DNA of 64,000 bases from Geminicoccus roseus DSM 18922 (GTDB lineage Bacteria; Pseudomonadota; Alphaproteobacteria; Geminicoccales; Geminicoccaceae). The notes under the pieces were generated by a model. That model did not search any database, was not told where the DNA came from, and worked only from the letters and a program-made list of their open reading frames with translations. The stretch covers positions 2,938,196-3,002,195 of the forward strand of contig NZ_KE386572.1 of NCBI RefSeq assembly GCF_000427665.1, written 5' to 3'. Within the stretch, counting starts at the first letter, position 1. Each line of letters starts with the position of its first letter. Shown one piece after another: positions 1 to 64,000 of this stretch. A program made the translations under genes and the position numbers.

Positions 1-72
1 CATGCCGCCCGCCGGGCCCTGGCCGCGCGCCCGCGCGATCCGGCCCGTCGTCGTCGAGGAACTCCTAAGACC

Positions 73-1788
73 ATGGTCGAGCGACCCTTGCCCCTGCGGC
101 GCGAGCCGCGCCTGAACGCCATGACGGTCGTGCTCGGCCTGGCCGTGGCGGTGCTCCTGGTGATCGTCGTCTATCCGCTGCTCTGGCTCCTGCTGGCGGC
201 GTTCGGCCTGCCGAACGAGTTCGGCCTCAGCCATTTCGTGCGGGCCTATGCCCGCTCGCAGAACGTGCAGCCGCTGGTCAACACGATCATCCTGGCCATC
301 GGCGCCGGGTTCTTCAGCGTGGTGCTGGGAGTGCCGCTGGCCTGGGCCACCGCCTGCACCGACATGCCGCTGCGCAAGACGGTGCGGGCCTGCGTGGCGC
401 TGTCCTACATCACGCCGCCCTATCTCACCGCACTGGCCTTCATCATCCTGATGGGGCCGGACGCCGGCTACCTGAACCGGCTGGTGCGCCTGGTGATCGA
501 CGTGCCGAGCGGCCCGTTCAACGTGTTCGGCATGACCGGGATCATCCTGGTGATCAGCCTGCACGTGTTCGCCTTCACCTATTTCCTGACCGAGGCCGCG
601 CTGAAATCGGTGGACGCCTCGCTGGAGGAGGCGGCGCAGATGCTGGGCGCGCGCCGCTGGACCACGGTGGTCCGCATCAACCTGCCGCTGGTCGCACCCG
701 CCATCACCGGCGGCGCGTTGCTGGCGGCGGTGGAATCGCTGGCGCTGTTCGGGCCGCAATCCTTTCTCGGCACGCCGGCGCAGATCAGCTTCCTGCCGAC
801 CCGGATCTACGGCGTGATCAGCAGCTACCCGCCGCGCTGGGGCGAGGCGGCCGCCCTGTCGCTGATCCTGATCCTTTTGACCTGCATCGGCTTGCTGATC
901 CAGCGCAGCTACCTGCAGCGGCGCTCCTACGTCACCATCGGCGGCAAGGGCGGGCGGCAGCGCCCGGCCAGGCTGGGGGCCTGGAAATGGCCGCTGCTGG
1001 GCTTGTGCCTGCTGATCGTGTTCTTCAGCGCGATCGCGCCGGTGGGCGTGCTGGTGCTGGCCTCGTTCAGCGACAGCTGGGTGGCGCCGCTGAGTTCCGC
1101 CAACTTCACGCTCCGCCACTTCCAGTCCGCATTGCTGGAGGACCAGATGGCGGTGCGCGGCATCTGGAACAGCTTCCGGCTGGCCACCGCGGCCGGGCTG
1201 ATCGCGGTCGTGATCGGCGCCGCCATCGCCTATATCGACCTGCGCACCCGGGTCACCGGCCGCAGGCTCCTGGACTACCTGGCCCTGCTGCCGCTGGGCC
1301 TGCCCGGCACGGTGATGGCGATCGGCCTGCTCTTGGCCTTCATCCGCCCGCCTTTGGTGCTCTACGGGACGATCTGGATCCTGCTGGTCGCCTATGTGGC
1401 GAGGTTCATTCCGCTGGCGACCCGCAGCGTCAACAGCTCGCTGCGCCAGCTGGAGCCCTCCCTGGAGGAGGCCGCGCGGATCACCGGCGCCACCTGGATG
1501 CAGTCGATCCGGCTGATCCTCCTGCCGCTGGTCCGCCCAGGCCTGGTGGTGGCGTTCCTGCTGGTGTTCATCCCGGCGTTCGCCGAGCTCAGCGCCACCG
1601 TCCTGCTCTACTCCAGCGGCACCGAGACGATCTCCATCGCGATCTTCCGCCTGAACGATCTCGGCCAGCTCGAGGTGGTGTCGGCCCTGTCGGTGTTCAC
1701 CATCGCGGTCGTGCTGATCGTGAGCCTCGGCCTGAACTGGTACTCCGCGCGGCTGCCCAAGCGCCGCCAGGCGCTGCCCAAGGACTGA
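73..1788 (+). CDS. ABC transporter permease, Fe(III)/thiamine/AEP type, fused double permease
   Basis: Inner-membrane permease of a binding-protein-dependent importer in the FbpB/ThiP class, in which two six-helix permease domains are fused in one 571-residue chain. Both halves carry the EAA loop that docks onto the ATPase (EEAAQMLGARRW near residue 185 and EEAARITGATWM near residue 465), and hydrophobic segments fill residues 17-45, 68-95, 105-127, 155-175 and the mirror set after 305. The ATPase gene follows after 9 nt, so the two form an operon; the periplasmic binding protein would lie before the window. Fe3+, thiamine and 2-aminoethylphosphonate importers all look like this, and the adjacent sulfatase makes an organic ester or phosphonate ligand as plausible as iron. 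The frame stays open to the window edge, so the start could lie further upstream. Confidence 0.9.
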   Translation: MVERPLPLRREPRLNAMTVVLGLAVAVLLVIVVYPLLWLLLAAFGLPNEFGLSHFVRAYARSQNVQPLVNTIILAIGAGFFSVVLGVPLAWATACTDMPLRKTVRACVALSYITPPYLTALAFIILMGPDAGYLNRLVRLVIDVPSGPFNVFGMTGIILVISLHVFAFTYFLTEAALKSVDASLEEAAQMLGARRWTTVVRINLPLVAPAITGGALLAAVESLALFGPQSFLGTPAQISFLPTRIYGVISSYPPRWGEAAALSLILILLTCIGLLIQRSYLQRRSYVTIGGKGGRQRPARLGAWKWPLLGLCLLIVFFSAIAPVGVLVLASFSDSWVAPLSSANFTLRHFQSALLEDQMAVRGIWNSFRLATAAGLIAVVIGAAIAYIDLRTRVTGRRLLDYLALLPLGLPGTVMAIGLLLAFIRPPLVLYGTIWILLVAYVARFIPLATRSVNSSLRQLEPSLEEAARITGATWMQSIRLILLPLVRPGLVVAFLLVFIPAFAELSATVLLYSSGTETISIAIFRLNDLGQLEVVSALSVFTIAVVLIVSLGLNWYSARLPKRRQALPKD

Positions 1789-1797
1789 AACGAAACC

Positions 1798-2907
1798 ATG
1801 GCGTTCATCGAGATCAGCCGCCTCACCAAGCGGTTCGGCGCGTACACCGCGGTCAACGACGTCAGCCTGGCGGTCGAGGAGCAGAAATTCGTGACCCTGC
1901 TGGGCCCGTCCGGCTGCGGCAAGACCACGACGCTGCGCCTGCTTGCCGGTTTCCTGGAGCCGGACGAGGGCACCATCGCGGTGGGCGGCCGGATCCTGTC
2001 CCAGGCGCGCGACATCGTCCTGCCGGAGAACCGGCGGATGGGGATGGTGTTCCAGAACTATGCGGTCTGGCCGCATCTCTCCTTGTTCGACAATGTCGCG
2101 TTCGGGCTGCAGCTCAAGAAGCTGGCCAGGCGGGAGATCGACGAGCGGGTCCGCCAGGTCCTGTCGGTGGTCGGCCTGGAGGGGCTGGAGGACCGCTTTC
2201 CAAGCGAGCTCAGCGGCGGGCAGCAGCAGCGCGTGGCGCTGGCCCGCTCGCTGGTGGTGGAGCCGTCCATCCTGCTGCTCGACGAGCCGCTCTCCAACCT
2301 GGACGCCAAGCTGCGCGAGCACATGCGCACCGAGCTGAAGGCCCTGCAGCGGCGCACCGCGATCACCTTCGTCTACGTCACCCACGACCAGGCCGAGGCC
2401 ATGGCGCTCTCCGACATGGTCGCGGTGTTCAACCGGGGCGAACTGCAGCAGCTGGGCACGCCCCGGGAGATCTACGACCGGCCGGCCAACCTGTTCGTCG
2501 CCGACTTCATGGGCTCGACCAACATGCTGGAAGGAAAGGTCGCCGAGCACGGCCCGGACGGGCTGCTCGTCCAGGCCGGACGGCTGACGCTGCGGGCGCA
2601 GCCAGGTCCCCGCGTGAACCCGTCCGGCCGGGTCACCCTGGTGGTGCGGCCGGAGGCGGTGCGGCTGGGCGAGGACGCGGTCCGCGACGCGGCCCCAGGA
2701 GCGGCCGACGGCGCGGCCAACCGGTTCGAGGCGACGATCACCGACGCGACCTTCCTGGGCAACCTGGTCGAGTACGTCGTCGACATCGCCGGGACCACGC
2801 TCAAGGCGCAGTGCCAGCCCCATCTCCACCACCCGGTCGGCTCCATTGTGCCGCTTTCGATCCCGGTCGCGGCCTGCACCGCCATGGCGACCGAAACCCC
2901 CGCCTGA
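1798..2907 (+). CDS. ABC transporter ATP-binding protein (FbpC/PotA/UgpC class)
   Basis: The 369-residue cytoplasmic ATPase partner of the preceding permease. The Walker A motif GPSGCGKT is at residues 36-43, the Q-loop at MVFQNYAVWP (83-92), the ABC signature LSGGQQQR at 138-145 and the Walker B ILLLDEP near 158-164, followed by the switch histidine in YVTHDQAEA. After residue about 240 there is a C-terminal TOBE-type beta domain, typical of the iron, polyamine, sugar and phosphonate subfamily. It starts at the ATG 9 nt after the permease stop and ends 43 nt before the sulfatase start. The ATPase does not fix the substrate. Confidence 0.92.
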   Translation: MAFIEISRLTKRFGAYTAVNDVSLAVEEQKFVTLLGPSGCGKTTTLRLLAGFLEPDEGTIAVGGRILSQARDIVLPENRRMGMVFQNYAVWPHLSLFDNVAFGLQLKKLARREIDERVRQVLSVVGLEGLEDRFPSELSGGQQQRVALARSLVVEPSILLLDEPLSNLDAKLREHMRTELKALQRRTAITFVYVTHDQAEAMALSDMVAVFNRGELQQLGTPREIYDRPANLFVADFMGSTNMLEGKVAEHGPDGLLVQAGRLTLRAQPGPRVNPSGRVTLVVRPEAVRLGEDAVRDAAPGAADGAANRFEATITDATFLGNLVEYVVDIAGTTLKAQCQPHLHHPVGSIVPLSIPVAACTAMATETPA

Positions 2908-2950
2908 ACCCCGTCAGCCCGGCATACCGCCAGTCACTCAGGAAGCGATC

Positions 2951-4399
2951 ATGAGGAAACCCAACGTCCTGGTCATCATGTCGGACGAGCACGGCCGCGG
3001 CATGTCCGGCGCCTATGGCAACCGCGTCATCCAAACACCCCATCTCGACCGGCTGGCCGAACAGGGCACCCTGTTCGAGAACGCCTACTGCAACTCGCCG
3101 ATCTGCGTGCCGAGCCGCGCCAGCTTCGTCACCGGCCGTCATGTCCACGAGATCGGCACCTGGGACAACGCGATCCCCTATACCGGCACGCCCCGCTCCT
3201 TCGGCCACGAGATGCAGGATGGCGGCTATCGCTGCGACTCGATCGGCAAGCTGCATTTCCGCTCCAGCGAGGATCCCAACGGCTTTCAGAACGAGATCCT
3301 GCCGCTGCACGTGCTGGACGGGGAGGGCGACGTGCAGGGCATGCTGCGCAGCCCGCCCATGCCGCGCAAGAGCACCCAGGACCTGGCCGGCGACGCGGGC
3401 GAGGGCGATTCCACCTACCTGGACTATGACCGGCGGATCACCGAGCGCAGCGTGCAGTGGCTGGCGGAGGCGGCCGGCCAGCCGGAGCAGCCCTGGTGCC
3501 TGTACGTGTCGCTGGTCTGCCCGCATTTCCCGCTGGTGGCGCCGCCGGAGTTCTTCCGGATGTACCCGCTGGACAGCCTGCCGATGCCGGACCTGCGCGA
3601 CCCGTCCGACTTCCCCGACCACCCGGTCCTGCGCAAGCTGCGCGAGGTCCAGGATTATGAGGACTATTTCCGCGACGAGACCCATGTCCGCACGGCGATC
3701 GCCGCCTATTACGGCATGGTGTCGTTCCTGGACGACAATATCGGCAAGATCCTGGCGGCGCTGGACGCTAATGGCCAGGCGGGCAACACCACCGTGGTCT
3801 ACACCAGCGACCATGGCGACAATCTCGGCCGGCGGACCTTCTGGGGAAAGTCCAACATGTACGAGGAGGCCGCCGGGGTGCCGATGCTGATGCGGGGCCC
3901 GGGGGTCGAGGCGGGCAAAAGGGTGGCGACGCCGGTCTCGCTGGTCGACGTCCATGCCACCATCATGGACGTCACCGGGATCCGGCCGAAGGCGGACAAG
4001 GAACTGCCGGGCCGTTCGCTGCGGGCGATCGCGGAGGGCGCCGACCCGGACCGGACCGTGTTCAGCGAGTACCATGCGGTGGGGGCCATGACCGGCATGT
4101 TCATGGTCCGGTTCGGCCGCTTCAAGCTGGTTCATTACGAGGGCTACGCGCCGCAGCTGTTCGACCTGGAGGCCGATCCGGGCGAGACGAACGACCTGGC
4201 GGGTTCGCCTGAACATGCCGATGCGCTGGCCGAGGGCCAGCGGCGGCTGCGCGCGATCTGCGACCCGGCGGAGGTGACCAGGCGGGCGTTCGCCGACCAG
4301 CAGAAGCGGATCTTGGACCTGGGGGGCGAGGAGGCGATCCGCAACCGGCCCACCTATCCCTACACCCCCGCACCCGGGGAGGCGCCGCGCTACTCCTGA
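2951..4399 (+). CDS. Sulfatase-family hydrolase (Cys-type, formylglycine)
   Basis: Alkaline-phosphatase-fold sulfatase of 482 residues that would hydrolyse a sulfate ester. It opens with the metal-binding strand MRKPNVLVIMSDEHGRG (D12) and contains the maturation motif C-x-P-x-R as CVPSR at residues 52-56, whose Cys is converted to formylglycine by a modifying enzyme. A TSDHGD metal motif lies near residue 283. I chose the ATG preceded by AGGAAG; an upstream in-frame start at 2846 would overlap the ATPase gene and adds a non-homologous 35-residue tail. There is no signal peptide, so it is cytoplasmic and would act on imported substrate, which fits its place 43 nt behind the ABC importer. Choline-sulfatase-like, glycan and phosphonate monoester hydrolase members share these motifs, so the substrate is open. 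Confidence 0.88.
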   Translation: MRKPNVLVIMSDEHGRGMSGAYGNRVIQTPHLDRLAEQGTLFENAYCNSPICVPSRASFVTGRHVHEIGTWDNAIPYTGTPRSFGHEMQDGGYRCDSIGKLHFRSSEDPNGFQNEILPLHVLDGEGDVQGMLRSPPMPRKSTQDLAGDAGEGDSTYLDYDRRITERSVQWLAEAAGQPEQPWCLYVSLVCPHFPLVAPPEFFRMYPLDSLPMPDLRDPSDFPDHPVLRKLREVQDYEDYFRDETHVRTAIAAYYGMVSFLDDNIGKILAALDANGQAGNTTVVYTSDHGDNLGRRTFWGKSNMYEEAAGVPMLMRGPGVEAGKRVATPVSLVDVHATIMDVTGIRPKADKELPGRSLRAIAEGADPDRTVFSEYHAVGAMTGMFMVRFGRFKLVHYEGYAPQLFDLEADPGETNDLAGSPEHADALAEGQRRLRAICDPAEVTRRAFADQQKRILDLGGEEAIRNRPTYPYTPAPGEAPRYS

Positions 4400-4407
4400 T
4401 CCGGGGA

Positions 4408-4435
4408 CCGGGGGGCGTAATGCTCCGCCCCCCGG
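4408..4435. terminator. GC-rich hairpin between convergent genes
   Basis: CCGGGGGGCG at 4408-4417 pairs perfectly with CGCCCCCCGG at 4426-4435 around an 8-nt loop. It sits in the 43-nt gap between the sulfatase stop and the stop of the converging gene, so it probably terminates both. No T-run follows on either strand, so efficiency as an intrinsic terminator is uncertain. Confidence 0.6.
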
Positions 4436-4442
4436 GTCCTGC

Positions 4443-5591
4443 TCACTTCAGGAGGACCGGGCCGGCGTCGATCGGGATGCGGAACAGGCTGTAGGGCTTC
4501 TCGCGCAGGTCCTGGCCCTCGTGGAACTGGGCCTGGCGGTGCAGCTGGTTGGCGGTGACGTAGAGATGACCGTCGCCTGCCACCGACAGCGTGTCCGGCC
4601 AGAGCAGGCGCGGGTCGTGGACGAGCGTCTCCCAGGTGCCGTCCGGGTCGCGCCGGTGGATGGCGTTGTTCTCGTAGTCGGTGGCGTAGACGCGGCCCTG
4701 CGCATCCGATTCCAGGCCGTCGGAGGCGCCCTTCTCGCCCAGGTCGGTGACGGCCTGGGCCAGCGTTTCTTCGGAAGCCTGCCGGTCGCGCAGCAGGTCG
4801 GTCGGCACCGAGTAGAGGTGGCGGCTGGAGAGCGGGCTGTAATAAAGGGTGGCGCCATCGGCGGAGAGGGCGATGCCATCCGAGGCGACCCGGAAGGGCT
4901 GGGGCGGCTGGCCCGGCTGGCGGATCGCCAGGCGCTGGCCCTCGACCACCCCCACGAAATCCGGGTCGGGGCTGGTGGAGGGATGGCCGCTCAGCTTGCG
5001 CCAGGCTTCGCCGGTCTGGAGGTCGACCACGATGATGCCGCCCGGGCCGTTGGTCGAAGAATCGGTGATGTAGGCGATGCCGGCCTCGCCTTCGGTCAGG
5101 TCGAAGCGCACGTCGTTCAGGTAGGTCGTGTCCAGGACCACGTCGGGCGGCAGGACGATGGTCTGCGCCACCTGGTTGGTTGCCAGGTCGACCGCCACCA
5201 GCTTGGCGGCGCCGTCCAGGGGCTCGGCGAAGGACGGTGCCGCGGTGTCGAGCAGCCAGAGCCGGCCGGCCGGGCCCACCACCACGCTCTGCACGCTGCT
5301 CAGGGTCTCCGCCGGGCGATCCGGGTCGAAGACGTTGGTGGCGGCGTCGGGGAAGGGCCGGACCTCGCCGTCGCGCAGCTCGCCCACGGTGAACGGCACC
5401 GCGTCGCCCCAGCGCGGGAAGTTGACGAAGATCCGGCCGTCGGCCGCGACGGTGACGCCGGTCGGCATGGCGTCCCGGAAGGCGAAGACCGGCTCCAGCT
5501 GGCCGATGGCCTTCTCGGACGGCAGCGGTTCGGCCAGGGCCGGGGCGCCCAGCGGCGCCAGAAGGGTGCAGGCCAGCAGCAGGTGGCGCAT
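4443..5591 (-). CDS. Secreted major royal jelly/yellow-family protein (L-dopachrome tautomerase-related)
   Basis: A 382-residue exported protein with a signal peptide (MRHLLLACTLLAPLGAPALA, then EPLPSEK) and a predicted beta-propeller resembling the MRJP/yellow family; recognisable family-like stretches include MPTGVTVAADGRIFVNFP, LWLLDTAAP, YLNDVRFD, YITDSS and DGIALSADGATLYYSPL. Bacterial members are often named L-dopachrome tautomerase-related, but their reaction is generally unknown; a lactonase-like or ligand-binding role is possible. The start at 5591 is preferred because GAGGA lies 9 nt upstream; an ATG at 5606 is the alternative. It converges on the sulfatase gene and sits downstream of the enolase-superfamily gene. 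Confidence 0.8.
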   Translation of the reverse strand: MRHLLLACTLLAPLGAPALAEPLPSEKAIGQLEPVFAFRDAMPTGVTVAADGRIFVNFPRWGDAVPFTVGELRDGEVRPFPDAATNVFDPDRPAETLSSVQSVVVGPAGRLWLLDTAAPSFAEPLDGAAKLVAVDLATNQVAQTIVLPPDVVLDTTYLNDVRFDLTEGEAGIAYITDSSTNGPGGIIVVDLQTGEAWRKLSGHPSTSPDPDFVGVVEGQRLAIRQPGQPPQPFRVASDGIALSADGATLYYSPLSSRHLYSVPTDLLRDRQASEETLAQAVTDLGEKGASDGLESDAQGRVYATDYENNAIHRRDPDGTWETLVHDPRLLWPDTLSVAGDGHLYVTANQLHRQAQFHEGQDLREKPYSLFRIPIDAGPVLLK

Positions 5592-5763
5592 GGCAGGGGT
5601 CCTCATCGCAGGCTCTTTGGCGGGGTCAACGGCCATGCAGGGCATGGGTTGCCCAGGCCGTCCCCGGGCCGCGTGCCCAGGGTGCCCGTTCGCCAACCAG
5701 ACGATGATCGCCACCCAGCGCGCGCGGTTCTTGAACAGAACCCGCCTGGCATGAAGGCGCCGA

Positions 5764-5788
5764 GGCGGCGGCCGCGACAGCCGCCGCC
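5764..5788. terminator. Hairpin downstream of the first mandelate racemase-like gene
   Basis: A perfect 9-bp stem (GGCGGCGGC at 5764-5772, GCCGCCGCC at 5780-5788, 7-nt loop) starts 15 nt past the stop of the minus-strand gene ending at 5803. There is no U-tract, so it may act as a weak terminator or a 3'-end stabiliser of the transport/dehydratase operon mRNA. Confidence 0.45.
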
Positions 5789-5802
5789 CCGCAGGCCTGG
5801 AC

Positions 5803-6963
5803 CTATTCGATCACCAGGCGGTCGGCGCTGTTCTTCCGGATGAAGTCCCAGTCATAGCTCACCCCCAGGCCCGGGCCGGTCGGGACCGGGAAGCAGCCGT
5901 CCTTGCCGACATCCTCGGGCTCGTCCGAGTAGCCGCAGGTATAGATCGGCGGCTTGGGGTTGCCGATCTTGGGCGCGCACAAGGCGAGCTCGTAATAGTT
6001 GGTGTTGCGCATCGCCGCCATGCAGTGGCGCTGGGTGGGGCCGGCGCCGTGCATCTCGGCATCCAGGCCGAACGCCTCGGCCAGGTGGACCATCTTCATG
6101 GCGCCGGTGATGCCCATGTCCAGGGTCGGGTTGACCCGGACATAGTCGGTGGCCTCGGCGGCGATCATGTCGGCCTTGGCCTCCAGCCCGCGGACATGCT
6201 CGCCCATCAGGATCGGGGTCTTCAGCATCTGGCGGAGCTTCTTGTGCGCATGGCGGGAATAGCCGCCGTCGCGATAGGGATCCTCGTACCAGAAGAACTT
6301 CGCCTCGTCGCAGGCGCGCCCGACATAGAGCGCATCGCCGAAGGTCTTGAGCTCGCAGGCCGGGTCCAGCATCAGGTCCATGCGGTCGCCGACCCGCTCG
6401 GCCACGTGCAGGACGTTGGCGGCCTCCTCGCGGCGGTCGGCGTCGGTCCAGCCATGGATCTTGAAGGCGCGGAAGCCCAGCTCGTAGCAATACTCGGCAT
6501 AGTCGCCGAACGCTTCCTTGGAAGAGAGGCCGCCGTTGCGGTCGCCGTGGAAGGTGCTGGCATAGGTCGGCAGGCGCTCGCGGAAGCCGCCCAGCAGCCG
6601 GGAGACCGGCACGCCGTAGCGCTTGCCGGCCATGTCCCAAAGGGCGATGTCGAGATCGGCATAGCCCAGGCCCCAGGTCTTGCGCTGGGCGCGCTTGCAG
6701 TCGTCGTACATCTTCTCGCGGCTGTCGGCGTCGCGGCCGATCAGCATCTTGGCCAGGTACTTGGCCTGGGCGAGCAGGGTGGCGTCGTGGTTGATGTTGA
6801 CCCACTCGCCGACGCAGCCCTCGCTGTCGGTGATCGTCACCGCGTAGCCGGTGCGGGTGATCCGGCCGCCGGGCGTGTAGGTGGCGTTCATGCTGTGGTC
6901 GACCGTCAATCCCTCGATCGGGAAGGTGAAGGTCTCGAACTCGATCCGCTGGATGGTCGGCAC
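5803..6963 (-). CDS. Mandelate racemase/muconate lactonizing enzyme family protein (enolase superfamily) 1
   Basis: A 386-residue acid-sugar enzyme, probably a dehydratase or epimerase acting by abstracting the proton alpha to a carboxylate. The capping domain is at about 1-125 and the barrel at 130-370. Visible catalytic positions: K168 in FKIHGW at the end of the second barrel strand with His in place of the second Lys of the usual K-x-K, metal ligands D200 (LMLDPA), E227 (WYEDP) and E255 (MGEH), and candidate acid/base H305 (EMHGAGP). It starts with GTG at 6963, with GAGGA about 10 nt upstream. It is the last gene of the minus-strand operon after the binding protein, paralog 2 and two permeases, so its substrate is probably what that importer brings in. 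The specific acid sugar cannot be read from sequence. Confidence 0.88.
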   Translation of the reverse strand: MPTIQRIEFETFTFPIEGLTVDHSMNATYTPGGRITRTGYAVTITDSEGCVGEWVNINHDATLLAQAKYLAKMLIGRDADSREKMYDDCKRAQRKTWGLGYADLDIALWDMAGKRYGVPVSRLLGGFRERLPTYASTFHGDRNGGLSSKEAFGDYAEYCYELGFRAFKIHGWTDADRREEAANVLHVAERVGDRMDLMLDPACELKTFGDALYVGRACDEAKFFWYEDPYRDGGYSRHAHKKLRQMLKTPILMGEHVRGLEAKADMIAAEATDYVRVNPTLDMGITGAMKMVHLAEAFGLDAEMHGAGPTQRHCMAAMRNTNYYELALCAPKIGNPKPPIYTCGYSDEPEDVGKDGCFPVPTGPGLGVSYDWDFIRKNSADRLVIE

Positions 6964-6997
6964 GTTCGGCAGGTCCTCAGGTTTTATCGGGAAAGGG

Positions 6998-7846
6998 TCA
7001 GCCCTTGACGGCGCCGGTGGTGAGCCCGCTCACCAGCACGCGCTGGATGAAGGCGAACAGGACGACGACGGGGATGATGCTGATGACGCCGCCGGCGGCG
7101 AGCATCCCCCAGGGCAGCTGGAATTCGCCGATCATCAGCTGCAGCCCGACCGGCCAGGTGCGCGAGCCCTGGCTGGTGGTGAGCATCAGGGCGAACAGGA
7201 ACTCGTTCCACGCACCGATCGCCACGAACACGGTGGTGGCGACCAGGCCGTTGCGCGCCAGCGGCAGGACGATGCGGACCATGGCCCCCAGCCGGGTGCA
7301 GCCATCGATCCGCGCGGCCTCCTCCAAATCGTCGGGCAGGGCGTCGAAGAAGCCCTTCATGATCCAGACGAACAGCGGCAAGAGGAAGCTGGAATAGGCA
7401 AGCGCCAGGCCGAAGCTGCTGTCGAGCAGGCTGAGGGAGCGCATGATGATGAACAGCGGGATGATCTTCACCACGGCCGGGAACATCCGCACCACCAGCA
7501 GGCCCAGCAGCATCTGGTTGCGGCCGGGGAAGCGGAAGCGCGAGAAGGCGTAGGCGCCGAGGCTGCCGGCCACCAGGCAGATCGCGATGGTCATCAGCGT
7601 GGTCTTGGCGCTGTTGAACACCAGCACCGAGAAGCCCGACTGCCACCAGATGTTGGTGTAGTTGTCGAAGGTGATCTGGTCCGGCCAGTACTTGACCCCG
7701 AGGGCGGTGACGATCTCGTTCTCGGGCTTCACCGAGGTCAGCACCAGCCAGACCAGCGGCAGGGTGGTGAACAGGAGGAAGGCCAGGACTGTCGCATAGG
7801 TCACGATGGTCCAGGTGCGGCGCGACTTGCGCGAGCCGACGATCAC
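6998..7846 (-). CDS. Carbohydrate ABC transporter permease, MalG/UgpE type
   Basis: A 282-residue inner-membrane permease with about six hydrophobic segments (for example IVTYATVLAFLLFTTLPLVWLVLTS near residues 12-32) and the EAA loop LEEAARIDGCTRLGAMVRIVLP in the C-terminal third. It starts with a GTG whose last bases overlap the TGA of the MalF-type gene (GTGA, 4-nt overlap), indicating translational coupling. Partner of the next permease and of the binding protein at 9973-11220. The ATPase is not in this operon and could be a shared MsmK/UgpC-type subunit elsewhere. Confidence 0.92.
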   Translation of the reverse strand: MIVGSRKSRRTWTIVTYATVLAFLLFTTLPLVWLVLTSVKPENEIVTALGVKYWPDQITFDNYTNIWWQSGFSVLVFNSAKTTLMTIAICLVAGSLGAYAFSRFRFPGRNQMLLGLLVVRMFPAVVKIIPLFIIMRSLSLLDSSFGLALAYSSFLLPLFVWIMKGFFDALPDDLEEAARIDGCTRLGAMVRIVLPLARNGLVATTVFVAIGAWNEFLFALMLTTSQGSRTWPVGLQLMIGEFQLPWGMLAAGGVISIIPVVVLFAFIQRVLVSGLTTGAVKG

Positions 7847-8808
7847 GAGTTGGCCATGATGTTGGAGGCCCGCACGTAGAGGTAGCAGAACAGCATCAGC
7901 AGCAGCAGCATCACCACCGAGAGTGCTCCGGCATAGCCGAAGTCGAAGGCCCGGTACGCGGTCTGGAAGGCGTAGAGCGAGAGGACCATGGTGGTGTTGG
8001 CGGGACCGCCATTGGTCAGGATCAGCAGGAGGTCCGGCGAGTTCACGATTGAGATCACCCGCAGCACGACGGCGGCCACGATCACCATCTTCAGCATCGG
8101 CAGGGTGACGTGCCAGAACCGGCCGGCCACCGTGGCGCCGTCCACCGCGGCGGACTGGTGCAGTTCCTCCGGCACGCCTTTCAGCGCCGCCAGGAGCAAG
8201 AGGGTGAAGAACGGGAAGCCGTGCCAGGCCTCGACCACCACCGCGGCGCCGAGTGCCGTGGACGGATCGGCGAACCAGGCCTTGTAGCTCTCCAGCAGGC
8301 CGACCCGGACCAGGATGTCGTTGATCACCCCCAGGCGCGGATCCAGCATCAGCGCCCACATGTTGCCGGCCACGACGTTGGGCAGGAACCAGGGCAGCAG
8401 GATGATCACGCCCATCCAGCGCAGGCCCGGCAGGCGCTGGTTGAGCGCCAGCGCGCTGGCCAAGCCCAAGGACAGCTCCAGCGCGATGGCGAGCGTGGTG
8501 TAGGTGACGGTGTTCTTGACCGAGATCCAGAACGTGCCGTCCTGGAGGATCGCGGCGTAGTGCTTCAGCCCGACAAAGCCGGTGCCCAGGCCCGGCCGGG
8601 TCAGGCGCATCTCGCGGAAGCTGAGCGAGATCCCGTAGATGGTCGGGTAGATCACGATCAGCGCCACGATCACCACGCAGGGCAGCAACAGGAACCAGGC
8701 CCAGTGGCGGCTTTCGGAGAACTCCGCGATCCGGGTGAACGGGTTCAGCCGGTCGAGGGCGGGGGCGCCGCCGCCCGGCCCGCCCCGGTTCCAGTTGCGC
8801 GTGGCCAT
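7843..8808 (-). CDS. Carbohydrate ABC transporter permease, MalF/UgpA type
   Basis: A 321-residue permease with a typical long first helix (WAWFLLLPCVVIVALIVIYPTIYGISLSF), periplasmic loop and the EAA loop HQSAAVDGATVAGRFWHVTLP. The start at 8808 (MATRNWNRG) is preferred because AGCGGA precedes it and it lies just past the stop of the upstream gene; a start at 8847 would extend it into that gene. It couples to the MalG-type gene by a GTGA overlap and is placed between the two enolase-superfamily genes. Confidence 0.9.
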   Translation of the reverse strand: MATRNWNRGGPGGGAPALDRLNPFTRIAEFSESRHWAWFLLLPCVVIVALIVIYPTIYGISLSFREMRLTRPGLGTGFVGLKHYAAILQDGTFWISVKNTVTYTTLAIALELSLGLASALALNQRLPGLRWMGVIILLPWFLPNVVAGNMWALMLDPRLGVINDILVRVGLLESYKAWFADPSTALGAAVVVEAWHGFPFFTLLLLAALKGVPEELHQSAAVDGATVAGRFWHVTLPMLKMVIVAAVVLRVISIVNSPDLLLILTNGGPANTTMVLSLYAFQTAYRAFDFGYAGALSVVMLLLLMLFCYLYVRASNIMANS

Positions 8809-8815
8809 GATCCGC

Positions 8816-9922
8816 TCACACGCTGGCCAGCGCGGTGCGCTGGACATGATCCCAGTCGAAATCCTCGCCCAGGCCCGGCTGGTCGGAAACGGTCAGGTAG
8901 CCGTCCACCACCGAGAGCGCGCGCTGGTCGTCGAGCTGGTCGATCTGCCCGGTGCCCATGACCAGCTGCTCGTAATAGTCGTTGTTGCGCATGGCGGCGC
9001 AGATCTGCGCGTTGGGCAGGCCCATGCCATGCACCTGGCAGCGCATCCCGAAGCTGTCGGACAGGTGGGCGACCTTCATGGCGCCGGTGATGCCGCCCTT
9101 GAAGAACCAGCTGGTGCGGGTCATGTCGAGCGCGCCCATCTGGATCCAGGTCGCCATGTTCCAGTGGCAGCCGTCCGGGGTCTCCGCGGCCAGGACCGGC
9201 ACGTCGAGCGCGTCGCACAGCTTCTTGTAGGAGCCCAGCTCGAACTCGCGCATCGGCTCCTCGTACCAGAGGAAGTTGCACTCCTCCATGACGCGGCCGA
9301 ACTTGAGCGAGGTGACATAGTCCCAGCCGGCCGAGCCGTCGAACATCAGGTCGGCGTCGTCGCCGGTCCATTTGCGCAGGTTGCGCGAGAGCTTCGCGTC
9401 CTCCTTGGGATCGCCCCAGGCATGCAGCTTGAACGCGGTGAACCCCTTGTCCATGCAGTGTTTGATGTGGCGCTCGTACTCGTCCATCGTGTCCCAGGTG
9501 ACCGTGGACGCATAGACCGGGACCTTGCGGTCGTTGCCGCCCAGCATCTGGTAGACCGGCATCCCGGCCTTCTTGCTCTTGATGTCCCACAGGATGCAGT
9601 CGAGGATCCCTAGGTGCCGCACCGGGATCTCCTCGACCCGGTCGATCTCCCAGACCAGCCACCACAGGCGCTCGGTGAGCAGCGGGTCCTGGCCGACCAG
9701 CGTCTTCAGGCGCCGCTCGACCAGGCTCATCACCGACGGGCCCTGCGGGACGCGCATCGCCCCGTAGATGCCCTCGTCGGTATCCACCCGGATGATCGCC
9801 TCCAGGGGCTTCTTGTCCAGGGCGGTGCCGTCGCCGGAGCCGGCCAGGCCCTTGCGCCAGGCGAACGGCCAGCGCGGGTGCTCGCCTTCGACCAGCCAGC
9901 AGCGGATGTCGGTGATCTTCAT
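8816..9922 (-). CDS. Mandelate racemase/muconate lactonizing enzyme family protein (enolase superfamily) 2
   Basis: A 368-residue paralog of the enzyme at 5803-6963, with the same unusual active-site set: K165 in FKLHAW with His two residues on, D195 (LMFDGS), E221 (WYEEP), E247 (AAETPD) and H298 (QVHGMGL). The paralogs diverge strongly outside these motifs, so they probably do successive or parallel steps on related acid sugars rather than the same step. It is preceded by the binding-protein gene (50 nt gap) and followed by the permeases, an interleaved enzyme-transporter order. Dehydratase is the likeliest activity; epimerase or lactonase activity cannot be excluded. Confidence 0.88.
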   Translation of the reverse strand: MKITDIRCWLVEGEHPRWPFAWRKGLAGSGDGTALDKKPLEAIIRVDTDEGIYGAMRVPQGPSVMSLVERRLKTLVGQDPLLTERLWWLVWEIDRVEEIPVRHLGILDCILWDIKSKKAGMPVYQMLGGNDRKVPVYASTVTWDTMDEYERHIKHCMDKGFTAFKLHAWGDPKEDAKLSRNLRKWTGDDADLMFDGSAGWDYVTSLKFGRVMEECNFLWYEEPMREFELGSYKKLCDALDVPVLAAETPDGCHWNMATWIQMGALDMTRTSWFFKGGITGAMKVAHLSDSFGMRCQVHGMGLPNAQICAAMRNNDYYEQLVMGTGQIDQLDDQRALSVVDGYLTVSDQPGLGEDFDWDHVQRTALASV

Positions 9923-9972
9923 GGGTAGGTCCGGAAAAGAGATGCCTGGAACGGGACGAGGTTAACGAAGCC

Positions 9973-11220
9973 TCAGCTCTCCAGGCCCTGGATCATGGTG
10001 TCGACCGCCTGCTCCACGGTGGAGGAGCCGATCAGCACGCCCTGCATCGCCGGCAGGACGATGTTCTCGCGCCAGTGGTTGGAGCCGACGAAGCTGATCG
10101 GCGGCTGGCCGTTCGGCACGGTGTCGGCTGCGGCCTTGTAGATCGGGTTGTCCGCGATGCGCGGGTCCTCGGCGACCTTGGTGGATGCCGGGAAGTAGCC
10201 GGTCGCCTCCAGCATCGCGATCTCGGGATCCGCCTCGCCCCAGAACGTGATCCAGTCGAAGGCGGCATCGACCTGGGCGTCGCTCATCAGGCCGTTATAG
10301 GAGAAGGAGGTGCGGCGGTAGGACTCGACCGGGCCGGCCGGCACCTGGGCGGTCATGAACTCCTCGCCGGGCTTCAGCGCGGCGGAGATCTCGGCGAGCG
10401 AGCCGGTATGGTGCCAGATCATCCCGGTCTGGCCGGTGCGGAAGCCTTCCATGACCTGGCGGTAGCTGTCGCCGGTGACGCTGGGCGGCACCGCGTTGCG
10501 CTTGGTGGCGATGCCGGTGAAGTACCCGACCGCGTCGATCGCCGCCTGGCGGTCGATCACGCCGCGGCCGTCCTCGACCTTGATGGCGCCGAACTGCAAG
10601 AGCACCGCCAGCATGTAGTTGTCGCCGCCGGCCCCGCCGCGCATCCCGTAGCCGTAGCGGCCCTTGGACGGGTCGGTCAGCTTCTCGGCGATCTCGGCGA
10701 ACTCCTCCATGGTCTTGGGCGGCCCGTCGATGCCGGCCTCCTCGAACCAGTCCTTCCGGTAATAGATCCAGTCGACGAAGGTGAAGGCGGGGGTGCCGTA
10801 GATCTTGCCGTCGCGGGTGATCGCGTCCCAGGCGGACGGGGTGAAGTCGCCCTTCAGCTTCCAGTCGTTTACCCGGTCGGTCAGGTCGACCAGCCCGTCC
10901 ATGGCGACCAGGTCGTCGACCCGCTCGGCCTGGACCATCACCGTGTCGGGCCGGCTGCCGGTGAGCACCGCCGAGGTGACCTTGGCCATGAAGTCGTTGT
11001 TCGGGATGTTCTCCTGGACCACCGAAATCTCGGGGTGGCGCTCCTGGAACATCTGGATGACCCGCTCCAGCCCGGCGAACTCGCTCTGGCTGGTGAAGGA
11101 ATGCCAGTAGGCGATGGTGGACGCGGCCAGCGCCGGGTTTCTCCGGGCGAGCAGCCCACCGGCGGCCATCGCCGTGGCGAGCATGAGCTGGCGGCGGTTC
11201 AAGCCTGGATCGAACCTCAT
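9973..11220 (-). CDS. Sugar ABC transporter substrate-binding protein (Tat-like signal)
   Basis: A 415-residue periplasmic solute-binding protein of the family 1 (UgpB/MalE) class. The N-terminus MRFDPGLNRRQLMLATAMAA has twin arginines followed by a hydrophobic stretch ending in ALAAS, so export through Tat is likely. The mature part begins STIAYWHSFTSQSEF, typical of these binding proteins, and has LVDLTDRVNDWKL and GIPT-like binding segments. The start is fixed by GGGAGG 7 nt upstream. It is the first gene of the operon ending at 5803 and is divergent from the GntR regulator, which probably controls it through the palindrome at 11388-11405. Confidence 0.92.
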   Translation of the reverse strand: MRFDPGLNRRQLMLATAMAAGGLLARRNPALAASTIAYWHSFTSQSEFAGLERVIQMFQERHPEISVVQENIPNNDFMAKVTSAVLTGSRPDTVMVQAERVDDLVAMDGLVDLTDRVNDWKLKGDFTPSAWDAITRDGKIYGTPAFTFVDWIYYRKDWFEEAGIDGPPKTMEEFAEIAEKLTDPSKGRYGYGMRGGAGGDNYMLAVLLQFGAIKVEDGRGVIDRQAAIDAVGYFTGIATKRNAVPPSVTGDSYRQVMEGFRTGQTGMIWHHTGSLAEISAALKPGEEFMTAQVPAGPVESYRRTSFSYNGLMSDAQVDAAFDWITFWGEADPEIAMLEATGYFPASTKVAEDPRIADNPIYKAAADTVPNGQPPISFVGSNHWRENIVLPAMQGVLIGSSTVEQAVDTMIQGLES

Positions 11221-11577
11221 CTTCGGCCTCCCTGCGGGGTCTGCGCCCCGTCGGCACGTTCTGGAGGCAGCGCATGGCGGCTGCCGGGCGAACCCCGGGC
11301 CGGCGGTGCGGCGCGCGATGGTCCAACCCCTCGTGCCTTTGATGATCCCTGATCGACGGGCCGGATGCTCGCACCACATCCGCCGTCTGACAATAGTTAT
11401 TGTCACGACTGATCGGATCAGGTTGCATTGCTGAACATATCAACGGGTGCTGCCTGCGGAAAACCGGCTGCCGGATCCGGCGCGGGCGCGCTATAGCGGG
11501 CCCGGCGGAGGGCCGATGCGGCCGGCCGGGCCAGCCCTGCCGCCGATGCCGGGCGGGCCGTGCAGCGAGAGAGAAGC
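11221..11577. promoter_or_regulatory. Divergent regulatory region between importer operon and GntR gene
   Basis: A 357-nt intergenic stretch with no supportable gene. It must hold the promoters for both the minus-strand transport/dehydratase operon and the plus-strand regulator. Its only clear element is the palindrome at 11388-11405, inside a short AT-rich patch (11386-11440) in otherwise GC-rich DNA. Confidence 0.6.
11388..11405. promoter_or_regulatory. Palindromic operator, probable GntR/FCD binding site
   Basis: TGACAATA-GT-TATTGTCA: two perfect 8-bp arms around a 2-bp centre. Size and symmetry suit a dimeric GntR/FCD repressor. It lies 168 nt upstream of the transporter operon start and 172 nt upstream of the regulator start, allowing control of both. 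A lone half-site TGACAAT recurs at 12386-12392 downstream of the regulator gene. Confidence 0.65.
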
Positions 11578-12270
11578 ATGTCGTCGTCTGACCCGATCGA
11601 ACCCGCCATCCAGGAGACCGAGAAGCGCGCGGCCAAGGTCGGCCAGCTGGCCTATGAACGCTTCAAGCAGATGCTGTTCGACCAGCGCATCCCCACCGGC
11701 GCCACCATGACCCAGGCCGAGCTGATGACGCTGATGGAGGTGCCGATCGGGCCGTTGCGCGAGGCGCTGCAGATCCTGGCGAGCGAAGGCCTGGTGACCA
11801 TGCTGCCGCGCTCAGGGATCCGGATCGTGAAGCCGGACATCACGCTGATCCGCAACTGCTTCCAGCTGCGCCGGATCATCGAGTGCGAGGCGGTGCGCAA
11901 GTATGCCGACCACGCGGCCGCCACCGAGATCGAGCGCTGGCTGGCCCGCCACCAGGACGTGCTGGCGAGGACCGAGACGGTGAACGAGGACCTGATCGTC
12001 GAGGCGCACGGGCTGGACGTCGCGTTCCACACCGCCATGGTGAGCAGCCTGCGCAACCCGCTGATCGACGAGATCTATGCCCGGACCAAGGACCAGGTCC
12101 GGCTGATCCGCATGGACAATCTGTACCGGCTGTCCTGGGCGATGGTCGGCAAGACCATGAACGAGCATCTGCGGATCCTGGAGGCGGTGCGCCTGCGCGA
12201 CGGCGATGCGTCGGTGCGGGCGATGGAGGACCATCTGAGCGCGTCGCTGCAGCGGGCGATGGGGATCTGA
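11578..12270 (+). CDS. GntR family transcriptional regulator, FadR/FCD subfamily
   Basis: A 230-residue regulator with an N-terminal winged helix (about 20-90; GATMTQAELMTLMEVPIGPL is the recognition-helix region, then EALQILASEGLVTMLPRSGI) and a C-terminal all-helical FCD ligand-binding domain (about 95-225) with the usual metal-site histidines (HGLDVAFHTAM, NEHLRILEAV, DHLSASL). FCD regulators typically sense organic or sugar acids, fitting the divergent acid-sugar operon. The ATG at 11578 follows GAGAGAGAAG; the wing sequence PRSGIRI is intact. Confidence 0.9.
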   Translation: MSSSDPIEPAIQETEKRAAKVGQLAYERFKQMLFDQRIPTGATMTQAELMTLMEVPIGPLREALQILASEGLVTMLPRSGIRIVKPDITLIRNCFQLRRIIECEAVRKYADHAAATEIERWLARHQDVLARTETVNEDLIVEAHGLDVAFHTAMVSSLRNPLIDEIYARTKDQVRLIRMDNLYRLSWAMVGKTMNEHLRILEAVRLRDGDASVRAMEDHLSASLQRAMGI

Positions 12271-12612
12271 GCGGCCGAAACAGACCGGAGCCGGCCTGAA
12301 CTGGAGCGTTTCCGCCCGGCGGCGGGCCGCGCTTGCTCGTGCCGGCGCGGAACTCCCGGCTGATACTTGGTCACGATATCAATACTGACAATGCACCGGC
12401 AAATAACAATAATGTATCCGGGAAATCTTTTATAAACAGTCAGCCGACAGAAATAGTGAAGTTACGTGGGTAAAGGTCGATGGAATCTGTCAAGATTGCT
12501 CATGAGAACTTGCCGAATGTCCAAGATTGCTCGATAGTGGAATGACGCTGATTAGCGTGTCGGCCAGGCCCCACCTGCCGGGGTCCGAGGCGGCCGATCA
12601 GGGAGATTCCAC
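12271..12612. other. AT-richer intergenic region with a direct repeat
   Basis: A 342-nt gap without a credible gene. From about 12360 to 12550 the base composition drops well below the surrounding 70% GC, and the stretch contains TTTATAAAC (about 12428) and the repeated CAAGATTGCTC. It presumably carries the promoter of the CHRD gene and the 3' end of the GntR transcript. Confidence 0.5.
12491..12532. repeat. Direct repeat CAAGATTGCTC, two copies 31 bp apart
   Basis: The 11-mer CAAGATTGCTC occurs at 12491-12501 and 12522-12532, both preceded by TGTC or TGTCC. The 31-bp period is close to three helical turns, so both copies face the same side of the DNA, as expected for an activator site upstream of the CHRD gene start at 12613. 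Function is inferred only. Confidence 0.4.
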
Positions 12613-13155
12613 ATGATCCGCAGCATTTTCCTCGCATCCCTCCTCGCCCTCGCGGTGAGCGGCGCCCAGGCCCGCGAGCCGTATGAGTGGAAGCGGCCCG
12701 ACCCGCCCAAGCCCCCGCAGCGCAGCCTGTTCGTGGTCAAGCTCGACAGCTACCAGGAAGTGCCGGCCGTGGTGACCAAGGGCAGCGGCACCGCGACCCT
12801 GCGCATCCTGGGCCAGACGATCCAGTATGTCCTGGACTACCGGAACACCGAGAGCACGGTGAAGCAGGCGCACATCCATATCGGGCGCAAGGCCACCAAT
12901 GGCGGGGTGTCCGCCTTCCTGTGCAGCAACCTCGGCAACGCCCCGGCCGGCACCCCGGCCTGCCCGAAAGCCGGCAAGGTCAGCGGCACGATCAAGCAGG
13001 TCGGCGGCCCGGCCGCCCAGGGCGTCGACAACATCGCCGAGCTGATCAAGGCGATCCGGGCCGGGGCGATCTACGTCAACGTGCACAGCGAGAAGTATCC
13101 GGCCGGCGAGATCCGCGGCGATCTCGGCCATGGCCACCATACCGGCCACCACTGA
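12613..13155 (+). CDS. Secreted CHRD domain protein
   Basis: A 180-residue exported protein: signal peptide MIRSIFLASLLALAVSGAQA, then a single CHRD domain (about 35-172) recognisable by SYQEVPAVVTKGSGTATL, the histidine pair in KQAHIHIG and the closing YVNVHSEKYPAGEIRGDL. CHRD domains occur in chordin and in many bacterial secreted proteins without known activity. Two Cys residues (LCSN and PACP) could form a disulfide. The tail GHGHHTGHH is His-rich and may bind metal. The gene is monocistronic and converges on the tandem-repeat protein gene. Confidence 0.85.
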   Translation: MIRSIFLASLLALAVSGAQAREPYEWKRPDPPKPPQRSLFVVKLDSYQEVPAVVTKGSGTATLRILGQTIQYVLDYRNTESTVKQAHIHIGRKATNGGVSAFLCSNLGNAPAGTPACPKAGKVSGTIKQVGGPAAQGVDNIAELIKAIRAGAIYVNVHSEKYPAGEIRGDLGHGHHTGHH

Positions 13156-13209
13156 GCAGGGGCGCGCTTTCCGCTAGCTCCCGGGCCGGGCCCGTCCGGA
13201 CAAAGAAAA

Positions 13210-13233
13210 GGCCCACGGCGATCGCCGTGGGCC
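13210..13233 (-). terminator. Intrinsic terminator of the tandem-repeat protein gene
   Basis: A perfect 24-nt palindrome (GGCCCACGGCGA and its complement). Read on the minus strand it is followed by TTTTCTTTG, a classical rho-independent terminator 53 nt past the stop at 13287. It may also stop plus-strand transcripts from the CHRD gene, although no T-run follows on that strand. Confidence 0.85.
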
Positions 13234-13286
13234 CGAGGGGGGAGGAGAAGGATGCCGGCCGGTCGCGGCCGGCCCGGCCCTGCAGG

Positions 13287-15206
13287 TCAGCGCAGCTTGC
13301 CGACCACGATCAGGCTCTGGCTCCAGGTCACCAGCTCGTCCTTGCCGTCGTTGTTGACGTCGTACAGCAGCGGGAAGGCGACCCACCGGTCATAGATGTT
13401 GGAGGTGCTCTTCTCGGTGACCTTGCTGCCCTTCAGGTCCCAGTACCAGTTCTTGGACAGGATCCGCTTGCCGGCACCGTTATAGACCTCGCCGAACATC
13501 GACACGATCTCGTCGGTGCGGGCGTCGCCGTCCAGCTCGGCGTTCTGCAGCGGCAAGAGCCGGGCGCCGATCACCTTGACGATCTTGCCGCTGGCATCGA
13601 GCACATGGGTCTTGCCGCTGCTGGAGCCGCGCTCGGTGACGGTGATCGACAGGGGCTTGGGCGCGGGATCGAGCTGGGCGATGCCCAGTTCCTGCGGGTT
13701 GGGGATCAGCTTGGAGAAGCCCCACAGCCACTTGCAGTTGCTGGCGTCGAACGCGCCGCCGCCGGTCATGCCGACCGCCACCGCGGTGATGCGCGACGAG
13801 TTCGGATCGAGCTTGGCCACCCGGATCGCGTCGACATGGTCGGTGGAGGTCCAGCCCTTCAGCGTGCAGCGGATCTTGCCGTTGAAGTCCAAGGCGTACT
13901 TGCCGACGAAGAAATACTCCTGATAGCCGTCATTGTTGGCATCGACGCCCGCAGTGACGTGGCCGGCATGGCAGGTGTCGGTCTTCCACAGCTCCTTCAG
14001 GCTGGTATCGAACGCGGCCACCTGGGTCCAGTTGTCGACCCAGTTCTTGCCGTTGCACTTGGCGCTGCCGCCCGGCTGCTGGTGCGCCACCAGCACGATC
14101 GGCTTCTTGGTGGCCTGCTGCCGGTAGACCGAGATCAGGCACAAGGACGCAGCACCGTTGCTCTGGCCGCTCAGGTTGATGGTCTTGATCGCCTTGCCGG
14201 TCTTGCCGTCGCGGGCGACCAGCTGCTTGGTGGAGCCCGACTGCCAGCAATGCAGCACGTCGTCGATCTTGTCGCCGTTCAGGTCGAGGATCGCCGCGGA
14301 GTCGCGATGGGTGTAGGCTTCGGAGCCCAGGGTGCGGCCAGTGCTGTTGGTGACCTGCCAGATCTTGTTCCCGCCGCTGCCGTAGAGACGCATGATCCGA
14401 TGGCCGTTCCAGTGCAGGAACTCGGAGGTGCCGTTCTTATTGTAGTCGAGCGGGAGGACGCTGGAATAGACGTTGGTGATCGGGTTGCCGTCGAGGTTGA
14501 TCTTGTTGAGGACGTCGACGCCGAGGGAGGACTTGCCGGACGCCGAGGAGCCGGCCTTGGCGGTGGGCACGTATTCCATGCCGCGGGCGGGGGCGCGGTG
14601 CAGGAGGACCCGGTCCTTCAGGCTGAGCGGCACGACGCTGCTGCTGCCGCCCGTGTTGCCGCCGGTGCTGCCGCCGGTGCTGCCGCCATCGTTCGGCGTG
14701 CCGGAGCCGGAGCCGAACATGGCCTCCACCGCGGCCGCATAGGCGGCGACGTAGGCGTCGGTGACATTCATCTTGACGAGGTAGGCGGCGTACTGCTCGG
14801 CCTTGAACGGATCGGTCTTCGCCTGCTCGCGCATGACCGTCATGTTGTAGCGCCAGCCGCTGGTGTCGATCACCGCGTTGCCCAGGATCGGGTCGGGGAC
14901 GAAGCCGCTGCCCGATTCGGCCGAGGAGCCGCCGTTGAACTTGGCGTCCACCGCCGCGGCATAGGCGACGATGTACTCGTCGGTGACGTTCATCTTGTCG
15001 AGATAGTAGGCGTACTGCTCGGCCTTGAACGGATCGGTCTTGGCCTGCTCGCGCATGACCGTCATGTTGTAGCGCCAGCCGCTGGTGTCGATCACGACAT
15101 TGCCCAGGCTGACCGCCCCCCAGGCCGCAGTCGGACCGACCATCAAGCTGACGGACAGGCCAAGAAACAGGGCAGCAGAAATTGCCGCGCAATTGCCACG
15201 CTTCAT
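13287..15206 (-). CDS. Secreted tandem-repeat protein with FG-GAP/VCBS-like repeats, function unknown
   Basis: A 639-residue exported protein. A signal peptide covers about 1-30 (ALFLGLSVSLMVGPTAAWGA). Two copies of a 57-residue unit follow (34-90 and 108-164; 49 of 57 identical, starting LGN-VIDTSGWRYN and ending AYAAAV..F), then a Gly/Ser/Thr linker (165-190). From about 235 to the end come FG-GAP-like segments with aspartate-rich, calcium-type loops: DYNKNGTSE, DLNGDKIDD, DANNDGYQE, ELDGDARTDE and DVNNDGKDE, pointing to a calcium-binding beta-propeller. I do not recognise the N-terminal repeat. A strong terminator lies downstream and a structured AT-rich region upstream. A surface-adhesion, polysaccharide-binding or polysaccharide-lyase-like role is possible; no catalytic motif stands out. 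Confidence 0.85.
   Translation of the reverse strand: MKRGNCAAISAALFLGLSVSLMVGPTAAWGAVSLGNVVIDTSGWRYNMTVMREQAKTDPFKAEQYAYYLDKMNVTDEYIVAYAAAVDAKFNGGSSAESGSGFVPDPILGNAVIDTSGWRYNMTVMREQAKTDPFKAEQYAAYLVKMNVTDAYVAAYAAAVEAMFGSGSGTPNDGGSTGGSTGGNTGGSSSVVPLSLKDRVLLHRAPARGMEYVPTAKAGSSASGKSSLGVDVLNKINLDGNPITNVYSSVLPLDYNKNGTSEFLHWNGHRIMRLYGSGGNKIWQVTNSTGRTLGSEAYTHRDSAAILDLNGDKIDDVLHCWQSGSTKQLVARDGKTGKAIKTINLSGQSNGAASLCLISVYRQQATKKPIVLVAHQQPGGSAKCNGKNWVDNWTQVAAFDTSLKELWKTDTCHAGHVTAGVDANNDGYQEYFFVGKYALDFNGKIRCTLKGWTSTDHVDAIRVAKLDPNSSRITAVAVGMTGGGAFDASNCKWLWGFSKLIPNPQELGIAQLDPAPKPLSITVTERGSSSGKTHVLDASGKIVKVIGARLLPLQNAELDGDARTDEIVSMFGEVYNGAGKRILSKNWYWDLKGSKVTEKSTSNIYDRWVAFPLLYDVNNDGKDELVTWSQSLIVVGKLR
14715..14885 (-). 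repeat. Tandem repeat unit 2 inside the secreted protein gene
   Basis: Encodes residues 108-164. It aligns without gaps to unit 1 at an offset of 222 nt. The core 14788-14873 matches 15010-15095 at 85 of 86 bases, so even synonymous positions are conserved, implying recent duplication or gene conversion. Confidence 0.9.
14937..15107 (-). repeat. Tandem repeat unit 1 inside the secreted protein gene
   Basis: Encodes residues 34-90, directly after the signal peptide. It differs from unit 2 at eight residues, mostly toward its C-terminal end (D70/V144, E77/A151, I79/V153, V80/A154, D87/E161, K89/M163). A 17-residue Gly/Ser-containing spacer separates the units. Confidence 0.9.
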
Positions 15207-15684
15207 GATCCCCCCACGGATCCATCAGAAACACCCAAGGCAAGGGCAGCCGAATTCCCAGCGAGGCACCGACGGGCCTGGCGATCTGATCGGATCCAGC
15301 GTTATTCGCCCTTCAAGATTTCCGGATATTTTGAAGATATCGCGGAAATCCCGTTACGAGGCCCTAGATGATCGGGGCGGGGGTGAGAATGGCGAGGTAT
15401 CTCAAGATGCATAAGGTGAAGTGATTTTCATGATTCCGGAAAAAACACATTCATCATCTGGATGGATGTTAAATTTCTCAACCCATTGCGCAATCGGGTG
15501 TTTTAGCTTTCCGGAAAGAGATCATTCAAAGCGAGAAAGACTATAGTATTACCAGTAACAGGTGAGATGTTCTGCCACAGTTACAAGCGCAGCCGAACAT
15601 GACCCAGCCGCCGGCAAGCAACCTAAAGGTGTCCGCGGCAACGTTTGTTCGCTCGGGAGGATGAATAGGCCGCGCTGGCGGGGC
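15207..15684. promoter_or_regulatory. AT-richer intergenic region with hairpin and TTCCGGAA palindromes
   Basis: A 478-nt gap without a supportable gene between the tandem-repeat protein start and the stop of the Atm1-type exporter. It holds a bulged hairpin at 15317-15350, the palindrome TTCCGGAA at 15434-15441, and CTTTCCGGAAAG at 15507-15518. The composition is clearly lower in GC than the flanks. It should include the promoter of the minus-strand gene at 15206. Confidence 0.55.
15317..15350. repeat. Bulged inverted repeat upstream of the tandem-repeat protein
   Basis: GATTTCCG-GATAT and ATATC-G-CGGAAATC form a 13-bp stem with one bulged base around the 7-nt loop TTTGAAG. It starts 111 nt upstream of the minus-strand start codon and contains the TTCCGG core that recurs at 15434 and 15507. 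It could be a 5'-UTR structure or an operator. Confidence 0.5.
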
Positions 15685-17511
15685 TCAGGCACCCGCCGGG
15701 CTGTCGGCCCGCTCGTGCTGGCGGCGCCACATCTGCGCGTACAACCCGCCATGGGCCAAAAGGCGGGCATGGCTGCCGCGCTCGATCACCTTTCCGTGCT
15801 CCAGCACCAGGATCTCGTCGGCATCCACCACGGTGGAGAGGCGGTGGGCGATCACCAGCGTGGTGCGGCCGCGCGCCACCCGCTGCAGGCCGTCCTGCAG
15901 CGCCTGCTCGGTGCGGCTGTCCAGGGCCGAGGTCGCCTCATCCAGGATCAGGATCGGCGGGTCCTTCAGCATCACCCGCGCCATGGCGACCCGCTGCTTC
16001 TCGCCGCCCGACAGCTTCAGGCCGCGCTCGCCGACCACGGTGTCGTAGCCCTCGGGCAGAGCCTGGATGAAGTCGTGGATCTGCGCGGTGCGCGCCGCCC
16101 CCACGATGTCCGCCTCCGGCGCGTCCGGCCGGGCATAGGCGATGTTGCTGCGCACCGTGTCGTTGAACAGCACGGTGTCCTGCGGCACCACCCCGATCGC
16201 CTGGCGCAGGGAGTGCTGGCGGACCGTGCGCACGTCCTGACCGTCGATCCGGATCGCGCCGGAGGTCACGTCGTAGAAGCGGAACAGGAGGCGGACCACC
16301 GTCGACTTGCCGGCCCCGGACGGTCCCACGATCGCCAGCTTCTTGCCGGGCGGGATGGTGAAGGACAGATCGTCCAGGATCGGCCGGCGCGGGTCGTAGG
16401 CGAAGCTGACATGCTCGAAGCGCACCTCGCCGCCGGCATGGTCGGCATGGCTGGCCAGCTTCAGAGGCTGGGCATCCGGGGCGTCGGCGACCTCGGGGCG
16501 CAGGCCGGACAGGCCGGCCAGGTTCTCCAGGTCGGTCGTCGACTGCTTGAGCTCGCGGTAGAGCACGCCCAGGAAGTTCAGCGGCAGATAGAGCTGCAGG
16601 ATGAAGGCGTTGATCAGCACCACGTCGCCGACCGTGGCCTCGCCGGCGACCACGCGGGAGGCGGACAGCGCCATCAGCGCGGTGACGCCCACCGCGATGA
16701 TCGCGGCCTGGCCGGTGTTCAGGATCGAGAGCGAGGTCTGCGAGCGGACCGCGGCGTCCTCGTACTGCGCCATCGCGGCGTCGAGCCGGCGGGTCTCGTG
16801 CTCCTCGGCGGTGAACGCCTTGACCATCTCGTAGTTGATCAGCCCGTCCACCGCCTGGCCGGCGAACAGGTTGTCCAGCCGGTTCATCTCGCGCCGGTAC
16901 TTGGTCCGCCAGTTGGTGGTCCAGATGGTGAAGACGGCGTAGAGGCTGATGGTCAAGAAGACCGTGAACGCCCAGGTCCAGGGATAGAGCTTGAGCAGGA
17001 TGCCCAGCACCAGGACCAGCTCGACGATCACCGGCACCATCGAGAACAGGGCGGTGGTCAGCAGGAAGCTGATCGCCTTGACGCCGCGCTCGACCGAGCG
17101 GCCGAGCTCGCCGGTGCGCCGCTCCAGGTGGTAGCGCAGCGACAGGTCGAACAGATGGCGGTAGACGCCGATCGCGACCCGCCGGCCGGCCCGCTCGCCG
17201 ACCCGGGCGAAGATCGCGCCGCGCAGCTCCTGGAGCAGGGCGGCGCCGAGCCTGGCGGCGCCGTAGGCCAAGAGCGCCGCCAGCGGCAGGGTCACCAGCA
17301 GGTCGTCGGGCAGGCTCAGCGCATCGACGATGCGCTTGAGGAAGAACGGCACCTGGATGTTGAGGAGCTTGGCGGCGACCATCACGATCGTCGCCAGCAC
17401 CACCCGGGTGCGCAGCCCCGGCTCGTTCTTCGGCCAGAGGTAGGGCAGGACGAAGGCCGTCAGGCGCTTCAGTTCGGCCATGGCCGGCCGCTTCTCGATC
17501 CGCTCGCTCAT
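15685..17511 (-). CDS. ABC exporter, fused permease-ATPase, Atm1/HMT1 type
   Basis: A 608-residue half-transporter: transmembrane domain at about 20-320, nucleotide-binding domain at 345-600 with Walker A GPSGAGKST, signature LSGGEKQRVAMARVMLKDPP, Walker B ILILDEATSALD and switch IAHRLSTVVDADEI. The N-terminal start of the membrane domain (FVLPYLWPKNEPGLR) is characteristic of bacterial Atm1 homologues, which export glutathione conjugates and help with heavy-metal tolerance and Fe-S related thiol export. It would work as a homodimer in the inner membrane. The start at 17511 (MSERIEKRP) follows GGGGAC; starts at 17553 or 17481 are alternatives. Confidence 0.85.
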   Translation of the reverse strand: MSERIEKRPAMAELKRLTAFVLPYLWPKNEPGLRTRVVLATIVMVAAKLLNIQVPFFLKRIVDALSLPDDLLVTLPLAALLAYGAARLGAALLQELRGAIFARVGERAGRRVAIGVYRHLFDLSLRYHLERRTGELGRSVERGVKAISFLLTTALFSMVPVIVELVLVLGILLKLYPWTWAFTVFLTISLYAVFTIWTTNWRTKYRREMNRLDNLFAGQAVDGLINYEMVKAFTAEEHETRRLDAAMAQYEDAAVRSQTSLSILNTGQAAIIAVGVTALMALSASRVVAGEATVGDVVLINAFILQLYLPLNFLGVLYRELKQSTTDLENLAGLSGLRPEVADAPDAQPLKLASHADHAGGEVRFEHVSFAYDPRRPILDDLSFTIPPGKKLAIVGPSGAGKSTVVRLLFRFYDVTSGAIRIDGQDVRTVRQHSLRQAIGVVPQDTVLFNDTVRSNIAYARPDAPEADIVGAARTAQIHDFIQALPEGYDTVVGERGLKLSGGEKQRVAMARVMLKDPPILILDEATSALDSRTEQALQDGLQRVARGRTTLVIAHRLSTVVDADEILVLEHGKVIERGSHARLLAHGGLYAQMWRRQHERADSPAGA

Positions 17512-17611
17512 CCGGTCCCCGTCGCCCGACACGGCCCGGGAACAGGCCGACAATCTCGACAGGACCGGTGGTTACGCCCGGATCTGGAGCGGGTCCAGGG
17601 AAAGTCCGGCT

Positions 17612-18493
17612 TCAGCCGAGGTCGAGCTGCACCGCGACCGGCTGGTGGTCGGACAGATCGCCCTCCAGGATCGTGCAGGAACGGACCAGCGGCACGAGGC
17701 CGGCGGTGACCAGCACGTAGTCCAGCCGGCGCGGGTTAACCGCCGGGTCGTCCCACCAGGTCAGTCCCTCGTCCTCGGCATGGCCGGTGAGCGTCCAGCT
17801 GTCGGCGAACCCGTCCAGATGGGCGACCCGGCCGAAATAGCTGTCCCTGGCGCCGACCAGGCGGGTGTAGGCGTCCTCGGTGTGGACCATGTTGAAGTCG
17901 CCGACCAGGACCATGTCGGCGGGCACCGGCGGCGCGTCGATCTCCTCGCCCCACCAATGGTCGTCGCTCGCCCGGGCCCCATGGCTGACGCCGCCGGAAA
18001 GCTGCCCCTCGCGGAACAGGCGCAACAGCGCCTCGGCCTGCTCCAGGCGCAGGTCGGGCTGGGCATGGTCCAGATGGGTCGAGCAGAAGCGCAGGTGCCG
18101 GCCGGACGGGAGCTGGAGGATCGTGTCCAGGGCGATGCGGGCGCTGGTGGGGATGCCGATGGCGGCGCGGCGCGGCAGGCTGACCGGGTTGGCGGTCAGG
18201 ATCGGAAAGCGGGAAAACACCGCGTTGCCGAACTGGCGGCGCACGGCGCCCTTCGGCCCCGGCCCGTGCTGCTTGAGGATGTCGGTGGCGGGCGCATAGA
18301 CATGGTAGTGGTCGGGCAGGAGCTCGGCCAGGCGGGCGACCTGGTCGACCTCGCCGGTCCGGCGCCAGCAGCGGTCGACCTCCTGCAGCCCGATGACGTC
18401 GAACGAGCGGAGCAGATCGGCCTGGCGCTCCAGGTCGACGCGGTCGTCGCGGCCGCGTCCGTACTGGATGTTCCAGGTGACGAGCGAGATCAT
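17612..18493 (-). CDS. Endonuclease/exonuclease/phosphatase (EEP) family hydrolase
   Basis: A 293-residue enzyme of the DNase I/sphingomyelinase/phosphodiesterase fold. Visible EEP catalytic positions: N8 in VTWNIQ, E38 in GLQEVD, STHLDH near 170, GDFN near 205 and the C-terminal DH in SDHQPV (282-283). It has no signal peptide. Its ATG overlaps the stop of the cyclase gene by 4 nt (ATGA), so the two are translated together. A substrate such as a phosphodiester lipid, nucleotide or nucleic acid cannot be separated by sequence; pairing with a cyclase makes a signalling or phosphodiesterase role worth testing. Confidence 0.85.
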   Translation of the reverse strand: MISLVTWNIQYGRGRDDRVDLERQADLLRSFDVIGLQEVDRCWRRTGEVDQVARLAELLPDHYHVYAPATDILKQHGPGPKGAVRRQFGNAVFSRFPILTANPVSLPRRAAIGIPTSARIALDTILQLPSGRHLRFCSTHLDHAQPDLRLEQAEALLRLFREGQLSGGVSHGARASDDHWWGEEIDAPPVPADMVLVGDFNMVHTEDAYTRLVGARDSYFGRVAHLDGFADSWTLTGHAEDEGLTWWDDPAVNPRRLDYVLVTAGLVPLVRSCTILEGDLSDHQPVAVQLDLG

Positions 18494-19713
18494 GCGGTGG
18501 GGTCCAGCGTGAAGAGTTCCTGGGGGCGGGTGACGCCGCGCAGGGCGTAGCGCCCCAAGGAGACGAAACGGTGACGCTCCGGCCCCGCCGCCGCGGCGAA
18601 CGCCTCGCTCAGGATCACCGGCTGGTCCAGCCCGCGCGACATCGCCGCGATCCGCGCGGCCTGATTGACCGCCTGGCCCAGGACGGTGAAGTCCATCCGG
18701 GTGGTGCTGCCGAAATTGCCGTAGAGCAGCTCGCCGTGGTGCAGGGCGATGTAGACCCCGGTGGTGGGGGCCGAGCGCGCCCGGCGCTGGTCGTTCAGCC
18801 CCGATACCGCCAGGCGGACGCCCCGGACCGCCTCCAGCGCCCGGGCGGCGCCGTCGCCTTCCTGGAACACCGCCAGGATGCCGTCGCCGGTGAACTTCAG
18901 GACGTTGCCGCCATGGCGGGCCAGCTCGTCGGCGACGGTGGCGGCATAGTCGTTGAGCAGGGCCAGCACGCCCTTGGGCGGCTTCTCGTCGGTGATCTTG
19001 GTGAAGTCGGCCAGGTCGGAATACCAGATCACCGCCTCGATCGGGTCGGCGCGGCCGCGCACCACGTTGCCGTCCAGCACCTTCTGGGCGGCGTCGGTGC
19101 CCAGATACACGCCCAGCAGGCCGCGCGCGGTGGCCACGGCGGCGTTGGCCTGGATGATCAGGATCAGAAGATGCGCCAGGCGCTGCAGGCCCTTGGCGGT
19201 GGGCTCGTCGATCTTGAACCGGCCGCCATGGGCGAACGAGACATAGACGTCGTTCTCGGCGGTGATCCGCAAGGCGCCGCCGACCCGCTCCACGAACAGA
19301 AGATATTCGGCGGCCCCTTCCTCGCGCATGTCGGCCAGGATCGGGAAGCGGGCGACCATGCGGTCGTCGTCCACGGGCAGCTGCAGCGAGCGCCCGCTGT
19401 TCTCGATCAGATGGAGGATCGGGCTCTTCAGCCAGTCGTCGCTGTCCCAGTTCTCGCGGCGCTCCAGGACCCGGGGGACCACGCCGCTGTCCGGCCGCCA
19501 CAGCCAGCCCATGGCCTCGATGGTCGGGTGCAGCAATTCGCCGCCGGCGGCCAGGCGGAGGATCGGCAGGCCGATCCCGGTCAGGCGCTCCGCCACCAGG
19601 GTGATGAACGCGCCCGGATCGGGGAAGTCGGAGGCGCGGGCCAAAAGGTCGTCGCACAAGGCGGCGATCGCCTCGGCGCAGTCCGGGCACTGGTCAGAAG
19701 GAGGCGCGGCCAT
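18490..19713 (-). CDS. Class III adenylate/guanylate cyclase
   Basis: A 407-residue cytoplasmic cyclase. The N-terminal 190 residues form a sensor-like region of unclear family with two close Cys (CPDC, 9-12). The catalytic domain is at about 200-405. Catalytic positions appear complete: metal aspartates D233 (YSDLADFT) and D277 (KFTGDG), purine-specifying K273 and D341 (MDFTVLG), and transition-state N350 and R354 (VNQAAR), so it should be active, more likely on ATP than GTP. It overlaps the small membrane protein gene upstream by 20 nt and the EEP gene downstream by 4 nt, suggesting a three-gene signalling operon. Confidence 0.88.
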   Translation of the reverse strand: MAAPPSDQCPDCAEAIAALCDDLLARASDFPDPGAFITLVAERLTGIGLPILRLAAGGELLHPTIEAMGWLWRPDSGVVPRVLERRENWDSDDWLKSPILHLIENSGRSLQLPVDDDRMVARFPILADMREEGAAEYLLFVERVGGALRITAENDVYVSFAHGGRFKIDEPTAKGLQRLAHLLILIIQANAAVATARGLLGVYLGTDAAQKVLDGNVVRGRADPIEAVIWYSDLADFTKITDEKPPKGVLALLNDYAATVADELARHGGNVLKFTGDGILAVFQEGDGAARALEAVRGVRLAVSGLNDQRRARSAPTTGVYIALHHGELLYGNFGSTTRMDFTVLGQAVNQAARIAAMSRGLDQPVILSEAFAAAAGPERHRFVSLGRYALRGVTRPQELFTLDPTA

Positions 19714-19909
19714 GCAGCTCCACCCCGGTGAGCAGGGACAGGAGGTGGGCGGAACCCAGCACGATCCCGATCACGCCGACCCCCAGCCAGAACAAGGGCG
19801 GCACGAGCGGCGCCGGGGCCAGGCCCACCGGCCGGCGGTCCTGCCAGATCCCGACTCCGGCGAAGGTGAGCGAGGCGACGAGCCAGGCGATGGTCCAGGG
19901 CAGGGTCAT
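19694..19909 (-). CDS. Small two-helix membrane protein, unknown function
   Basis: A 71-residue protein with two hydrophobic segments (TIAWLVASLTFAGVGIW near 5-21 and PLFWLGVGVIGIVLGSAHLL near 39-58) separated by a short polar loop. The ATG at 19909 is chosen since the 27 residues of the longer frame upstream look non-coding. It reads 20 nt into the cyclase gene, so it is translationally coupled and could anchor or modulate the cyclase. No family recognised. Confidence 0.6.
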   Translation of the reverse strand: MTLPWTIAWLVASLTFAGVGIWQDRRPVGLAPAPLVPPLFWLGVGVIGIVLGSAHLLSLLTGVELHGRASF

Positions 19910-20009
19910 GCGGGGCAGGCTCGCTTGGGAGGTGGCGCCGGCGAATCGGGCGGGAATGCATGTGCGCCTTCCTCCCGCCCGGTTCAACACCCGCCGGCTG
20001 CCGGGGGGC

Positions 20010-21029
20010 TCAGGGAACCACCAGCACCTTCACCTCGCCCGGCGCCGGCGGCGCGCCGATGACGGAAGGGGCCTCGTCCAGGCCGACCTGCCGCGTGACC
20101 AGCCGGTCCAGCTCGATGGCGCCGGACGCCACCAGCAGGGCAGCGCGGCGGTGGACGAACGGGTTGATGAACGAGCCCAGCACCCGCAGCTCGCGGAACA
20201 GGATGTCAAACGGCTCGATCTCGACCTTGGCCCCCTGCGGCATCACGCCCAGGATCACCACGGTGCCGCCGGCCTTGGCCAGCCGGGTCGACTGCTGGAC
20301 GGTCTCGGCGACGCCGGCGCACTCGATCACCACGTCGACCCCGCCCGGCGCCAGGCCCTCTGGCCCGGCGACCTGCTCCACCACGTCGGCGGCGGTGGGA
20401 TCGACGCTGTCGGTGGCGCCGATCTCCAATGCCAGCTGGCGGCGGGACTGCTGGCGGGTGGAGAGGATGACGCGGGCTGCACCTGCCAGCCGCGCCAGCT
20501 GCACCACCAGCAGGCCGATCACGCCGCCGCCCAGCACCACCACCGAGGCGCCCGGGCGGATCTGCGCGACCTCGATTCCGTGCAGGCAGCAGGCCAGCGG
20601 CTCGCAGAACGCGCCATGTTCGGGCTTCACCTGGGGCGGCAGCTCGACCGCCTGCTTTTGCGGCACGATCACGTACTCGGCCAGGCCGCCGTCGCGATGG
20701 ATGCCGATCGCCTGGAGGTTGCGGCACAGATTGACCCGGCCGTCCTGGCATTGCGGGCAGCGGCCGCAGGCGATGTTCGGGTCGCCGGTGATCCTGGCCC
20801 CGACCTCGAAGCCCTGCACGGCGCTGCCGCGCGCCTCGACGATGCCGCAGAACTCGTGGCCGAGCGTGGTGTTGGGGGTGGAGGGGAACTCGCCGTGCAG
20901 GAGGTGGCGGTCGGTGCCGCAGATGCCGCAGGCTTCCACCCGGACCAGGAGGTCGTCCGGGCCGGGGGTGGGCTTCGGCACCTCGCGGACGAACAGGTTG
21001 CCGATGGATTCCAGCCGTACGGCCTTCAT
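20010..21029 (-). CDS. Zinc-dependent medium-chain alcohol/polyol dehydrogenase
   Basis: A 339-residue MDR-family dehydrogenase. Catalytic zinc ligands C37 (GICGTD) and H58-E59 (GHEF), structural zinc cysteines C88, C91, C94 and C102, and the NAD-binding GGGVIG motif are all present. It resembles sorbitol, L-idonate and threonine dehydrogenases that oxidise secondary hydroxyls of sugars or polyols. It stands alone on the minus strand, divergent from a secreted protein gene, with 286 nt between them. Confidence 0.88.
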   Translation of the reverse strand: MKAVRLESIGNLFVREVPKPTPGPDDLLVRVEACGICGTDRHLLHGEFPSTPNTTLGHEFCGIVEARGSAVQGFEVGARITGDPNIACGRCPQCQDGRVNLCRNLQAIGIHRDGGLAEYVIVPQKQAVELPPQVKPEHGAFCEPLACCLHGIEVAQIRPGASVVVLGGGVIGLLVVQLARLAGAARVILSTRQQSRRQLALEIGATDSVDPTAADVVEQVAGPEGLAPGGVDVVIECAGVAETVQQSTRLAKAGGTVVILGVMPQGAKVEIEPFDILFRELRVLGSFINPFVHRRAALLVASGAIELDRLVTRQVGLDEAPSVIGAPPAPGEVKVLVVP

Positions 21030-21315
21030 GAGCCATTTCCTTTATTCTCGGGCGTCCGCCGGCTTCCTCGGCCGGCGGGCGGTCCGCCGTCAACCGCGCA
21101 GCCCGGGCGGTCGGTCGCCGGGAAGAGAGACCGCGCTTGAAGAAGGCCGGTGGAGGCAGGGCGGCCACGCCGATCACGAAGCCTGTTGCGAGGGATGGTC
21201 GACATCCCGTGCCTGCGGGGCGATCCGCCACGGCTGATCGTTCTACCTCCCACCGGAAGGTTCGTCGCGCGCTTCGGGCGTGCCAGGGTCAGGGCACAGA
21301 AAGAGGGATTTCCCG

Positions 21316-21957
21316 ATGATGCGCTTGCTTGCCGCGATGACCGTCCTGTCTGTGTCGCCGGCCCATGCCCGGGCGGAAACCTATGCGGCGGACGTCTGGG
21401 CCGACAACTGGTTCGAGATGCGGATCAACGGCGCGAAGGTCGCCGAGGACAGTGTGCCGATCACGACCGAGCGATCGTTCAATGCCGAGAGCTTCCAGTT
21501 CCAGGCGGAGCGGCCCTTCGTCGTCGGCCTGGTCGCGAAGGACTTCAAGGAGAACGATACCGGGCTCGAATATATCGGCACGCGGCGGCAGCAGATGGGA
21601 GACGGCGGCGTCATCGTGCAGATCAGGGACGCATCGGGCGAGACCGTCGCAGTCAGCGATGCGGCCTGGCAGTGCCTCGTCATCCACACCGCCCCCATGG
21701 ACAAGGCCTGCGAACGCGCGCCCCACCCGGTGGCCGCCGAAGGAGCCTGCATGTTCGAGGCCGCCGAAGAGCCGGCCGGCTGGGACCAGGCCGGGTTCGA
21801 CGCGTCGGACTGGCCGCAGGCCACGGTCCATTCCGAGCGCGAGGTGAGCCCCAAGGACGGCTATGACGACATCCGGTGGTCCGCCGCCGCGAAGCTGATA
21901 TGGGGGCCGGACCTGGAGCAGGACAACACGATCCTCTGCCGGTTCACGGTCGAGTGA
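21316..21957 (+). CDS. Secreted protein of unknown function
   Basis: A 213-residue exported protein. The signal peptide (MMRLLAAMTVLSVSPAHARA) is followed by a beta-rich domain with ADNWFEMRINGAKVAEDSV, PITTERSFNAESF, FVVGLVAKDFKENDTGLEYIG and GDGGVIVQIRD, which look conserved in character, and four Cys (CLV, CERA, ACMF, LCRF) that could make two disulfides. The second half (GWDQAGFDASDWPQATV) resembles the W-x-x-x-x-FDDSxWxxA pattern seen in jelly-roll carbohydrate-binding modules of glycosidases. The start is preceded by AGAAAGAGGG. I cannot name the family with certainty. Confidence 0.75.
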   Translation: MMRLLAAMTVLSVSPAHARAETYAADVWADNWFEMRINGAKVAEDSVPITTERSFNAESFQFQAERPFVVGLVAKDFKENDTGLEYIGTRRQQMGDGGVIVQIRDASGETVAVSDAAWQCLVIHTAPMDKACERAPHPVAAEGACMFEAAEEPAGWDQAGFDASDWPQATVHSEREVSPKDGYDDIRWSAAAKLIWGPDLEQDNTILCRFTVE

Positions 21958-22177
21958 GCCCTGCCGGTGCGACGGCCACACCCCGCTGTGCACCGGCAGG
22001 GTGGAAGGGCTGCTGCGAGTTCGCCACCCGAACGGCCACGCGGGGTGGGGAAGCCCATCCGGGTCGATGTTCTTTGCTGAACGGGTCAGGGTCCCAGCAC
22101 AGTGCATCGTGCCGACCGCGCCGCTGGCGTCGATGGCGAAGGCGTCCGGTCGCTCGGCCTCCCTTTGCGGACAGGAC

Positions 22178-23527
22178 CTAGACCAGCGAGGCGATGTCCG
22201 AGCCGGCCGAGGGATAGGCGCTGTGGAAGCCCTGCAGCTGCTCGGCAGTCAGGCCGGCATGGACGGCCAGCGAGAACAGGTTGATCAGCTCGCTGCTCTC
22301 CGGCCCCAGGAGATGGGCGCCGACGATCCGGCCGCTGTTCCGGTCGACCAGCACCTTGCCGGCGGCATGGCTCTCGCGCACCCGCTTGACCGTGAACCAT
22401 TCGCGCATGTCGGTGAACTTCACCTCCACGTCCAGGCCCTGCTCCCTTGCCTCCTCCTCGAGCAGGCCGACCCTGGCCAGGGCGGGCAGGCTGAACACGA
22501 CGCTGGGGACGCCGCGATAGTCCGGCCTGGAATGATTGCCCTCCAGGAGGTTGGCGGCCACCGCCTTGGCCTCCAGGGCGGCCACCGGGGTGAGCGGCGG
22601 CCCGTCGGTCGCGGCCACGTCGCCCGCGGCATAGACGGCGGGGTTGGAGACGCTCTGCAGGTACTCGTTGACCAGGATGCCCTTCCTGCCAGCCTGCACC
22701 CCGGCCTTGTCCAGGTCGAGCTCGTCGATGTTCGGGACCCGGCCAGCACCATGCACCACCAGGTCGGCGTCGAAATGGCGGGTCTCGCCGTTCACCTTGG
22801 CGCGCACCCGCAAGCCGTCGCCCTGGCGCTCGATCGCCTCGACCTCGGCCCGGTCCTGCAGGTCGATGCCCGTGTGGCGGGAGCGTTCGGCCAGCATGTC
22901 GACCAGGTCCGGGTCGAAGCCGCTCAACGGGCGCGGGCCGCGGTTCAGCACGGTCACCGCCGCATCCGAGTGCGCCGCCATGTGGGCGAACTCGAAGGAG
23001 ATGTAGCCGCCGCCGATGAACAGGACCCGGGGCGGCAGCGATTCCAGCTCCAGGAAGTCGTCGCTGACGATCGCGAGCTCGGCGCCGGGGATGGCGAGGG
23101 GGCGCGGCTTCATGCCGGTGGCCAGCACGACGTGGCGGGCCTGCAGCTCCCGGCCGTCCACTGCCAGGCTGGTGCCGCCGGTGAAGCGGGCCATGCCGTG
23201 CAGGGTGGCGATGCCGGCGTCGGCGAACTGCTTCTCGCGCTGCTCCGGCACCGGGTCGGTGAAGCTGCGCTTGTGGGCCTGCATCCCCGCCCAGTCCAGG
23301 TGCAGCCCGTCCGGCGCCACGCCCCGCCCTTTCATCCGCCAGGCCGCGTCGATCACCTCGGGGGAGCGGCGCAGCATCTTCTTGGGGTCGCAGCCGCGCA
23401 GCTGGCAGGTGCCGCCATAGGGGCGGGCATCCACGATCGCCACCGACCATCCCTTGCCGGCGCAGGTGGAGGCCACGGTCCCCGCGGCGACGCCGGTGCC
23501 GATCACCACCAGATCGTACTGCTTCAT
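22178..23527 (-). CDS. FAD-dependent pyridine nucleotide-disulfide oxidoreductase with atypical C-terminus
   Basis: A 449-residue flavoprotein of the glutathione/mercuric reductase group. The FAD motif is VVIGTGVAAGTVAS (7-20), the redox disulfide C41-QLRG-C46 (GGTCQLRGCDPKK) is intact, and the second dinucleotide fold is FIGGGYISFEFA. The C-terminal dimerisation domain ends HSAYPSAGSDI where classical members carry H-P-T-x-x-E-E, so the proton-relay histidine may be altered and the substrate may differ from glutathione. It is the last gene of a long minus-strand run, 67 nt after the cupin gene. Confidence 0.85.
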   Translation of the reverse strand: MKQYDLVVIGTGVAAGTVASTCAGKGWSVAIVDARPYGGTCQLRGCDPKKMLRRSPEVIDAAWRMKGRGVAPDGLHLDWAGMQAHKRSFTDPVPEQREKQFADAGIATLHGMARFTGGTSLAVDGRELQARHVVLATGMKPRPLAIPGAELAIVSDDFLELESLPPRVLFIGGGYISFEFAHMAAHSDAAVTVLNRGPRPLSGFDPDLVDMLAERSRHTGIDLQDRAEVEAIERQGDGLRVRAKVNGETRHFDADLVVHGAGRVPNIDELDLDKAGVQAGRKGILVNEYLQSVSNPAVYAAGDVAATDGPPLTPVAALEAKAVAANLLEGNHSRPDYRGVPSVVFSLPALARVGLLEEEAREQGLDVEVKFTDMREWFTVKRVRESHAAGKVLVDRNSGRIVGAHLLGPESSELINLFSLAVHAGLTAEQLQGFHSAYPSAGSDIASLV

Positions 23528-23594
23528 GGGTCGGGGTCCTCCCTTGGCCAATCAGAAGTAACCCCGGGGACGAGCCGGCGTTCCGTCCGGCCGG

Positions 23595-24023
23595 TCAGTA
23601 GCGGTGCTGCTGGATGAACGTCGCCGCGCTGCCGTCGGCCGGGTCGACGAAGATCACGTCGGACGGGTCGCGGCGCGGGGTGTCGATCGAGAAGAACACC
23701 AGCGGGCCCTCGGTGATCTCCGGCAGGGCGTGGACGGTGTTGCGCTGAAAGAACAGGAGGTGGCCGGGGCCGAACGCGCCGCCCTGGTCGGGGCTGCCGA
23801 TCCAGAAGGTGCCCCGGCCGGACAGGACCAGGAGATGCTCGTCGCACCCCGCATGGTAATGGGGCGGGGTCGGCCGGTAGACGCGGAAGACCCGGGCGCT
23901 GGCGCTGGACTGGTCGGTCAGGTAGCGGTCCAGCAGCAGGGTCTCGGCGCTGTCCGGAAAGGAGCGGGCGATCTCGTTCAGGTCGAAGCGGCCGGATCCG
24001 GCAGCGGGCTGGTTCTGGTCCAT
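23595..24023 (-). CDS. Cupin domain protein
   Basis: A 142-residue small beta-barrel protein. The metal-site motif appears as PPHYHAGCDEHLLVLSGRGTFWIG (H-x-H, E and the glycine turn), and a second histidine is in NTVHALPE. The unit is a single cupin, so it is probably a metal-dependent isomerase or dioxygenase or a ligand-binding protein; the reaction cannot be told. The start at 24023 (MDQNQP) follows GGAG at good distance; an ATG at 24038 has no ribosome-binding site. Confidence 0.8.
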   Translation of the reverse strand: MDQNQPAAGSGRFDLNEIARSFPDSAETLLLDRYLTDQSSASARVFRVYRPTPPHYHAGCDEHLLVLSGRGTFWIGSPDQGGAFGPGHLLFFQRNTVHALPEITEGPLVFFSIDTPRRDPSDVIFVDPADGSAATFIQQHRY

Positions 24024-24107
24024 GGCGCTACTCTCCATCTAGGGGGTGCCGGCCGATCTGGTCCGGCGACCGTGGGGCAGGGGAGGTGGTGATCCGCCGG
24101 GAACGCG

Positions 24108-25094
24108 TCAGGGCGCTACCTGGAAGCTCCGCTCCAGCCGGTAGGGGGTTCCGTCGCGCCGGACCTCGGCCCGGGCCTGCCAGGTGCCGGGCATCCAGCC
24201 GCCCTCGGGCCGCTTGCGCCCGGCGAACAGCATGGTGCGCGCCTGGTCGCGGGCCTGGTCCTGCTGGTGGCTCACCATCTCGGCGCCGTCCGGGGCGACC
24301 AGGGTGAGTTCGATCCGGTCGCCCTGGCGCAGGGCATAGCCGCCCAGGAACACCACCAGGGCCGGCGAATCGGCGGTGACTGCCTCGGCCTCGGCGCGGC
24401 CGTCCCAGACCGCCTCGCTCTCGACCGGGCCGTCGGCGATGCCCAGGAGGGTCAGCGCCAAAGGCTGGTAGGCGAGCTGGTCGGCGGCGGCAGCGCTCCA
24501 CAGGGACGGGCCGCCCTGGCCGCAGGCCGCCTCGACCGGGGTGCCGTGGAACGGGTCGAGCTCCTCGCCGTCCTTGCGCAGGCTCAGATGCAGGTGGGGG
24601 AAGCTGGTCATCCCGGACAGGCCGACCAGGCCCAGCTTCTGCCCCGCGGCCACCTTGTCGCCGGTACGGACCGCAATGCTGCCCTCGCGCAGGTGGCAGT
24701 ACTGGGTCTCCCAGCCCTGATCGTGCTGCAGGAGCACGCCGTTGCCGCAGTCGATCCCGGTCACCGCCTCCTTGCCGCCCTTCTCCACGGTGATGTCCGG
24801 CACGCCGTCGCGGACCGCCTTCACCACGCCGCCCGAAGCGGCCAGCACGTCGACCCCGGCGCGCATCGCAGCCCCGTCGCGGATCGCGAAGTCGGTGCCG
24901 TCATGGCCGTCATAGGTCATGGAGCCGCAAAAGCTGTCGGCGACACCCGGGCCGGGATCGTGGTCGACGTAATGGATGATCCAGCAGTCGGCGCCGGGCG
25001 TGCAGGCGACCGGCAGGTCCAGCTCCAGCGCCCCGGCCGAGGCCGGCAGCAGCGGAAACAGGAAGAGCGGCAGCAGCGCCAGGCGACAGGTCAT
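24108..25094 (-). CDS. Secreted M23 (LytM) family metallopeptidase
   Basis: A 328-residue exported protein with signal peptide (LALLPLFLFPLLPASAGA) and a LytM domain at about 60-175. Zinc and catalytic residues are H64 and D68 (YDGHDGTDF), H134 (YCHLREG) and the H-x-H 167-169 (FPHLHLS), so it should be an active cell-wall endopeptidase. Residues 200-328 form a second beta domain of unknown type. It starts in an ATGA overlap with rsmD, tying it to the same transcript. Confidence 0.87.
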   Translation of the reverse strand: MTCRLALLPLFLFPLLPASAGALELDLPVACTPGADCWIIHYVDHDPGPGVADSFCGSMTYDGHDGTDFAIRDGAAMRAGVDVLAASGGVVKAVRDGVPDITVEKGGKEAVTGIDCGNGVLLQHDQGWETQYCHLREGSIAVRTGDKVAAGQKLGLVGLSGMTSFPHLHLSLRKDGEELDPFHGTPVEAACGQGGPSLWSAAAADQLAYQPLALTLLGIADGPVESEAVWDGRAEAEAVTADSPALVVFLGGYALRQGDRIELTLVAPDGAEMVSHQQDQARDQARTMLFAGRKRPEGGWMPGTWQARAEVRRDGTPYRLERSFQVAP

Positions 25095-25645
25095 TCCGGG
25101 GGTGCTCCCACCGCGTAGAACACGAACTTGGCGGCGCCGTAGCGGCGCACGTCGTCCACATGGAAACCCTCCAGCTCCGGCGGGTCCTCCTTGCGGCCGA
25201 TCTCGGCCACCATCAGCACGCCCACGTCCAGCCAGCCGCCCAGCATCAACCGCTCCACGGTCGGCCGGACCAGGTCCTTGCCGTAGGGCGGGTCGAGCAG
25301 GACCAGGCCGTGCGGCCGGTCGGCGGCGGTCAGCTTGGTGGCGTCCGCGCGGATCACCTTGGACCGCCCCGCCTCCTTGCAGGCTAGGACGTTCTTGCGG
25401 GTGATCGCCACCGCGTCCGGGCTGCTGTCGACGAAGGTGGCGTGCGCCGCCCCGCGCGAGAGGGCTTCCAGGCCCAGCGCCCCGGTGCCGCAGAACAGGT
25501 CGAGCACCACCGCGTCCAGGAGGACCTGGCGGGAGTGCAGCATGCTGAACAGGGCCTCGCGGGCCCGATCGGAGGTGGGACGCACGCCCTCGCCCTCGAA
25601 TTCCTCGAGGCGGCGGCCGCGATGCTGGCCAGCGATGATCCTCAT
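25091..25645 (-). CDS. rsmD: 16S rRNA (guanine(966)-N(2))-methyltransferase
   Basis: A 184-residue Rossmann-fold methyltransferase that methylates G966 of 16S rRNA in the 30S subunit. MRIIAGQHRGRRL is the hallmark N-terminus; the SAM site is DLFCGTGALGLEAL (49-62) and the catalytic DPPYG at 118-122. Length fits the family. It overlaps the pseudouridine synthase gene upstream and the M23 gene downstream by 4 nt each. Confidence 0.96.
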   Translation of the reverse strand: MRIIAGQHRGRRLEEFEGEGVRPTSDRAREALFSMLHSRQVLLDAVVLDLFCGTGALGLEALSRGAAHATFVDSSPDAVAITRKNVLACKEAGRSKVIRADATKLTAADRPHGLVLLDPPYGKDLVRPTVERLMLGGWLDVGVLMVAEIGRKEDPPELEGFHVDDVRRYGAAKFVFYAVGAPPE

Positions 25646-26412
25646 GCCCGGCGCGTCCGGTCGCGGCGCACCACCTTGGGCGCCGCAGCGCCCAGCTGCT
25701 CGCGCACCACCCTGGGGTTGACCTCCTCGACCTCGCCGCGCGGCAGCTGGCCCAGCTGGAACGGGCCGTAGGCGATCCGGATCAGGCGGCTGACCGGATG
25801 TCCGATATGTTCCATGACGCGGCGCACCTCCCGGTTCTTGCCTTCCTTCAGCGAGACCATGATCCAGCTGTTGTCGCCCTGTGCGCGGTCGACGCTCACC
25901 TGGATCGGCCCGTAGGTGATGCCCTCGATGGTGATCCCGGCCAGCAGGCGCGCCAGCGCCTCGGGCTCGGGCATCTTGTGGACGCGCGCCCGGTAGCGGC
26001 GGGTCCAGCCGGTGGAGGGCAGCTCCAGCCGGCGCTTGAGCTCGCCGTCGTTGGTGAGCAGCAGCAGCCCTTCGGAGCCGATGTCCAGCCGGCCGACCGG
26101 CACCAGCCGCGGCAGGTCCGGCGGCAGGCGGTCGTAGATCGTCGGACGGCCCTCGGGGTCGCGGGCGGCGGTGAGCACGCCGCGCGGCTTGTGGTAGCGG
26201 AACAGCCGGGTCGGCTCGGCGGCCGGCAGCGGCTTGCCGTCGACCACGATCCAGTCGTCGGCGCCGACATTCAGGGCGGGCGAGGGAATCACCTTGCCGT
26301 TCACCGCGACCCGGCCCTCGGCGATCAGCCGCTCGGCGTCGCGGCGCGAGCAGAGCCCGGCCCGGGCGATCCGCTTGGCGATCCGTTCGCCGCCCGGCGT
26401 TTCGTCGCTCAT
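25642..26412 (-). CDS. rluB: rRNA pseudouridine synthase, RsuA/RluB family
   Basis: A 256-residue enzyme with an S4 RNA-binding domain (8-55; RIAKRIARAGLCSRRDAERLI) and a pseudouridine synthase domain with the catalytic D110 in PVGRLDIGSEGLLLLTND and KEGKNREVRRVMEHIGH near 200. It isomerises a specific uridine in 23S (RluB) or 16S (RsuA) rRNA; the pairing with rsmD is common in alphaproteobacteria and favours the RluB-type call. The start is set by the ATGA overlap with the preceding hydrolase gene. Confidence 0.92.
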   Translation of the reverse strand: MSDETPGGERIAKRIARAGLCSRRDAERLIAEGRVAVNGKVIPSPALNVGADDWIVVDGKPLPAAEPTRLFRYHKPRGVLTAARDPEGRPTIYDRLPPDLPRLVPVGRLDIGSEGLLLLTNDGELKRRLELPSTGWTRRYRARVHKMPEPEALARLLAGITIEGITYGPIQVSVDRAQGDNSWIMVSLKEGKNREVRRVMEHIGHPVSRLIRIAYGPFQLGQLPRGEVEEVNPRVVREQLGAAAPKVVRRDRTRRA

Positions 26413-27143
26413 GACCGCACCCCCCGCGCCGCGTCGACGAAGGCCTGGAAGATCGCCCGGTCGCCGGGCGAGATGGCGTATTCCGGGTGCCACTGCACGC
26501 CCAGCAGGAAGCGGCGCGCGGGATCCTCGATCGCCTCGATCACCCCGTCGGCGGCGCGGCCGGTGACCGCCAGGCCAGGGGCCGGGCGGTCCACCGCCTG
26601 GTGGTGGGCGCTGTTGACCGGCAGGGTCGCCATCCCGGTGATCCGGTGCAGGAGGCTGCCGGGCTCGACGGCCACGTCGTGGCCTGGCTCCGTGCGCGGG
26701 TTGGGCTGCTCGTGGGCGAGACCGTCCGGCACGGCGTCCGGGATGTGCTGGATCAGGCTGCCGCCCAGCACGACGTTGAGGAGCTGCTGGCCGCCGCAGA
26801 TGCCCAACACCGGCAGGTCGCGCGCCAGGGCCGCCCGGGTGACCGCCCACTCGAACTGGGTGCGCCGGTCCTTGGTGGTCACGGTCGCGTGGGTCTCGCC
26901 GGCGCCGTACAGGCCGGGGTCGACGTCGAAGGCGCCGCCGGTGACGATCAGGCCGGCCAGGCGGCCGGCATAGGCTTCGGCCAGTTCCGGCTCGTGCGGC
27001 AGGGCCACCGGCAGGCCGCCGGCTTGCGTCACCGCCTCGAAATAATTCTGGCGCAGCGCGTACCAGGGCAGCTTCGACCAGCCGCCCGCGGGCTCGGCGT
27101 CGAGCGTCAGGCCGATCAGCGGCCGGGTTTGGGCGTTCGTCAT
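26409..27143 (-). CDS. Gamma-glutamyl-gamma-aminobutyrate hydrolase family (class I glutamine amidotransferase-like)
   Basis: A 244-residue cytoplasmic hydrolase of the PuuD/peptidase C26 type. The catalytic triad is visible as C116 (LGICGGQQ), H219 and E221 (VQWHPEY), with the TGGAFDVDP substrate loop near 68-77. It would split a gamma-glutamyl amide such as gamma-glutamyl-GABA. The start at 27143 (MTNAQTRP) is preferred to 27185, which would overlap the GST-like gene. It is coupled to rluB by ATGA. Confidence 0.88.
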   Translation of the reverse strand: MTNAQTRPLIGLTLDAEPAGGWSKLPWYALRQNYFEAVTQAGGLPVALPHEPELAEAYAGRLAGLIVTGGAFDVDPGLYGAGETHATVTTKDRRTQFEWAVTRAALARDLPVLGICGGQQLLNVVLGGSLIQHIPDAVPDGLAHEQPNPRTEPGHDVAVEPGSLLHRITGMATLPVNSAHHQAVDRPAPGLAVTGRAADGVIEAIEDPARRFLLGVQWHPEYAISPGDRAIFQAFVDAARGVRS

Positions 27144-27156
27144 GACAATGTTCCGA

Positions 27157-27999
27157 TCAGGCACCGGGCGCGGTATGCGGCGCATTCACCTCGGCGCGCA
27201 AGGACGCGCGCTCCAGGCCCAGGTCCATCTGCTCGCAGAACCGGCGCAGGTTGGGGAACTCGTCGGCGATCCGGCGCAGCTCCGTCTCCATCGGCACCAG
27301 CAGGATGTTGGCCAGAAAGCCGTAGGCGACCGCGTCGATGGTCGAGGTGTGGGAGCCCATGAAGAAGCGGTTGCCGCCCAGGAGAATCGAGGCGGCGGCC
27401 AGGTCTTCGCGCGCCATGGCGTAGATCTCGCGGGCGCTGTGGCGGCCAAGGCCGTGGCTGCGCAGCTGCCGGTTCATCCGCCGGCGCAGGAGCGGCCCGA
27501 TCAGCCGGTCGGCCGGGGCCGGGAAGGTGGCGGACACCACCTGCTTCAGGGAGGCCCAGCCCTCCGGGTCGATCCAGCGGGCATAGACCAGGGCGTGGTA
27601 GAGATGATTCTCGAAGGTCCGCTGCAGGGCCAGGCTCTCGGCGAGCTGGCGGCCGTCCAGCCAGGCGTCGGGGTCGATCAGCCGGCTGCGCTTGAGATGC
27701 TCGATGATCAGGCCGCTGTCGCCGACCCGGCGGCCGCCATCGATGATGAAGGGCAGCTTGCCCTTGGGCGAGAGAGCCGGGTTGCGCTGGAAGCGGACGG
27801 TGTAGGGGACGCGGGCCAGGCGCAGCCAGGTCTCCAGCTTCAGGGTGAACGGGCTGAAATTGCGGCCCCAGACCGGCGGGAACTGCACCAGCACGATCTC
27901 GTCGGCCGCCGGCGCTTCCAGGGCGGCCGCGTCGGTGGCGGGGTCCTCGGGGGCAGGGGGCTTTGGGGCCGCCTCGTCCAGCTCGACGTCGCTCGCCAT
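27157..27999 (-). CDS. Glutathione S-transferase-like protein (Faxc/Tom37 type)
   Basis: A 280-residue protein: a low-complexity Ala/Pro/Glu head (1-34), a thioredoxin-like GST N-domain (35-110: SPFTLKLETWLRLARVPYTV, LPFIIDGGRRVGDSGLIIEHL) and an all-helical C-domain (130-270) with MGSHTSTIDAVAYGFLA. This arrangement matches the failed-axon-connections/Tom37-like GST group common in proteobacteria, whose reaction is unknown. The ATG shares one base with the MFS stop (TGATG); a GTG at 28002 is also possible. Confidence 0.82.
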   Translation of the reverse strand: MASDVELDEAAPKPPAPEDPATDAAALEAPAADEIVLVQFPPVWGRNFSPFTLKLETWLRLARVPYTVRFQRNPALSPKGKLPFIIDGGRRVGDSGLIIEHLKRSRLIDPDAWLDGRQLAESLALQRTFENHLYHALVYARWIDPEGWASLKQVVSATFPAPADRLIGPLLRRRMNRQLRSHGLGRHSAREIYAMAREDLAAASILLGGNRFFMGSHTSTIDAVAYGFLANILLVPMETELRRIADEFPNLRRFCEQMDLGLERASLRAEVNAPHTAPGA

Positions 28000-29252
28000 C
28001 ACCCTCGCCTGTCCCGCCCCGCCATGGCACCGATCGCGATCGCCCCCGGCAAGGCCACGGCCGCCAGCACAGCGTAGGCGGGGCCGAAACCGCCGGCAAG
28101 CGAGGCCACCGCGGCGAACAGGAGCGGCCCGGCCACGATCCCGCTATAGGTGAAGAGCTGCACCCCGCCGGTGGCTGCGGCGGCCTCCTCGGGGCGCACC
28201 AGCCGCACGATCTCGGCGAAGAACACCCCGTTCCAGGCGAGCGAGGTGGCGCCGAACCAGGTGGAGAGCAGGATCATCGCCGGCAGCGGCCAGTCCGGGT
28301 TCAGGATCGCGGTGAGGAACCCGGCGATCGAGCCCAGGACGCCGATCAGGCCCAGGGTGCGGGCGGCCGAGCCGGTCCAGTCGGCGAGCCTGCCCCAGAG
28401 CGGCCGGGCGACAGCACCGCCGATCTGCGAGCAGGCGAACACCTGGCCGGCCGCGACCAGGGACAGGCCGCCGTTCAGCACCAGATGCGCGGTCAGGAAG
28501 GTCGACAGGCAGAGTTGCAGGGCAGCCAGGGCGAACGAGCCGGACGCGAGGACCAGCAGCGGCCGGTGGGTCCGCAGCAGGCCGACCCCGCCGGGCGGGC
28601 TTTCGCCCGAGCCGCGCCCCTGCCGGAAGCCGCGCAGGGCGATGCCGGCGAACGGCAGGACCACCAGGACGCACAAGGCCGAGATCAGGAACAGGGTCGC
28701 CTGCCAGCCGATCGCGTGGGCCAGAGGCGGAGCGAGAAAGCCGCCAAGCGCGCTGCCCAGCGGCACGCCGGTCTGCTTCACCGAGAACACCCAGCCGCGC
28801 CGCTCCGGCCGGGTCACCCGCACCAGCAGGGCCGAGGCGGTCGGGTTGACCAGGCCGTAGCCGAACCCGGCGAACAGGACGGAGGGGGCCAGGAGCGGCA
28901 GCCAGCCGGCCGAGAGGACGGCGATGCCCAGCCCGATCAGCACGATCGAGGCGAGGCTGCCGGCAAAGGCGCCCACGACCTGGGCGACCCGGCCGGCCAG
29001 GGCCGAGCCGGCGATGGCGCCGGCGAACAGGGTCGCGGTGTAGAGCCCGGCCACCACCGGATCGAGGCCCAGATCGGCGGCGATGTCGGTGGCCAGGACC
29101 GGCACGGTGAAGATGGCCAGCGCCGCCAGCACCTGGACCAGGAAGGTCTGCACCAGGATGGCGCGGGTCAGCTTGGGGTCGAGCTCCAACCGGGCGGACG
29201 CGGTCAGCGCGACAGGTTGCGGGCGGCCAGCGCTTCCAGATAGGCCGACCAC
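27999..29252 (-). CDS. MFS transporter
   Basis: A 417-residue inner-membrane transporter with 12 likely helices; the conserved loop 2-3 motif appears as AGSALAGRVAQVVG and the mid-protein break lies near residue 200-220. Substrate unknown. The GTG start at 29252 places its first 49 nt inside the DUF971 gene; a start a few codons later is possible since the first 20 residues look non-membrane and variable. It lies within the ATGA/TGATG-coupled run. Confidence 0.8.
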   Translation of the reverse strand: MVGLSGSAGRPQPVALTASARLELDPKLTRAILVQTFLVQVLAALAIFTVPVLATDIAADLGLDPVVAGLYTATLFAGAIAGSALAGRVAQVVGAFAGSLASIVLIGLGIAVLSAGWLPLLAPSVLFAGFGYGLVNPTASALLVRVTRPERRGWVFSVKQTGVPLGSALGGFLAPPLAHAIGWQATLFLISALCVLVVLPFAGIALRGFRQGRGSGESPPGGVGLLRTHRPLLVLASGSFALAALQLCLSTFLTAHLVLNGGLSLVAAGQVFACSQIGGAVARPLWGRLADWTGSAARTLGLIGVLGSIAGFLTAILNPDWPLPAMILLSTWFGATSLAWNGVFFAEIVRLVRPEEAAAATGGVQLFTYSGIVAGPLLFAAVASLAGGFGPAYAVLAAVALPGAIAIGAMAGRDRRG

Positions 29253-29569
29253 AGCCGGTCATGGTCGCGGCCCATCCGGTAGAGGGTCGGCCAGGCGAAG
29301 ATCCCGGTGGAATGGCCGTCCGAGAAGACCAGGCGCACCGCATAGTTGCCGACCGGGTCGACCGCGGTGATGGTCACGTCGCGCTTGTTCGGGACGATGG
29401 TCTTCTGGTTCGGCCCGTGGCCCTGCACCTCGGCGGACGGGCTCTCCACCCGCAGGAACTCGGCGGGCAGAAAGAAGCTGGCGCCGTCGTCGAAGGCGAC
29501 CTCCAGGGCGCGCGCCCCCGGGGTGACGCGGATCTCGGTGGGCCAGGGCTCGCCCTTGGCCGCGCTCAT
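29204..29569 (-). CDS. DUF971 domain protein (gamma-butyrobetaine hydroxylase-like N-domain)
   Basis: A 121-residue protein matching the small DUF971 domain: [65 protein letters not shown]. In eukaryotes this domain precedes the gamma-butyrobetaine hydroxylase domain; free-standing bacterial forms are associated with Fe-S metabolism but are not well assigned. The start is fixed by the ATGA overlap with the Trm112 gene. Confidence 0.9.
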
Positions 29570-29814
29570 CGGCGCAGCTCGGGCGGCACGCGCGGGAGCG
29601 GGTCGTCCTCGATCCGGCGGGCCTCGTCGACCAGCATGATCGGGATGCCGTCGCGGATCGGGAAGGCCAGGCCGGCCTTCTCGGAGATCAGCTCGCCGGC
29701 TGCCCGGTCGTAGCGCAGCGGGCTCTTGGTGAGCGGGCAGACCAGGATGGCCAGGAGATGGGGATCCACCGGAGAGGGGGCGGGGGCGGTCGGCGGAACC
29801 GGGGCTACGGACAT
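29566..29814 (-). CDS. Trm112 family protein
   Basis: An 82-residue small protein: a Pro-rich head (1-17) then the Trm112 core [40 protein letters not shown] and DEAR. Eukaryotic and archaeal Trm112 activates methyltransferases; the bacterial role is presumed similar. Only one cysteine of the zinc-knuckle is present, usual for this bacterial subgroup. Confidence 0.92.
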
Positions 29815-29832
29815 GGGGCGTCGTCTCGCTGG

Positions 29833-30483
29833 TCAGTGCATCTGGGTGGGCGTGCCGCCGGGGCTGGTCAGCGCGTCCATCTGCATGAGCGCGGTCAGGA
29901 TCTCGGTCTGCCGGTTCAGGTCGGCGGCTTCCAGCAGCGCCTGCTTTTCCGACGGCTCGAACGGGCAGATCATCGCCAGGGAGGTGACCAGGCCCGACAT
30001 CGGCGCCTGCTCGATCCCCGACCATTCGGCGGCCAGCTCGTGGGCGTCCAGGAATTGCCGGAGCGCCTCCAAAAGCTCGTCGCGCAGTTCGGTGGAGGGC
30101 TCGGACGGCTCCAGGTCGCCCAGCCAGCGGCTGAAATCGGCGCGGACCTGGCGGTAGAGCGTGCCGCAGTCCAGCTCCTCGGCCACGTCGAACCGGCACA
30201 CCCCGGTCAGCGCGATCAGGAAGCGGCCGTCGTCGTTTTCCTCGAAATGGGTGATCCGCCCGGCGCAGCCGACATCATAGAACTTCGGCTTGCGCTCCCG
30301 CTCCTGGTCCGGGCGGGGCTGCACCATCCCGATGATCTTGTGGGTCTGCATGGCATCCCGGACCATCGCCAGGTAGCGGGGCTCGAAGATGTTGAGCGGC
30401 AGGTTGCCGCCCGGCAGCAGCAGGGCCCCGGCCAGCGGGAAGACCGGGAAGTGCAGCGGCAGGCTTTCGACCGACGCCGTCAT
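29833..30483 (-). CDS. LON peptidase substrate-binding (N-terminal) domain protein
   Basis: A 216-residue stand-alone LON N-domain: LPLHFPVFPLAGALLLPGGNLPLNIFEPRY at the start, then IGMVQP, GCAGRITHFEE and a helical tail. It lacks the AAA+ and protease parts of Lon, so it is a substrate- or partner-binding protein. Its ATG shares one base with the thioredoxin stop (TGATG). Confidence 0.92.
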   Translation of the reverse strand: MTASVESLPLHFPVFPLAGALLLPGGNLPLNIFEPRYLAMVRDAMQTHKIIGMVQPRPDQERERKPKFYDVGCAGRITHFEENDDGRFLIALTGVCRFDVAEELDCGTLYRQVRADFSRWLGDLEPSEPSTELRDELLEALRQFLDAHELAAEWSGIEQAPMSGLVTSLAMICPFEPSEKQALLEAADLNRQTEILTALMQMDALTSPGGTPTQMH

Positions 30484-31418
30484 CAGGAAAACAGTACCGA
30501 GCTCAGCTGGCGGCGGCCCTTCAGCGTGGCCGGATGCTGCAGGCCGAGCACGTCGAAGAACTTCACCAGCTGCTTGCGGGCGCGGTCGTCCTCCCATTCG
30601 CGGTCGCGGCGGATCACGGTGAGCAGCTGGTCGATCGCCTGCTCGACCTGGCCGCGCAGGAACATCAGCGTCGCCAGCTGGCAGCGGGCGTCGTGGTCGG
30701 CGGGATCGGCCTCCAGCCGCGCGGCCAGCGCCACCGGGTCGCCCAGCTCGCCGGACTCCTTGGCCAGCGCCACAGCGGACTTCGCCCCGGTGATCTCGGC
30801 ATTGTTGGTCAGCGCCACCGGGGCCTGGCCCAGCACCTCCTCGGCGCTGGGGATGTCGCCCATGGCCACCAGCGCGCGGGCGAGCCCGCCCAGCGCCGCC
30901 GGGTTCTCCGCCTCCAGCTGCAGGACCTCGCTGTAGATCGCGGCAGCGCCCTGCACGTCGCCGGCCTCCGCCATCTCCTTGGCCTGGGCCAGCGCCGCGG
31001 CGATGTCGTCGGCACCGCCGGCAGCGCCGCTGGACCCGGCCATCTTCAGGAGCTGGTCGATCAGCGCCTTGATCTGGCTCTCCGGCTGGGCGCCCTGGAA
31101 TCCGGTCACCGGCTGGCCGTTGAAGAAGGCGTAGACCGTCGGCACCGACTGGATGCGGAACTGCTGGGCGATCTCAGGATTCTTGTCGATGTCGATCTTG
31201 ACGAGGCGGATCTTGCCCCGGGCGTTGTTGACGGCTTTTTCCAGCATGGGCGTGAGCTGCTTGCACGGCCCGCACCAGGTTGCCCAGAAGTCGACCAGCA
31301 CCGGGACCGGCGACTGGATGACGTCCTGGGCGAAGGTCTCGATGCTGCCGTCGACGATCCAGTCGTTGCCGCTCGCTTGTGCGGGTGCCGGAGCCGTACC
31401 GGTGCCGAACAACGCCAT
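30483..31418 (-). CDS. Thioredoxin-TPR protein (YbbN/CnoX type)
   Basis: A 311-residue protein with a thioredoxin domain (20-125; active site WCGPC, C49 and C52) and a helical TPR-like region (135-305). E. coli CnoX (YbbN) has this architecture and acts as a chaperone-holdase that can also form mixed disulfides; here the two active-site Cys suggest full oxidoreductase ability. It is the first gene of the long minus-strand run, just beside tRNA-Gly. Confidence 0.92.
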   Translation of the reverse strand: MALFGTGTAPAPAQASGNDWIVDGSIETFAQDVIQSPVPVLVDFWATWCGPCKQLTPMLEKAVNNARGKIRLVKIDIDKNPEIAQQFRIQSVPTVYAFFNGQPVTGFQGAQPESQIKALIDQLLKMAGSSGAAGGADDIAAALAQAKEMAEAGDVQGAAAIYSEVLQLEAENPAALGGLARALVAMGDIPSAEEVLGQAPVALTNNAEITGAKSAVALAKESGELGDPVALAARLEADPADHDARCQLATLMFLRGQVEQAIDQLLTVIRRDREWEDDRARKQLVKFFDVLGLQHPATLKGRRQLSSVLFS

Positions 31419-31542
31419 GACGCCTCACCAGGGAAGAAGATCAGAAAGACCGGCGCCGGGATCGGCCCGCCGCCTCGCGCTCTTGCAAGATGGCGGCAGG
31501 CTCCTGCCGATACAAGGGCTGCGAAAAGCTGCGAAATGGGGC

Positions 31543-31571
31543 TTGCCGGCTCCGCAATTTCCCCCTAGAAG
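31543..31571 (+). promoter_or_regulatory. Candidate promoter of tRNA-Gly
   Basis: TTGCCG at 31543-31548 and TAGAAG at 31566-31571 with a 17-bp spacer resemble sigma-70 -35 and -10 boxes; the tRNA begins 17 nt after the -10 box. Assigned from position and match only. Confidence 0.4.
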
Positions 31572-31588
31572 CCGCTTCACCCAAGGAC

Positions 31589-31663
31589 GCGGGCGTAGCT
31601 CAGGGGTAGAGCACAACCTTGCCAAGGTTGGGGTCGAGGGTTCGAATCCCTTCGCCCGCTCCA
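31589..31663 (+). tRNA. tRNA-Gly (anticodon GCC)
   Basis: A complete 75-nt cloverleaf: acceptor GCGGGCG/CGCCCGC, D arm GCTC/GAGC, anticodon stem CAACC/GGTTG with loop TTGCCAA (anticodon GCC), T arm GAGGG/CCCTT-type with TTCGAAT loop, discriminator T and genome-encoded CCA. The T-stem has a G-T wobble pair. Confidence 0.96.
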
Positions 31664-31691
31664 AAGACTTCCCAAGATCGCAAGTTGCCGT

Positions 31692-31713
31692 GAACAGTCG
31701 CTCCAGACTGTTC
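31692..31713. terminator. Hairpin 3' of tRNA-Gly
   Basis: GAACAGTC and GACTGTTC form a perfect 8-bp stem around a 6-nt loop, 29 nt past the tRNA 3' end. No T-run follows, so it may be a processing or weak termination structure. Confidence 0.4.
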
Positions 31714-31874
31714 GAGCTGTCCCGGCACCGCTGAAGCAGCGGCCGGCCTGCATCATCCCTTTATCGCGAGAACTTCAGTCCAGCGCACCGGCTCGTCTGC
31801 GCCGCCGCTCCCGGCGACATGGCCTGGCGGTCCGGCCGCCGCCCGGGCGGGGCGGCGGCACTTGCCCGGCGGCC

Positions 31875-33266
31875 TCAGCGCGGCGGCACCCGTCCCAGGA
31901 GGGGACCCAGCGCCTCGGCCATGGTCGGGTGCGCCAGGACCGCCTCGCGCAGGACCGGGAAGGGCATCCCCGCCAGCATCGCGACCTGCACCACCGCCAC
32001 CACCTCGCTGGCATCCGGGCCGATCATGGTGAAGCCCAGGATCCGGTCGCTGTCGGCCGCGACCAGCACCTTCATGAAGCCGTCGGTGGCCGAAAGGGTC
32101 CGGGCGCGCAGGACGCCCGCGATCGGCAGGCTGGCCGTGCGCACCGCGATCCCGCGCCTGGCGGCCTCGCCCTCGTCCAGCCCGACCCGCGCCAGCTGCG
32201 GCTCGGTGAACAGCGCGTAGGGCACCAGCCGGTCGCCCGTGCTGCGGCTGCCGCCGGCGAGGTTGTCCCGGATGATGCGGAAATCGTCCAGCGAGGCGTG
32301 GGTGAATTGCGGGCTGCCGGCGACCTCGCCCAGGGCCCACACGTTCGGCTGGCTGGTCTCCAGCCGGTCGTTCACCGCAATGAAGCCGCGCCCGGTCAGC
32401 TTGATCCCGGCTTCCTCCAGGCCGATCCCGGCCGTGTTGGGGATGCGGCCGGCGGCTGCCAGGATGTGGCTGGCCTGGATGGTGAGCGAGCCGTCCGCGG
32501 TCTCGGCCAGGACCAGGACATGGTCGCCGGAGCGGCCGGAGACCTGCCGCAGCTTGACACCGGTGCGCAGCTCGATCCCGTCGGCGCGCAGGATGCCGCC
32601 CAGGGTCGCCGCGACGTCGGGATCCTCGCGGCCGGCGATCTGCCCGCCCTGTTCCAGGACGGTGACGCTGGCGCCGAAGCGGCGATAGGCCTGGGCCAGT
32701 TCCAGGCCGACATAGCCGCCGCCGATCACCACGAGATGCTCAGGCACATGGTCGAGGTCCAGCGCCTCCACATGGGTGAGCGGCCGCGCCGCCGCCAGCC
32801 CGGGCACGTCCGGCACGGCGGCGTGGGTCCCGAGGTTGAGGAACAGCCGCTCCGCGGTGAGGGTGACGGCGCCGCCCTCGTTCAGCTGGACCTCGACCCG
32901 GCGGTCGCCCACCAGGCTCGCCTGGCCCATGATCAGCTCGGCGCCGCTGCCGCGGAACTGGTCCAGATGCATGTCGATCAGGCCGTCGACCATGGCGCGC
33001 TTGCGTTCCTGGACCCGCGGCATGGTGACCCCGCCGGGGGCCGGGGCGATGCCGTGGCGGGCGGCCTCCTGGCCCAGGCTCACCAGATGCGAGCTCCAGA
33101 TCACGTTCTTGCTGGGCAGGCAGGCGATGTTCGGGCAGGAGCCGCCGATCCAGCGCCGCTCGACCACGGCGGCGCACTGGCCGGCGCGCGCCAGATGCCA
33201 TGCCAGGTACTTGCCGCCCTCGCCGCTGCCGATGACCAGGGCGTCGTAATGGCCGGTTTGCGCCAT
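31875..33266 (-). CDS. FAD-dependent disulfide oxidoreductase, mercuric reductase-like
   Basis: A 463-residue flavoprotein. FAD site ALVIGSGEGGKYLAW (9-23), redox disulfide C44-PNIA-C49, second nucleotide fold VVIGGGYVGLELA, and the canonical C-terminal HPTMAEAL active-site stretch are all present. It lacks the N-terminal HMA domain and the C-terminal Cys pair of true MerA, so it is probably a dihydrolipoamide/glutathione-reductase-like enzyme of unknown substrate. The start at 33266 (MAQTGHYD) is chosen from homology of the FAD fold. It lies between tRNA-Gly and pqqA, pointing away from pqq. Confidence 0.85.
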   Translation of the reverse strand: MAQTGHYDALVIGSGEGGKYLAWHLARAGQCAAVVERRWIGGSCPNIACLPSKNVIWSSHLVSLGQEAARHGIAPAPGGVTMPRVQERKRAMVDGLIDMHLDQFRGSGAELIMGQASLVGDRRVEVQLNEGGAVTLTAERLFLNLGTHAAVPDVPGLAAARPLTHVEALDLDHVPEHLVVIGGGYVGLELAQAYRRFGASVTVLEQGGQIAGREDPDVAATLGGILRADGIELRTGVKLRQVSGRSGDHVLVLAETADGSLTIQASHILAAAGRIPNTAGIGLEEAGIKLTGRGFIAVNDRLETSQPNVWALGEVAGSPQFTHASLDDFRIIRDNLAGGSRSTGDRLVPYALFTEPQLARVGLDEGEAARRGIAVRTASLPIAGVLRARTLSATDGFMKVLVAADSDRILGFTMIGPDASEVVAVVQVAMLAGMPFPVLREAVLAHPTMAEALGPLLGRVPPR

Positions 33267-33488
33267 GATGGAGGTGCCTCGCGTTGCTTGGGGCGGTCGG
33301 AACAGGCGGCCTGTGCGCCGCACGCCACCTGATCCCGCGTCCGGGCACTGCCGTATTGAATGAAAGAGCCGATGGCCCGGGCGGTACGGCACCCAAGTGG
33401 ACGGAGCTTTTCCGGCGACATGCCAGGAACGTCTGGGGTAGGTGGGGTTTGATCTGCTTGACGAAGACAGCCCGTGAGGAGCCGAAGA

Positions 33489-33593
33489 ATGACCTGGGAA
33501 ACCCCGATCCTGATCGAAATGCGCGTCGGCATGGAGGTCACCAGCTACGAATCGGCCGAGATCGAGGCGCCGGAAGGCGACCTGATCGACTGA
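33489..33593 (+). CDS. pqqA: PQQ precursor peptide PqqA
   Basis: A 34-residue peptide ending ...EGDLID. The crosslinked pair Glu and Tyr is present in E16-V-T-S-Y20, the invariant core from which pyrroloquinoline quinone is made. GAGGAG lies about 10 nt upstream of the ATG. It is followed 37 nt later by pqqB. The length is slightly above the common 23-29 residues because of an acidic tail after Tyr20. Confidence 0.95.
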   Translation: MTWETPILIEMRVGMEVTSYESAEIEAPEGDLID

Positions 33594-33630
33594 TGCCAGC
33601 GCCGCACGGCCGCGGGCCTGGTGCGGCGTC

Positions 33631-34527
33631 GTGAGGATCATCGTTCTCGGATCGGCGGCCGGCGGCGGCTTTCCCCAGTGGAACTGCCGCTGCCCGGTCT
33701 GCCGGCTGGCCTGGGCGGGCGACAAGCGGGTCACGCCCCGGACCCAGTCCGGGCTGGCGGTCAGCGCGGACGGCGAGCGGTGGATCCTGCTCAACGCTTC
33801 GCCCGACCTGCGCCAGCAGATCCTGGCGACCCCGGCGCTCCACCCGAAAACAGGCCTGCGTCACAGCCCGATCGCGGCCGTGATCCTGACCAATGGCGAG
33901 CTCGACCACATCGCCGGGCTTCTGACCCTGCGCGAGCGGCAGGCCTTCCGCCTGTACGCGACCGAGACGACCCATGCTTCGGTCAGGAGCAACGACCTGT
34001 TCCGCGCGCTCGACGAGAAGCTGGTCGAGCGCTGCCCGATGCAGCCGGGCGAACCGCTGGACCTGCCGGGCCTGCGCTTCGTTCCGTTCGTGGTGCCGGG
34101 CAAGGTGCCGCTCTACCAGGAAAGCGGCGACGTCGCGCTGGGCGAGGAGACCGAGCATGTGCTGGGGCTGGAGATCATCGCGGACGGCCAGCGCTGCCTC
34201 TATGTGCCGAACTGCGCCCGGATCACGCCGGAACTGCGCGAGCGGCTGGCGGGAGCCGACCTCCTGTTCTTCGACGGCACCACCTTCACCGACGACGAGA
34301 TGGTCCGCCACGGCCTCTCGCCCAAGACCGCGGCGCGGATGGGGCATCTCGCCATGGACGGGCCCGACGGCTCGATCGCGGGCCTGGCCGGCCTCCCGCT
34401 CGGACGGCGGGTCTTCCTTCACCTGAACAACAGCAACCCGGCCCTGGTCGAGGGTTCAGCCGAGCGGCTGCAGGTGGCCGCCGCCGGCTGGGAGCTGGCG
34501 CATGACGGCATGGAGTTCACGCTTTGA
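33631..34527 (+). CDS. pqqB: PQQ biosynthesis protein PqqB
   Basis: A 298-residue metallo-beta-lactamase-fold protein. It starts with GTG and the hallmark MRIIVLGSAAGGGFPQWNCRC; the zinc Cys are C19, C21 and C24 in WNCRCPVC and the altered MBL motif is TNGELDHIAGL. PqqB hydroxylates the Tyr of the PqqA-derived dipeptide. The stop overlaps the pqqC start (TTGA). Confidence 0.95.
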   Translation: MRIIVLGSAAGGGFPQWNCRCPVCRLAWAGDKRVTPRTQSGLAVSADGERWILLNASPDLRQQILATPALHPKTGLRHSPIAAVILTNGELDHIAGLLTLRERQAFRLYATETTHASVRSNDLFRALDEKLVERCPMQPGEPLDLPGLRFVPFVVPGKVPLYQESGDVALGEETEHVLGLEIIADGQRCLYVPNCARITPELRERLAGADLLFFDGTTFTDDEMVRHGLSPKTAARMGHLAMDGPDGSIAGLAGLPLGRRVFLHLNNSNPALVEGSAERLQVAAAGWELAHDGMEFTL

Positions 34528-35252
34528 CCGAACGGCTGGGACGCGGGGAACTGGAGGCCGCGCTGCGGCAGGTCGGCGCCGAGCGCTACCATCACCTGCA
34601 CCCGTTCCACCAGCGGCTGCACGGTGGTGCCTGCAGCCGCGGCGAGGTGCAGGCCTGGGCGCTCAACCGCTACTATTACCAGTCGATGATCCCGGTCAAA
34701 GACGCGGCCGTGCTCGGGCAGATGCGCGATCCGGCGCTGCGGCGGGCCTGGCGGCAGCGGATCGTCGACCATGACGGCGACCGGGACGGCGAGGGCGGCA
34801 TCGCCCGCTGGCTGGCGCTGACCGACGGGGTCGGGCTCGACCGCGACCTGGTGGTGTCCACCCGCGCCGTCCTGCCGACCACCCGGTTCGCGGTCGAGGC
34901 CTATGTCGCGTTCTGCCGGGACCGGACGCTGCTGGAAGCGATCGCGTCCTCGCTGACCGAACTGTTCTCGCCGCAGATCATCGGCGAGCGGATCGCCGGG
35001 ATGCTGGCCCATTACGACTTCGTCGACCAGGGCGTGCTGGCCTATTTCACCGCCCGCCCGCCCCAGGCCGAGCGGGACAGCGCCTTTGCGCTGGCCTACG
35101 TGCTGGAGCATGCGGTCACGCCGGAGACGCAGGCGGCCGCGCTGGCGGCCTTAAGCTTCAAGACCGAGGTGCTGTGGGCGCAGCTCGACGGGTTGTGGAT
35201 GGCCTATGTGGAAGGCCGCCCGCCGCCGGGCGCGTGGAGGCCAGCACCATGA
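34524..35252 (+). CDS. pqqC: Pyrroloquinoline-quinone synthase PqqC
   Basis: A 242-residue cofactorless oxidase that catalyses the last ring closure and eight-electron oxidation to PQQ. The helical bundle motifs [35 protein letters not shown] and HYDFV..GVLAYF are typical. It uses a TTG start that overlaps the pqqB TGA; its own TGA overlaps the pqqD ATG. Confidence 0.95.
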
Positions 35253-35530
35253 GCCACGCGATCCCAAACGACGCCCGCCCGCGTTTGCCGCGCGGGGTGC
35301 GGCTGCGCCAGGACAAGGCGCGGAACTGCTGGCTCCTGCTGGCGCCGGAAACCCTGTTCGAGCTGAACCAGAGTTCGGTGGAGATCCTGCGGCGATGCAC
35401 CGGCGAGCAGAGCTTCGCCCAGATCGTGGACGAGCTGGCCCAGAGCTTCGGCGTGGACCGGATGCGAGTCGAACAGGACAGCCAGGCCCTGCTCGGCCAG
35501 CTGCTGGCCAAGCGGTTGATCGACCTGTGA
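35249..35530 (+). CDS. pqqD: PQQ peptide chaperone PqqD
   Basis: A 93-residue RiPP recognition element that binds PqqA and presents it to PqqE. Motifs: [41 protein letters not shown] and [17 protein letters not shown] overlap with pqqC and GTGA overlap with pqqE. Confidence 0.95.
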
Positions 35531-36606
35531 GCATGCCGCCACCGGTCGGCCTCCTGGCCGAGCTCACCCATCGCTGCCCGCTGGGATGCCCGTATTGTTC
35601 CAACCCGCTCCGGCTGGACCAGAAGGGCGCCGAGCTGGACACCGCCGCATGGCAGCAGGTGTTCCGGCAGGCGGCGGAGCTGGGCGTGCTGCACGTCCAT
35701 CTGTCGGGCGGCGAGCCGGTGGCCAGGCCGGACCTGGCCGACCTCGTCGCCACCTGCGCAGAACAGGGCCTCTACACCAACCTGATCACCTCGGGCATCG
35801 GCCTGAGCGAGCGGCGGGTGGCGGCGATCGCGGAAGCGGGCCTGGACCATGTCCAGCTCTCGATCCAGGACGCGCTGCCGGACAGCGCCGACCGGATCGC
35901 CGGCTATAGCGGCGCGTTTGCGCGCAAGCGGGAGACCGCCCGGCTGGTGGTGGCGGCGGGCCTGCCGCTCACCGTCAACTTCGTGCTGCACCGGGCCAAC
36001 ATCGAGCGCGCCGCCGGCCTGATCGAGCTGGCGATCGAGCTTGGCGCCCGGCGGGTCGAGATCGCCCATGCCCAGTATTATGGCTGGGCGCTGGCCAACC
36101 GCGCGGCCCTACAGCCTGCGCCCGACCAGGTGCGCCGGGCGGTGGCCGAGGTCGAGCGGATGAAGGCCTCGACCGGCGGCACCATCGTGATCGACCATGT
36201 GGCCCCGGACTACCACGCAAGGTTCCCCAAGGCCTGCATGGGCGGCTGGGCCAGGCGCAGCCTGAACGTCACGCCGTCCGGCCGCGTGCTGCCCTGCCAT
36301 GCCGCCGAGACCATCCCGGGCCTGGAGTTCTGGTCGGTGGCCGAGCGCTCCCTGGCCGAGATCTGGGCGCAGTCGCCGGCCTTCAACGCGTTTCGCGGGA
36401 CCGACTGGATGCAGGAGCCCTGCCGGTCCTGCGCGCGCAAGGAGGTCGATTTCGGCGGCTGCCGCTGCCAGGCGATGGCGCTGGCGGGCGACGCCCGCGC
36501 CACCGACCCGGTCTGCGTGCTGTCCCCGCACCGGGGCCTGGTCGACGCGGCCCTGCAAGGCGAGACCGCCGGCGACGCCAGGCCGGACTATGTGTACCGG
36601 CGCTGA
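35527..36606 (+). CDS. pqqE: PqqA peptide cyclase (radical SAM) PqqE
   Basis: A 359-residue radical SAM enzyme that makes the Glu-Tyr carbon-carbon bond in PqqA. The radical SAM cluster is C17-x3-C21-x2-C24 ([10 protein letters not shown]) and SPASM-type auxiliary cysteines follow near the C-terminus ([26 protein letters not shown]). I favour the GTG at 35527, which overlaps the pqqD stop; an ATG two codons on (35533) is the alternative. A hairpin at 36618-36647 closes the operon. Confidence 0.95.
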
Positions 36607-36617
36607 CGGTCCGGGGG

Positions 36618-36647
36618 AGCCGGGCATCCTTTGGAGGATGCCGGGCT
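36618..36647. terminator. Hairpin after pqqE
   Basis: AGCCGGGCATCCT and AGGATGCCGGGCT pair over 13 positions with one mismatch and a 4-nt loop (TTGG). It lies 12 nt past the pqqE stop and before the converging molybdoenzyme gene. No U-run, so termination strength is uncertain. Confidence 0.55.
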
Positions 36648-36673
36648 GACCCATCCGGAGCGGGGCAGCACCT

Positions 36674-38941
36674 TCAGCCGGCCGCGAGCGGCAGGCCCGG
36701 CAGGAGCTGGTCCAGCGAGACCGGCAGGCTGCGCACCCGGACACCGGTGGCGTGCCAGATCGCGTTGACCACCGCCCCGGCGGTGCCGGTGATCCCGATC
36801 TCGCCGACCCCCTTGGTGCCGATCGCGTTGACGTGCGGGTCGTGCTCCTCGACCAGGATCGCCTCGATCGACGGCAGGTCGGCGTTCACCGGGACATGGT
36901 ACTCGGCGAGGTTCGGGTTCATCGGCCGGCCGCTGCGCCGGTCGAGCAGGGCATGCTCGTGCAGGGCGAAGGAAACGCCCCAGATCATCCCGCCCCGGTA
37001 CTGGCTCTCCACCATGCGCGGGTTGACGATCCGCCCGGCGGCGAACGCGCCGACCAGCCGGGCGACCCGGACCTGACCCAGTTCCGGATCGACCCGCACC
37101 TCGGCGAACACCGCCCCGTGGGCGTGGCGCGCGAACGGGTCCTGGGCGCCCGGCGGGGGTGCACTCTGGCCGTGGCCGCTGATCGAGGCGAGGCCGGCCC
37201 GGTCCAGGATCGTGGCGAAGCTCTCGCTGACTCCCGGGTCGTCGCGCCGCACCAGCCGGCCGTCCTGGGCGCTCACCCCGGCATTGTCCGCGCCGAACAG
37301 GAGCGAGCCCGGATCGGCCATGGCCAGGGCGGCCAAGGCGGCGATCGCGTCCGCGCCGGCGGCATGGATCGCCGAGCCCGCCGTCGCGGTCTGCGCCGAG
37401 GCGCCGGCGATGCCGCCCGGGGGCAGGTCCGAGCGGCCCATGCGCAGCTCCACCAGCCCCAGCGGCAGGCAGACGCTGTCCGCGGCCAGCTGCGCCAGCG
37501 CGGTCCAGGCACCCTGGCCCATGTCGATGGCACCGGTCTCCACCAGCGCGGTCCCGTCGCGGCGCAGCTCGACCGTCGCTTCCGCCTGGAACATCCGGGT
37601 CGGGAAGGTGGCGGTGCCGACGCCCCATCCCAGCAGGAAGTCCTGCTCGTCCCGCATCTGCCGCGGTGCCAGCGGGCGGCCCTGCCAGCCGAACCGCTCG
37701 GCCCCGGCGGCGTAGCAGCGGCGCAGCTCCTTGGAGGAGAACGGCTTGCCGGAGATCGGCTCGCGCTCGGCATGGTTGGCCAGGCGGAACGCCAGCGGAT
37801 CCATGCCGCAGGCCTCGGCCATCTCGTCGACCGCCGCCTCCAGGGCCACGCTGCCGGACGCCTCGCCGGGTGCCCGCATGTAGATCGGCGTGCCGATGTC
37901 GAGCCGGACCGCCTCGTAATGGGTCCGGAGCGCGCCGGTCGCGTAGAGCGTGTGCGAGATGCTGCTGCTGGGCTCGTAATAGTCGTCGAACCGGCTGGAG
38001 GCGGTCAGGGTGTGGTGGTCGAGCGCCGCCAGTGTCCCGTCCGCGCGCGCACCCAGCCGGAGCGTCTGCCGGGTCGCCGAGCGGTGCCCGACCGGGCCGA
38101 ACATCTGCTCGCGCCGCAGCACGAGCTTCACCGGGCGGCCGACCAGCCGGGCGGCGAGGATGCCCAGGACCTGCGGCCCGGAGATCACGAATTTCGAGCC
38201 GAACCCGCCGCCCAGGAAGGGTGCCCGGATCAGGATGTGCTCTGGGTCCATGCCGAGCAGCCCGGCTATCCGCTGCCGCGCCACGCCCAGCCCCTGGTTC
38301 GGCGTGTCGATCACCAGCCGCTCGCCCTGCCATTCCGCCACGATGGCGTGGGGCTCGATCGGGTTGTGGTACTGCTCCGGGGTCTCGTAGACCGCCTCGA
38401 TCCGCCGGACCGCGCTGTCCAGGGCGGCCTCGATCTCGCCGCCCGCGGTCTCCACCGGCAGTTCGCCCACCCCCACCCGCTCCGGCACGAACCGGCCGGG
38501 CGCGTCGAGGCCGACCTGGACCGGCTCCGCCAGATAGGTCGGCGCAAGCAGGGCGGCGCCCTCGGTGGCCGCTTCCAGGGTCTGGGCGATCACCACCGCG
38601 ATCGGCTGGTGGGCGTAGCGGACGCTGTCGTCCTGCAGCAGCTCCATCTTGAAGGTGAGGATCTCGCCGACCTGGTCGGGATCGCGGGCGATCTTCGGCA
38701 CGTTGCGCGGCGTCATCACCTCGACCACGCCCGGATGGGTCCTGGCCGCCGCCTCGTCGAGCGCCAGCACCCGGCCGCGCGCGATGCTGCTAACCGCCAG
38801 CACCGCATGCAGCATGCCGGGCGGGTGGTTGTCGGCGGCATAGGTGGCGGCGCCGGTCACCTTCAACTCGCCGTCGCGCCGGGTCAGGCCCTGGCCGATG
38901 CTGGAGCCGAACCGGGGCATGCCGTTCGAAAGGTCAGCCAT
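36674..38941 (-). CDS. Xanthine dehydrogenase-family molybdenum hydroxylase, large (Moco) subunit
   Basis: A 755-residue molybdopterin-binding subunit. Motifs include GAATYAADNHPPGMLHAVL at the start, FLGGGFGSKF, a Moco loop near YMRAPGEASGSVALEAAVDEMA, GAIDMGQGAWTALAQLAAD and the catalytic glutamate in KGVGEIGITGTAGAVVNAI near the C-terminus. It hydroxylates an aldehyde or heterocycle using water. Together with the FAD and 2Fe-2S genes it forms an alpha-beta-gamma complex like the PaoABC/YagTSR aldehyde oxidoreductases; no Tat signal is seen in the 2Fe-2S subunit, so it is probably cytoplasmic. Overlaps the FAD gene by 8 nt. Confidence 0.92.
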   Translation of the reverse strand: MADLSNGMPRFGSSIGQGLTRRDGELKVTGAATYAADNHPPGMLHAVLAVSSIARGRVLALDEAAARTHPGVVEVMTPRNVPKIARDPDQVGEILTFKMELLQDDSVRYAHQPIAVVIAQTLEAATEGAALLAPTYLAEPVQVGLDAPGRFVPERVGVGELPVETAGGEIEAALDSAVRRIEAVYETPEQYHNPIEPHAIVAEWQGERLVIDTPNQGLGVARQRIAGLLGMDPEHILIRAPFLGGGFGSKFVISGPQVLGILAARLVGRPVKLVLRREQMFGPVGHRSATRQTLRLGARADGTLAALDHHTLTASSRFDDYYEPSSSISHTLYATGALRTHYEAVRLDIGTPIYMRAPGEASGSVALEAAVDEMAEACGMDPLAFRLANHAEREPISGKPFSSKELRRCYAAGAERFGWQGRPLAPRQMRDEQDFLLGWGVGTATFPTRMFQAEATVELRRDGTALVETGAIDMGQGAWTALAQLAADSVCLPLGLVELRMGRSDLPPGGIAGASAQTATAGSAIHAAGADAIAALAALAMADPGSLLFGADNAGVSAQDGRLVRRDDPGVSESFATILDRAGLASISGHGQSAPPPGAQDPFARHAHGAVFAEVRVDPELGQVRVARLVGAFAAGRIVNPRMVESQYRGGMIWGVSFALHEHALLDRRSGRPMNPNLAEYHVPVNADLPSIEAILVEEHDPHVNAIGTKGVGEIGITGTAGAVVNAIWHATGVRVRSLPVSLDQLLPGLPLAAG

Positions 38942-39988
38942 GGGCCAGGGCCTCCTTGGGGGTGGCGAGGGGCGAGGCGGGCAGCGGCGGCAGGCGCTCG
39001 GGCGTGCCGGCCGCGGCCAGGCGCAGCGCGCGGGCCACGACCCGGCGCGCCAGCTCGATCTTGAACGCGTTGGCGCCGGAGGGGCGCGCATCCGCAAGCG
39101 CCGCCCAGGCAGCGTCGGCATACGCCGCCTCGCCGGGCGCGCGGCCCGCCAGCGCGGCCTCGGCGGCATGTGCCCGCCAGGGCCTGGCGGCGACGCCGCC
39201 CAGCGCCACCCGCGCTTCCTGGATGATCCCGCCTTCCAGGCGCAGGGCCGCCGCGGCCGAGACCACCGCGAAGGCATAGGAGGTGCGCTCCCGCAGCTTG
39301 ACGTAGCGGGCGTTTCCGGAGAACGCGGCGGCCGAAGCCGGCAGCCGCACCGCCAGGATCAGCTCGCCCGGGCGCAGGCTGGTTTCCCTGGCCGGATCCT
39401 CGCCCGGCAGAAGGTGCAGTTCCTCCACCGGCAGCTCGCGCGGGCCGGCCGGCCCGTCCAGTTCCAGCACCGCGCCCAGCGCCACGAGCGGCACCGCAAA
39501 GTCGGAGGGATGGGTGGCGATGCAGGCCGGGCTCCAGCCCAGGACGGCGTGCAGGCGGTTGTCGCCCTCGCGGGCGTCGCAGCCGGCCCCGGGGCTGCGC
39601 CGGTTGCAGGCGCTGGCCGGGTCGTAGAAATGCAGGCAGCGGGTGCGCTGCAGAAGGTTGCCGCCGACCGTGGCGGCATTGCGCAGCTGGGCGGACGCGC
39701 CGGAAAGCAGGGCTTCCGCGACTGCCGGGAAGGTGCCGGCGAACTCCTGGTCGTGGGCGAGGTCGCTGTTGCGCACCAGGGCCCCGATCCGCACGCCGCC
39801 ATCGGCCAGGCGCTCGACCCGGTTCAGGCCGGGCAGGCGGGTGATGTCGACGATCCGGCCGGGCTGGGCGATGCGGCCCTTCATCAGGTCGAGCAGGTTG
39901 GTCCCGCCGGCCAGGTAGACCGATCCGGGCGCGGACCCGGCGTCGATCGCCTCGGCGACGCTGGCCGGGCGGAGATAGTCGAACCGGT

Positions 39989-39992
<4 letters not shown>
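38934..39992 (-). CDS. Xanthine dehydrogenase-family FAD-binding subunit
   Basis: A 352-residue subunit starting MNRFDYLRPASVAEAI, with the FAD loops YLAGGTNLLDLMK and ATVGGNLLQRTRC. The insert CLHFYDPASACNRRSPGAGCDA carries several Cys, as in the PaoB-type subunits that bind an extra 4Fe-4S cluster. It begins in an ATGA overlap with the 2Fe-2S gene. Confidence 0.92.
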
Positions 39993-40486
<494 letters not shown>

Positions 40487-40494
40487 GCGAATAT

Positions 40495-40507
40495 CCCACC
40501 AGGTGGG
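40495..40507. promoter_or_regulatory. Palindrome over the ribosome-binding site of the molybdoenzyme operon
   Basis: CCCACC-A-GGTGGG. On the minus strand the GGTGGG half is the best Shine-Dalgarno-like sequence for the 2Fe-2S subunit gene, so a protein bound here or a local fold could limit translation or transcription start. Confidence 0.35.
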
Positions 40508-40609
40508 GGTGCGCCTGCCGGCGTGGCGCCAGACGGTTCCGGCCGATGCCGGGGATATCCAGGGTGCGGGGGGCTGCGGTCTTGCACGAAACGGCGCAGT
40601 CCGGAGCGG

Positions 40610-41164
40610 CTAGAGCCGGCGGAGCATGTCCATCAGCTGGCCGACCCTGACGCGGTGGGCGTCGGGATCGGCGGCGAGATTGGCGTCGATGCAGGCGCCG
40701 GAGAAGAAGGTCGCGATCAGCCCGGCGATGGTCTCGGCATCGGCGTCAGGCCGCTCGGCCCGGACGTTGCGGGCGATGTCCTGCAGGCGCAGGCGACCAT
40801 GGTCGGCGATCAGGGCCACCGCGCGCGGCGGCAGCCCGGCGACGTCGCGGGTAGAGTTGATCGAGAAGCAGCCCGGCCGCCCGGTGGTGGCGAAGGGGGC
40901 CTGCAGCAGGAACTGCTCGATATTGTCCCAGCCGGCCGGCTCCCGGGCCAGGATCCGCCGGGCGGGCCCGGTCTCGAGATAGCGCTGCAGGGCGGCGACA
41001 AAGAGATCCTCCTTGTCGTCGAACTCCGCATAGAGCCCCGACTTGTTGACCCCGGTGGCCCGTTCGAGCTGCTGCAGGTTGGTGCCCGCCAGCCCGAACT
41101 GCCAGAACACCGGGATCGCCTTGTCGAGCACGCCGTCGCGGCTGAATTTCCTGGGTCGCGCCAT
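40610..41164 (-). CDS. TetR/AcrR family transcriptional regulator
   Basis: A 184-residue repressor with an N-terminal HTH (11-57; DKAIPVFWQFGLAGTNLQQLERATGVNKSGLYAEF) and a helical ligand domain with a Cys in GRPGCFSINS. It is divergent from an MFS gene, and a palindrome of the type TGAACC-N4-GGTTCA sits 20 nt upstream of its start with two more copies before the MFS gene, so autoregulation plus control of the MFS/lactonase unit is very likely. The start at 41164 (MARPRK) is chosen; 41176 is possible and neither has a strong ribosome-binding site. Confidence 0.88.
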   Translation of the reverse strand: MARPRKFSRDGVLDKAIPVFWQFGLAGTNLQQLERATGVNKSGLYAEFDDKEDLFVAALQRYLETGPARRILAREPAGWDNIEQFLLQAPFATTGRPGCFSINSTRDVAGLPPRAVALIADHGRLRLQDIARNVRAERPDADAETIAGLIATFFSGACIDANLAADPDAHRVRVGQLMDMLRRL

Positions 41165-41183
41165 GGGCAGGAACATACTGTTC

Positions 41184-41199
41184 TGAACCGAAAGGTTCA
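41184..41199. promoter_or_regulatory. TetR operator copy 1
   Basis: TGAACC-GAAA-GGTTCA, perfect 6-bp arms around 4 bp. It lies just upstream of the tetR start, positioned to block tetR transcription. Confidence 0.7.
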
Positions 41200-41245
41200 A
41201 TACGCGCCGTGCCGGTTCCGCCGAGAGTGGCCGCATTCCGGTAAT

Positions 41246-41259
41246 GAACCGTTTGGTTC
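41246..41259. promoter_or_regulatory. TetR operator copy 2
   Basis: GAACC-GTTT-GGTTC, perfect 5-bp arms around 4 bp. Its centre is 61 bp from copy 1, between the two divergent genes. Confidence 0.7.
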
Positions 41260-41300
41260 GAAACGTGGTTGACGCGCCGGACCAGGCGCCGCTAGGTTTT

Positions 41301-41314
41301 GAACTGTTCGGTTC
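41301..41314. promoter_or_regulatory. TetR operator copy 3
   Basis: GAACT-GTTC-GGTTC, one mismatch from the GAACC-N4-GGTTC pattern. It lies 39 nt upstream of the MFS start and its centre is 55 bp from copy 2. Confidence 0.6.
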
Positions 41315-41352
41315 GTTAAGGCCGGGCGTTCCCCTCGGAAAGGAGTCGAGGC

Positions 41353-42555
41353 ATGGCCGCGCAGCTCCCGCCAAAGGCGGGCTTCCTGGTCGCATCGGCG
41401 GTCGTGGCGCACACGCTGTGGACCAGCGCAGCGCCGGCCATGGTCTATCCGCTCTACGCTGAAGAATGGGGCCTCTCCCCGGCGGTCACCACCGCGATCT
41501 TCGCGGTCTACCCGGTGACGGTGGTGGCAGTCCTGATCGGGTTCGGCGACCTGGCGGAGCGGGCCGGGCGGCGGGCGGTCATGTCCTGGGGCGTGGCGGC
41601 GTCGGCCGCCGGCACGCTGCTGTTCGTCCTGGCCGGCGACGTGGCGACCCTGATGGCCGGTCGGGTGCTGATGGGGATCGGGGTCGGCCTGGCGGCCGGG
41701 CCGTCCGCAGCGGCTCTGGTCGCCGCCGCCGGCGGGGCGCGCCAGGGCAGCGCCGCCACCATCATCGCCCAGGCCGCCGGGCTTGCCGCCGCCCTGCTGA
41801 TGGGCGGCGCCCTGGTGCAGTACGCGCCCTACCCGACCCGGCTCAGCTTCGTTGTGCTGTTCAGCCTGCTCGTGCTCCTGCTGGCCGCCCTGTCCCGACT
41901 GCCGCCGGAGCGGCAGGCCGCATCGGCCCGCCCCTGGCGTCCAAGCCTGCCGCAGGTGCCGGCCGACCTGCGCCGGCCGTTCCTGTTCGCCGCGCTCACG
42001 GTCATGACCGCCTACAGCCATGGCGTCCTGATCGCGTCCCTGGGCGCGCAGGTCGCCCATGACCTGGTGCACTCGGCCAACGCCCTGGTGAACGGCGCGG
42101 TGCTCGCCCTGTTCGCGGTGACGCTGGGCCTGACCGGCGTCCTCGCCCGGCGCCTCCCCGCCCATGCCGCCGTCCTGTCGGGCTCGCTCGCCTCGATCGC
42201 CGGGATGGGCAGCCTGGCTGCCTCGGTCCTGGACCACAGCCTCGCCTGGTTCCTGGCGGCCACGGTCGCTTCGGGCGTGGGCTATGCGCTGATGACGTAT
42301 GGCGGGCTCGCCGCGGTCGGCGCGGCCGCGCCGGGCCGGCGCCAGGACGGGCTGATCTCCGGCGTCCTGATGCTCGCCTACCTGTTCAGCGGGCTGCTGG
42401 CGCTGGGCCTGGGCGAGATCGCCACCCTGGCCGACATGACCAGCGCCGTGCTGATCGGCGGATCGATCATGACGCTGCTGTGCGCCCTGGTCGCGCTGCT
42501 GGCCGGCACCGGGCGCCGTGCTTCCTGCGACCATTATGAACCAATTGGTTCATAA
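41353..42555 (+). CDS. MFS transporter (drug/metabolite efflux type)
   Basis: A 400-residue inner-membrane protein with 12 predicted helices; the loop 2-3 motif reads GFGDLAERAGRRAVMSWG. AAGGAG precedes the ATG. It is divergent from the TetR gene and its promoter region holds operator copies 2 and 3, typical of a ligand-inducible efflux pump. Its last codons (HYEPIGS plus stop) coincide with operator copy 4, which serves the next gene. Confidence 0.88.
   Translation: MAAQLPPKAGFLVASAVVAHTLWTSAAPAMVYPLYAEEWGLSPAVTTAIFAVYPVTVVAVLIGFGDLAERAGRRAVMSWGVAASAAGTLLFVLAGDVATLMAGRVLMGIGVGLAAGPSAAALVAAAGGARQGSAATIIAQAAGLAAALLMGGALVQYAPYPTRLSFVVLFSLLVLLLAALSRLPPERQAASARPWRPSLPQVPADLRRPFLFAALTVMTAYSHGVLIASLGAQVAHDLVHSANALVNGAVLALFAVTLGLTGVLARRLPAHAAVLSGSLASIAGMGSLAASVLDHSLAWFLAATVASGVGYALMTYGGLAAVGAAAPGRRQDGLISGVLMLAYLFSGLLALGLGEIATLADMTSAVLIGGSIMTLLCALVALLAGTGRRASCDHYEPIGS
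42534..42555. promoter_or_regulatory. TetR operator copy 4, embedded in the MFS stop codon region
   Basis: A perfect 22-bp palindrome: TTATGAACCAA followed by its exact complement. It contains GAACC-AATT-GGTTC, the best copy of the set. It encodes the final seven residues and the TAA stop of the MFS gene and lies 43 nt upstream of the hydrolase ATG, so it probably governs an internal promoter for that gene. Confidence 0.8.
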
Positions 42556-42598
42556 CAAGCCATTCCCACCCGAATACATTCAACCAAGGAGTCTCGAC

Positions 42599-43474
42599 AT
42601 GGCCCTGAAGATCTTTCCGATGAGCTACGGCCGCCTGACCATGGACGCCTCCGGCCTGGTCCTGTTCCGCACGCCGGGCACCAAGACCACGATCCCGTTC
42701 CTGGGCTTCCTGATCACCGGCGGGCAGGAGCCGGTCCTGGTCGACACCGGTGCCCGCGCCACCCAGGACTTCGCGGCGTTCGGGATGGACTTCGTCCGCA
42801 CGCCGGAGATGACGATCGACCACCAGCTCGCCCGGCACGGCCTGCGTCGCGGCGACATCCGCTACGTCGTCCACACCCATGCCCATATCGACCATGCCGG
42901 CGGCGACGACCAGTTCCCGATGTCGACCACCGTGGCGCTGGCCCGCCGCGAGCTGGAATTCGCCGCCTCCGGCATCATGGGGTCGGTCATGTACACCGCC
43001 GAGGACACCAAGCACCTGATCGACCGCCTGCACACCCGCAACGCGCTGCGGCTGTTCGACGTCGACGGCACCTTCGAAGAGGAGGTGATCCCCGGCGTCG
43101 CGGTCCGCCTGTCGGGCGGGCACACGCCGGGCTCGCTCTCGATCCTGGTCGAGACCGACGAGGGCATCGCCAACCTGGCCGGCGACATCGCCTACCATGT
43201 GGACGACCAGCTGGTGTCCCCGCTGCTGGACCACGGGGCGCACGAGCCGACCATCTCGGCCAACCGGGCGATGACCTCGCTGGAGGAGAAGAAGGCCATC
43301 AAGCGCGCCTTGTCCGACAGCCGCTTCCTGCTGGTGGGCCATGACGATCCGGCCCTGGTATCCGGCGGCCGGATCGTCGGCCGCTATGCCGGCGCCACCG
43401 ACAACCCCCGGGCGGACGTGACCGCCGCCGCCAACTACGCGCCGCTGCGCAGCACCTCTCTCCAGGCGGCGTGA
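42599..43474 (+). CDS. Metallo-beta-lactamase-fold hydrolase, N-acyl homoserine lactonase-like
   Basis: A 291-residue enzyme. The dinuclear metal site is complete: H94-x-H96-x-D98-H99 (THAHIDHAGG), H175 (GGHTPGS), D196 (LAGDIAYH) and H248 (VGHDDP). The spacing and GHTPGSLSILVET resemble the AttM/AiiA quorum-quenching lactonases, but many lactone or ester hydrolases share these features. AAGGAG precedes the ATG. It is under operator copy 4 and follows an efflux pump and TetR repressor, suggesting inactivation of a lactone-type signal or toxin that also serves as inducer. Confidence 0.85.
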   Translation: MALKIFPMSYGRLTMDASGLVLFRTPGTKTTIPFLGFLITGGQEPVLVDTGARATQDFAAFGMDFVRTPEMTIDHQLARHGLRRGDIRYVVHTHAHIDHAGGDDQFPMSTTVALARRELEFAASGIMGSVMYTAEDTKHLIDRLHTRNALRLFDVDGTFEEEVIPGVAVRLSGGHTPGSLSILVETDEGIANLAGDIAYHVDDQLVSPLLDHGAHEPTISANRAMTSLEEKKAIKRALSDSRFLLVGHDDPALVSGGRIVGRYAGATDNPRADVTAAANYAPLRSTSLQAA

Positions 43475-43484
43475 GGAGGGGGCC

Positions 43485-44339
43485 CTATTTCTCGAAGTCG
43501 CCGAACATGTCCTGGAGCCGGGTGAGGCGGGCGACCCGGTCGCTCACCTGATCGCCCAGCACCACGATGATGTTGCTGATCAGGAGGTCCAGCACCGCCA
43601 CCACGGTGGCGGAGCCGTCCCACAAGGGGCTGCGCGAGCCCGGCACCACCAGGCAGATGTCGGCGGCCTCCTCGGCCCAGGTGCAGTACTCGTCGGTGAC
43701 GAACACCACGGTGATGCCCTGTCGGCGGGCTTCCTGCGCCAGCGGCCGCGCCTTGGCGGCGAAGCGGCGGACATCGAACAGGAACAGGCAGCGGTTCTCG
43801 ACCGCGCCGTCCAGCAGTTCGCCATAGGTGCCGTTCAGCCCGTCGACGAACCCGACCCGCGGCCGGGTGTAGGATAGCTGGGTGGCGAAGTACTGGCCGA
43901 TGCCGCGCACGTTCTGCCAGGCCGCCACGTAGACCTCGCTGGCGCCCACCAGCGCGTCCACCGCCGCCTGCCAGGAAGGGGAGGCGGTGAGCTCGTAGAT
44001 CCGGTCGAGGTCCTCGATCTGGCGGCGGATCTGGTCGGCCAGGAGCTTGCCTTCCCTGGCATCCGCCCGGAGCCGCTCGAAGCGGTCCTTGACCTGCCAG
44101 GCCGGGTTGCTGCCGCCGTCGCGCAAGGCGTGCTTGAGCGGCTCCAGCCCGTCAAAGCCCAGCCGGCGCAGGTAGCGCCCGACCGTCATCGGGCTGACGC
44201 CGACCCGGCGGGCGATCGACTTCGCCGTCTCGAACGGCAGCTCGGCCAGGTGCCGCTCCAGGAAGTTGCCGATCAGAAGGTCGGATCGGGTCTGCCGGAG
44301 CGCCTCGTCGCGCAGCCGGGCCAGGATGTCGGCGGACAT
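43485..44339 (-). CDS. RpiR/MurR family transcriptional regulator 1
   Basis: A 284-residue regulator: HTH_6 domain (1-77; ETAKSIARRVGVSPMTVGRYLRRLGF) and a SIS sugar-phosphate-binding domain (about 120-260; ASEVYVAAWQNVRGIG, GITVVFVTDEYCTWAEEAADICLVV). The start at 44339 follows GGAGGAAC. It lies 89 nt downstream of the PotD-type gene on the same strand, separated by a hairpin, and so is probably co-transcribed with and regulates that importer. Confidence 0.88.
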   Translation of the reverse strand: MSADILARLRDEALRQTRSDLLIGNFLERHLAELPFETAKSIARRVGVSPMTVGRYLRRLGFDGLEPLKHALRDGGSNPAWQVKDRFERLRADAREGKLLADQIRRQIEDLDRIYELTASPSWQAAVDALVGASEVYVAAWQNVRGIGQYFATQLSYTRPRVGFVDGLNGTYGELLDGAVENRCLFLFDVRRFAAKARPLAQEARRQGITVVFVTDEYCTWAEEAADICLVVPGSRSPLWDGSATVVAVLDLLISNIIVVLGDQVSDRVARLTRLQDMFGDFEK

Positions 44340-44383
44340 GGTTCCTCCGGTCTTCCGCCGATATCCCCTGCCGGACCCGGGAC

Positions 44384-44408
44384 ACCGCCGGTCCCTCGGG
44401 CCGGCGGT
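44384..44408 (-). terminator. Intercistronic hairpin between binding protein and RpiR gene
   Basis: ACCGCCGG (44384-44391) and CCGGCGGT (44401-44408) form an 8-bp stem. Placed between the binding-protein and regulator genes, it could let most transcripts stop after the highly needed binding protein. Confidence 0.45.
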
Positions 44409-44428
44409 CGGGGTCGCGGCCGGCGCGC

Positions 44429-45526
44429 CTACTGCGCGGTCTTGATCTTGGTCCACACCCGGTCGACCTGGCGGATGTCGCCGCCCAGGTCCTCGAAGAT
44501 CTGCAGCCGCTCCATGGTCTCCGGCGGCGGGTTGATCTCCTCGCTGTTCCTGATGTGCTCAGGAGTCATCTCGCGCGCCGGCACGTTGGTGGTGCCGTTG
44601 GTCTGCTGCGAGACGTTCAGCGCCGCCACTTCGGGCCGGGTGTAGAACTTCATGAACTCGATGGCGTTGTCCTTGTTCGGCGCGTTCTTCAGGACGCAGA
44701 TGTCTTCCTGGTACATGGTCGCCCCTTCCTCGGGGATCACGTAGCCCAGCGTCTCGCTGTCCTCGAACACGTCGATCATCGCGCCGATGAAGAAGTGGGC
44801 GGCGGCGACGTCGCCGGACTTCACCATCGGCCGGGAGTCGTAGGTGAACGCCGCCACGTAGGGCTTCATGTCGATGATGGTCTGGGCCGCCTCCTGCAGC
44901 GCCTCCGGGTCGGTCGAGTTGACCGAGTGGCCGTTCAGGATCAGGCCGACCCCGATCACCTCGCGCATGTCGTCCAGGAGGGTGAACTTCAGGTTCTTCT
45001 CCTTGACGGTGGCGAGCAGGTCGTTCCAGCCGGTGATGTCCTTACCCAGCGCCTTGCGGTCGTACATGATCCCGACCGAGCCCCAGGCATAGGGCAGGCA
45101 GTATTCGGCGTTCGGGTCGCTCTTCGCGCGCAGGGAAGCCGGGTCGATGTTCTGGAAGCCCTCGTAGGAGCCGATGTCGGTCTCCGCCAGGAGGTCCAGG
45201 CTCGCCATGATGTCGTGCATGTGCACCGACGGGAACACGATGTCGTAACCGGCAGCACCTGCCTGGATCTTGGCCAGCATCTCCTCGTTGGACGAGTAGG
45301 TGTCGAGGTTGACCTCGGTGCCGGTTTCCTCCTCGAACTTCTTCAGGACCTCCGGGTTGATGTACTCGCCCCAGTTGTAGACGTTCAGGGTGCCGTCGGC
45401 GGCGGCCGGCGCGGCCGCACCCAGGAGCGCGGCGAAGGCCAGTGCGGCCGCCCCGGCCGGGGCCGTGGCTCGGTTTCTCTCAACCCGGGCTGCCGGAAAA
45501 CATGCGTGCTTGTCGTGACGTGTCAT
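44429..45526 (-). CDS. Polyamine-type ABC transporter substrate-binding protein (PotD/PotF family)
   Basis: A 365-residue periplasmic binding protein. After a long head with signal sequence (APAGAAALAFAALLGAAAPAAA, about 21-43) the mature part opens DGTLNVYNWGEYINPEVLKKFEEETG, the hallmark of spermidine/putrescine-type binders. GVGLILNGHSVNSTDPEAL and ARGYVIPEEGA-like segments also fit. AGGGA lies upstream of the ATG at 45526. It is divergent from the potA-potB-potC-like genes across a 165-nt region. The ligand may be a polyamine or another cationic amine. Confidence 0.9.
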   Translation of the reverse strand: MTRHDKHACFPAARVERNRATAPAGAAALAFAALLGAAAPAAADGTLNVYNWGEYINPEVLKKFEEETGTEVNLDTYSSNEEMLAKIQAGAAGYDIVFPSVHMHDIMASLDLLAETDIGSYEGFQNIDPASLRAKSDPNAEYCLPYAWGSVGIMYDRKALGKDITGWNDLLATVKEKNLKFTLLDDMREVIGVGLILNGHSVNSTDPEALQEAAQTIIDMKPYVAAFTYDSRPMVKSGDVAAAHFFIGAMIDVFEDSETLGYVIPEEGATMYQEDICVLKNAPNKDNAIEFMKFYTRPEVAALNVSQQTNGTTNVPAREMTPEHIRNSEEINPPPETMERLQIFEDLGGDIRQVDRVWTKIKTAQ

Positions 45527-45691
45527 GCTGATTCCCTGAAAAAAGGACCGCCTGAGCGATCCGAGACGATCCTCACCACCCGTTGGCCCGGTTTTTGTTT
45601 GGAAGCATTGACTTCGATAAGTCCACGTTATCAACGTAACGGGATCGCACAAGCGCTATCTCGATAACATCGACCCGGCGGGCGCCCATCC
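45527..45691. promoter_or_regulatory. Divergent promoter region of the PotABCD-type system
   Basis: A 165-nt gap between the binding-protein and ATPase starts. It has an inverted GATAA-N7-TTATC (45616-45632) and another CGATAAC (45662-45668), set in AT-richer DNA. These are candidate sites for the RpiR regulator at 43485-44339. Confidence 0.4.
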
Positions 45692-46800
45692 ATGCAGGAC
45701 AGCATCGTCAAGCTCTCGAAGGCCTCGAAGACGTTCGCCCTGCCCGAGGGCGGCACCATCACCGCCCTCGGTGGTATCGACCTGGAAGTGCGCCGCAACG
45801 AGTTCCTGACCCTGCTGGGGCCCTCGGGCTGCGGCAAGACCACGCTGCTGCACGCGATCAGCGGCTTCGTCGACCTGGATGCCGGGCGGATCTTCGTGGA
45901 CGGCGAGGACGTCACCCAGACCCCGCCGCACCGCCGGCCGGTCAACACCGTGTTCCAGAACTACGCCCTGTTTCCGCACATGAGCGTCGGCGACAACACC
46001 GGCTATGCCCTGGACGTCGCCCGGGTGAACCGGGCCGAGCGCCAGGAGCGGGTCGCGGCCGCGCTGCGCATGGTCGGGCTGGAAGGGCTGGAGAACCGCC
46101 GGCCGCGCCAGCTCTCGGGCGGGCAGCAGCAGCGGGTCGCCTTGGCCCGGGCGATCGTGGCCAGGCCCAAGCTCCTGCTGCTCGACGAGCCCCTGTCGGC
46201 CCTGGACCGCAACCTGCGCCAGGCCATGCAGATCGAGCTGAAGACGCTCCAGCACGAGCTGGGCATCTCCTTCATGTTCGTGACCCACGACCAGGAGGAG
46301 GCGCTGACCATGTCCGACCGGGTCGCGGTCCTGCATGGCGGGGTGATCCAGCAGCTCGACACGCCGCGGCAGATCTACAACCACCCGGCCAACACCTTCG
46401 TCGCCACCTTCATCGGCGCCAGCAACCTGTTCGAGGGGCGGCAGTGCTCCGGGGTGGTGGCGACCGAGGACGGGGAGGTGGTCCGGCTGGACGACGCGCC
46501 GGCCCGGCCGGCGGTGCAGGGCGGCACGGTCACCGCGATGATCCGGCCGGAGCAGTTCTCCCTGGACGGGCCGCGCGACGCGCCCGGCCTGGAGATCACG
46601 GTCGACCAGGTGGTGTTCGTCGGCGCCTCCTTCGAGGTGCTGGGCCGCACCCGCAGCGGGCGCAAGCTGATGGCCCAGGTGCCGGCCAGCCAGCAGGCGG
46701 CGGTGGCGCTGGTCGAGCAGCAGCGCCGTGCGCGCCTGACCTACGATCCGGCTGCCGTGCACCTGATCCGGCACAGCGGGCCGCAGCCGGCGGCCGTTCC

Positions 46801-46804
<4 letters not shown>
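45692..46804 (+). CDS. Polyamine-type ABC transporter ATP-binding protein (PotA family)
   Basis: A 370-residue ATPase. Walker A GPSGCGKT at 43-50, VFQNYALFPHM Q-loop, signature LSGGQQQRVALARAI, Walker B LLLLDEPLSALD, switch VTHDQEEALTMSDR and a C-terminal TOBE domain. Its TGA overlaps the ATG of the permease gene (ATGA). Confidence 0.93.
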
Positions 46805-47703
<899 letters not shown>

Positions 47704-47714
47704 GGGAGGCCGCC

Positions 47715-48545
47715 ATGCAGCTGCTCAAGCGGATCGCCAGCGCCGGCCTCGCCGTCCACACCCTGCTGTTCTTCGCCTTCATCTACCTGCCGCTGGCGCT
47801 GATCGTGGTCTACTCGTTCAACGCCGACCCGGTGAACATGATGAACTGGTCGGGCTTCACCACCGAGTGGTACGCCCAGGTGCTGGGCTTCAAGACCGCG
47901 GTGTCGGAGAGCGCGCTCTACATCGAATCGACCGACCAGCTCCTCGAAGCCCTGCGCAACAGCCTGCTGATCGCCGCCTCGACCACCACGATCGCCACGG
48001 TGTTCGGCACCGCCATCGCGCTTGCGGTCTACCGCTTCGAGTTCTTCGGCCGGCGCTTCTACCGGGTGCTGATGTTCGCGCCGATGCTGATGCCGGACAT
48101 CGTGCTGGGCATCGCCCTGCTGATCTTCTTCGTCGGCGCCGGCGTCCATCTGGGCCTTGGCACCATCATCATCGGCCAGTGCACCTTCCTGGTCTCCTAC
48201 GTGTTCATCGTGGTTTCGGCGAGGCTGGCCGGGATGGACCGGACCCTGGAGAACGCCTCGGCGGACCTGGGCGCCAACGAGTGGGTGACGTTCCGAAGGG
48301 TGGTGCTGCCGCAGGTGCTGCCGGGCGTGATCGGCGGGGCGCTGCTGGCCTTCATCATCTCGATGGACGACCTGGTGATCACCTATTTCATCGCCGGCGT
48401 CGACACGACCACCCTGCCGATCTTCATCTTCGGGATGCTGCGCCGGGGCATCAAGCCGGAGATCAACGCCATCGCGGTGATGATGCTGGTGTTCTCCTTC
48501 CTGGTCGCCTCCCTCGGCCTCTACTTCCGCACGCGCCAGCGCTGA
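47715..48545 (+). CDS. Polyamine-type ABC transporter permease (PotC family)
   Basis: A 276-residue permease with six helices and the loop TLENASADLGANEWVTFRRVVLPQVLPG. MDDLVITYFIAG near the end is typical of PotC. The ATG at 47715 is preceded by GGGAGG; a GTG at 47700 overlapping the PotB stop is an alternative. An extra periplasmic insert (KTAVSESALYIESTDQL) is seen after the first helix. Confidence 0.93.
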   Translation: MQLLKRIASAGLAVHTLLFFAFIYLPLALIVVYSFNADPVNMMNWSGFTTEWYAQVLGFKTAVSESALYIESTDQLLEALRNSLLIAASTTTIATVFGTAIALAVYRFEFFGRRFYRVLMFAPMLMPDIVLGIALLIFFVGAGVHLGLGTIIIGQCTFLVSYVFIVVSARLAGMDRTLENASADLGANEWVTFRRVVLPQVLPGVIGGALLAFIISMDDLVITYFIAGVDTTTLPIFIFGMLRRGIKPEINAIAVMMLVFSFLVASLGLYFRTRQR

Positions 48546-48573
48546 CCCCCCGACCAACCATCAAGGCATTGCC

Positions 48574-49689
48574 ATGACGAAGCCACGCGCCCGCGACCTC
48601 GGCCTCGACCTGGCCGGCACGCCCGGCCCGCTCAACGCCATCACCGACGTGCCGGGGGTCGCGGTCGGGCTTGCCACGATCCGCGAGGAGACGCCGCGCC
48701 CAGGGCGCCGGCTGCCGGTGCGCACCGGCGTCACCGCGATCCTGCCGCGCGGCCACGAGGCGGCGCCCGAGCCGGTCTATGCAGGCATCCACCGCTTCAA
48801 CGGCAATGGCGAGATGACCGGCAGCCACTGGATCGAGGATGGCGGCTATTTCCTGGGCCCGGTGCTGATCACCAACACCCACAGCGTCGGCATCGCCCAC
48901 CATGCCGCCGTGCGCTGGATGCTGGACCGCCACGCTTCGACCTATGGCGGCGACGACCTGCTCTGGGTGATGCCGGTGGTGGCGGAGACCTATGACGGGA
49001 TGCTGAACGACATCAACGGCCAGCACGTGACCGTGGAGCATGTCCACGCGGCGCTGGACGGGGCGACCGGCGGGCCGGTGGCGGAGGGCTCGACCGGCGG
49101 CGGCACCGGGATGATCGCCTACGAGTTCAAGGGCGGCACCGGCACCGCGTCCCGGCGGGTCACGGTGGACGGGCGGGACTACATGCTGGGTGCCTTGGTC
49201 CAGGCCAATCACGGCCGGCGCGACTGGCTGACGGTCACCGGCGTCCCGGTCGGGCGCCACCTCCGCCAGGGCCTGAACGAGGGGCAGGTCCAGGAGCGCG
49301 GCTCGATCATCGTGGTGATCGCCACCGACATTCCCATGGCGCCCCACCAGCTCCAACGGGTGGCCCGGCGCTGTTCGATCGGGATCGGCCGCAACGGCAC
49401 GCCTGGCGGCAACAATTCCGGCGACATCTTCCTGGCGTTCTCGACCGCCAATCGTGGGCCGATGCCGCACCAGGCGCCCGGGCACCGCCGCATCGAGATG
49501 GTCAACGACGAGCTGTTCGACCCGATCTACCTGGCGGTGGTGGAGAGCGTGGAGGAAGCGGTGCTCAACGCCATGCTGGCGGGCGAGGCCACCGGCGGCA
49601 CCGTCCACGACCGGTTCCGGATCGAGGCGCTGCCGGTGGACGAGCTGCAGGATGTGCTGCGGCGGCACCGGCGGCCGCTGGCCGCCTGA
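48574..49689 (+). CDS. P1 family (S58, DmpA/BapA-type) aminopeptidase
   Basis: A 371-residue Ntn-like, self-processing peptidase. The nucleophile is probably S244, in ERGSIIVVIATD, where chain cleavage between G243 and S244 would give alpha and beta subunits. The partner S282-G-D284 in NNSGDIFLAFSTAN is 38 residues on, the same spacing as Ser250/Ser288 in the family. Members remove N-terminal D-, L- or beta-amino acids from short peptides and amides. It follows potC by 28 nt on the same strand, so it is likely to act on what the importer brings in; no signal peptide is seen. Confidence 0.9.
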   Translation: MTKPRARDLGLDLAGTPGPLNAITDVPGVAVGLATIREETPRPGRRLPVRTGVTAILPRGHEAAPEPVYAGIHRFNGNGEMTGSHWIEDGGYFLGPVLITNTHSVGIAHHAAVRWMLDRHASTYGGDDLLWVMPVVAETYDGMLNDINGQHVTVEHVHAALDGATGGPVAEGSTGGGTGMIAYEFKGGTGTASRRVTVDGRDYMLGALVQANHGRRDWLTVTGVPVGRHLRQGLNEGQVQERGSIIVVIATDIPMAPHQLQRVARRCSIGIGRNGTPGGNNSGDIFLAFSTANRGPMPHQAPGHRRIEMVNDELFDPIYLAVVESVEEAVLNAMLAGEATGGTVHDRFRIEALPVDELQDVLRRHRRPLAA

Positions 49690-49693
49690 CCGC

Positions 49694-50701
49694 TCAGCGC
49701 CGCGCGCGCCCGGCCGCGAAGCCCAGGATCGCCGCGAGACCGAGCGCGCCGGCTGCCGCCAGCCCGCGCGCCGACCCGCCGCTCAGGCGCAGGGCGCGGT
49801 CGGTCGCCTCGTTGCTGAAGCTGCCGCGCACGGCATGGAGGCCCGGCACCGGCTGGAACAGGTTGTCCGGCCGGTCGGGACGGACCGGCACCTCGGTCGA
49901 CTGGCCCTCCACGGCGTTGTGGGCGAGGTAGCTGTCGGCCAGGGAGGGGGCCAGCATGTCGCCCAGGATCGCGACGTCGGTGCTGGCGCCAAGCCAGTAT
50001 TCCCGTTCGGCCTCGTGCGCGGCGCGATGGATCGCGTCGGCGGCGACCTCGGGCTGGTGGATGGTGCCGGCGGGCCTCGGCTGGTGGTTCAGATGGGTGC
50101 GCGCCCAGTCGAACTGGGGGGTGTTGACCGCGGGCAGGTGGACCATGGAGAGGCGGATGGCGCTGTTGGCGTGCAGCAGCTCGCTGCGCAGGGAATCGGT
50201 GAAGCCGCGTGCCGCGTGCTTGGCGCCGCAATAGGCGGACTGCAGCGGGATCGCCCGGTAGGCCAGGGCGGAGCCCACCTGGACGATGGTGCCCCGGTCG
50301 CGCGGGCGCATGTGGCGCAGCGCCGCCATGGTGCCGTGGACGAAGCCCAGATAGGTGACCTCGGTGACCCGGCGGAACTCGGCCGGGGTCAGTTCCCAGA
50401 ACGGCGAGAACACCGTCACCATCGCGTCGTTGATCCAGACGTCGATCGGGCCGAGCTCGGCCTCGGCCCGCGCGGCGGCGGCGAAAACGGCATCGGGGTC
50501 AGCGACGTCGGCCGGCAGCGCCAGGCCCTGGCCGCCCATCTGCGCGACCTCACGGCACACCGCTTCCAGGGCGTCCGGGTCGCGGGCGATCAGGCCGATC
50601 CTGGCACCCTCGGCGGCGAAGCGGTGCGCGGTGGCGCGGCCGACGCCGGCCGAAGCGCCGGTGATGACGACCGTCTGCTGGGGATGATGCGCTGGCTGCA
50701 C
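49694..50701 (-). CDS. SDR family oxidoreductase with C-terminal membrane segment
   Basis: A 335-residue short-chain dehydrogenase. NAD(P) motif TGASAGVG near the N-terminus, an NDA-type stretch (INDAMV) and the catalytic S, Y and K in VGSALAYRAIPLQSAYCGAKHAARG. Residues after about 305 form a hydrophobic helix (GLAAAGALGLAAILGFAAG) followed by RARR, suggesting membrane anchoring, as in a known SDR subgroup. The start is uncertain: the GTG at 50701 keeps a 110-nt gap to the divergent gene, while an ATG at 50797 would overlap that gene's promoter and adds a low-similarity tail. The stop lies 4 nt from the peptidase stop. Confidence 0.82.
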   Translation of the reverse strand: MQPAHHPQQTVVITGASAGVGRATAHRFAAEGARIGLIARDPDALEAVCREVAQMGGQGLALPADVADPDAVFAAAARAEAELGPIDVWINDAMVTVFSPFWELTPAEFRRVTEVTYLGFVHGTMAALRHMRPRDRGTIVQVGSALAYRAIPLQSAYCGAKHAARGFTDSLRSELLHANSAIRLSMVHLPAVNTPQFDWARTHLNHQPRPAGTIHQPEVAADAIHRAAHEAEREYWLGASTDVAILGDMLAPSLADSYLAHNAVEGQSTEVPVRPDRPDNLFQPVPGLHAVRGSFSNEATDRALRLSGGSARGLAAAGALGLAAILGFAAGRARR

Positions 50702-50811
50702 GGGCGGGACCGATCTCGGGCTGGGGTTGGAGCCTTTTCCGCGCCATGAACCCGGAAGCGGCCCCGCCCGTTCCTCCCGCTGCCGGCCGCTCCCCAACCC
50801 GGAAGACCATG

Positions 50812-51321
50812 ATGGCCCTGTTCTTCACCAGCGACACCCATTTCGGCGACCCCAGGGTGCTGCGCATCGACCGGCGGCCGTTCGGGTCCTTGGCCGAGCA
50901 CGACCTGGCGCTGGTGCAGCGCTGGAACGAGCGGGTCGGGGTGGACGACGAGGTCTGGCACCTGGGTGACGTGGCGCGCGGCGACCGGGCCAGGGTCGAG
51001 GACCTGCTGGCGCGGCTCCACGGGCGCAAGCACCTGATCACCGGCAACAATGACGGGCCGGGCACGCTGTCGGCCGCGGGCTGGGCCAGCGTGCAGGCCT
51101 ATGCCGAGATGGAGGTGGACGGGCGGTTCCTGGTGCTCTGCCACTACCCGTTCCGGACCTGGAACCGGATGGGCAAGGGCGCCATCGACCTGCACGGCCA
51201 TTCGCACGGAAGGCTGAAGCCGGCGACCCGCCAGTTCGACGTGGGCGTCGATGCCTGGGACTGCCGGCCGGTCACGCTGGACGAGGTCCTGGCTGCGCGG
51301 CGGCGGCGCGCCTCGAACTGA
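50812..51321 (+). CDS. Metallophosphoesterase (calcineurin-like)
   Basis: A 169-residue phosphoesterase. Metal ligands follow the family pattern: FTSDTHFGD, EVWHLGDVARG, LITGNNDGP, LCHYPFRTW and DLHGHSHG. Small stand-alone members hydrolyse phosphodiesters or nucleotides; substrate unknown. The ATG at 50812 is chosen, with another ATG one codon earlier. Confidence 0.88.
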   Translation: MALFFTSDTHFGDPRVLRIDRRPFGSLAEHDLALVQRWNERVGVDDEVWHLGDVARGDRARVEDLLARLHGRKHLITGNNDGPGTLSAAGWASVQAYAEMEVDGRFLVLCHYPFRTWNRMGKGAIDLHGHSHGRLKPATRQFDVGVDAWDCRPVTLDEVLAARRRRASN

Positions 51322-51327
51322 AGGCGC

Positions 51328-51370
51328 TCCCTGCCGGCGGAAGGGGGGGAAGCGCAGCCGCCGGCAGGGA
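51328..51370. terminator. Convergent terminator hairpin
   Basis: A 13-bp perfect stem (TCCCTGCCGGCGG at 51328-51340 and its complement at 51358-51370) around a 17-nt purine-rich loop, between the stops of the phosphoesterase and CAP-RTX genes. Confidence 0.65.
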
Positions 51371-51410
51371 GGCGCGATGCCGTGAGGACTTCTCCCGGCA
51401 TCGTGCGGGT

Positions 51411-52964
51411 TCAGGACCAGGCGATGTCCGACTTCATCTGCAGGTCGGTCGGGAGCACATGGTCGAGGGTGACCACCAGGCTGGCGGCGGCACCGCCGGC
51501 ACCGTCGGCATCCACCGAGATGTCGGTGCCGCCCCGGCCGTTGGCGGCGAGCAGCAGGTGCTGGTCGGCCACCGGGTCGGTGCCGGCATAGTCCTCGAAC
51601 AGGTCGGTGAGGTCGATCTGGTCCTGGCCGGTCCGGAAGTCGGTGACGTGGCGGCCGGCGCCGGCGCTGTCGAACACGAACAGGTCCTCGCCGCTGCCGC
51701 CGGTGAGACGGGCCTTGCCGTCGCCGGCCACCAGCATGTCGTCGCCGCCGCCGCCGCTCAGGAACGACTTCACGTCGTTGCCGACCAGGATGTTGTCCAG
51801 GCGGTTGCCGTAGCCGATCTGGGTCGAGGAGCCGACCAGCTCGAGATTCTCGACATGGTCGGGCAGGGCGAACCAGGTCGCCTTGCTTTCCACGGTGTCG
51901 GTGCCCTGGTCGTGGCGCTCGACCACCCGGTCGCGGCCATGGTCGACCCGGTAGGTATCGTCGCCGCCCCGGCCGGTCATCCGGTCGGCGCCGCCCAGCC
52001 CGTCCAGCAGGTCATGGCCGTCGGTGCCATAGAGGCGGTCGCCCCGGCTGGTGCCGATGACCTCGTTGTCCGGCTCGGCGCTCTTCGGCAATTCGTGCGG
52101 GTCGGAAGGGGCAGGCTCGGGCATGGGCTCCGGGGTCGGCTTGGGCTCAGGCTCGGGCTCGGGCTTCGGGGTCGGCTCCGGCTTGGGCTGAGGAACCGGC
52201 TCGGGCTCCGGGATCGGCTCCGGCTTGGGTGCCGGCGTGGGCGTCGGGGTGGGGGCGGGGGCCGTGCTGGAGCCGGTCACGTCCAGCTTGACGTTCTGCG
52301 CGCCGATGGTGACCTGCTGGCTGTGGCTCACCCCGGCGCCGGCATAGGTGACGGTGTAGGTGCCGGACGCCAGGTCCATCTGGTAGCCGCCAGTGGCCAT
52401 GGTGGTGGTGGTGAAGCTGCCGCCTGAGCCGGTCGCGGTCACGGTGACGCTGCCCAGGCCTTCGCCCGGGTCGTAGAACCTGTCGCCGTCGGCGTCCTTG
52501 AAGGCGACGCCGGTCAGGATCGACTGGCTGCCCTGGCGCCCGAACACCTCGGTGAGCATGGCGGTGTCGCCGCCGCGATACTCGCCCGTCTGCAGGCCGA
52601 TGCCGATCTCGCGCAGGCCGGTATTGAGGATGTTGGCCCGGTGGCCCGGGCTGTTCATCAGCCCCTCATGCATCCGGTCGGCCTCGTCGCGCAGGCCGGA
52701 GGGAGCCCGGACCGACTGCAGGGCGACGTTCTCCGCCCAGCCGTTCCAGCCGGTATAGCCGGCGGCGGTGATGCGATCCCCGGGGTTCGAGCCGTTGGCG
52801 CCGGTATGCGAGAAGGTGTCGGTGGCGAGCATCCAGGAACTGTGCTGGTCGGCGGCGCTGTTGAGCGCGCTGTCGAAGGCCAGGGGCTGGGCGCCGGTCT
52901 TGGCGCGTTCGACGTTCACGAGTTCGAGCAGGTACTGCTCGTCGGCGGTCGGCTCTGTCGGCAC
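51411..52964 (-). CDS. CAP/SCP domain protein with SdrD-like, proline-rich and RTX regions
   Basis: A 517-residue modular secreted protein. Order: CAP/PR-1 domain (12-143, with SPGHRANIL and DRMHEGL); an SdrD/CNA-B-like beta domain with a calcium-type loop DADGDRFYDPGEG (155-230); an alternating Pro-Glu/Lys linker (235-289); and RTX-type calcium repeats (304-341, GTDGHDLLDGLGGADRMTG; 384-430) with a serralysin-like C-terminal region (431-517). There is no N-terminal signal peptide, so type I secretion through the C-terminus is expected; no T1SS genes are nearby. The GTG start follows GAAGGAAAG. Confidence 0.87.
   Translation of the reverse strand: MPTEPTADEQYLLELVNVERAKTGAQPLAFDSALNSAADQHSSWMLATDTFSHTGANGSNPGDRITAAGYTGWNGWAENVALQSVRAPSGLRDEADRMHEGLMNSPGHRANILNTGLREIGIGLQTGEYRGGDTAMLTEVFGRQGSQSILTGVAFKDADGDRFYDPGEGLGSVTVTATGSGGSFTTTTMATGGYQMDLASGTYTVTYAGAGVSHSQQVTIGAQNVKLDVTGSSTAPAPTPTPTPAPKPEPIPEPEPVPQPKPEPTPKPEPEPEPKPTPEPMPEPAPSDPHELPKSAEPDNEVIGTSRGDRLYGTDGHDLLDGLGGADRMTGRGGDDTYRVDHGRDRVVERHDQGTDTVESKATWFALPDHVENLELVGSSTQIGYGNRLDNILVGNDVKSFLSGGGGDDMLVAGDGKARLTGGSGEDLFVFDSAGAGRHVTDFRTGQDQIDLTDLFEDYAGTDPVADQHLLLAANGRGGTDISVDADGAGGAAASLVVTLDHVLPTDLQMKSDIAWS
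52098..52262 (-). repeat. Proline-rich low-complexity linker coding repeat
   Basis: Encodes residues 235-289, in which every second residue is Pro through most of the length (P-T, P-E, P-K, P-Q dipeptides). At DNA level it is a degenerate 6-nt-periodic tract, prone to length change by slippage. It acts as a stiff spacer between the adhesive head and RTX tail. Confidence 0.8.
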
Positions 52965-53415
52965 GGTGCGCTTTCCTTCTGTCGGGGATCACCGCAGGGC
53001 GAGCGGCGGGCTTCCCGGGAAAGGCCTGTTTCCGGGTTGGCCGCTGTGCTGCGGGAGGTTCTTGCGGTCGGTGACCGTGGGAATTTCCACCACAGAGTTG
53101 ATCCTGCCGCCAGAGGGCGCGGCAGGAATTATGATTAATTTCTGGTATGCGGGCTGAAATCTTTCCAAATATCCGGAACTCGCCAGTACATGCGTCTGAT
53201 TTCCGGCAGGTAGGTGGTCGTTCCCTCAACCGCCGGCCGGCCGGCGGGACATGGACCGCGAACCGCCCGCCATCCTAGAATGGACGCGCATGGCGAAGGG
53301 CCGGCGGCCAGCCGGCACCTCGTGGACCACCGCATGCAACCGGCGCTTGCCTCGTGCGCTTAGCGGGTGACGCCGCGCCCCGTGCGCCCCCTTTAGAACG
53401 CCGAAGGATGGTTCC
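52965..53415. other. Intergenic region with hairpin, no gene seen
   Basis: A 451-nt gap between the divergent CAP-RTX and membrane-protein genes. It has a 9-bp stem hairpin (TCCTGCCGC/GCGGCAGGA, 53102-53127), a short AT-rich patch around 53125-53190, and an 18-nt GC palindrome at 53230-53247. Short reading frames here lack coding character. Promoters for both flanking genes should be inside. Confidence 0.5.
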
Positions 53416-53895
53416 TTGCCGGAAGAACCGGTCGATCTGCTCAAGTTCTATCGCAGCGAGATCCAGTTCGAGAGCCAGATGCTCTCCAGCCGGCTGAACT
53501 CGTTCATCTCCTCCCAGTCCTTCCTGCTGATCGCCTATGGCTCCTCGATGGGCGTACTGGTCGGCCAGTGGCGCAACCCGTTCACCCTGGCCCTGCCGCC
53601 GTTCCTGGGACTGCTGGGCCTGGTGCTGGCGCTGCAGACCTGGCCCGGCATCCGCACCGCCTACGCGGCGGTCGAGGAATGGCACAAGAAGCAGGGCGTG
53701 CTGCTCGCCCGGCATCCCGACCTGGAGATCTATTTTCGGCGGTCCTTCGTCGACTTCCGGACGCGCGTCCAGGGCGAGACGGTCGAGTACCGGTTCCAGC
53801 AGGGCACCATGTTCACCCGGCACTCGCCTTGGATCCTCAGCATCGCCTGGTGCTATTTCACGGCACTGCCGGTCGTGATGTACCTGTTCTTCTGA
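53416..53895 (+). CDS. Conserved hypothetical membrane protein
   Basis: A 159-residue protein with a helical head (LLKFYRSEIQFESQMLSSRLNSFISSQSFLL), hydrophobic segments near 34-50, 57-73 and 140-157, and a central soluble loop with charged residues. It uses a TTG start with AAGGA 7 nt upstream. No family or function recognised. It is followed by the second RpiR gene after a 153-nt gap. Confidence 0.65.
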   Translation: MPEEPVDLLKFYRSEIQFESQMLSSRLNSFISSQSFLLIAYGSSMGVLVGQWRNPFTLALPPFLGLLGLVLALQTWPGIRTAYAAVEEWHKKQGVLLARHPDLEIYFRRSFVDFRTRVQGETVEYRFQQGTMFTRHSPWILSIAWCYFTALPVVMYLFF

Positions 53896-53918
53896 CCGGG
53901 CCAGGGCCGCGGGCAGGG

Positions 53919-53969
53919 CTGTCGGTTTTCCCTCAGCACCAGCGTGAGTGGCCTCGCTCTGTCGGTTTT
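53919..53969. repeat. Direct repeat CTGTCGGTTTT upstream of RpiR 2
   Basis: The 11-mer CTGTCGGTTTT occurs at 53919-53929 and 53959-53969, each followed by a pyrimidine-rich run ending in CTCA or TTCA. The 40-bp period is near four helical turns. It lies 80-130 nt upstream of the RpiR 2 start, a reasonable place for an operator pair. Confidence 0.4.
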
Positions 53970-54048
53970 TCTTCACTATCGGCAGCCGCTGGTTCATGCT
54001 TTGCGACAGCATGGATCCAGTGACGAGGTGACCGCCGATGGGAAATCG

Positions 54049-54963
54049 ATGCCCCTGCGCGATCGGCTGACGCAGGCCGGCCTGTCGCTCACCCCCTCCG
54101 AGGCGAAGATCGCCCAGGTCCTGCTGTCCGACTACCCGATGTCCGGGCTGGGGACCGCCACCAGCCTGGCCCGCCGGGCCGGCGTGAGCGATCCGACCGT
54201 GGTGCGCCTGGTGGTGAAGCTCGGCTATGGCGGCTTTCCCGACTTCCAGGCCGATCTCCTGGAGGAGGTCGAGGCGCGCCTGCATTCGCCGCTCCTGATG
54301 ATGGAGGCGAAGCGGCGCGGCGCGCCCAAGGAGAATGTCGGCCAGAGCTACCTGAACTCGGTCTTGCGCAACATCGACGAGACCCGCAGCAGCACCCCGG
54401 CGCAGAGCTACGACCACGCCACCCGGCTCCTGTGGGAGACCAAGGGCAAGATCCTGGTGCTGGGCGGCCGGTTCAGCCGCAACGTCGCCTCGATGCTGGC
54501 GGGCTACCTGGCCCAGCTCCGGCCGGGCGTGCAGGACCTGGGCGTGCTTTCCCCCGCCGACTGGGACCGGCTGGTCGACCTTGGCAAGCGCGACCTCCTG
54601 GTGGTGTTCGACTACCGCCGCTACCAGTCCGACGTGGTCGCGTTCGCCCGCCAGGCCCGGGAGCGCGGCGTCGCCATCGTGCTGTTCACCGATCCCTGGC
54701 GCTCGCCGATCGCCGAGATCGCCGAGGTCGTGCTGGTGGCGCCGATCGAGGCACGCTCCCCCTACGACACGCTGGCCCCGGCCGTGGCGCAGATGGAGGC
54801 GGTGATCGCCCATGCGATCGAGGAGATCGGCGAGCCGTCCCGGCGGCGCCTGGAGGCGATCGAGAAGATCCGCCACGCCAACGCCGTCACCATCGGCGAC
54901 CCGCGGCCGCCGCCCGACCCGCGCCGGCGGGCCCGCAGGCCGAGGAGCCGGCCCGAGCCATGA
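54049..54963 (+). CDS. RpiR/MurR family transcriptional regulator 2
   Basis: A 304-residue regulator: HTH_6 (about 5-85; SLARRAGVSDPTVVRLVVKLGYGG) and SIS domain (about 125-265; GKILVLGGRFSRNVASMLAGYL, GVAIVLFTDPWRSPIAEIAEVVLVAP), then a basic Pro/Arg-rich tail. It heads the catabolic gene set that follows (49 nt gap). It is clearly related in layout to RpiR 1, but only distantly in sequence. The start at 54049 (MPLRDRL) is chosen because the upstream frame lacks coding character. Confidence 0.87.
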   Translation: MPLRDRLTQAGLSLTPSEAKIAQVLLSDYPMSGLGTATSLARRAGVSDPTVVRLVVKLGYGGFPDFQADLLEEVEARLHSPLLMMEAKRRGAPKENVGQSYLNSVLRNIDETRSSTPAQSYDHATRLLWETKGKILVLGGRFSRNVASMLAGYLAQLRPGVQDLGVLSPADWDRLVDLGKRDLLVVFDYRRYQSDVVAFARQARERGVAIVLFTDPWRSPIAEIAEVVLVAPIEARSPYDTLAPAVAQMEAVIAHAIEEIGEPSRRRLEAIEKIRHANAVTIGDPRPPPDPRRRARRPRSRPEP

Positions 54964-55012
54964 CCGCCTTCTGTTCCGTTCTTCCCATGACCCTGCCGAG
55001 AATGGCTTGCCG

Positions 55013-55663
55013 ATGACCCCGACCCTGCCGCGCCGCGACGAACCCTATGCCCGAGGCGCGACCGCGCTGCTGCTGGTGGACATGCAGCGGATCTGGCTGG
55101 AGCCCGGCCTCGATCCGGCGCACGCCGACTGGGGCCCGGACCACCATTTCTACAAGGTCACCCGGGAGACCGTGATCCCCAACCAGCGCCGCCTCCTGGC
55201 GGCGGCCCGCGCGTCGGGGGTCGAGGTCCTGCACACCATCATCCAGAGCCTGACCGAGGATGGCCGCGACCGCTCGCTCGACCACAAGCTGACCCCTATC
55301 CACATCCCGCCGAGCCTGGCCGAGGGCCTGCCGCCGCCGGAGCTGGCCCCGGTCGGCGACGAGATCCTGCTGCCCAAGACCTCCTCCGGCGTCTTCAACT
55401 CAACCAACATCGACTATGTCCTGAAGAACCTGGGCATCCGGCACCTGGTGGTGGCGGGCGTGCTGACCGACCAGTGCGTCGACATGACGGTGCGCGACGG
55501 CGCCGACCGCGGCTACCTGGTCACCTGCGTCTCGGATGCGTGCGCCGCACCCACCCCGGAGCGCCATGCCATCGCGCTCAAGGCGTTCGGCGGCTATTGC
55601 TGGGTCGCGGACACTGACACCGTGGCGGCGCGCTTCGAGGCGCTGGGCAGGGAGGCCGGCTGA
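55013..55663 (+). CDS. Cysteine hydrolase (isochorismatase/N-carbamoylsarcosine amidase family)
   Basis: A 216-residue cytoplasmic amidohydrolase. The catalytic triad is visible as D23 (LLLVDMQ), K122 (LPKTSSGVF) and C155 (LTDQCVDMTVRDGADRGY). Nucleophilic-Cys members cleave ureido, carbamoyl or amide bonds (N-carbamoylsarcosine, biuret, nicotinamide). Its stop shares one base with the start of the glutamine-synthetase-like gene (TGATG), so the products are probably made in step. Confidence 0.88.
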   Translation: MTPTLPRRDEPYARGATALLLVDMQRIWLEPGLDPAHADWGPDHHFYKVTRETVIPNQRRLLAAARASGVEVLHTIIQSLTEDGRDRSLDHKLTPIHIPPSLAEGLPPPELAPVGDEILLPKTSSGVFNSTNIDYVLKNLGIRHLVVAGVLTDQCVDMTVRDGADRGYLVTCVSDACAAPTPERHAIALKAFGGYCWVADTDTVAARFEALGREAG

Positions 55664-56994
55664 TGGCCGATTGGACCACCACGCCGCTGGCCAGCATCGT
55701 CACCACCGACCTGGCCGGGATCACCCGGGGGCGGCCGGTGACCCATGAGCGGCTGGAGCGGGTCGCCACCGCCGGGGTCGGCTGGGTTCCGGCCAATCTG
55801 TGCCTGACCCCCTTCAACACCATCGCCGACCCGAACCCCTGGGGTTCGTCCGGCGACCTGCGGCTGATCCCCGACCTGCCGGCCCGCTATGCCACCGACC
55901 GGACCGGCGCCGACACCCAGTTCGACATGGTGATGGGCGACCTGGTCGAGCTGGACGGCCGGCCCTGGCCGGGCTGCACCCGCACCCAGCTCAAGGACGC
56001 GCTGGCGGCGCTGAAAGCCGCGACCGGCCTGTCGGTGCTGGCGACCTTCGAGCAGGAGTTCCAGCTCGCACCCGCCGACCCGGCCACGCCGCCCGGCCAC
56101 GCCTTCTCGTTCGAGGCGCTGCGCCGGGCGGACCCGTTCGCGCCGCGCCTGGTCGCCTCCATGGAGCAGGCCGGGATCGAGCCCGAGATGGTGCTCACCG
56201 AATATGGCGACCACCAGTTCGAGGTCACCCAGGCGCCGGCCGACGCCCTGGTGGCGGCCGACCGGGCCATCGCGACCCGGGAACTTGCGCGCGAGGTCGC
56301 CCGCGTCCTGGGCCGGCGGGCCAGCTTCGCGCCCAAGCCGGCGCGTCACGCGGTCGGCAACGGCGTGCATGTCCATTTCAGCTTCGTCGACGGGCAGGGC
56401 CGCCCGGCCATGTACGACGCAAGCGGGCCGGGCGGGCTGTCGGGAGCGGCCGGCGCGTTCTGCGCCGGGGTGCTGCGCCACCTGCCGGCGATCACCGCGT
56501 TCACCGCGCCCAGCGTGCCGTCCTACTATCGCCTGGCGCCGCACAACTGGAGCGCGTCCTACACCTGGCTCGGCCAGTGCGACCGCGAGGCGAGCCTGCG
56601 GATCTGCCCGGTGGTCACGCTCGGCGGGCGGGATCCGGCCCGGCAGTACAATGTCGAGTACCGGGCCGCCGACGCCACCGGCAATCCCTACCTGACGCTC
56701 ACCGCCATCGTCCGGGCGGGCCTGGCCGGCATCACCGGCAAGCTGGCGACCCCGCCTCTGGTTAGCGGCGATCCCAGCACGATGGACGCGGCGGAGCTGG
56801 CCCGCCACGGGCTGAAGCGGCTGCCGGAATCCCTGCCGGACGCGCTGGCGGCGCTCAAGGCCGACCCGGTGGTAACCGGCTGGTTCCAGCCGAGCTTCAT
56901 CGAGAGCTTTTTGGGCGTGAAGCGCGCCGAGATCGAGTTCCTGAAGGGCCGGGACGAGCCCGCGATCTGCGCGGCCTACCGGATGCTCTACTGA
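55663..56994 (+). CDS. Glutamine synthetase-family ligase (gamma-glutamyl-amide forming)
   Basis: A 443-residue enzyme of the GS fold. N-terminal domain at about 1-115 and catalytic domain after. Motifs: TFEQEFQL, YGDHQFEVTQ, GNGVHVHFSF, RLAPHNWSASYTWL, REASLRICP and the closing EYRAADATGNPYLTL. The sequence differs much from GlnA (no adenylylation-loop motif), as in gamma-glutamylpolyamine and other gamma-glutamyl-amine synthetases. It probably attaches Glu to an amine in the ATP-dependent first step of its breakdown. TGATG overlaps tie it to both neighbours. Confidence 0.87.
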   Translation: MADWTTTPLASIVTTDLAGITRGRPVTHERLERVATAGVGWVPANLCLTPFNTIADPNPWGSSGDLRLIPDLPARYATDRTGADTQFDMVMGDLVELDGRPWPGCTRTQLKDALAALKAATGLSVLATFEQEFQLAPADPATPPGHAFSFEALRRADPFAPRLVASMEQAGIEPEMVLTEYGDHQFEVTQAPADALVAADRAIATRELAREVARVLGRRASFAPKPARHAVGNGVHVHFSFVDGQGRPAMYDASGPGGLSGAAGAFCAGVLRHLPAITAFTAPSVPSYYRLAPHNWSASYTWLGQCDREASLRICPVVTLGGRDPARQYNVEYRAADATGNPYLTLTAIVRAGLAGITGKLATPPLVSGDPSTMDAAELARHGLKRLPESLPDALAALKADPVVTGWFQPSFIESFLGVKRAEIEFLKGRDEPAICAAYRMLY

Positions 56995-57758
56995 TGCTGG
57001 ACGCCTGCCGGGTGGATACCGTCAAGAGCTCGACCGACTGGCCGCCGGCGGTCTCGGTGGTCAACGAGGCCGGCGGCTCGGACGTCGTGCTGATCTGCGA
57101 GCACGCCTCCAACCACCTGCCGGCGGAGTATGGCCGGCTGGGGGTGAGCGAGGCCGACCTGCAGCGCCACATTGCCTGGGACATCGGCGCGGCCGAGGTG
57201 ACCCTCGGCCTGTCCCGCGCCCTGGACGCGCCGGCCTTCCTTGGCACCTATTCGCGCCTGCTGGTCGACCTGAACCGGCCGTTCGGGGTGCCCTCCAGCA
57301 TGCCCGCGCGCTCGGAGGCCACCGACATACCGGGCAACCGGGAGCTCTGCCCGGCCGAGCGGGAGCGGCGGCGCCGGCTGATGTTCCAGCCCTTCCACGA
57401 CCGGATCGCCAGCTTCCTCGATGCGCGCGCCGAAACGGAACGGCCGACCCGGATCGTCACGATCCACAGCTACACCCCGGTCTTCCTGGGCGAGCGGCGG
57501 CCCTGGCATGCCGGGATCCTGTTCGAGCGCTCCGAGGCGTTCGCCCGGCAGGTGATCGAGGGCCTGGCGGAGGACCGCTCGCTCCTGATCGGCACCAACG
57601 TGCCCTACGGGATCGACCGGGCCGAGGACTATGCGATCCCGGTGCACGGCACCGACCGGGGCCACCCGGCGATCCTGGTCGAGATCCGCCACGACCTGAT
57701 CGCCGACGAGCGGGGCGTGGCCGAGTGGACCGAGCGGCTGCGCGCGGTGCTGGCGTGA
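56994..57758 (+). CDS. N-formylglutamate amidohydrolase family protein
   Basis: A 254-residue hydrolase of the HutG-type/FGase group: VVLICEHASNHLPAEYG, AWDIGAAEVTLGLSRALDAP, RLLVDLNRP, IHSYTPVFLGERRPWHAGILF and VEIRHDLI carry the metal-binding His, Asp and Glu positions of the family. It would release Glu from an N-acyl-glutamate or act on a related amide. Its ATG shares one base with the ligase stop. Confidence 0.88.
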   Translation: MLDACRVDTVKSSTDWPPAVSVVNEAGGSDVVLICEHASNHLPAEYGRLGVSEADLQRHIAWDIGAAEVTLGLSRALDAPAFLGTYSRLLVDLNRPFGVPSSMPARSEATDIPGNRELCPAERERRRRLMFQPFHDRIASFLDARAETERPTRIVTIHSYTPVFLGERRPWHAGILFERSEAFARQVIEGLAEDRSLLIGTNVPYGIDRAEDYAIPVHGTDRGHPAILVEIRHDLIADERGVAEWTERLRAVLA

Positions 57759-57854
57759 CCGCTGGCCGGGGCCGCGGCAAGGACGCGGTCCCGGCGACGA
57801 GACGACGAGCCGCCCGCACACCGCCGGCGGCGGAACGACCAAGGGGGTGACGGA

Positions 57855-59171
57855 GTGTCGACCAAAGAAGCCGCGATCTCGGCCGTGCAGGCGCAGATCG
57901 ATTCCGAGCGGGACTGGGTGGTCGGGCTGACCCGGGACATGGTGCGGATCCCCACGGTCAACCCGAAGTTCCAGGAGGACGCGGCCCTCAACCGCGAGGC
58001 CGACCTGCAGGCGCTGCTGGAGCCGATCCTGCGCGACGAGGGTTTTGCCACCGAGCAGTGGGACGCCCTGCCGGGCCGGCCGAACCTGGTCGGCGAGAAG
58101 GCCGGCGCGGAGGAGCGCAGCCTGATCCTGTGCGGCCATATCGACGTGGTGCCGGTGGGGGCTGCCGGCGACTGGACCGTGGACCCGTTCGGCGGCGAGG
58201 TGAAGGACGGCCGGCTGTACGGGCGCGGCTCGATCGACATGAAGGGCGGGGTCGCCGCCTGCATCGCCGCATCGCGGGCGATCCGGCAGGCCGGCATCGA
58301 CCTGGTCGGCCGGCTGGCCTTCCATGCGGTGGTCGACGAGGAGGCCGGCGGCTTTGGCGCCATGGACGCGGTCAAGCGCGGCAAGCTCGCCAAGGCGGTG
58401 CTGGTCGCGGAACCGACCTGGGGTGACGTGCTGCCGGCCGAGGGCGGGCTGGAATGGGTGCGCGTCACCATCCGCGGCCGCACCGCCCATGCCGGCTGGC
58501 GCTACAACGAGATCTACCCGCAGCGCCATGAGGAAGGCCGGCTGGAGCCCGGGGTCAACGCGATCGACCTCGCCAACCGCTTCATGCAGGCGCTGCGCCA
58601 CTACGAGCTGGACCGGGCGCGCGCCAAGGACCACCCGCTGGTGCCGGTCGGCCTGAACACCATCAATGTCGGGGTGATCCAGGGCGGGGCCGGGCTCGGC
58701 GGGAACGGCCTGCCGACCATCATGACCAATCCGGCGATCATCCCGGACGTGGTGGTGCTCGACCTGGACATGAAGTTCCTGCCGAACGAGAGCTCGGCGG
58801 AGGTGCGCCGGGAGTTCGAGGCCTTCGTCCACCACTTCGCCCAGACCGACGCCTGGATGCGCGGCCATCCGCCCGCGGTGCAGTGGGAACTGGGCGGGCT
58901 GCATTTCCCGGCCATGAACACGCCGGTCGACCATCCTTTGGTGACCTCGCTGGTCGAGCACCAGACCCGGCTCGGCAAGGCGCCGGAGGTCCGCGGCTTC
59001 GTCGCGGTCTGCGACGCGGCGCACTATGCCGGGGCGGGGGTCGACGGGGTGATCTTCGGCCCGTCCGGCGACGGCTTCCACGGGGTCGACGAGTATGTCG
59101 ACATCGATTCGCTGGTGCGCTCGACCAAGGTGATCGCCGCCTCGGTCATCGACTGGTGCGGGGTGCGCTAG
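57855..59171 (+). CDS. M20 family deacylase (ArgE/DapE type)
   Basis: A 438-residue metallohydrolase. Zinc ligands H95 and D97 (LCGHIDVVP), D128 (GSIDMKGG), E162-E163 (VVDEEAGG) and a distal His (GDGFHGVDEY) are present, with a lid domain in 215-330. It would remove an acyl group from an amino acid or hydrolyse a dipeptide. It has a GTG start; AAGGGGGTGACG lies upstream. 96 nt separate it from the preceding gene, so it likely belongs to the same transcript. Confidence 0.9.
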   Translation: MSTKEAAISAVQAQIDSERDWVVGLTRDMVRIPTVNPKFQEDAALNREADLQALLEPILRDEGFATEQWDALPGRPNLVGEKAGAEERSLILCGHIDVVPVGAAGDWTVDPFGGEVKDGRLYGRGSIDMKGGVAACIAASRAIRQAGIDLVGRLAFHAVVDEEAGGFGAMDAVKRGKLAKAVLVAEPTWGDVLPAEGGLEWVRVTIRGRTAHAGWRYNEIYPQRHEEGRLEPGVNAIDLANRFMQALRHYELDRARAKDHPLVPVGLNTINVGVIQGGAGLGGNGLPTIMTNPAIIPDVVVLDLDMKFLPNESSAEVRREFEAFVHHFAQTDAWMRGHPPAVQWELGGLHFPAMNTPVDHPLVTSLVEHQTRLGKAPEVRGFVAVCDAAHYAGAGVDGVIFGPSGDGFHGVDEYVDIDSLVRSTKVIAASVIDWCGVR

Positions 59172-59246
59172 CAGCCGCATTCCGCAAAGGGCTGCAGTAG
59201 GATAGAGCAGCGGGGCTGATCGGATCGTCCCCTGTGCGGGAGCGGC

Positions 59247-60848
59247 ATGTCGAGCATTCGCGTGCGCCTGGCCCTGGTTGTTCTGCTCGCGCTGCTCCCG
59301 GCGCTGGGCCTCACCCTTCATGGCGCCTGGCAGGACCGCGCGGAGCATCTGGAGCAGGGCGGCCAGCGGCTGCTCCAGGCGGCGCTGCTGGTCGCGGAGG
59401 AGCACGAGCAGCTGGAGGAGGGGGCCCGGCAGCTCCTCCTGGCCCTGGGCACCTCCCCAGTCCTGGAAGGCGACGACATGGCGGCCTGCCGCGAACGGCT
59501 GGCCGAGGTGCTGGCGGATGCGGCCGGACGCTACGCCAATGTCCGCCTGTTCGGCCCGAACAGCCGCATGATCTGCGACGGGCGCGGCACTGGCTGGACC
59601 GAAGGCCCGGACGGGCAGCTCTATGCCCAGGAAGCGCAGGCTGGCGGGCTGGCGATCGGCGCGCGCATGGCTGTCCATGATGCAGCCGGCCGGCCGGTGC
59701 TGCCGATCTCCATGCCGCTGGAGGCGGCGCCCGGCCAGCCGGCCAGGATCCTGGTGGCCGACCTGTCCCTGGACTGGATGGCCGCCCATGACGAGCGCCT
59801 CGAACGGCCGGAAGGAGCGGCGCTGGTGATCGAGGACACCGACGGCCATGTCCTGGTCGCCCATGGCCCGGGCAGCCGGTCCGAGGGCGCGATGCCCAGG
59901 GTCGAATCCGGAACCGGGCCACGCATCGTCTCGGCCGCAGGGCGGCTGGTCGGCCTGGCGCCGGCCGCAGGCGGCGTCCTGAAGGTGGCGGTCTCCCTGC
60001 CGGAGGCGGAGGTGACCGCGGCGGCGGACCGCGTCCTCCGGATCGAATTGGTCGCCGGCGTGCTCGCCCTCCTGCTGGGCTCGGGCCTGGCCGCGGCCTT
60101 CGCCGAGATCGCGGTGGCGCGCCGGCTGCGTGCGCTCACCCGGTTCGCCACGCGCCTGCGCGACGGCGACCTGGCGGCGCGGCCGGTGGCCGGCCAGGGC
60201 GGCGACGAACTGGAGGAACTGGCGCGCGAGCTGGGCGTCATGGCCGGCCAGCTGGAATGGCGGGTGGGCGAGCTTGCCGCCAGCGAGGCCCTGCAGCGCC
60301 ACCGCGCCCGCCACGACGAGCTGACCGGCCTGCCCAACCGGCGTGGGCTGGGCGAGCGGCTGAGCGGAGAGCTCGCGGCGGCGCGGCGGCACCAGGGCGC
60401 GCTCGCCCTGCTTTTGCTGGATCTCGACCACTTCAAGGAGGTCAACGACCGGCTGGGCCATGCCACCGGCGACGCCCTGCTGGCCGCGGCCGCCAACCGG
60501 ATGCGCGCGGTGCTGCGGGAGGAGGACATGGTGGCGCGGCTGGGCGGCGACGAGTTCGCGGTGCTGCTGGTCGGGCGGGGCGGGCCGTTTTCGCCCGAGA
60601 CCACCGCGCAGCGCCTGGTCGAGGCGCTGGCGCGGCCCTTCTCCCTGGAGGACCAGGAGGTCCGCTCGGGCGCCAGCCTGGGCATCGCCTTGTTCCCGGA
60701 GCACGGCGCCGCTGCGCAGGAACTGTTCGTGGCGGCCGATCGGGCGCTCTATGCCGCCAAGCAGGCCGGCCGTGCCACCTGGCGGACAACGGACCGCATG
60801 ATGAGCGGCAAGGCCGGCCAGCGGCAGGAGACTTCGGACCCGGCCTGA
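59247..60848 (+). CDS. Membrane-anchored diguanylate cyclase
   Basis: A 533-residue signalling protein: first helix (about 7-25), periplasmic sensor region (30-262, dCache-like), second helix (265-289), HAMP linker (290-340) and GGDEF domain (350-515). The GGDEF motif is intact at 433-437, and the inhibitory I-site R424-x-x-D427 lies five residues upstream, so c-di-GMP synthesis with product inhibition is expected. The sensed ligand is unknown. It is alone on the plus strand. Confidence 0.93.
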   Translation: MSSIRVRLALVVLLALLPALGLTLHGAWQDRAEHLEQGGQRLLQAALLVAEEHEQLEEGARQLLLALGTSPVLEGDDMAACRERLAEVLADAAGRYANVRLFGPNSRMICDGRGTGWTEGPDGQLYAQEAQAGGLAIGARMAVHDAAGRPVLPISMPLEAAPGQPARILVADLSLDWMAAHDERLERPEGAALVIEDTDGHVLVAHGPGSRSEGAMPRVESGTGPRIVSAAGRLVGLAPAAGGVLKVAVSLPEAEVTAAADRVLRIELVAGVLALLLGSGLAAAFAEIAVARRLRALTRFATRLRDGDLAARPVAGQGGDELEELARELGVMAGQLEWRVGELAASEALQRHRARHDELTGLPNRRGLGERLSGELAAARRHQGALALLLLDLDHFKEVNDRLGHATGDALLAAAANRMRAVLREEDMVARLGGDEFAVLLVGRGGPFSPETTAQRLVEALARPFSLEDQEVRSGASLGIALFPEHGAAAQELFVAADRALYAAKQAGRATWRTTDRMMSGKAGQRQETSDPA

Positions 60849-60922
60849 GCATGGGCCTGCTCTTAATCCCGGCCGCCGGTGGCGCTATGGACTGGTGCCG
60901 ATCGAGCCACGGGAGGTCCCTG

Positions 60923-61795
60923 ATGTATGCAGTGATGGGAGCGACGGGAAAGACCGGCGGGGCGGTGCTGGCCGAGCTGCGCCGGCGGGGCGCCAGGGTG
61001 CGGGTGCTGGCACGCGACCCGGATAGGGCCCGGCACCTGGCGGCCAAGGACGTCGAGCTCGTGTCGGCCGACCTGGCCGACCCGGACGGGCTGGCGGAGG
61101 CCATGGAAGGGGCGGAGGGCGCCTATGTGCTGCTGCCGCCGGATCCGCAGGCCGCGGACGCGCTGGCTGCCGGCCGGGCCCAGGCCCAGGCGATCGCCCA
61201 GGCGGTGACTTCAGCCGGCCTGCCCCATGTCGTGGCGCTCTCCTCCGGCGGCGCGCACCTGCACCGCGGCACCGGCCTGATCCGGACCCTCTACGAGCTG
61301 GAGGGGGCGCTGTGCCGGACCGAGGTGGCGGCCACCCTCGTGCGCGCCTGCGACTTCATGGAGAACTGGTCCCTTCTGCTGCCGGGCGCGGTGGAGAACG
61401 GCGTGCTGGCCAGCCCGCGCCTGCCGCTGGACGCGAAGATGCAGATGGTCTCGGCCGAGGATGTCGGTCGGATCGCCGCCGCCTGCCTCCTGGAGCCGGA
61501 CGGCGACCTGCGGATCGTCGACGTGCTGGGGCCGGAAGACTACGCGCCGCAGGACGTCGCCGACGCGGTGGGCCGGGTGGCCGGGCGCCCGGTGCGGGCG
61601 GTGCCGCTGCCGGGCGAGGCGCTTTATCAGGCGCTGGTGGGGGCGGGGATCGGACCCGACTACGCGCGCGGGACGGTCGAGATCTACGAGGGGCTGAACA
61701 GCGGCCGGATCCGGTTCGAGGAGGGGGTCGGCGAGATCCGGCGGGGCAGCGTCACGCTGGACGAGGCGGTCCGCCGGATGCTCACGGCCGGCTGA
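60923..61795 (+). CDS. NAD(P)-binding NmrA-like family protein
   Basis: A 290-residue atypical SDR: MYAVMGATGKTGGAVLAELR is the nucleotide-binding start (GATGKTG), followed by VRVLARDPDRA, VSADLADPDGL and YVLLPP. The family includes redox sensors and quinone or isoflavone reductases. The ATG is preceded by GGGAGG. Its last 14 nt overlap the antisense 3' end of livM. Confidence 0.88.
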   Translation: MYAVMGATGKTGGAVLAELRRRGARVRVLARDPDRARHLAAKDVELVSADLADPDGLAEAMEGAEGAYVLLPPDPQAADALAAGRAQAQAIAQAVTSAGLPHVVALSSGGAHLHRGTGLIRTLYELEGALCRTEVAATLVRACDFMENWSLLLPGAVENGVLASPRLPLDAKMQMVSAEDVGRIAAACLLEPDGDLRIVDVLGPEDYAPQDVADAVGRVAGRPVRAVPLPGEALYQALVGAGIGPDYARGTVEIYEGLNSGRIRFEEGVGEIRRGSVTLDEAVRRMLTAG

Positions 61796-62822
61796 GGCCC
61801 GGGCTGCCCGTCTCCTGGCGGCGGAACCGCCCGGCCGTCGCCAGCCAGCCGGCCCGGATGATCCCGGCCAGGCCCGAGGGGTAGGCCAGCATCACCGCGA
61901 TGATCAGCAAGGCGGTGATGATCGGCCGCCATGCGCCGAAATCGGCCATCGCTTCGCCGAAGAAGGTGAGCACGAAGGCGGCCACGATCGCGCCGTAGAT
62001 CGTGCTGGTGCCGCCCAGCAGCACCATCGACAGGATGATGGTGGTCAGACTCGCTCCGAACACGTCGATCGAGGCGTTGCGCTGGTAGCCGGCGTAGAAG
62101 CCGCCGGCCATGCCGGTGAAGAAGGCGCTGGCCGCCAGCGTGATCATGCGCTGGCGCACGATCGAGATGCCGCGGCTGATGGCGTATTCCTCGTTGTCGC
62201 GAAGCGCCACGATCCCGGCCCCGATCCGCGAGCGCACGAAGACGCGCAGGAACACGGTGCTGGCGCCCAGCAGCGCCAGGGCGATGAAGAAGTAAGCGAA
62301 CTTGCCGTCGCGGACCATGTTGTGGTCGAACCAGTACAGGCCCGGGATCCGCACCAGGCCCTGGGTGCCGCCGGTATAGTCCGACTGGCTGAGGATCACC
62401 TGCATGACCAGCTGGGCGAAGCCGAACGTCACCAGGATGATGAAGATGCCCTTCAGGCGCAGGATCGGGATGGTGACCACGATCGCCGCGATGGTCGCGA
62501 TGACGCCGCTGGCCAGAAGGGCCAGCCAGGGATCCAGCCCGGTGAGCTTGGTGAGCATGCCGTAGGCGTAGACGCCGATCCCGAACAGGGCCAGGTGGCC
62601 GAAGTTGAACACCCCGCCATAGCCCAGGCTCAGGTCCCAGTTCGAGGCCACGACGGCGTAGATGAACGCCATGATCAGGACATGGCGGCTGTAGCTGTCG
62701 TCGAAGACCAGCGGCAGCAGCGCCAGGGCCAGAAAGCCCAGGGCCAGGCCAAAAGCCTCGGCCTTCCAGGAGGCGCGGCCGGGCATGCCGGCCACCGGGG
62801 CTATGCGGGCAAGGTCGGTCAT
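61782..62822 (-). CDS. livM: Branched-chain amino acid ABC transporter permease
   Basis: A 346-residue inner-membrane permease of the LivM family: LSLGYGGVFNFGHLALFGIGVYAYG is the characteristic motif and GIVALRDNEEYAISRGISIV is the ATPase-docking loop. The start is set by an ATGA overlap with livH. HAAT-family importers carry branched-chain amino acids, amides or urea; the ligand cannot be read. Confidence 0.93.
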   Translation of the reverse strand: MTDLARIAPVAGMPGRASWKAEAFGLALGFLALALLPLVFDDSYSRHVLIMAFIYAVVASNWDLSLGYGGVFNFGHLALFGIGVYAYGMLTKLTGLDPWLALLASGVIATIAAIVVTIPILRLKGIFIILVTFGFAQLVMQVILSQSDYTGGTQGLVRIPGLYWFDHNMVRDGKFAYFFIALALLGASTVFLRVFVRSRIGAGIVALRDNEEYAISRGISIVRQRMITLAASAFFTGMAGGFYAGYQRNASIDVFGASLTTIILSMVLLGGTSTIYGAIVAAFVLTFFGEAMADFGAWRPIITALLIIAVMLAYPSGLAGIIRAGWLATAGRFRRQETGSPGLSRP

Positions 62823-63694
62823 GCTAGGCGCCCCGCCCGGCCGGTGAAGATGCCCTCGGGGCGGACCATCAACGTGAGGATCAGAACGGCAAACAGCAGG
62901 GCCGGGGTCCAGTACAGGCCGAAATAATAGCTGGCGGCGGCCTCGAAGAAGCCGATCAGGTAGGCGGCGAAGATCGGGCCCGAGATGCTGGAGATCCCGC
63001 CGAACACCACCACGATCAGCGCCTTGAGCAGGGGGTCGCTGCCCATCACCGGCGACATGAAGCGGTAGCCGCCCATGAAGATGCCGGCGAGGCCGGCCAG
63101 CGAGGCGGCGATGGCGAAGGCCAGGCCATAGAGGGCGGTGACGTTCAGCCCGACCAGCAGGCTGGCGTCCTCGTTCTGGGCGACCGCGCGCAGGGCGAGA
63201 CCCAGCCGGGTCCGGTTCAAAAACAGCCACAGCGCCAGGAGGATCAGCGGCGTGACCAGGATGATCGCGATCTGGTGGAGCGACACGCCGATGCCGCCGA
63301 TGGTGGCGGTGCCTTCCAACAGCGCCGGGATCTGCTTGGAGCGCGGTCCCCACAGCTCCAGCACGCCGTTCTCGATCAGGGAGGCGGCCGCCAGCGTGGT
63401 GATCACCACCACCAGCACGATGTTGGGCCGGCCGATCAGCGGGCGGACCACGCTCGCCTGCAGGATCCAGCCGACCCCGGCCATCGCCACCACCGCCATG
63501 GGCAGGGCAAGGGGGAAGGGCAGGCCCAGATCGACGAACTGCCAGGCGAGATAGGCGCCCAGCATCATGAACACGCCGTGGCTGAAGTTGAACACGCCGA
63601 TCGTGGTCCAGACCAGCGCCAGCCCGACCGCCATCATGGCGTAGAGCGAGCCCTGGAAGAGGCCGCCGAACAGGATTTCGGCCATTGTTCCCAT
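62819..63694 (-). CDS. livH: Branched-chain amino acid ABC transporter permease
   Basis: A 291-residue permease of the LivH family: GLFQGSLYAMMAVGLALVWTTIGVFNFSHGVFMMLGAYLAW at the start, RTRLGLALRAVAQNEDASLLVGLNV docking loop. The start at 63694 has AGGA 8 nt upstream; an ATG at 63685 is the alternative. 10 nt separate it from livF. Confidence 0.93.
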   Translation of the reverse strand: MGTMAEILFGGLFQGSLYAMMAVGLALVWTTIGVFNFSHGVFMMLGAYLAWQFVDLGLPFPLALPMAVVAMAGVGWILQASVVRPLIGRPNIVLVVVITTLAAASLIENGVLELWGPRSKQIPALLEGTATIGGIGVSLHQIAIILVTPLILLALWLFLNRTRLGLALRAVAQNEDASLLVGLNVTALYGLAFAIAASLAGLAGIFMGGYRFMSPVMGSDPLLKALIVVVFGGISSISGPIFAAYLIGFFEAAASYYFGLYWTPALLFAVLILTLMVRPEGIFTGRAGRLA

Positions 63695-63704
63695 GGGTGG
63701 AGTC

Positions 63705-64000
63705 CTAGTGTCCGAAATACATCGACATGATCTCGCCATGGTCCATGGTCTGGCCGGGCTTGATCTCGGTGGCGACCTCGCCGTGATTGACGAGATAAAG
63801 GTGCTGGCTGAGCTCCAGGAGGAACTCGACGTCCTGCTCGACCACGATCAGGGGCACGCCGCCCTGCGAGATCGCCATCACCGCGGCGCACAGCTCGTCC
63901 TTGATCTTGGGGGCCAGGCCCAGGGTCGGCTCGTCCAGGATCAAAAGGCGCGGATGGCTCATCAGGGCGGTGCCGATCGAGACCATCTGCCGCTCGCCGC
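63705..64000 (-). CDS. livF: Branched-chain amino acid ABC transporter ATP-binding protein, partial
   Basis: The C-terminal 98 codons of a LivF-type ATPase whose start lies beyond the window. Residues read ...GERQMVSIGTALMSHP (end of the ABC signature), LLILDEPTLGLAPK (Walker B), VVEQDVEFLLELSQHLYLV (switch region) and the end SMYFGH. First visible gene of the livF-livH-livM operon. Confidence 0.93.
   Translation of the reverse strand, partial: GERQMVSIGTALMSHPRLLILDEPTLGLAPKIKDELCAAVMAISQGGVPLIVVEQDVEFLLELSQHLYLVNHGEVATEIKPGQTMDHGEIMSMYFGH

Follow-up and report, generated by a model that had tools for sequence, protein, structure and literature searches.

The run of genes at positions 5803–11220 of the window (the whole 64,000-nucleotide stretch of Geminicoccus roseus DSM 18922 DNA analysed here) combines a conserved sugar-importer cassette and its resident enzyme, MR1, with a second enzyme, MR2, that was seen in none of the other MR1 cassettes or loci. 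Both are enolase-superfamily enzymes of the MR subgroup, and both belong to a single clade that carries the motif K-x-H-x-W. Our preferred reading, held tentatively and with a little less than even confidence, is that they are two Mg-dependent sugar-acid dehydratases that would each act, in parallel, on related acids imported together, MR2 having been recruited beside MR1. The arrangement ties two branches of the clade to one binding protein, and screening that one protein against candidate ligands would be a way to test the substrate.

The five ORFs are co-directional on the minus strand and have normal coding composition. In transcription order they encode a substrate-binding protein of a carbohydrate ABC importer (9973–11220, with an ATG start at 11220), MR1 (8816–9922), permease 1 of the UgpA/MalF type (7843–8808), permease 2 of the MalG/UgpE type (6998–7846) and MR2 (5803–6963). 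A sequence-only reading of this DNA, in which MR1 was called MR-like 2 and MR2 was called MR-like 1, had described two divergent enolase-superfamily enzymes interleaved with one sugar importer. That description is confirmed by the Pfam assignments, the five ORFs and the 30% identity between MR1 and MR2 over 346 aligned positions. The intergenic spacing in transcription order is 50, 7, -4 and 34 bases. The negative value reflects an overlap (GTGA) between the permease 1 stop and the permease 2 start, a GTG read from the sequence. Because the gaps are so small, the five genes are likely to be co-transcribed. Promoter and terminator scans gave matches at chance level only.

The importer consists of an SBP_bac_1 protein and two BPD_transp_1 permeases (Pfam), which makes it a CUT1-type carbohydrate ABC system. 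The nearest solved relatives of the binding protein are sugar-binding proteins, with weak scores. Permease 1 scores below its NCBIfam cut-off and is conserved within the cassette at 56–69%. One feature that the sequence-only reading did not mention is that the operon has no ATPase gene: no UgpC/MalK-type gene occurs between 5803 and 12270. In the Kaistia cassette an ATPase gene follows permease 2, and the host genome has 28 ATPase matches that are up to 54% identical to the Kaistia protein. Divergent from the operon is a gene for a GntR/FCD regulator (11578–12270, plus strand; Pfam FCD and GntR; alternative GTG start at 11560), and the divergent regulators at other MR1 cassettes are 36–48% identical to it. 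Between this gene and the binding-protein gene is an 18-base perfect palindrome, TGACAATA-GT-TATTGTCA (11388–11405), seen in the sequence and returned by a palindrome scan. It is a candidate operator, and the motif is absent at the other MR1 cassettes.

MR1 and MR2 both exceed the Pfam gathering scores for MR_MLE_N and MR_MLE_C. The residues that had been named from the sequence (K168-I-H170, K165-L-H167, H305, H298 and the Asp-Glu-Glu ligands) are all exact in the alignment. MR1 has K165-L-H167, metal ligands D195, E221 and E247, S271, H298 and E318, and MR2 has K168-I-H170, metal ligands D200, E227 and E255, N278, H305 and E325. The Asp-Glu-Glu ligands on strands 3–5 are thus intact in both, and the two active sites differ around strand 6. 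Structure models of MR1 (pLDDT 91) and MR2 (pLDDT 89) have the same best VIA-align match, PDB entry 4hch, with Z 41.3, rmsd 2.4 and 352 aligned positions for MR1 and Z 45.0, rmsd 2.2 and 369 aligned positions for MR2. The next unrelated entry scores Z 38.1 for MR1 and Z 39.9 for MR2.

Profile searches do not assign either enzyme to a described reaction. Neither passes any curated NCBIfam equivalog cut-off, including those for the galactarate/talarate, galactonate, gluconate, mannonate, rhamnonate and arabinonate dehydratases. The best NCBIfam profile for both is NF047820 (L-talarate/galactarate dehydratase), at 91 and 114 bits (best 113.7) against a cut-off of 500. That family (PDB 2pp0) shares the MR-subgroup acid-sugar dehydratase fold with MR1 and MR2, but it has K-x-K where they have K-x-H. 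TIGR03247, the classical glucarate dehydratase profile (cut-off 828.7), does not match MR1 or MR2 at E 0.001. The host genome (5.7 Mb) is rich in MR-subgroup genes, with 20 MR_MLE_C matches, 19 of them over the cut-off.

The Lys-x-His pair had been taken to indicate special chemistry shared by the two enzymes, and this is the part of the sequence-only interpretation that we reject. In an alignment and tree of 67 MR-subgroup proteins gathered for the analysis, three groups carry K-x-H-x-W, namely the MR1 family, the MR2 family and Agrobacterium 1rvk with two relatives. They group in a single clade (support 100/100), within which the three sub-clades are each separately supported. Proteins outside the three groups, including the sampled MR-type genes of the host genome, have K-x-K, K-x-N, K-x-D or other residues. 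Judged from these sequences, Lys-x-His is unusual relative to mandelate racemase, where Lys166 takes the place of the His, but ordinary within the clade, and K-x-H-x-W reads as an ancestral signature that was inherited once. Its presence in both operon enzymes therefore cannot count as separate evidence that they share a pathway. The clade ranges over alphaproteobacteria, Chloroflexota, Planctomycetota, Streptomyces, Paenibacillus and haloarchaea. For neither the MR1 nor the MR2 branch was an assigned reaction found, and literature searches on the Lys-x-His MR family, the 1rvk/4hch protein and PhyH proteins with MR enzymes returned no functional paper. The clade is largely uncharacterised yet not unknown, as a solved member is already in the PDB.

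A second feature that the sequence-only reading had not noted concerns the His-Asp dyad. The strand-7 His of mandelate racemase is paired with an Asp on strand 6 (Asp270), an arrangement that is not universal across the MR subgroup. Mandelate racemase (1mns) has the same scaffold as MR1 and MR2, although it acts in an aromatic pathway whereas they are encoded beside a sugar importer. In the alignments both enzymes keep the His (H298, H305) and have replaced the Asp, with S271 in MR1 and N278 in MR2. For MR1 this is the family habit: the position is Asn in 11 sequences, Ser in 9, Gly in 2, Glu in 1 and never Asp. For MR2 it is not. Of the 31 sequences scored in its family, MR2 alone has Asn (codon AAC at 6130–6132, minus strand), and the remaining 30 all have Asp. 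MR2 thus resembles a natural version of D270N, a known mandelate racemase mutant (PDB 1dtn and 1mra). The whole strand-6 segment is changed, with RVNPTLDMGIT in MR2 against RADPEYDMGIT, and Asn278 is therefore not a one-base slip. Without the dyad Asp, His305 should be a poorer base but still able to serve as an acid. This would favour proton abstraction from one face by Lys168/His170 followed by elimination (dehydration) over racemisation. The Asp-to-Asn difference is also a natural test of the role of the dyad in the K-x-H-x-W clade.

MR1 is a regular part of the cassette. A GTDB genome scan with MR1 gave 19 loci, and a class sample added 2. About 17 genomes (host included), most of them alphaproteobacterial, have MR1 together with the binding protein and both permeases, and a divergent GntR gene is often present. 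In 11 of the 15 cassettes with visible upstream DNA the binding-protein gene is preceded by a gene for another MR-subgroup enzyme, of the 2oz8/Mll7089 family ("MRa"), in which the motif is K-x-K and the strand-7 His is missing. The host genome has no 2oz8-like gene above 37% identity. In two Kaistia genomes the 2oz8-like enzyme has a separate binding protein and permeases of its own, with a GntR gene beside them in one of the two. Two-enzyme operons around MR1 are therefore common, but the partner varies and is detachable, and the pairing is facultative.

The MR2 family has a different distribution. Its members are 47–60% identical to MR2 and occur in 5 of the 16 genera of the host's family, in other alphaproteobacteria and on haloarchaeal megaplasmids. 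They usually adjoin TRAP or oligopeptide-type transporters, and also other ABC transporters and GMC and SDR oxidoreductases. Three other genomes have both MR1 and MR2 genes, and no linkage between them was seen. The host has a second MR2-family gene (G000:C5:1609338-1610492; L053:8321-9487) that is 49–51% identical and has the normal dyad Asp. It is followed by genes for a DeoR-like regulator, a DUF1537-family acid-sugar kinase (SBD_N/NBD_C) and PdxA. A same-genus genome (L052) likewise has the DUF1537 kinase and PdxA genes beside an MR2-family gene. This second host locus looks like a four-carbon acid-sugar pathway, and sugar-acid settings are plausible for the MR2-family neighbourhoods.

How, then, might two such enzymes work in one operon? 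The sequence-only reading proposed consecutive or stereo-complementary steps. In the consecutive version one imported substrate would undergo, for example, epimerisation or lactone opening and then dehydration. Both genes are in the same tightly spaced operon, two-enzyme operons recur around MR1 and the two active sites differ around strand 6. However, the enzyme that usually accompanies MR1 is the 2oz8-like protein rather than MR2, and in Kaistia that protein has a complete importer cassette of its own. This weakens the idea of consecutive or stereo-complementary steps, as does the recurrence of the cassette without MR2 and the usual association of MR2 relatives with other transporters. Loss of the dyad Asp also makes a two-base 1,1-proton transfer by MR2, as in a racemase or epimerase, less likely. 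We regard consecutive action as rather unlikely, although it comes next after parallel action in our estimation. A bolder version is that MR2 is a natural D270N-like enzyme remodelled once it had entered the MR1 cassette, the two forming a relay or stereo-complementary K-x-H pair for a sugar acid that has no described pathway. This is somewhat more doubtful still.

What if both enzymes simply perform a known reaction? The Agrobacterium tumefaciens protein Atu3453/AGR_L_2751 (PDB 1rvk, 4hcd, 4hch, 4hcl and 4mmw) entered the PDB in 2003, and a 2012 entry, 4hch, is titled D-glucarate dehydratase. It is the closest solved relative of MR1 and MR2 by sequence, profile and fold, its lead over the next unrelated entry is clear for both models, and it shares with them K-x-H-x-W, the strand-7 His and the Mg ligands. 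MR1 and MR2 could thus be aldarate dehydratases of this kind in a diverged clade. Several observations do not fit well. The identity is 29–35%, too low for substrate transfer, and the three proteins represent separate sub-clades. The dyad position is Gly in 1rvk/4hch, Ser or Asn in most of the MR1 family and Asp in most of the MR2 family. The transporters differ too: a close Ensifer relative of 1rvk/4hch (L062) is encoded beside a GDSL hydrolase gene and the genes of an oligopeptide-type ABC system, unlike the importer of the MR1 cassettes. Moreover, the function of 4hch is known here from the entry title, and the literature searches found no paper. This explanation is unlikely, on a par with the relay. 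Since no curated cut-off is passed and identity to 4hch is so low, the two enzymes do not fall into a characterised cluster, the outcome that had been named as counting against the sequence-only interpretation. What stands of that interpretation is an importer-linked operon with two MR-subgroup enzymes outside the curated families. Another suggestion is that MR2 is a passenger downstream of a complete MR1 cassette, with an unrelated or vestigial role and with Asn278 as a sign of decay. The cassette is indeed complete elsewhere without MR2, and MR2 stands alone in its family in lacking the dyad Asp. Nevertheless, the ORF is intact, the metal ligands, K-x-H, strand-7 His and strand-8 Glu are all kept, and the gene is just 34 bases from a permease gene. 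The change of a whole strand-6 segment looks like functional divergence rather than decay. We consider a passenger role improbable, more so than any of the other alternatives.

The preference for parallel over consecutive action draws on gene context, and the reading as a whole falls somewhat short of an even bet. In the parallel reading, the binding protein and two permeases would import a sugar acid or a close precursor, powered by an ATPase that is encoded outside the operon, and the GntR/FCD protein would sense the imported compound. MR1 and MR2 would each bind Mg2+ through Asp-Glu-Glu. The strand-2 Lys/His pair would abstract the proton next to the carboxylate, and the strand-7 His would assist the departure of the neighbouring hydroxyl, so that 2-keto-3-deoxy acids form. 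Epimerases and cycloisomerases also occur among MR-subgroup enzymes. The two enzymes would act side by side on related stereoisomers or homologues. MR1 would be the native enzyme of the cassette, whereas MR2 would be a later recruit, drawn from a family whose other members work with different transporters, and would have lost its dyad Asp. With no gene for a kinase, aldolase or dehydrogenase, the operon itself does not indicate the fate of the product, which would presumably be catabolised further by genes elsewhere.

Some features of the surrounding DNA deserve mention. Directly downstream of MR2, within window positions 4443–5714, is a gene for an exported major-royal-jelly (MRJP)/SMP-30-like beta-propeller protein (4443–5606, minus strand; Pfam MRJP and SGL). 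The gap to MR2, read from the sequence, is about 200 bases, and membership of this gene in the operon is uncertain. Beyond it, a plus-strand run at 73–4399, convergent with the operon, encodes an ABC permease, an ATPase and a formylglycine-type sulfatase. The sulfatase (about 2951–4399) scores 320.9 bits with the choline-sulfatase profile TIGR03417, below the cut-off of 433. Sulfatases that are 35–36% identical, and below the choline-sulfatase cut-off, adjoin MR1 at two loci (L041 and L042), and a 48% identical one is near an MR2 gene at another (L048). A direct link between the sulfatase in the window and the operon was considered and rejected, as the gene follows the permease and ATPase genes of its own strand (73–2907) and converges on the operon. 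Fe/2-oxoglutarate dioxygenases of the PhyH family are repeatedly found next to MR1 cassettes and next to MR2-family genes (loci L025, L027, L030, L032, L040 and L104; L089-L091, L096, L097, L103 and L106), a hint that the two families may serve similar pathways. Farther along the window, at 33631–36606, are genes that by eye resemble pqqB and pqqC of PQQ biosynthesis.
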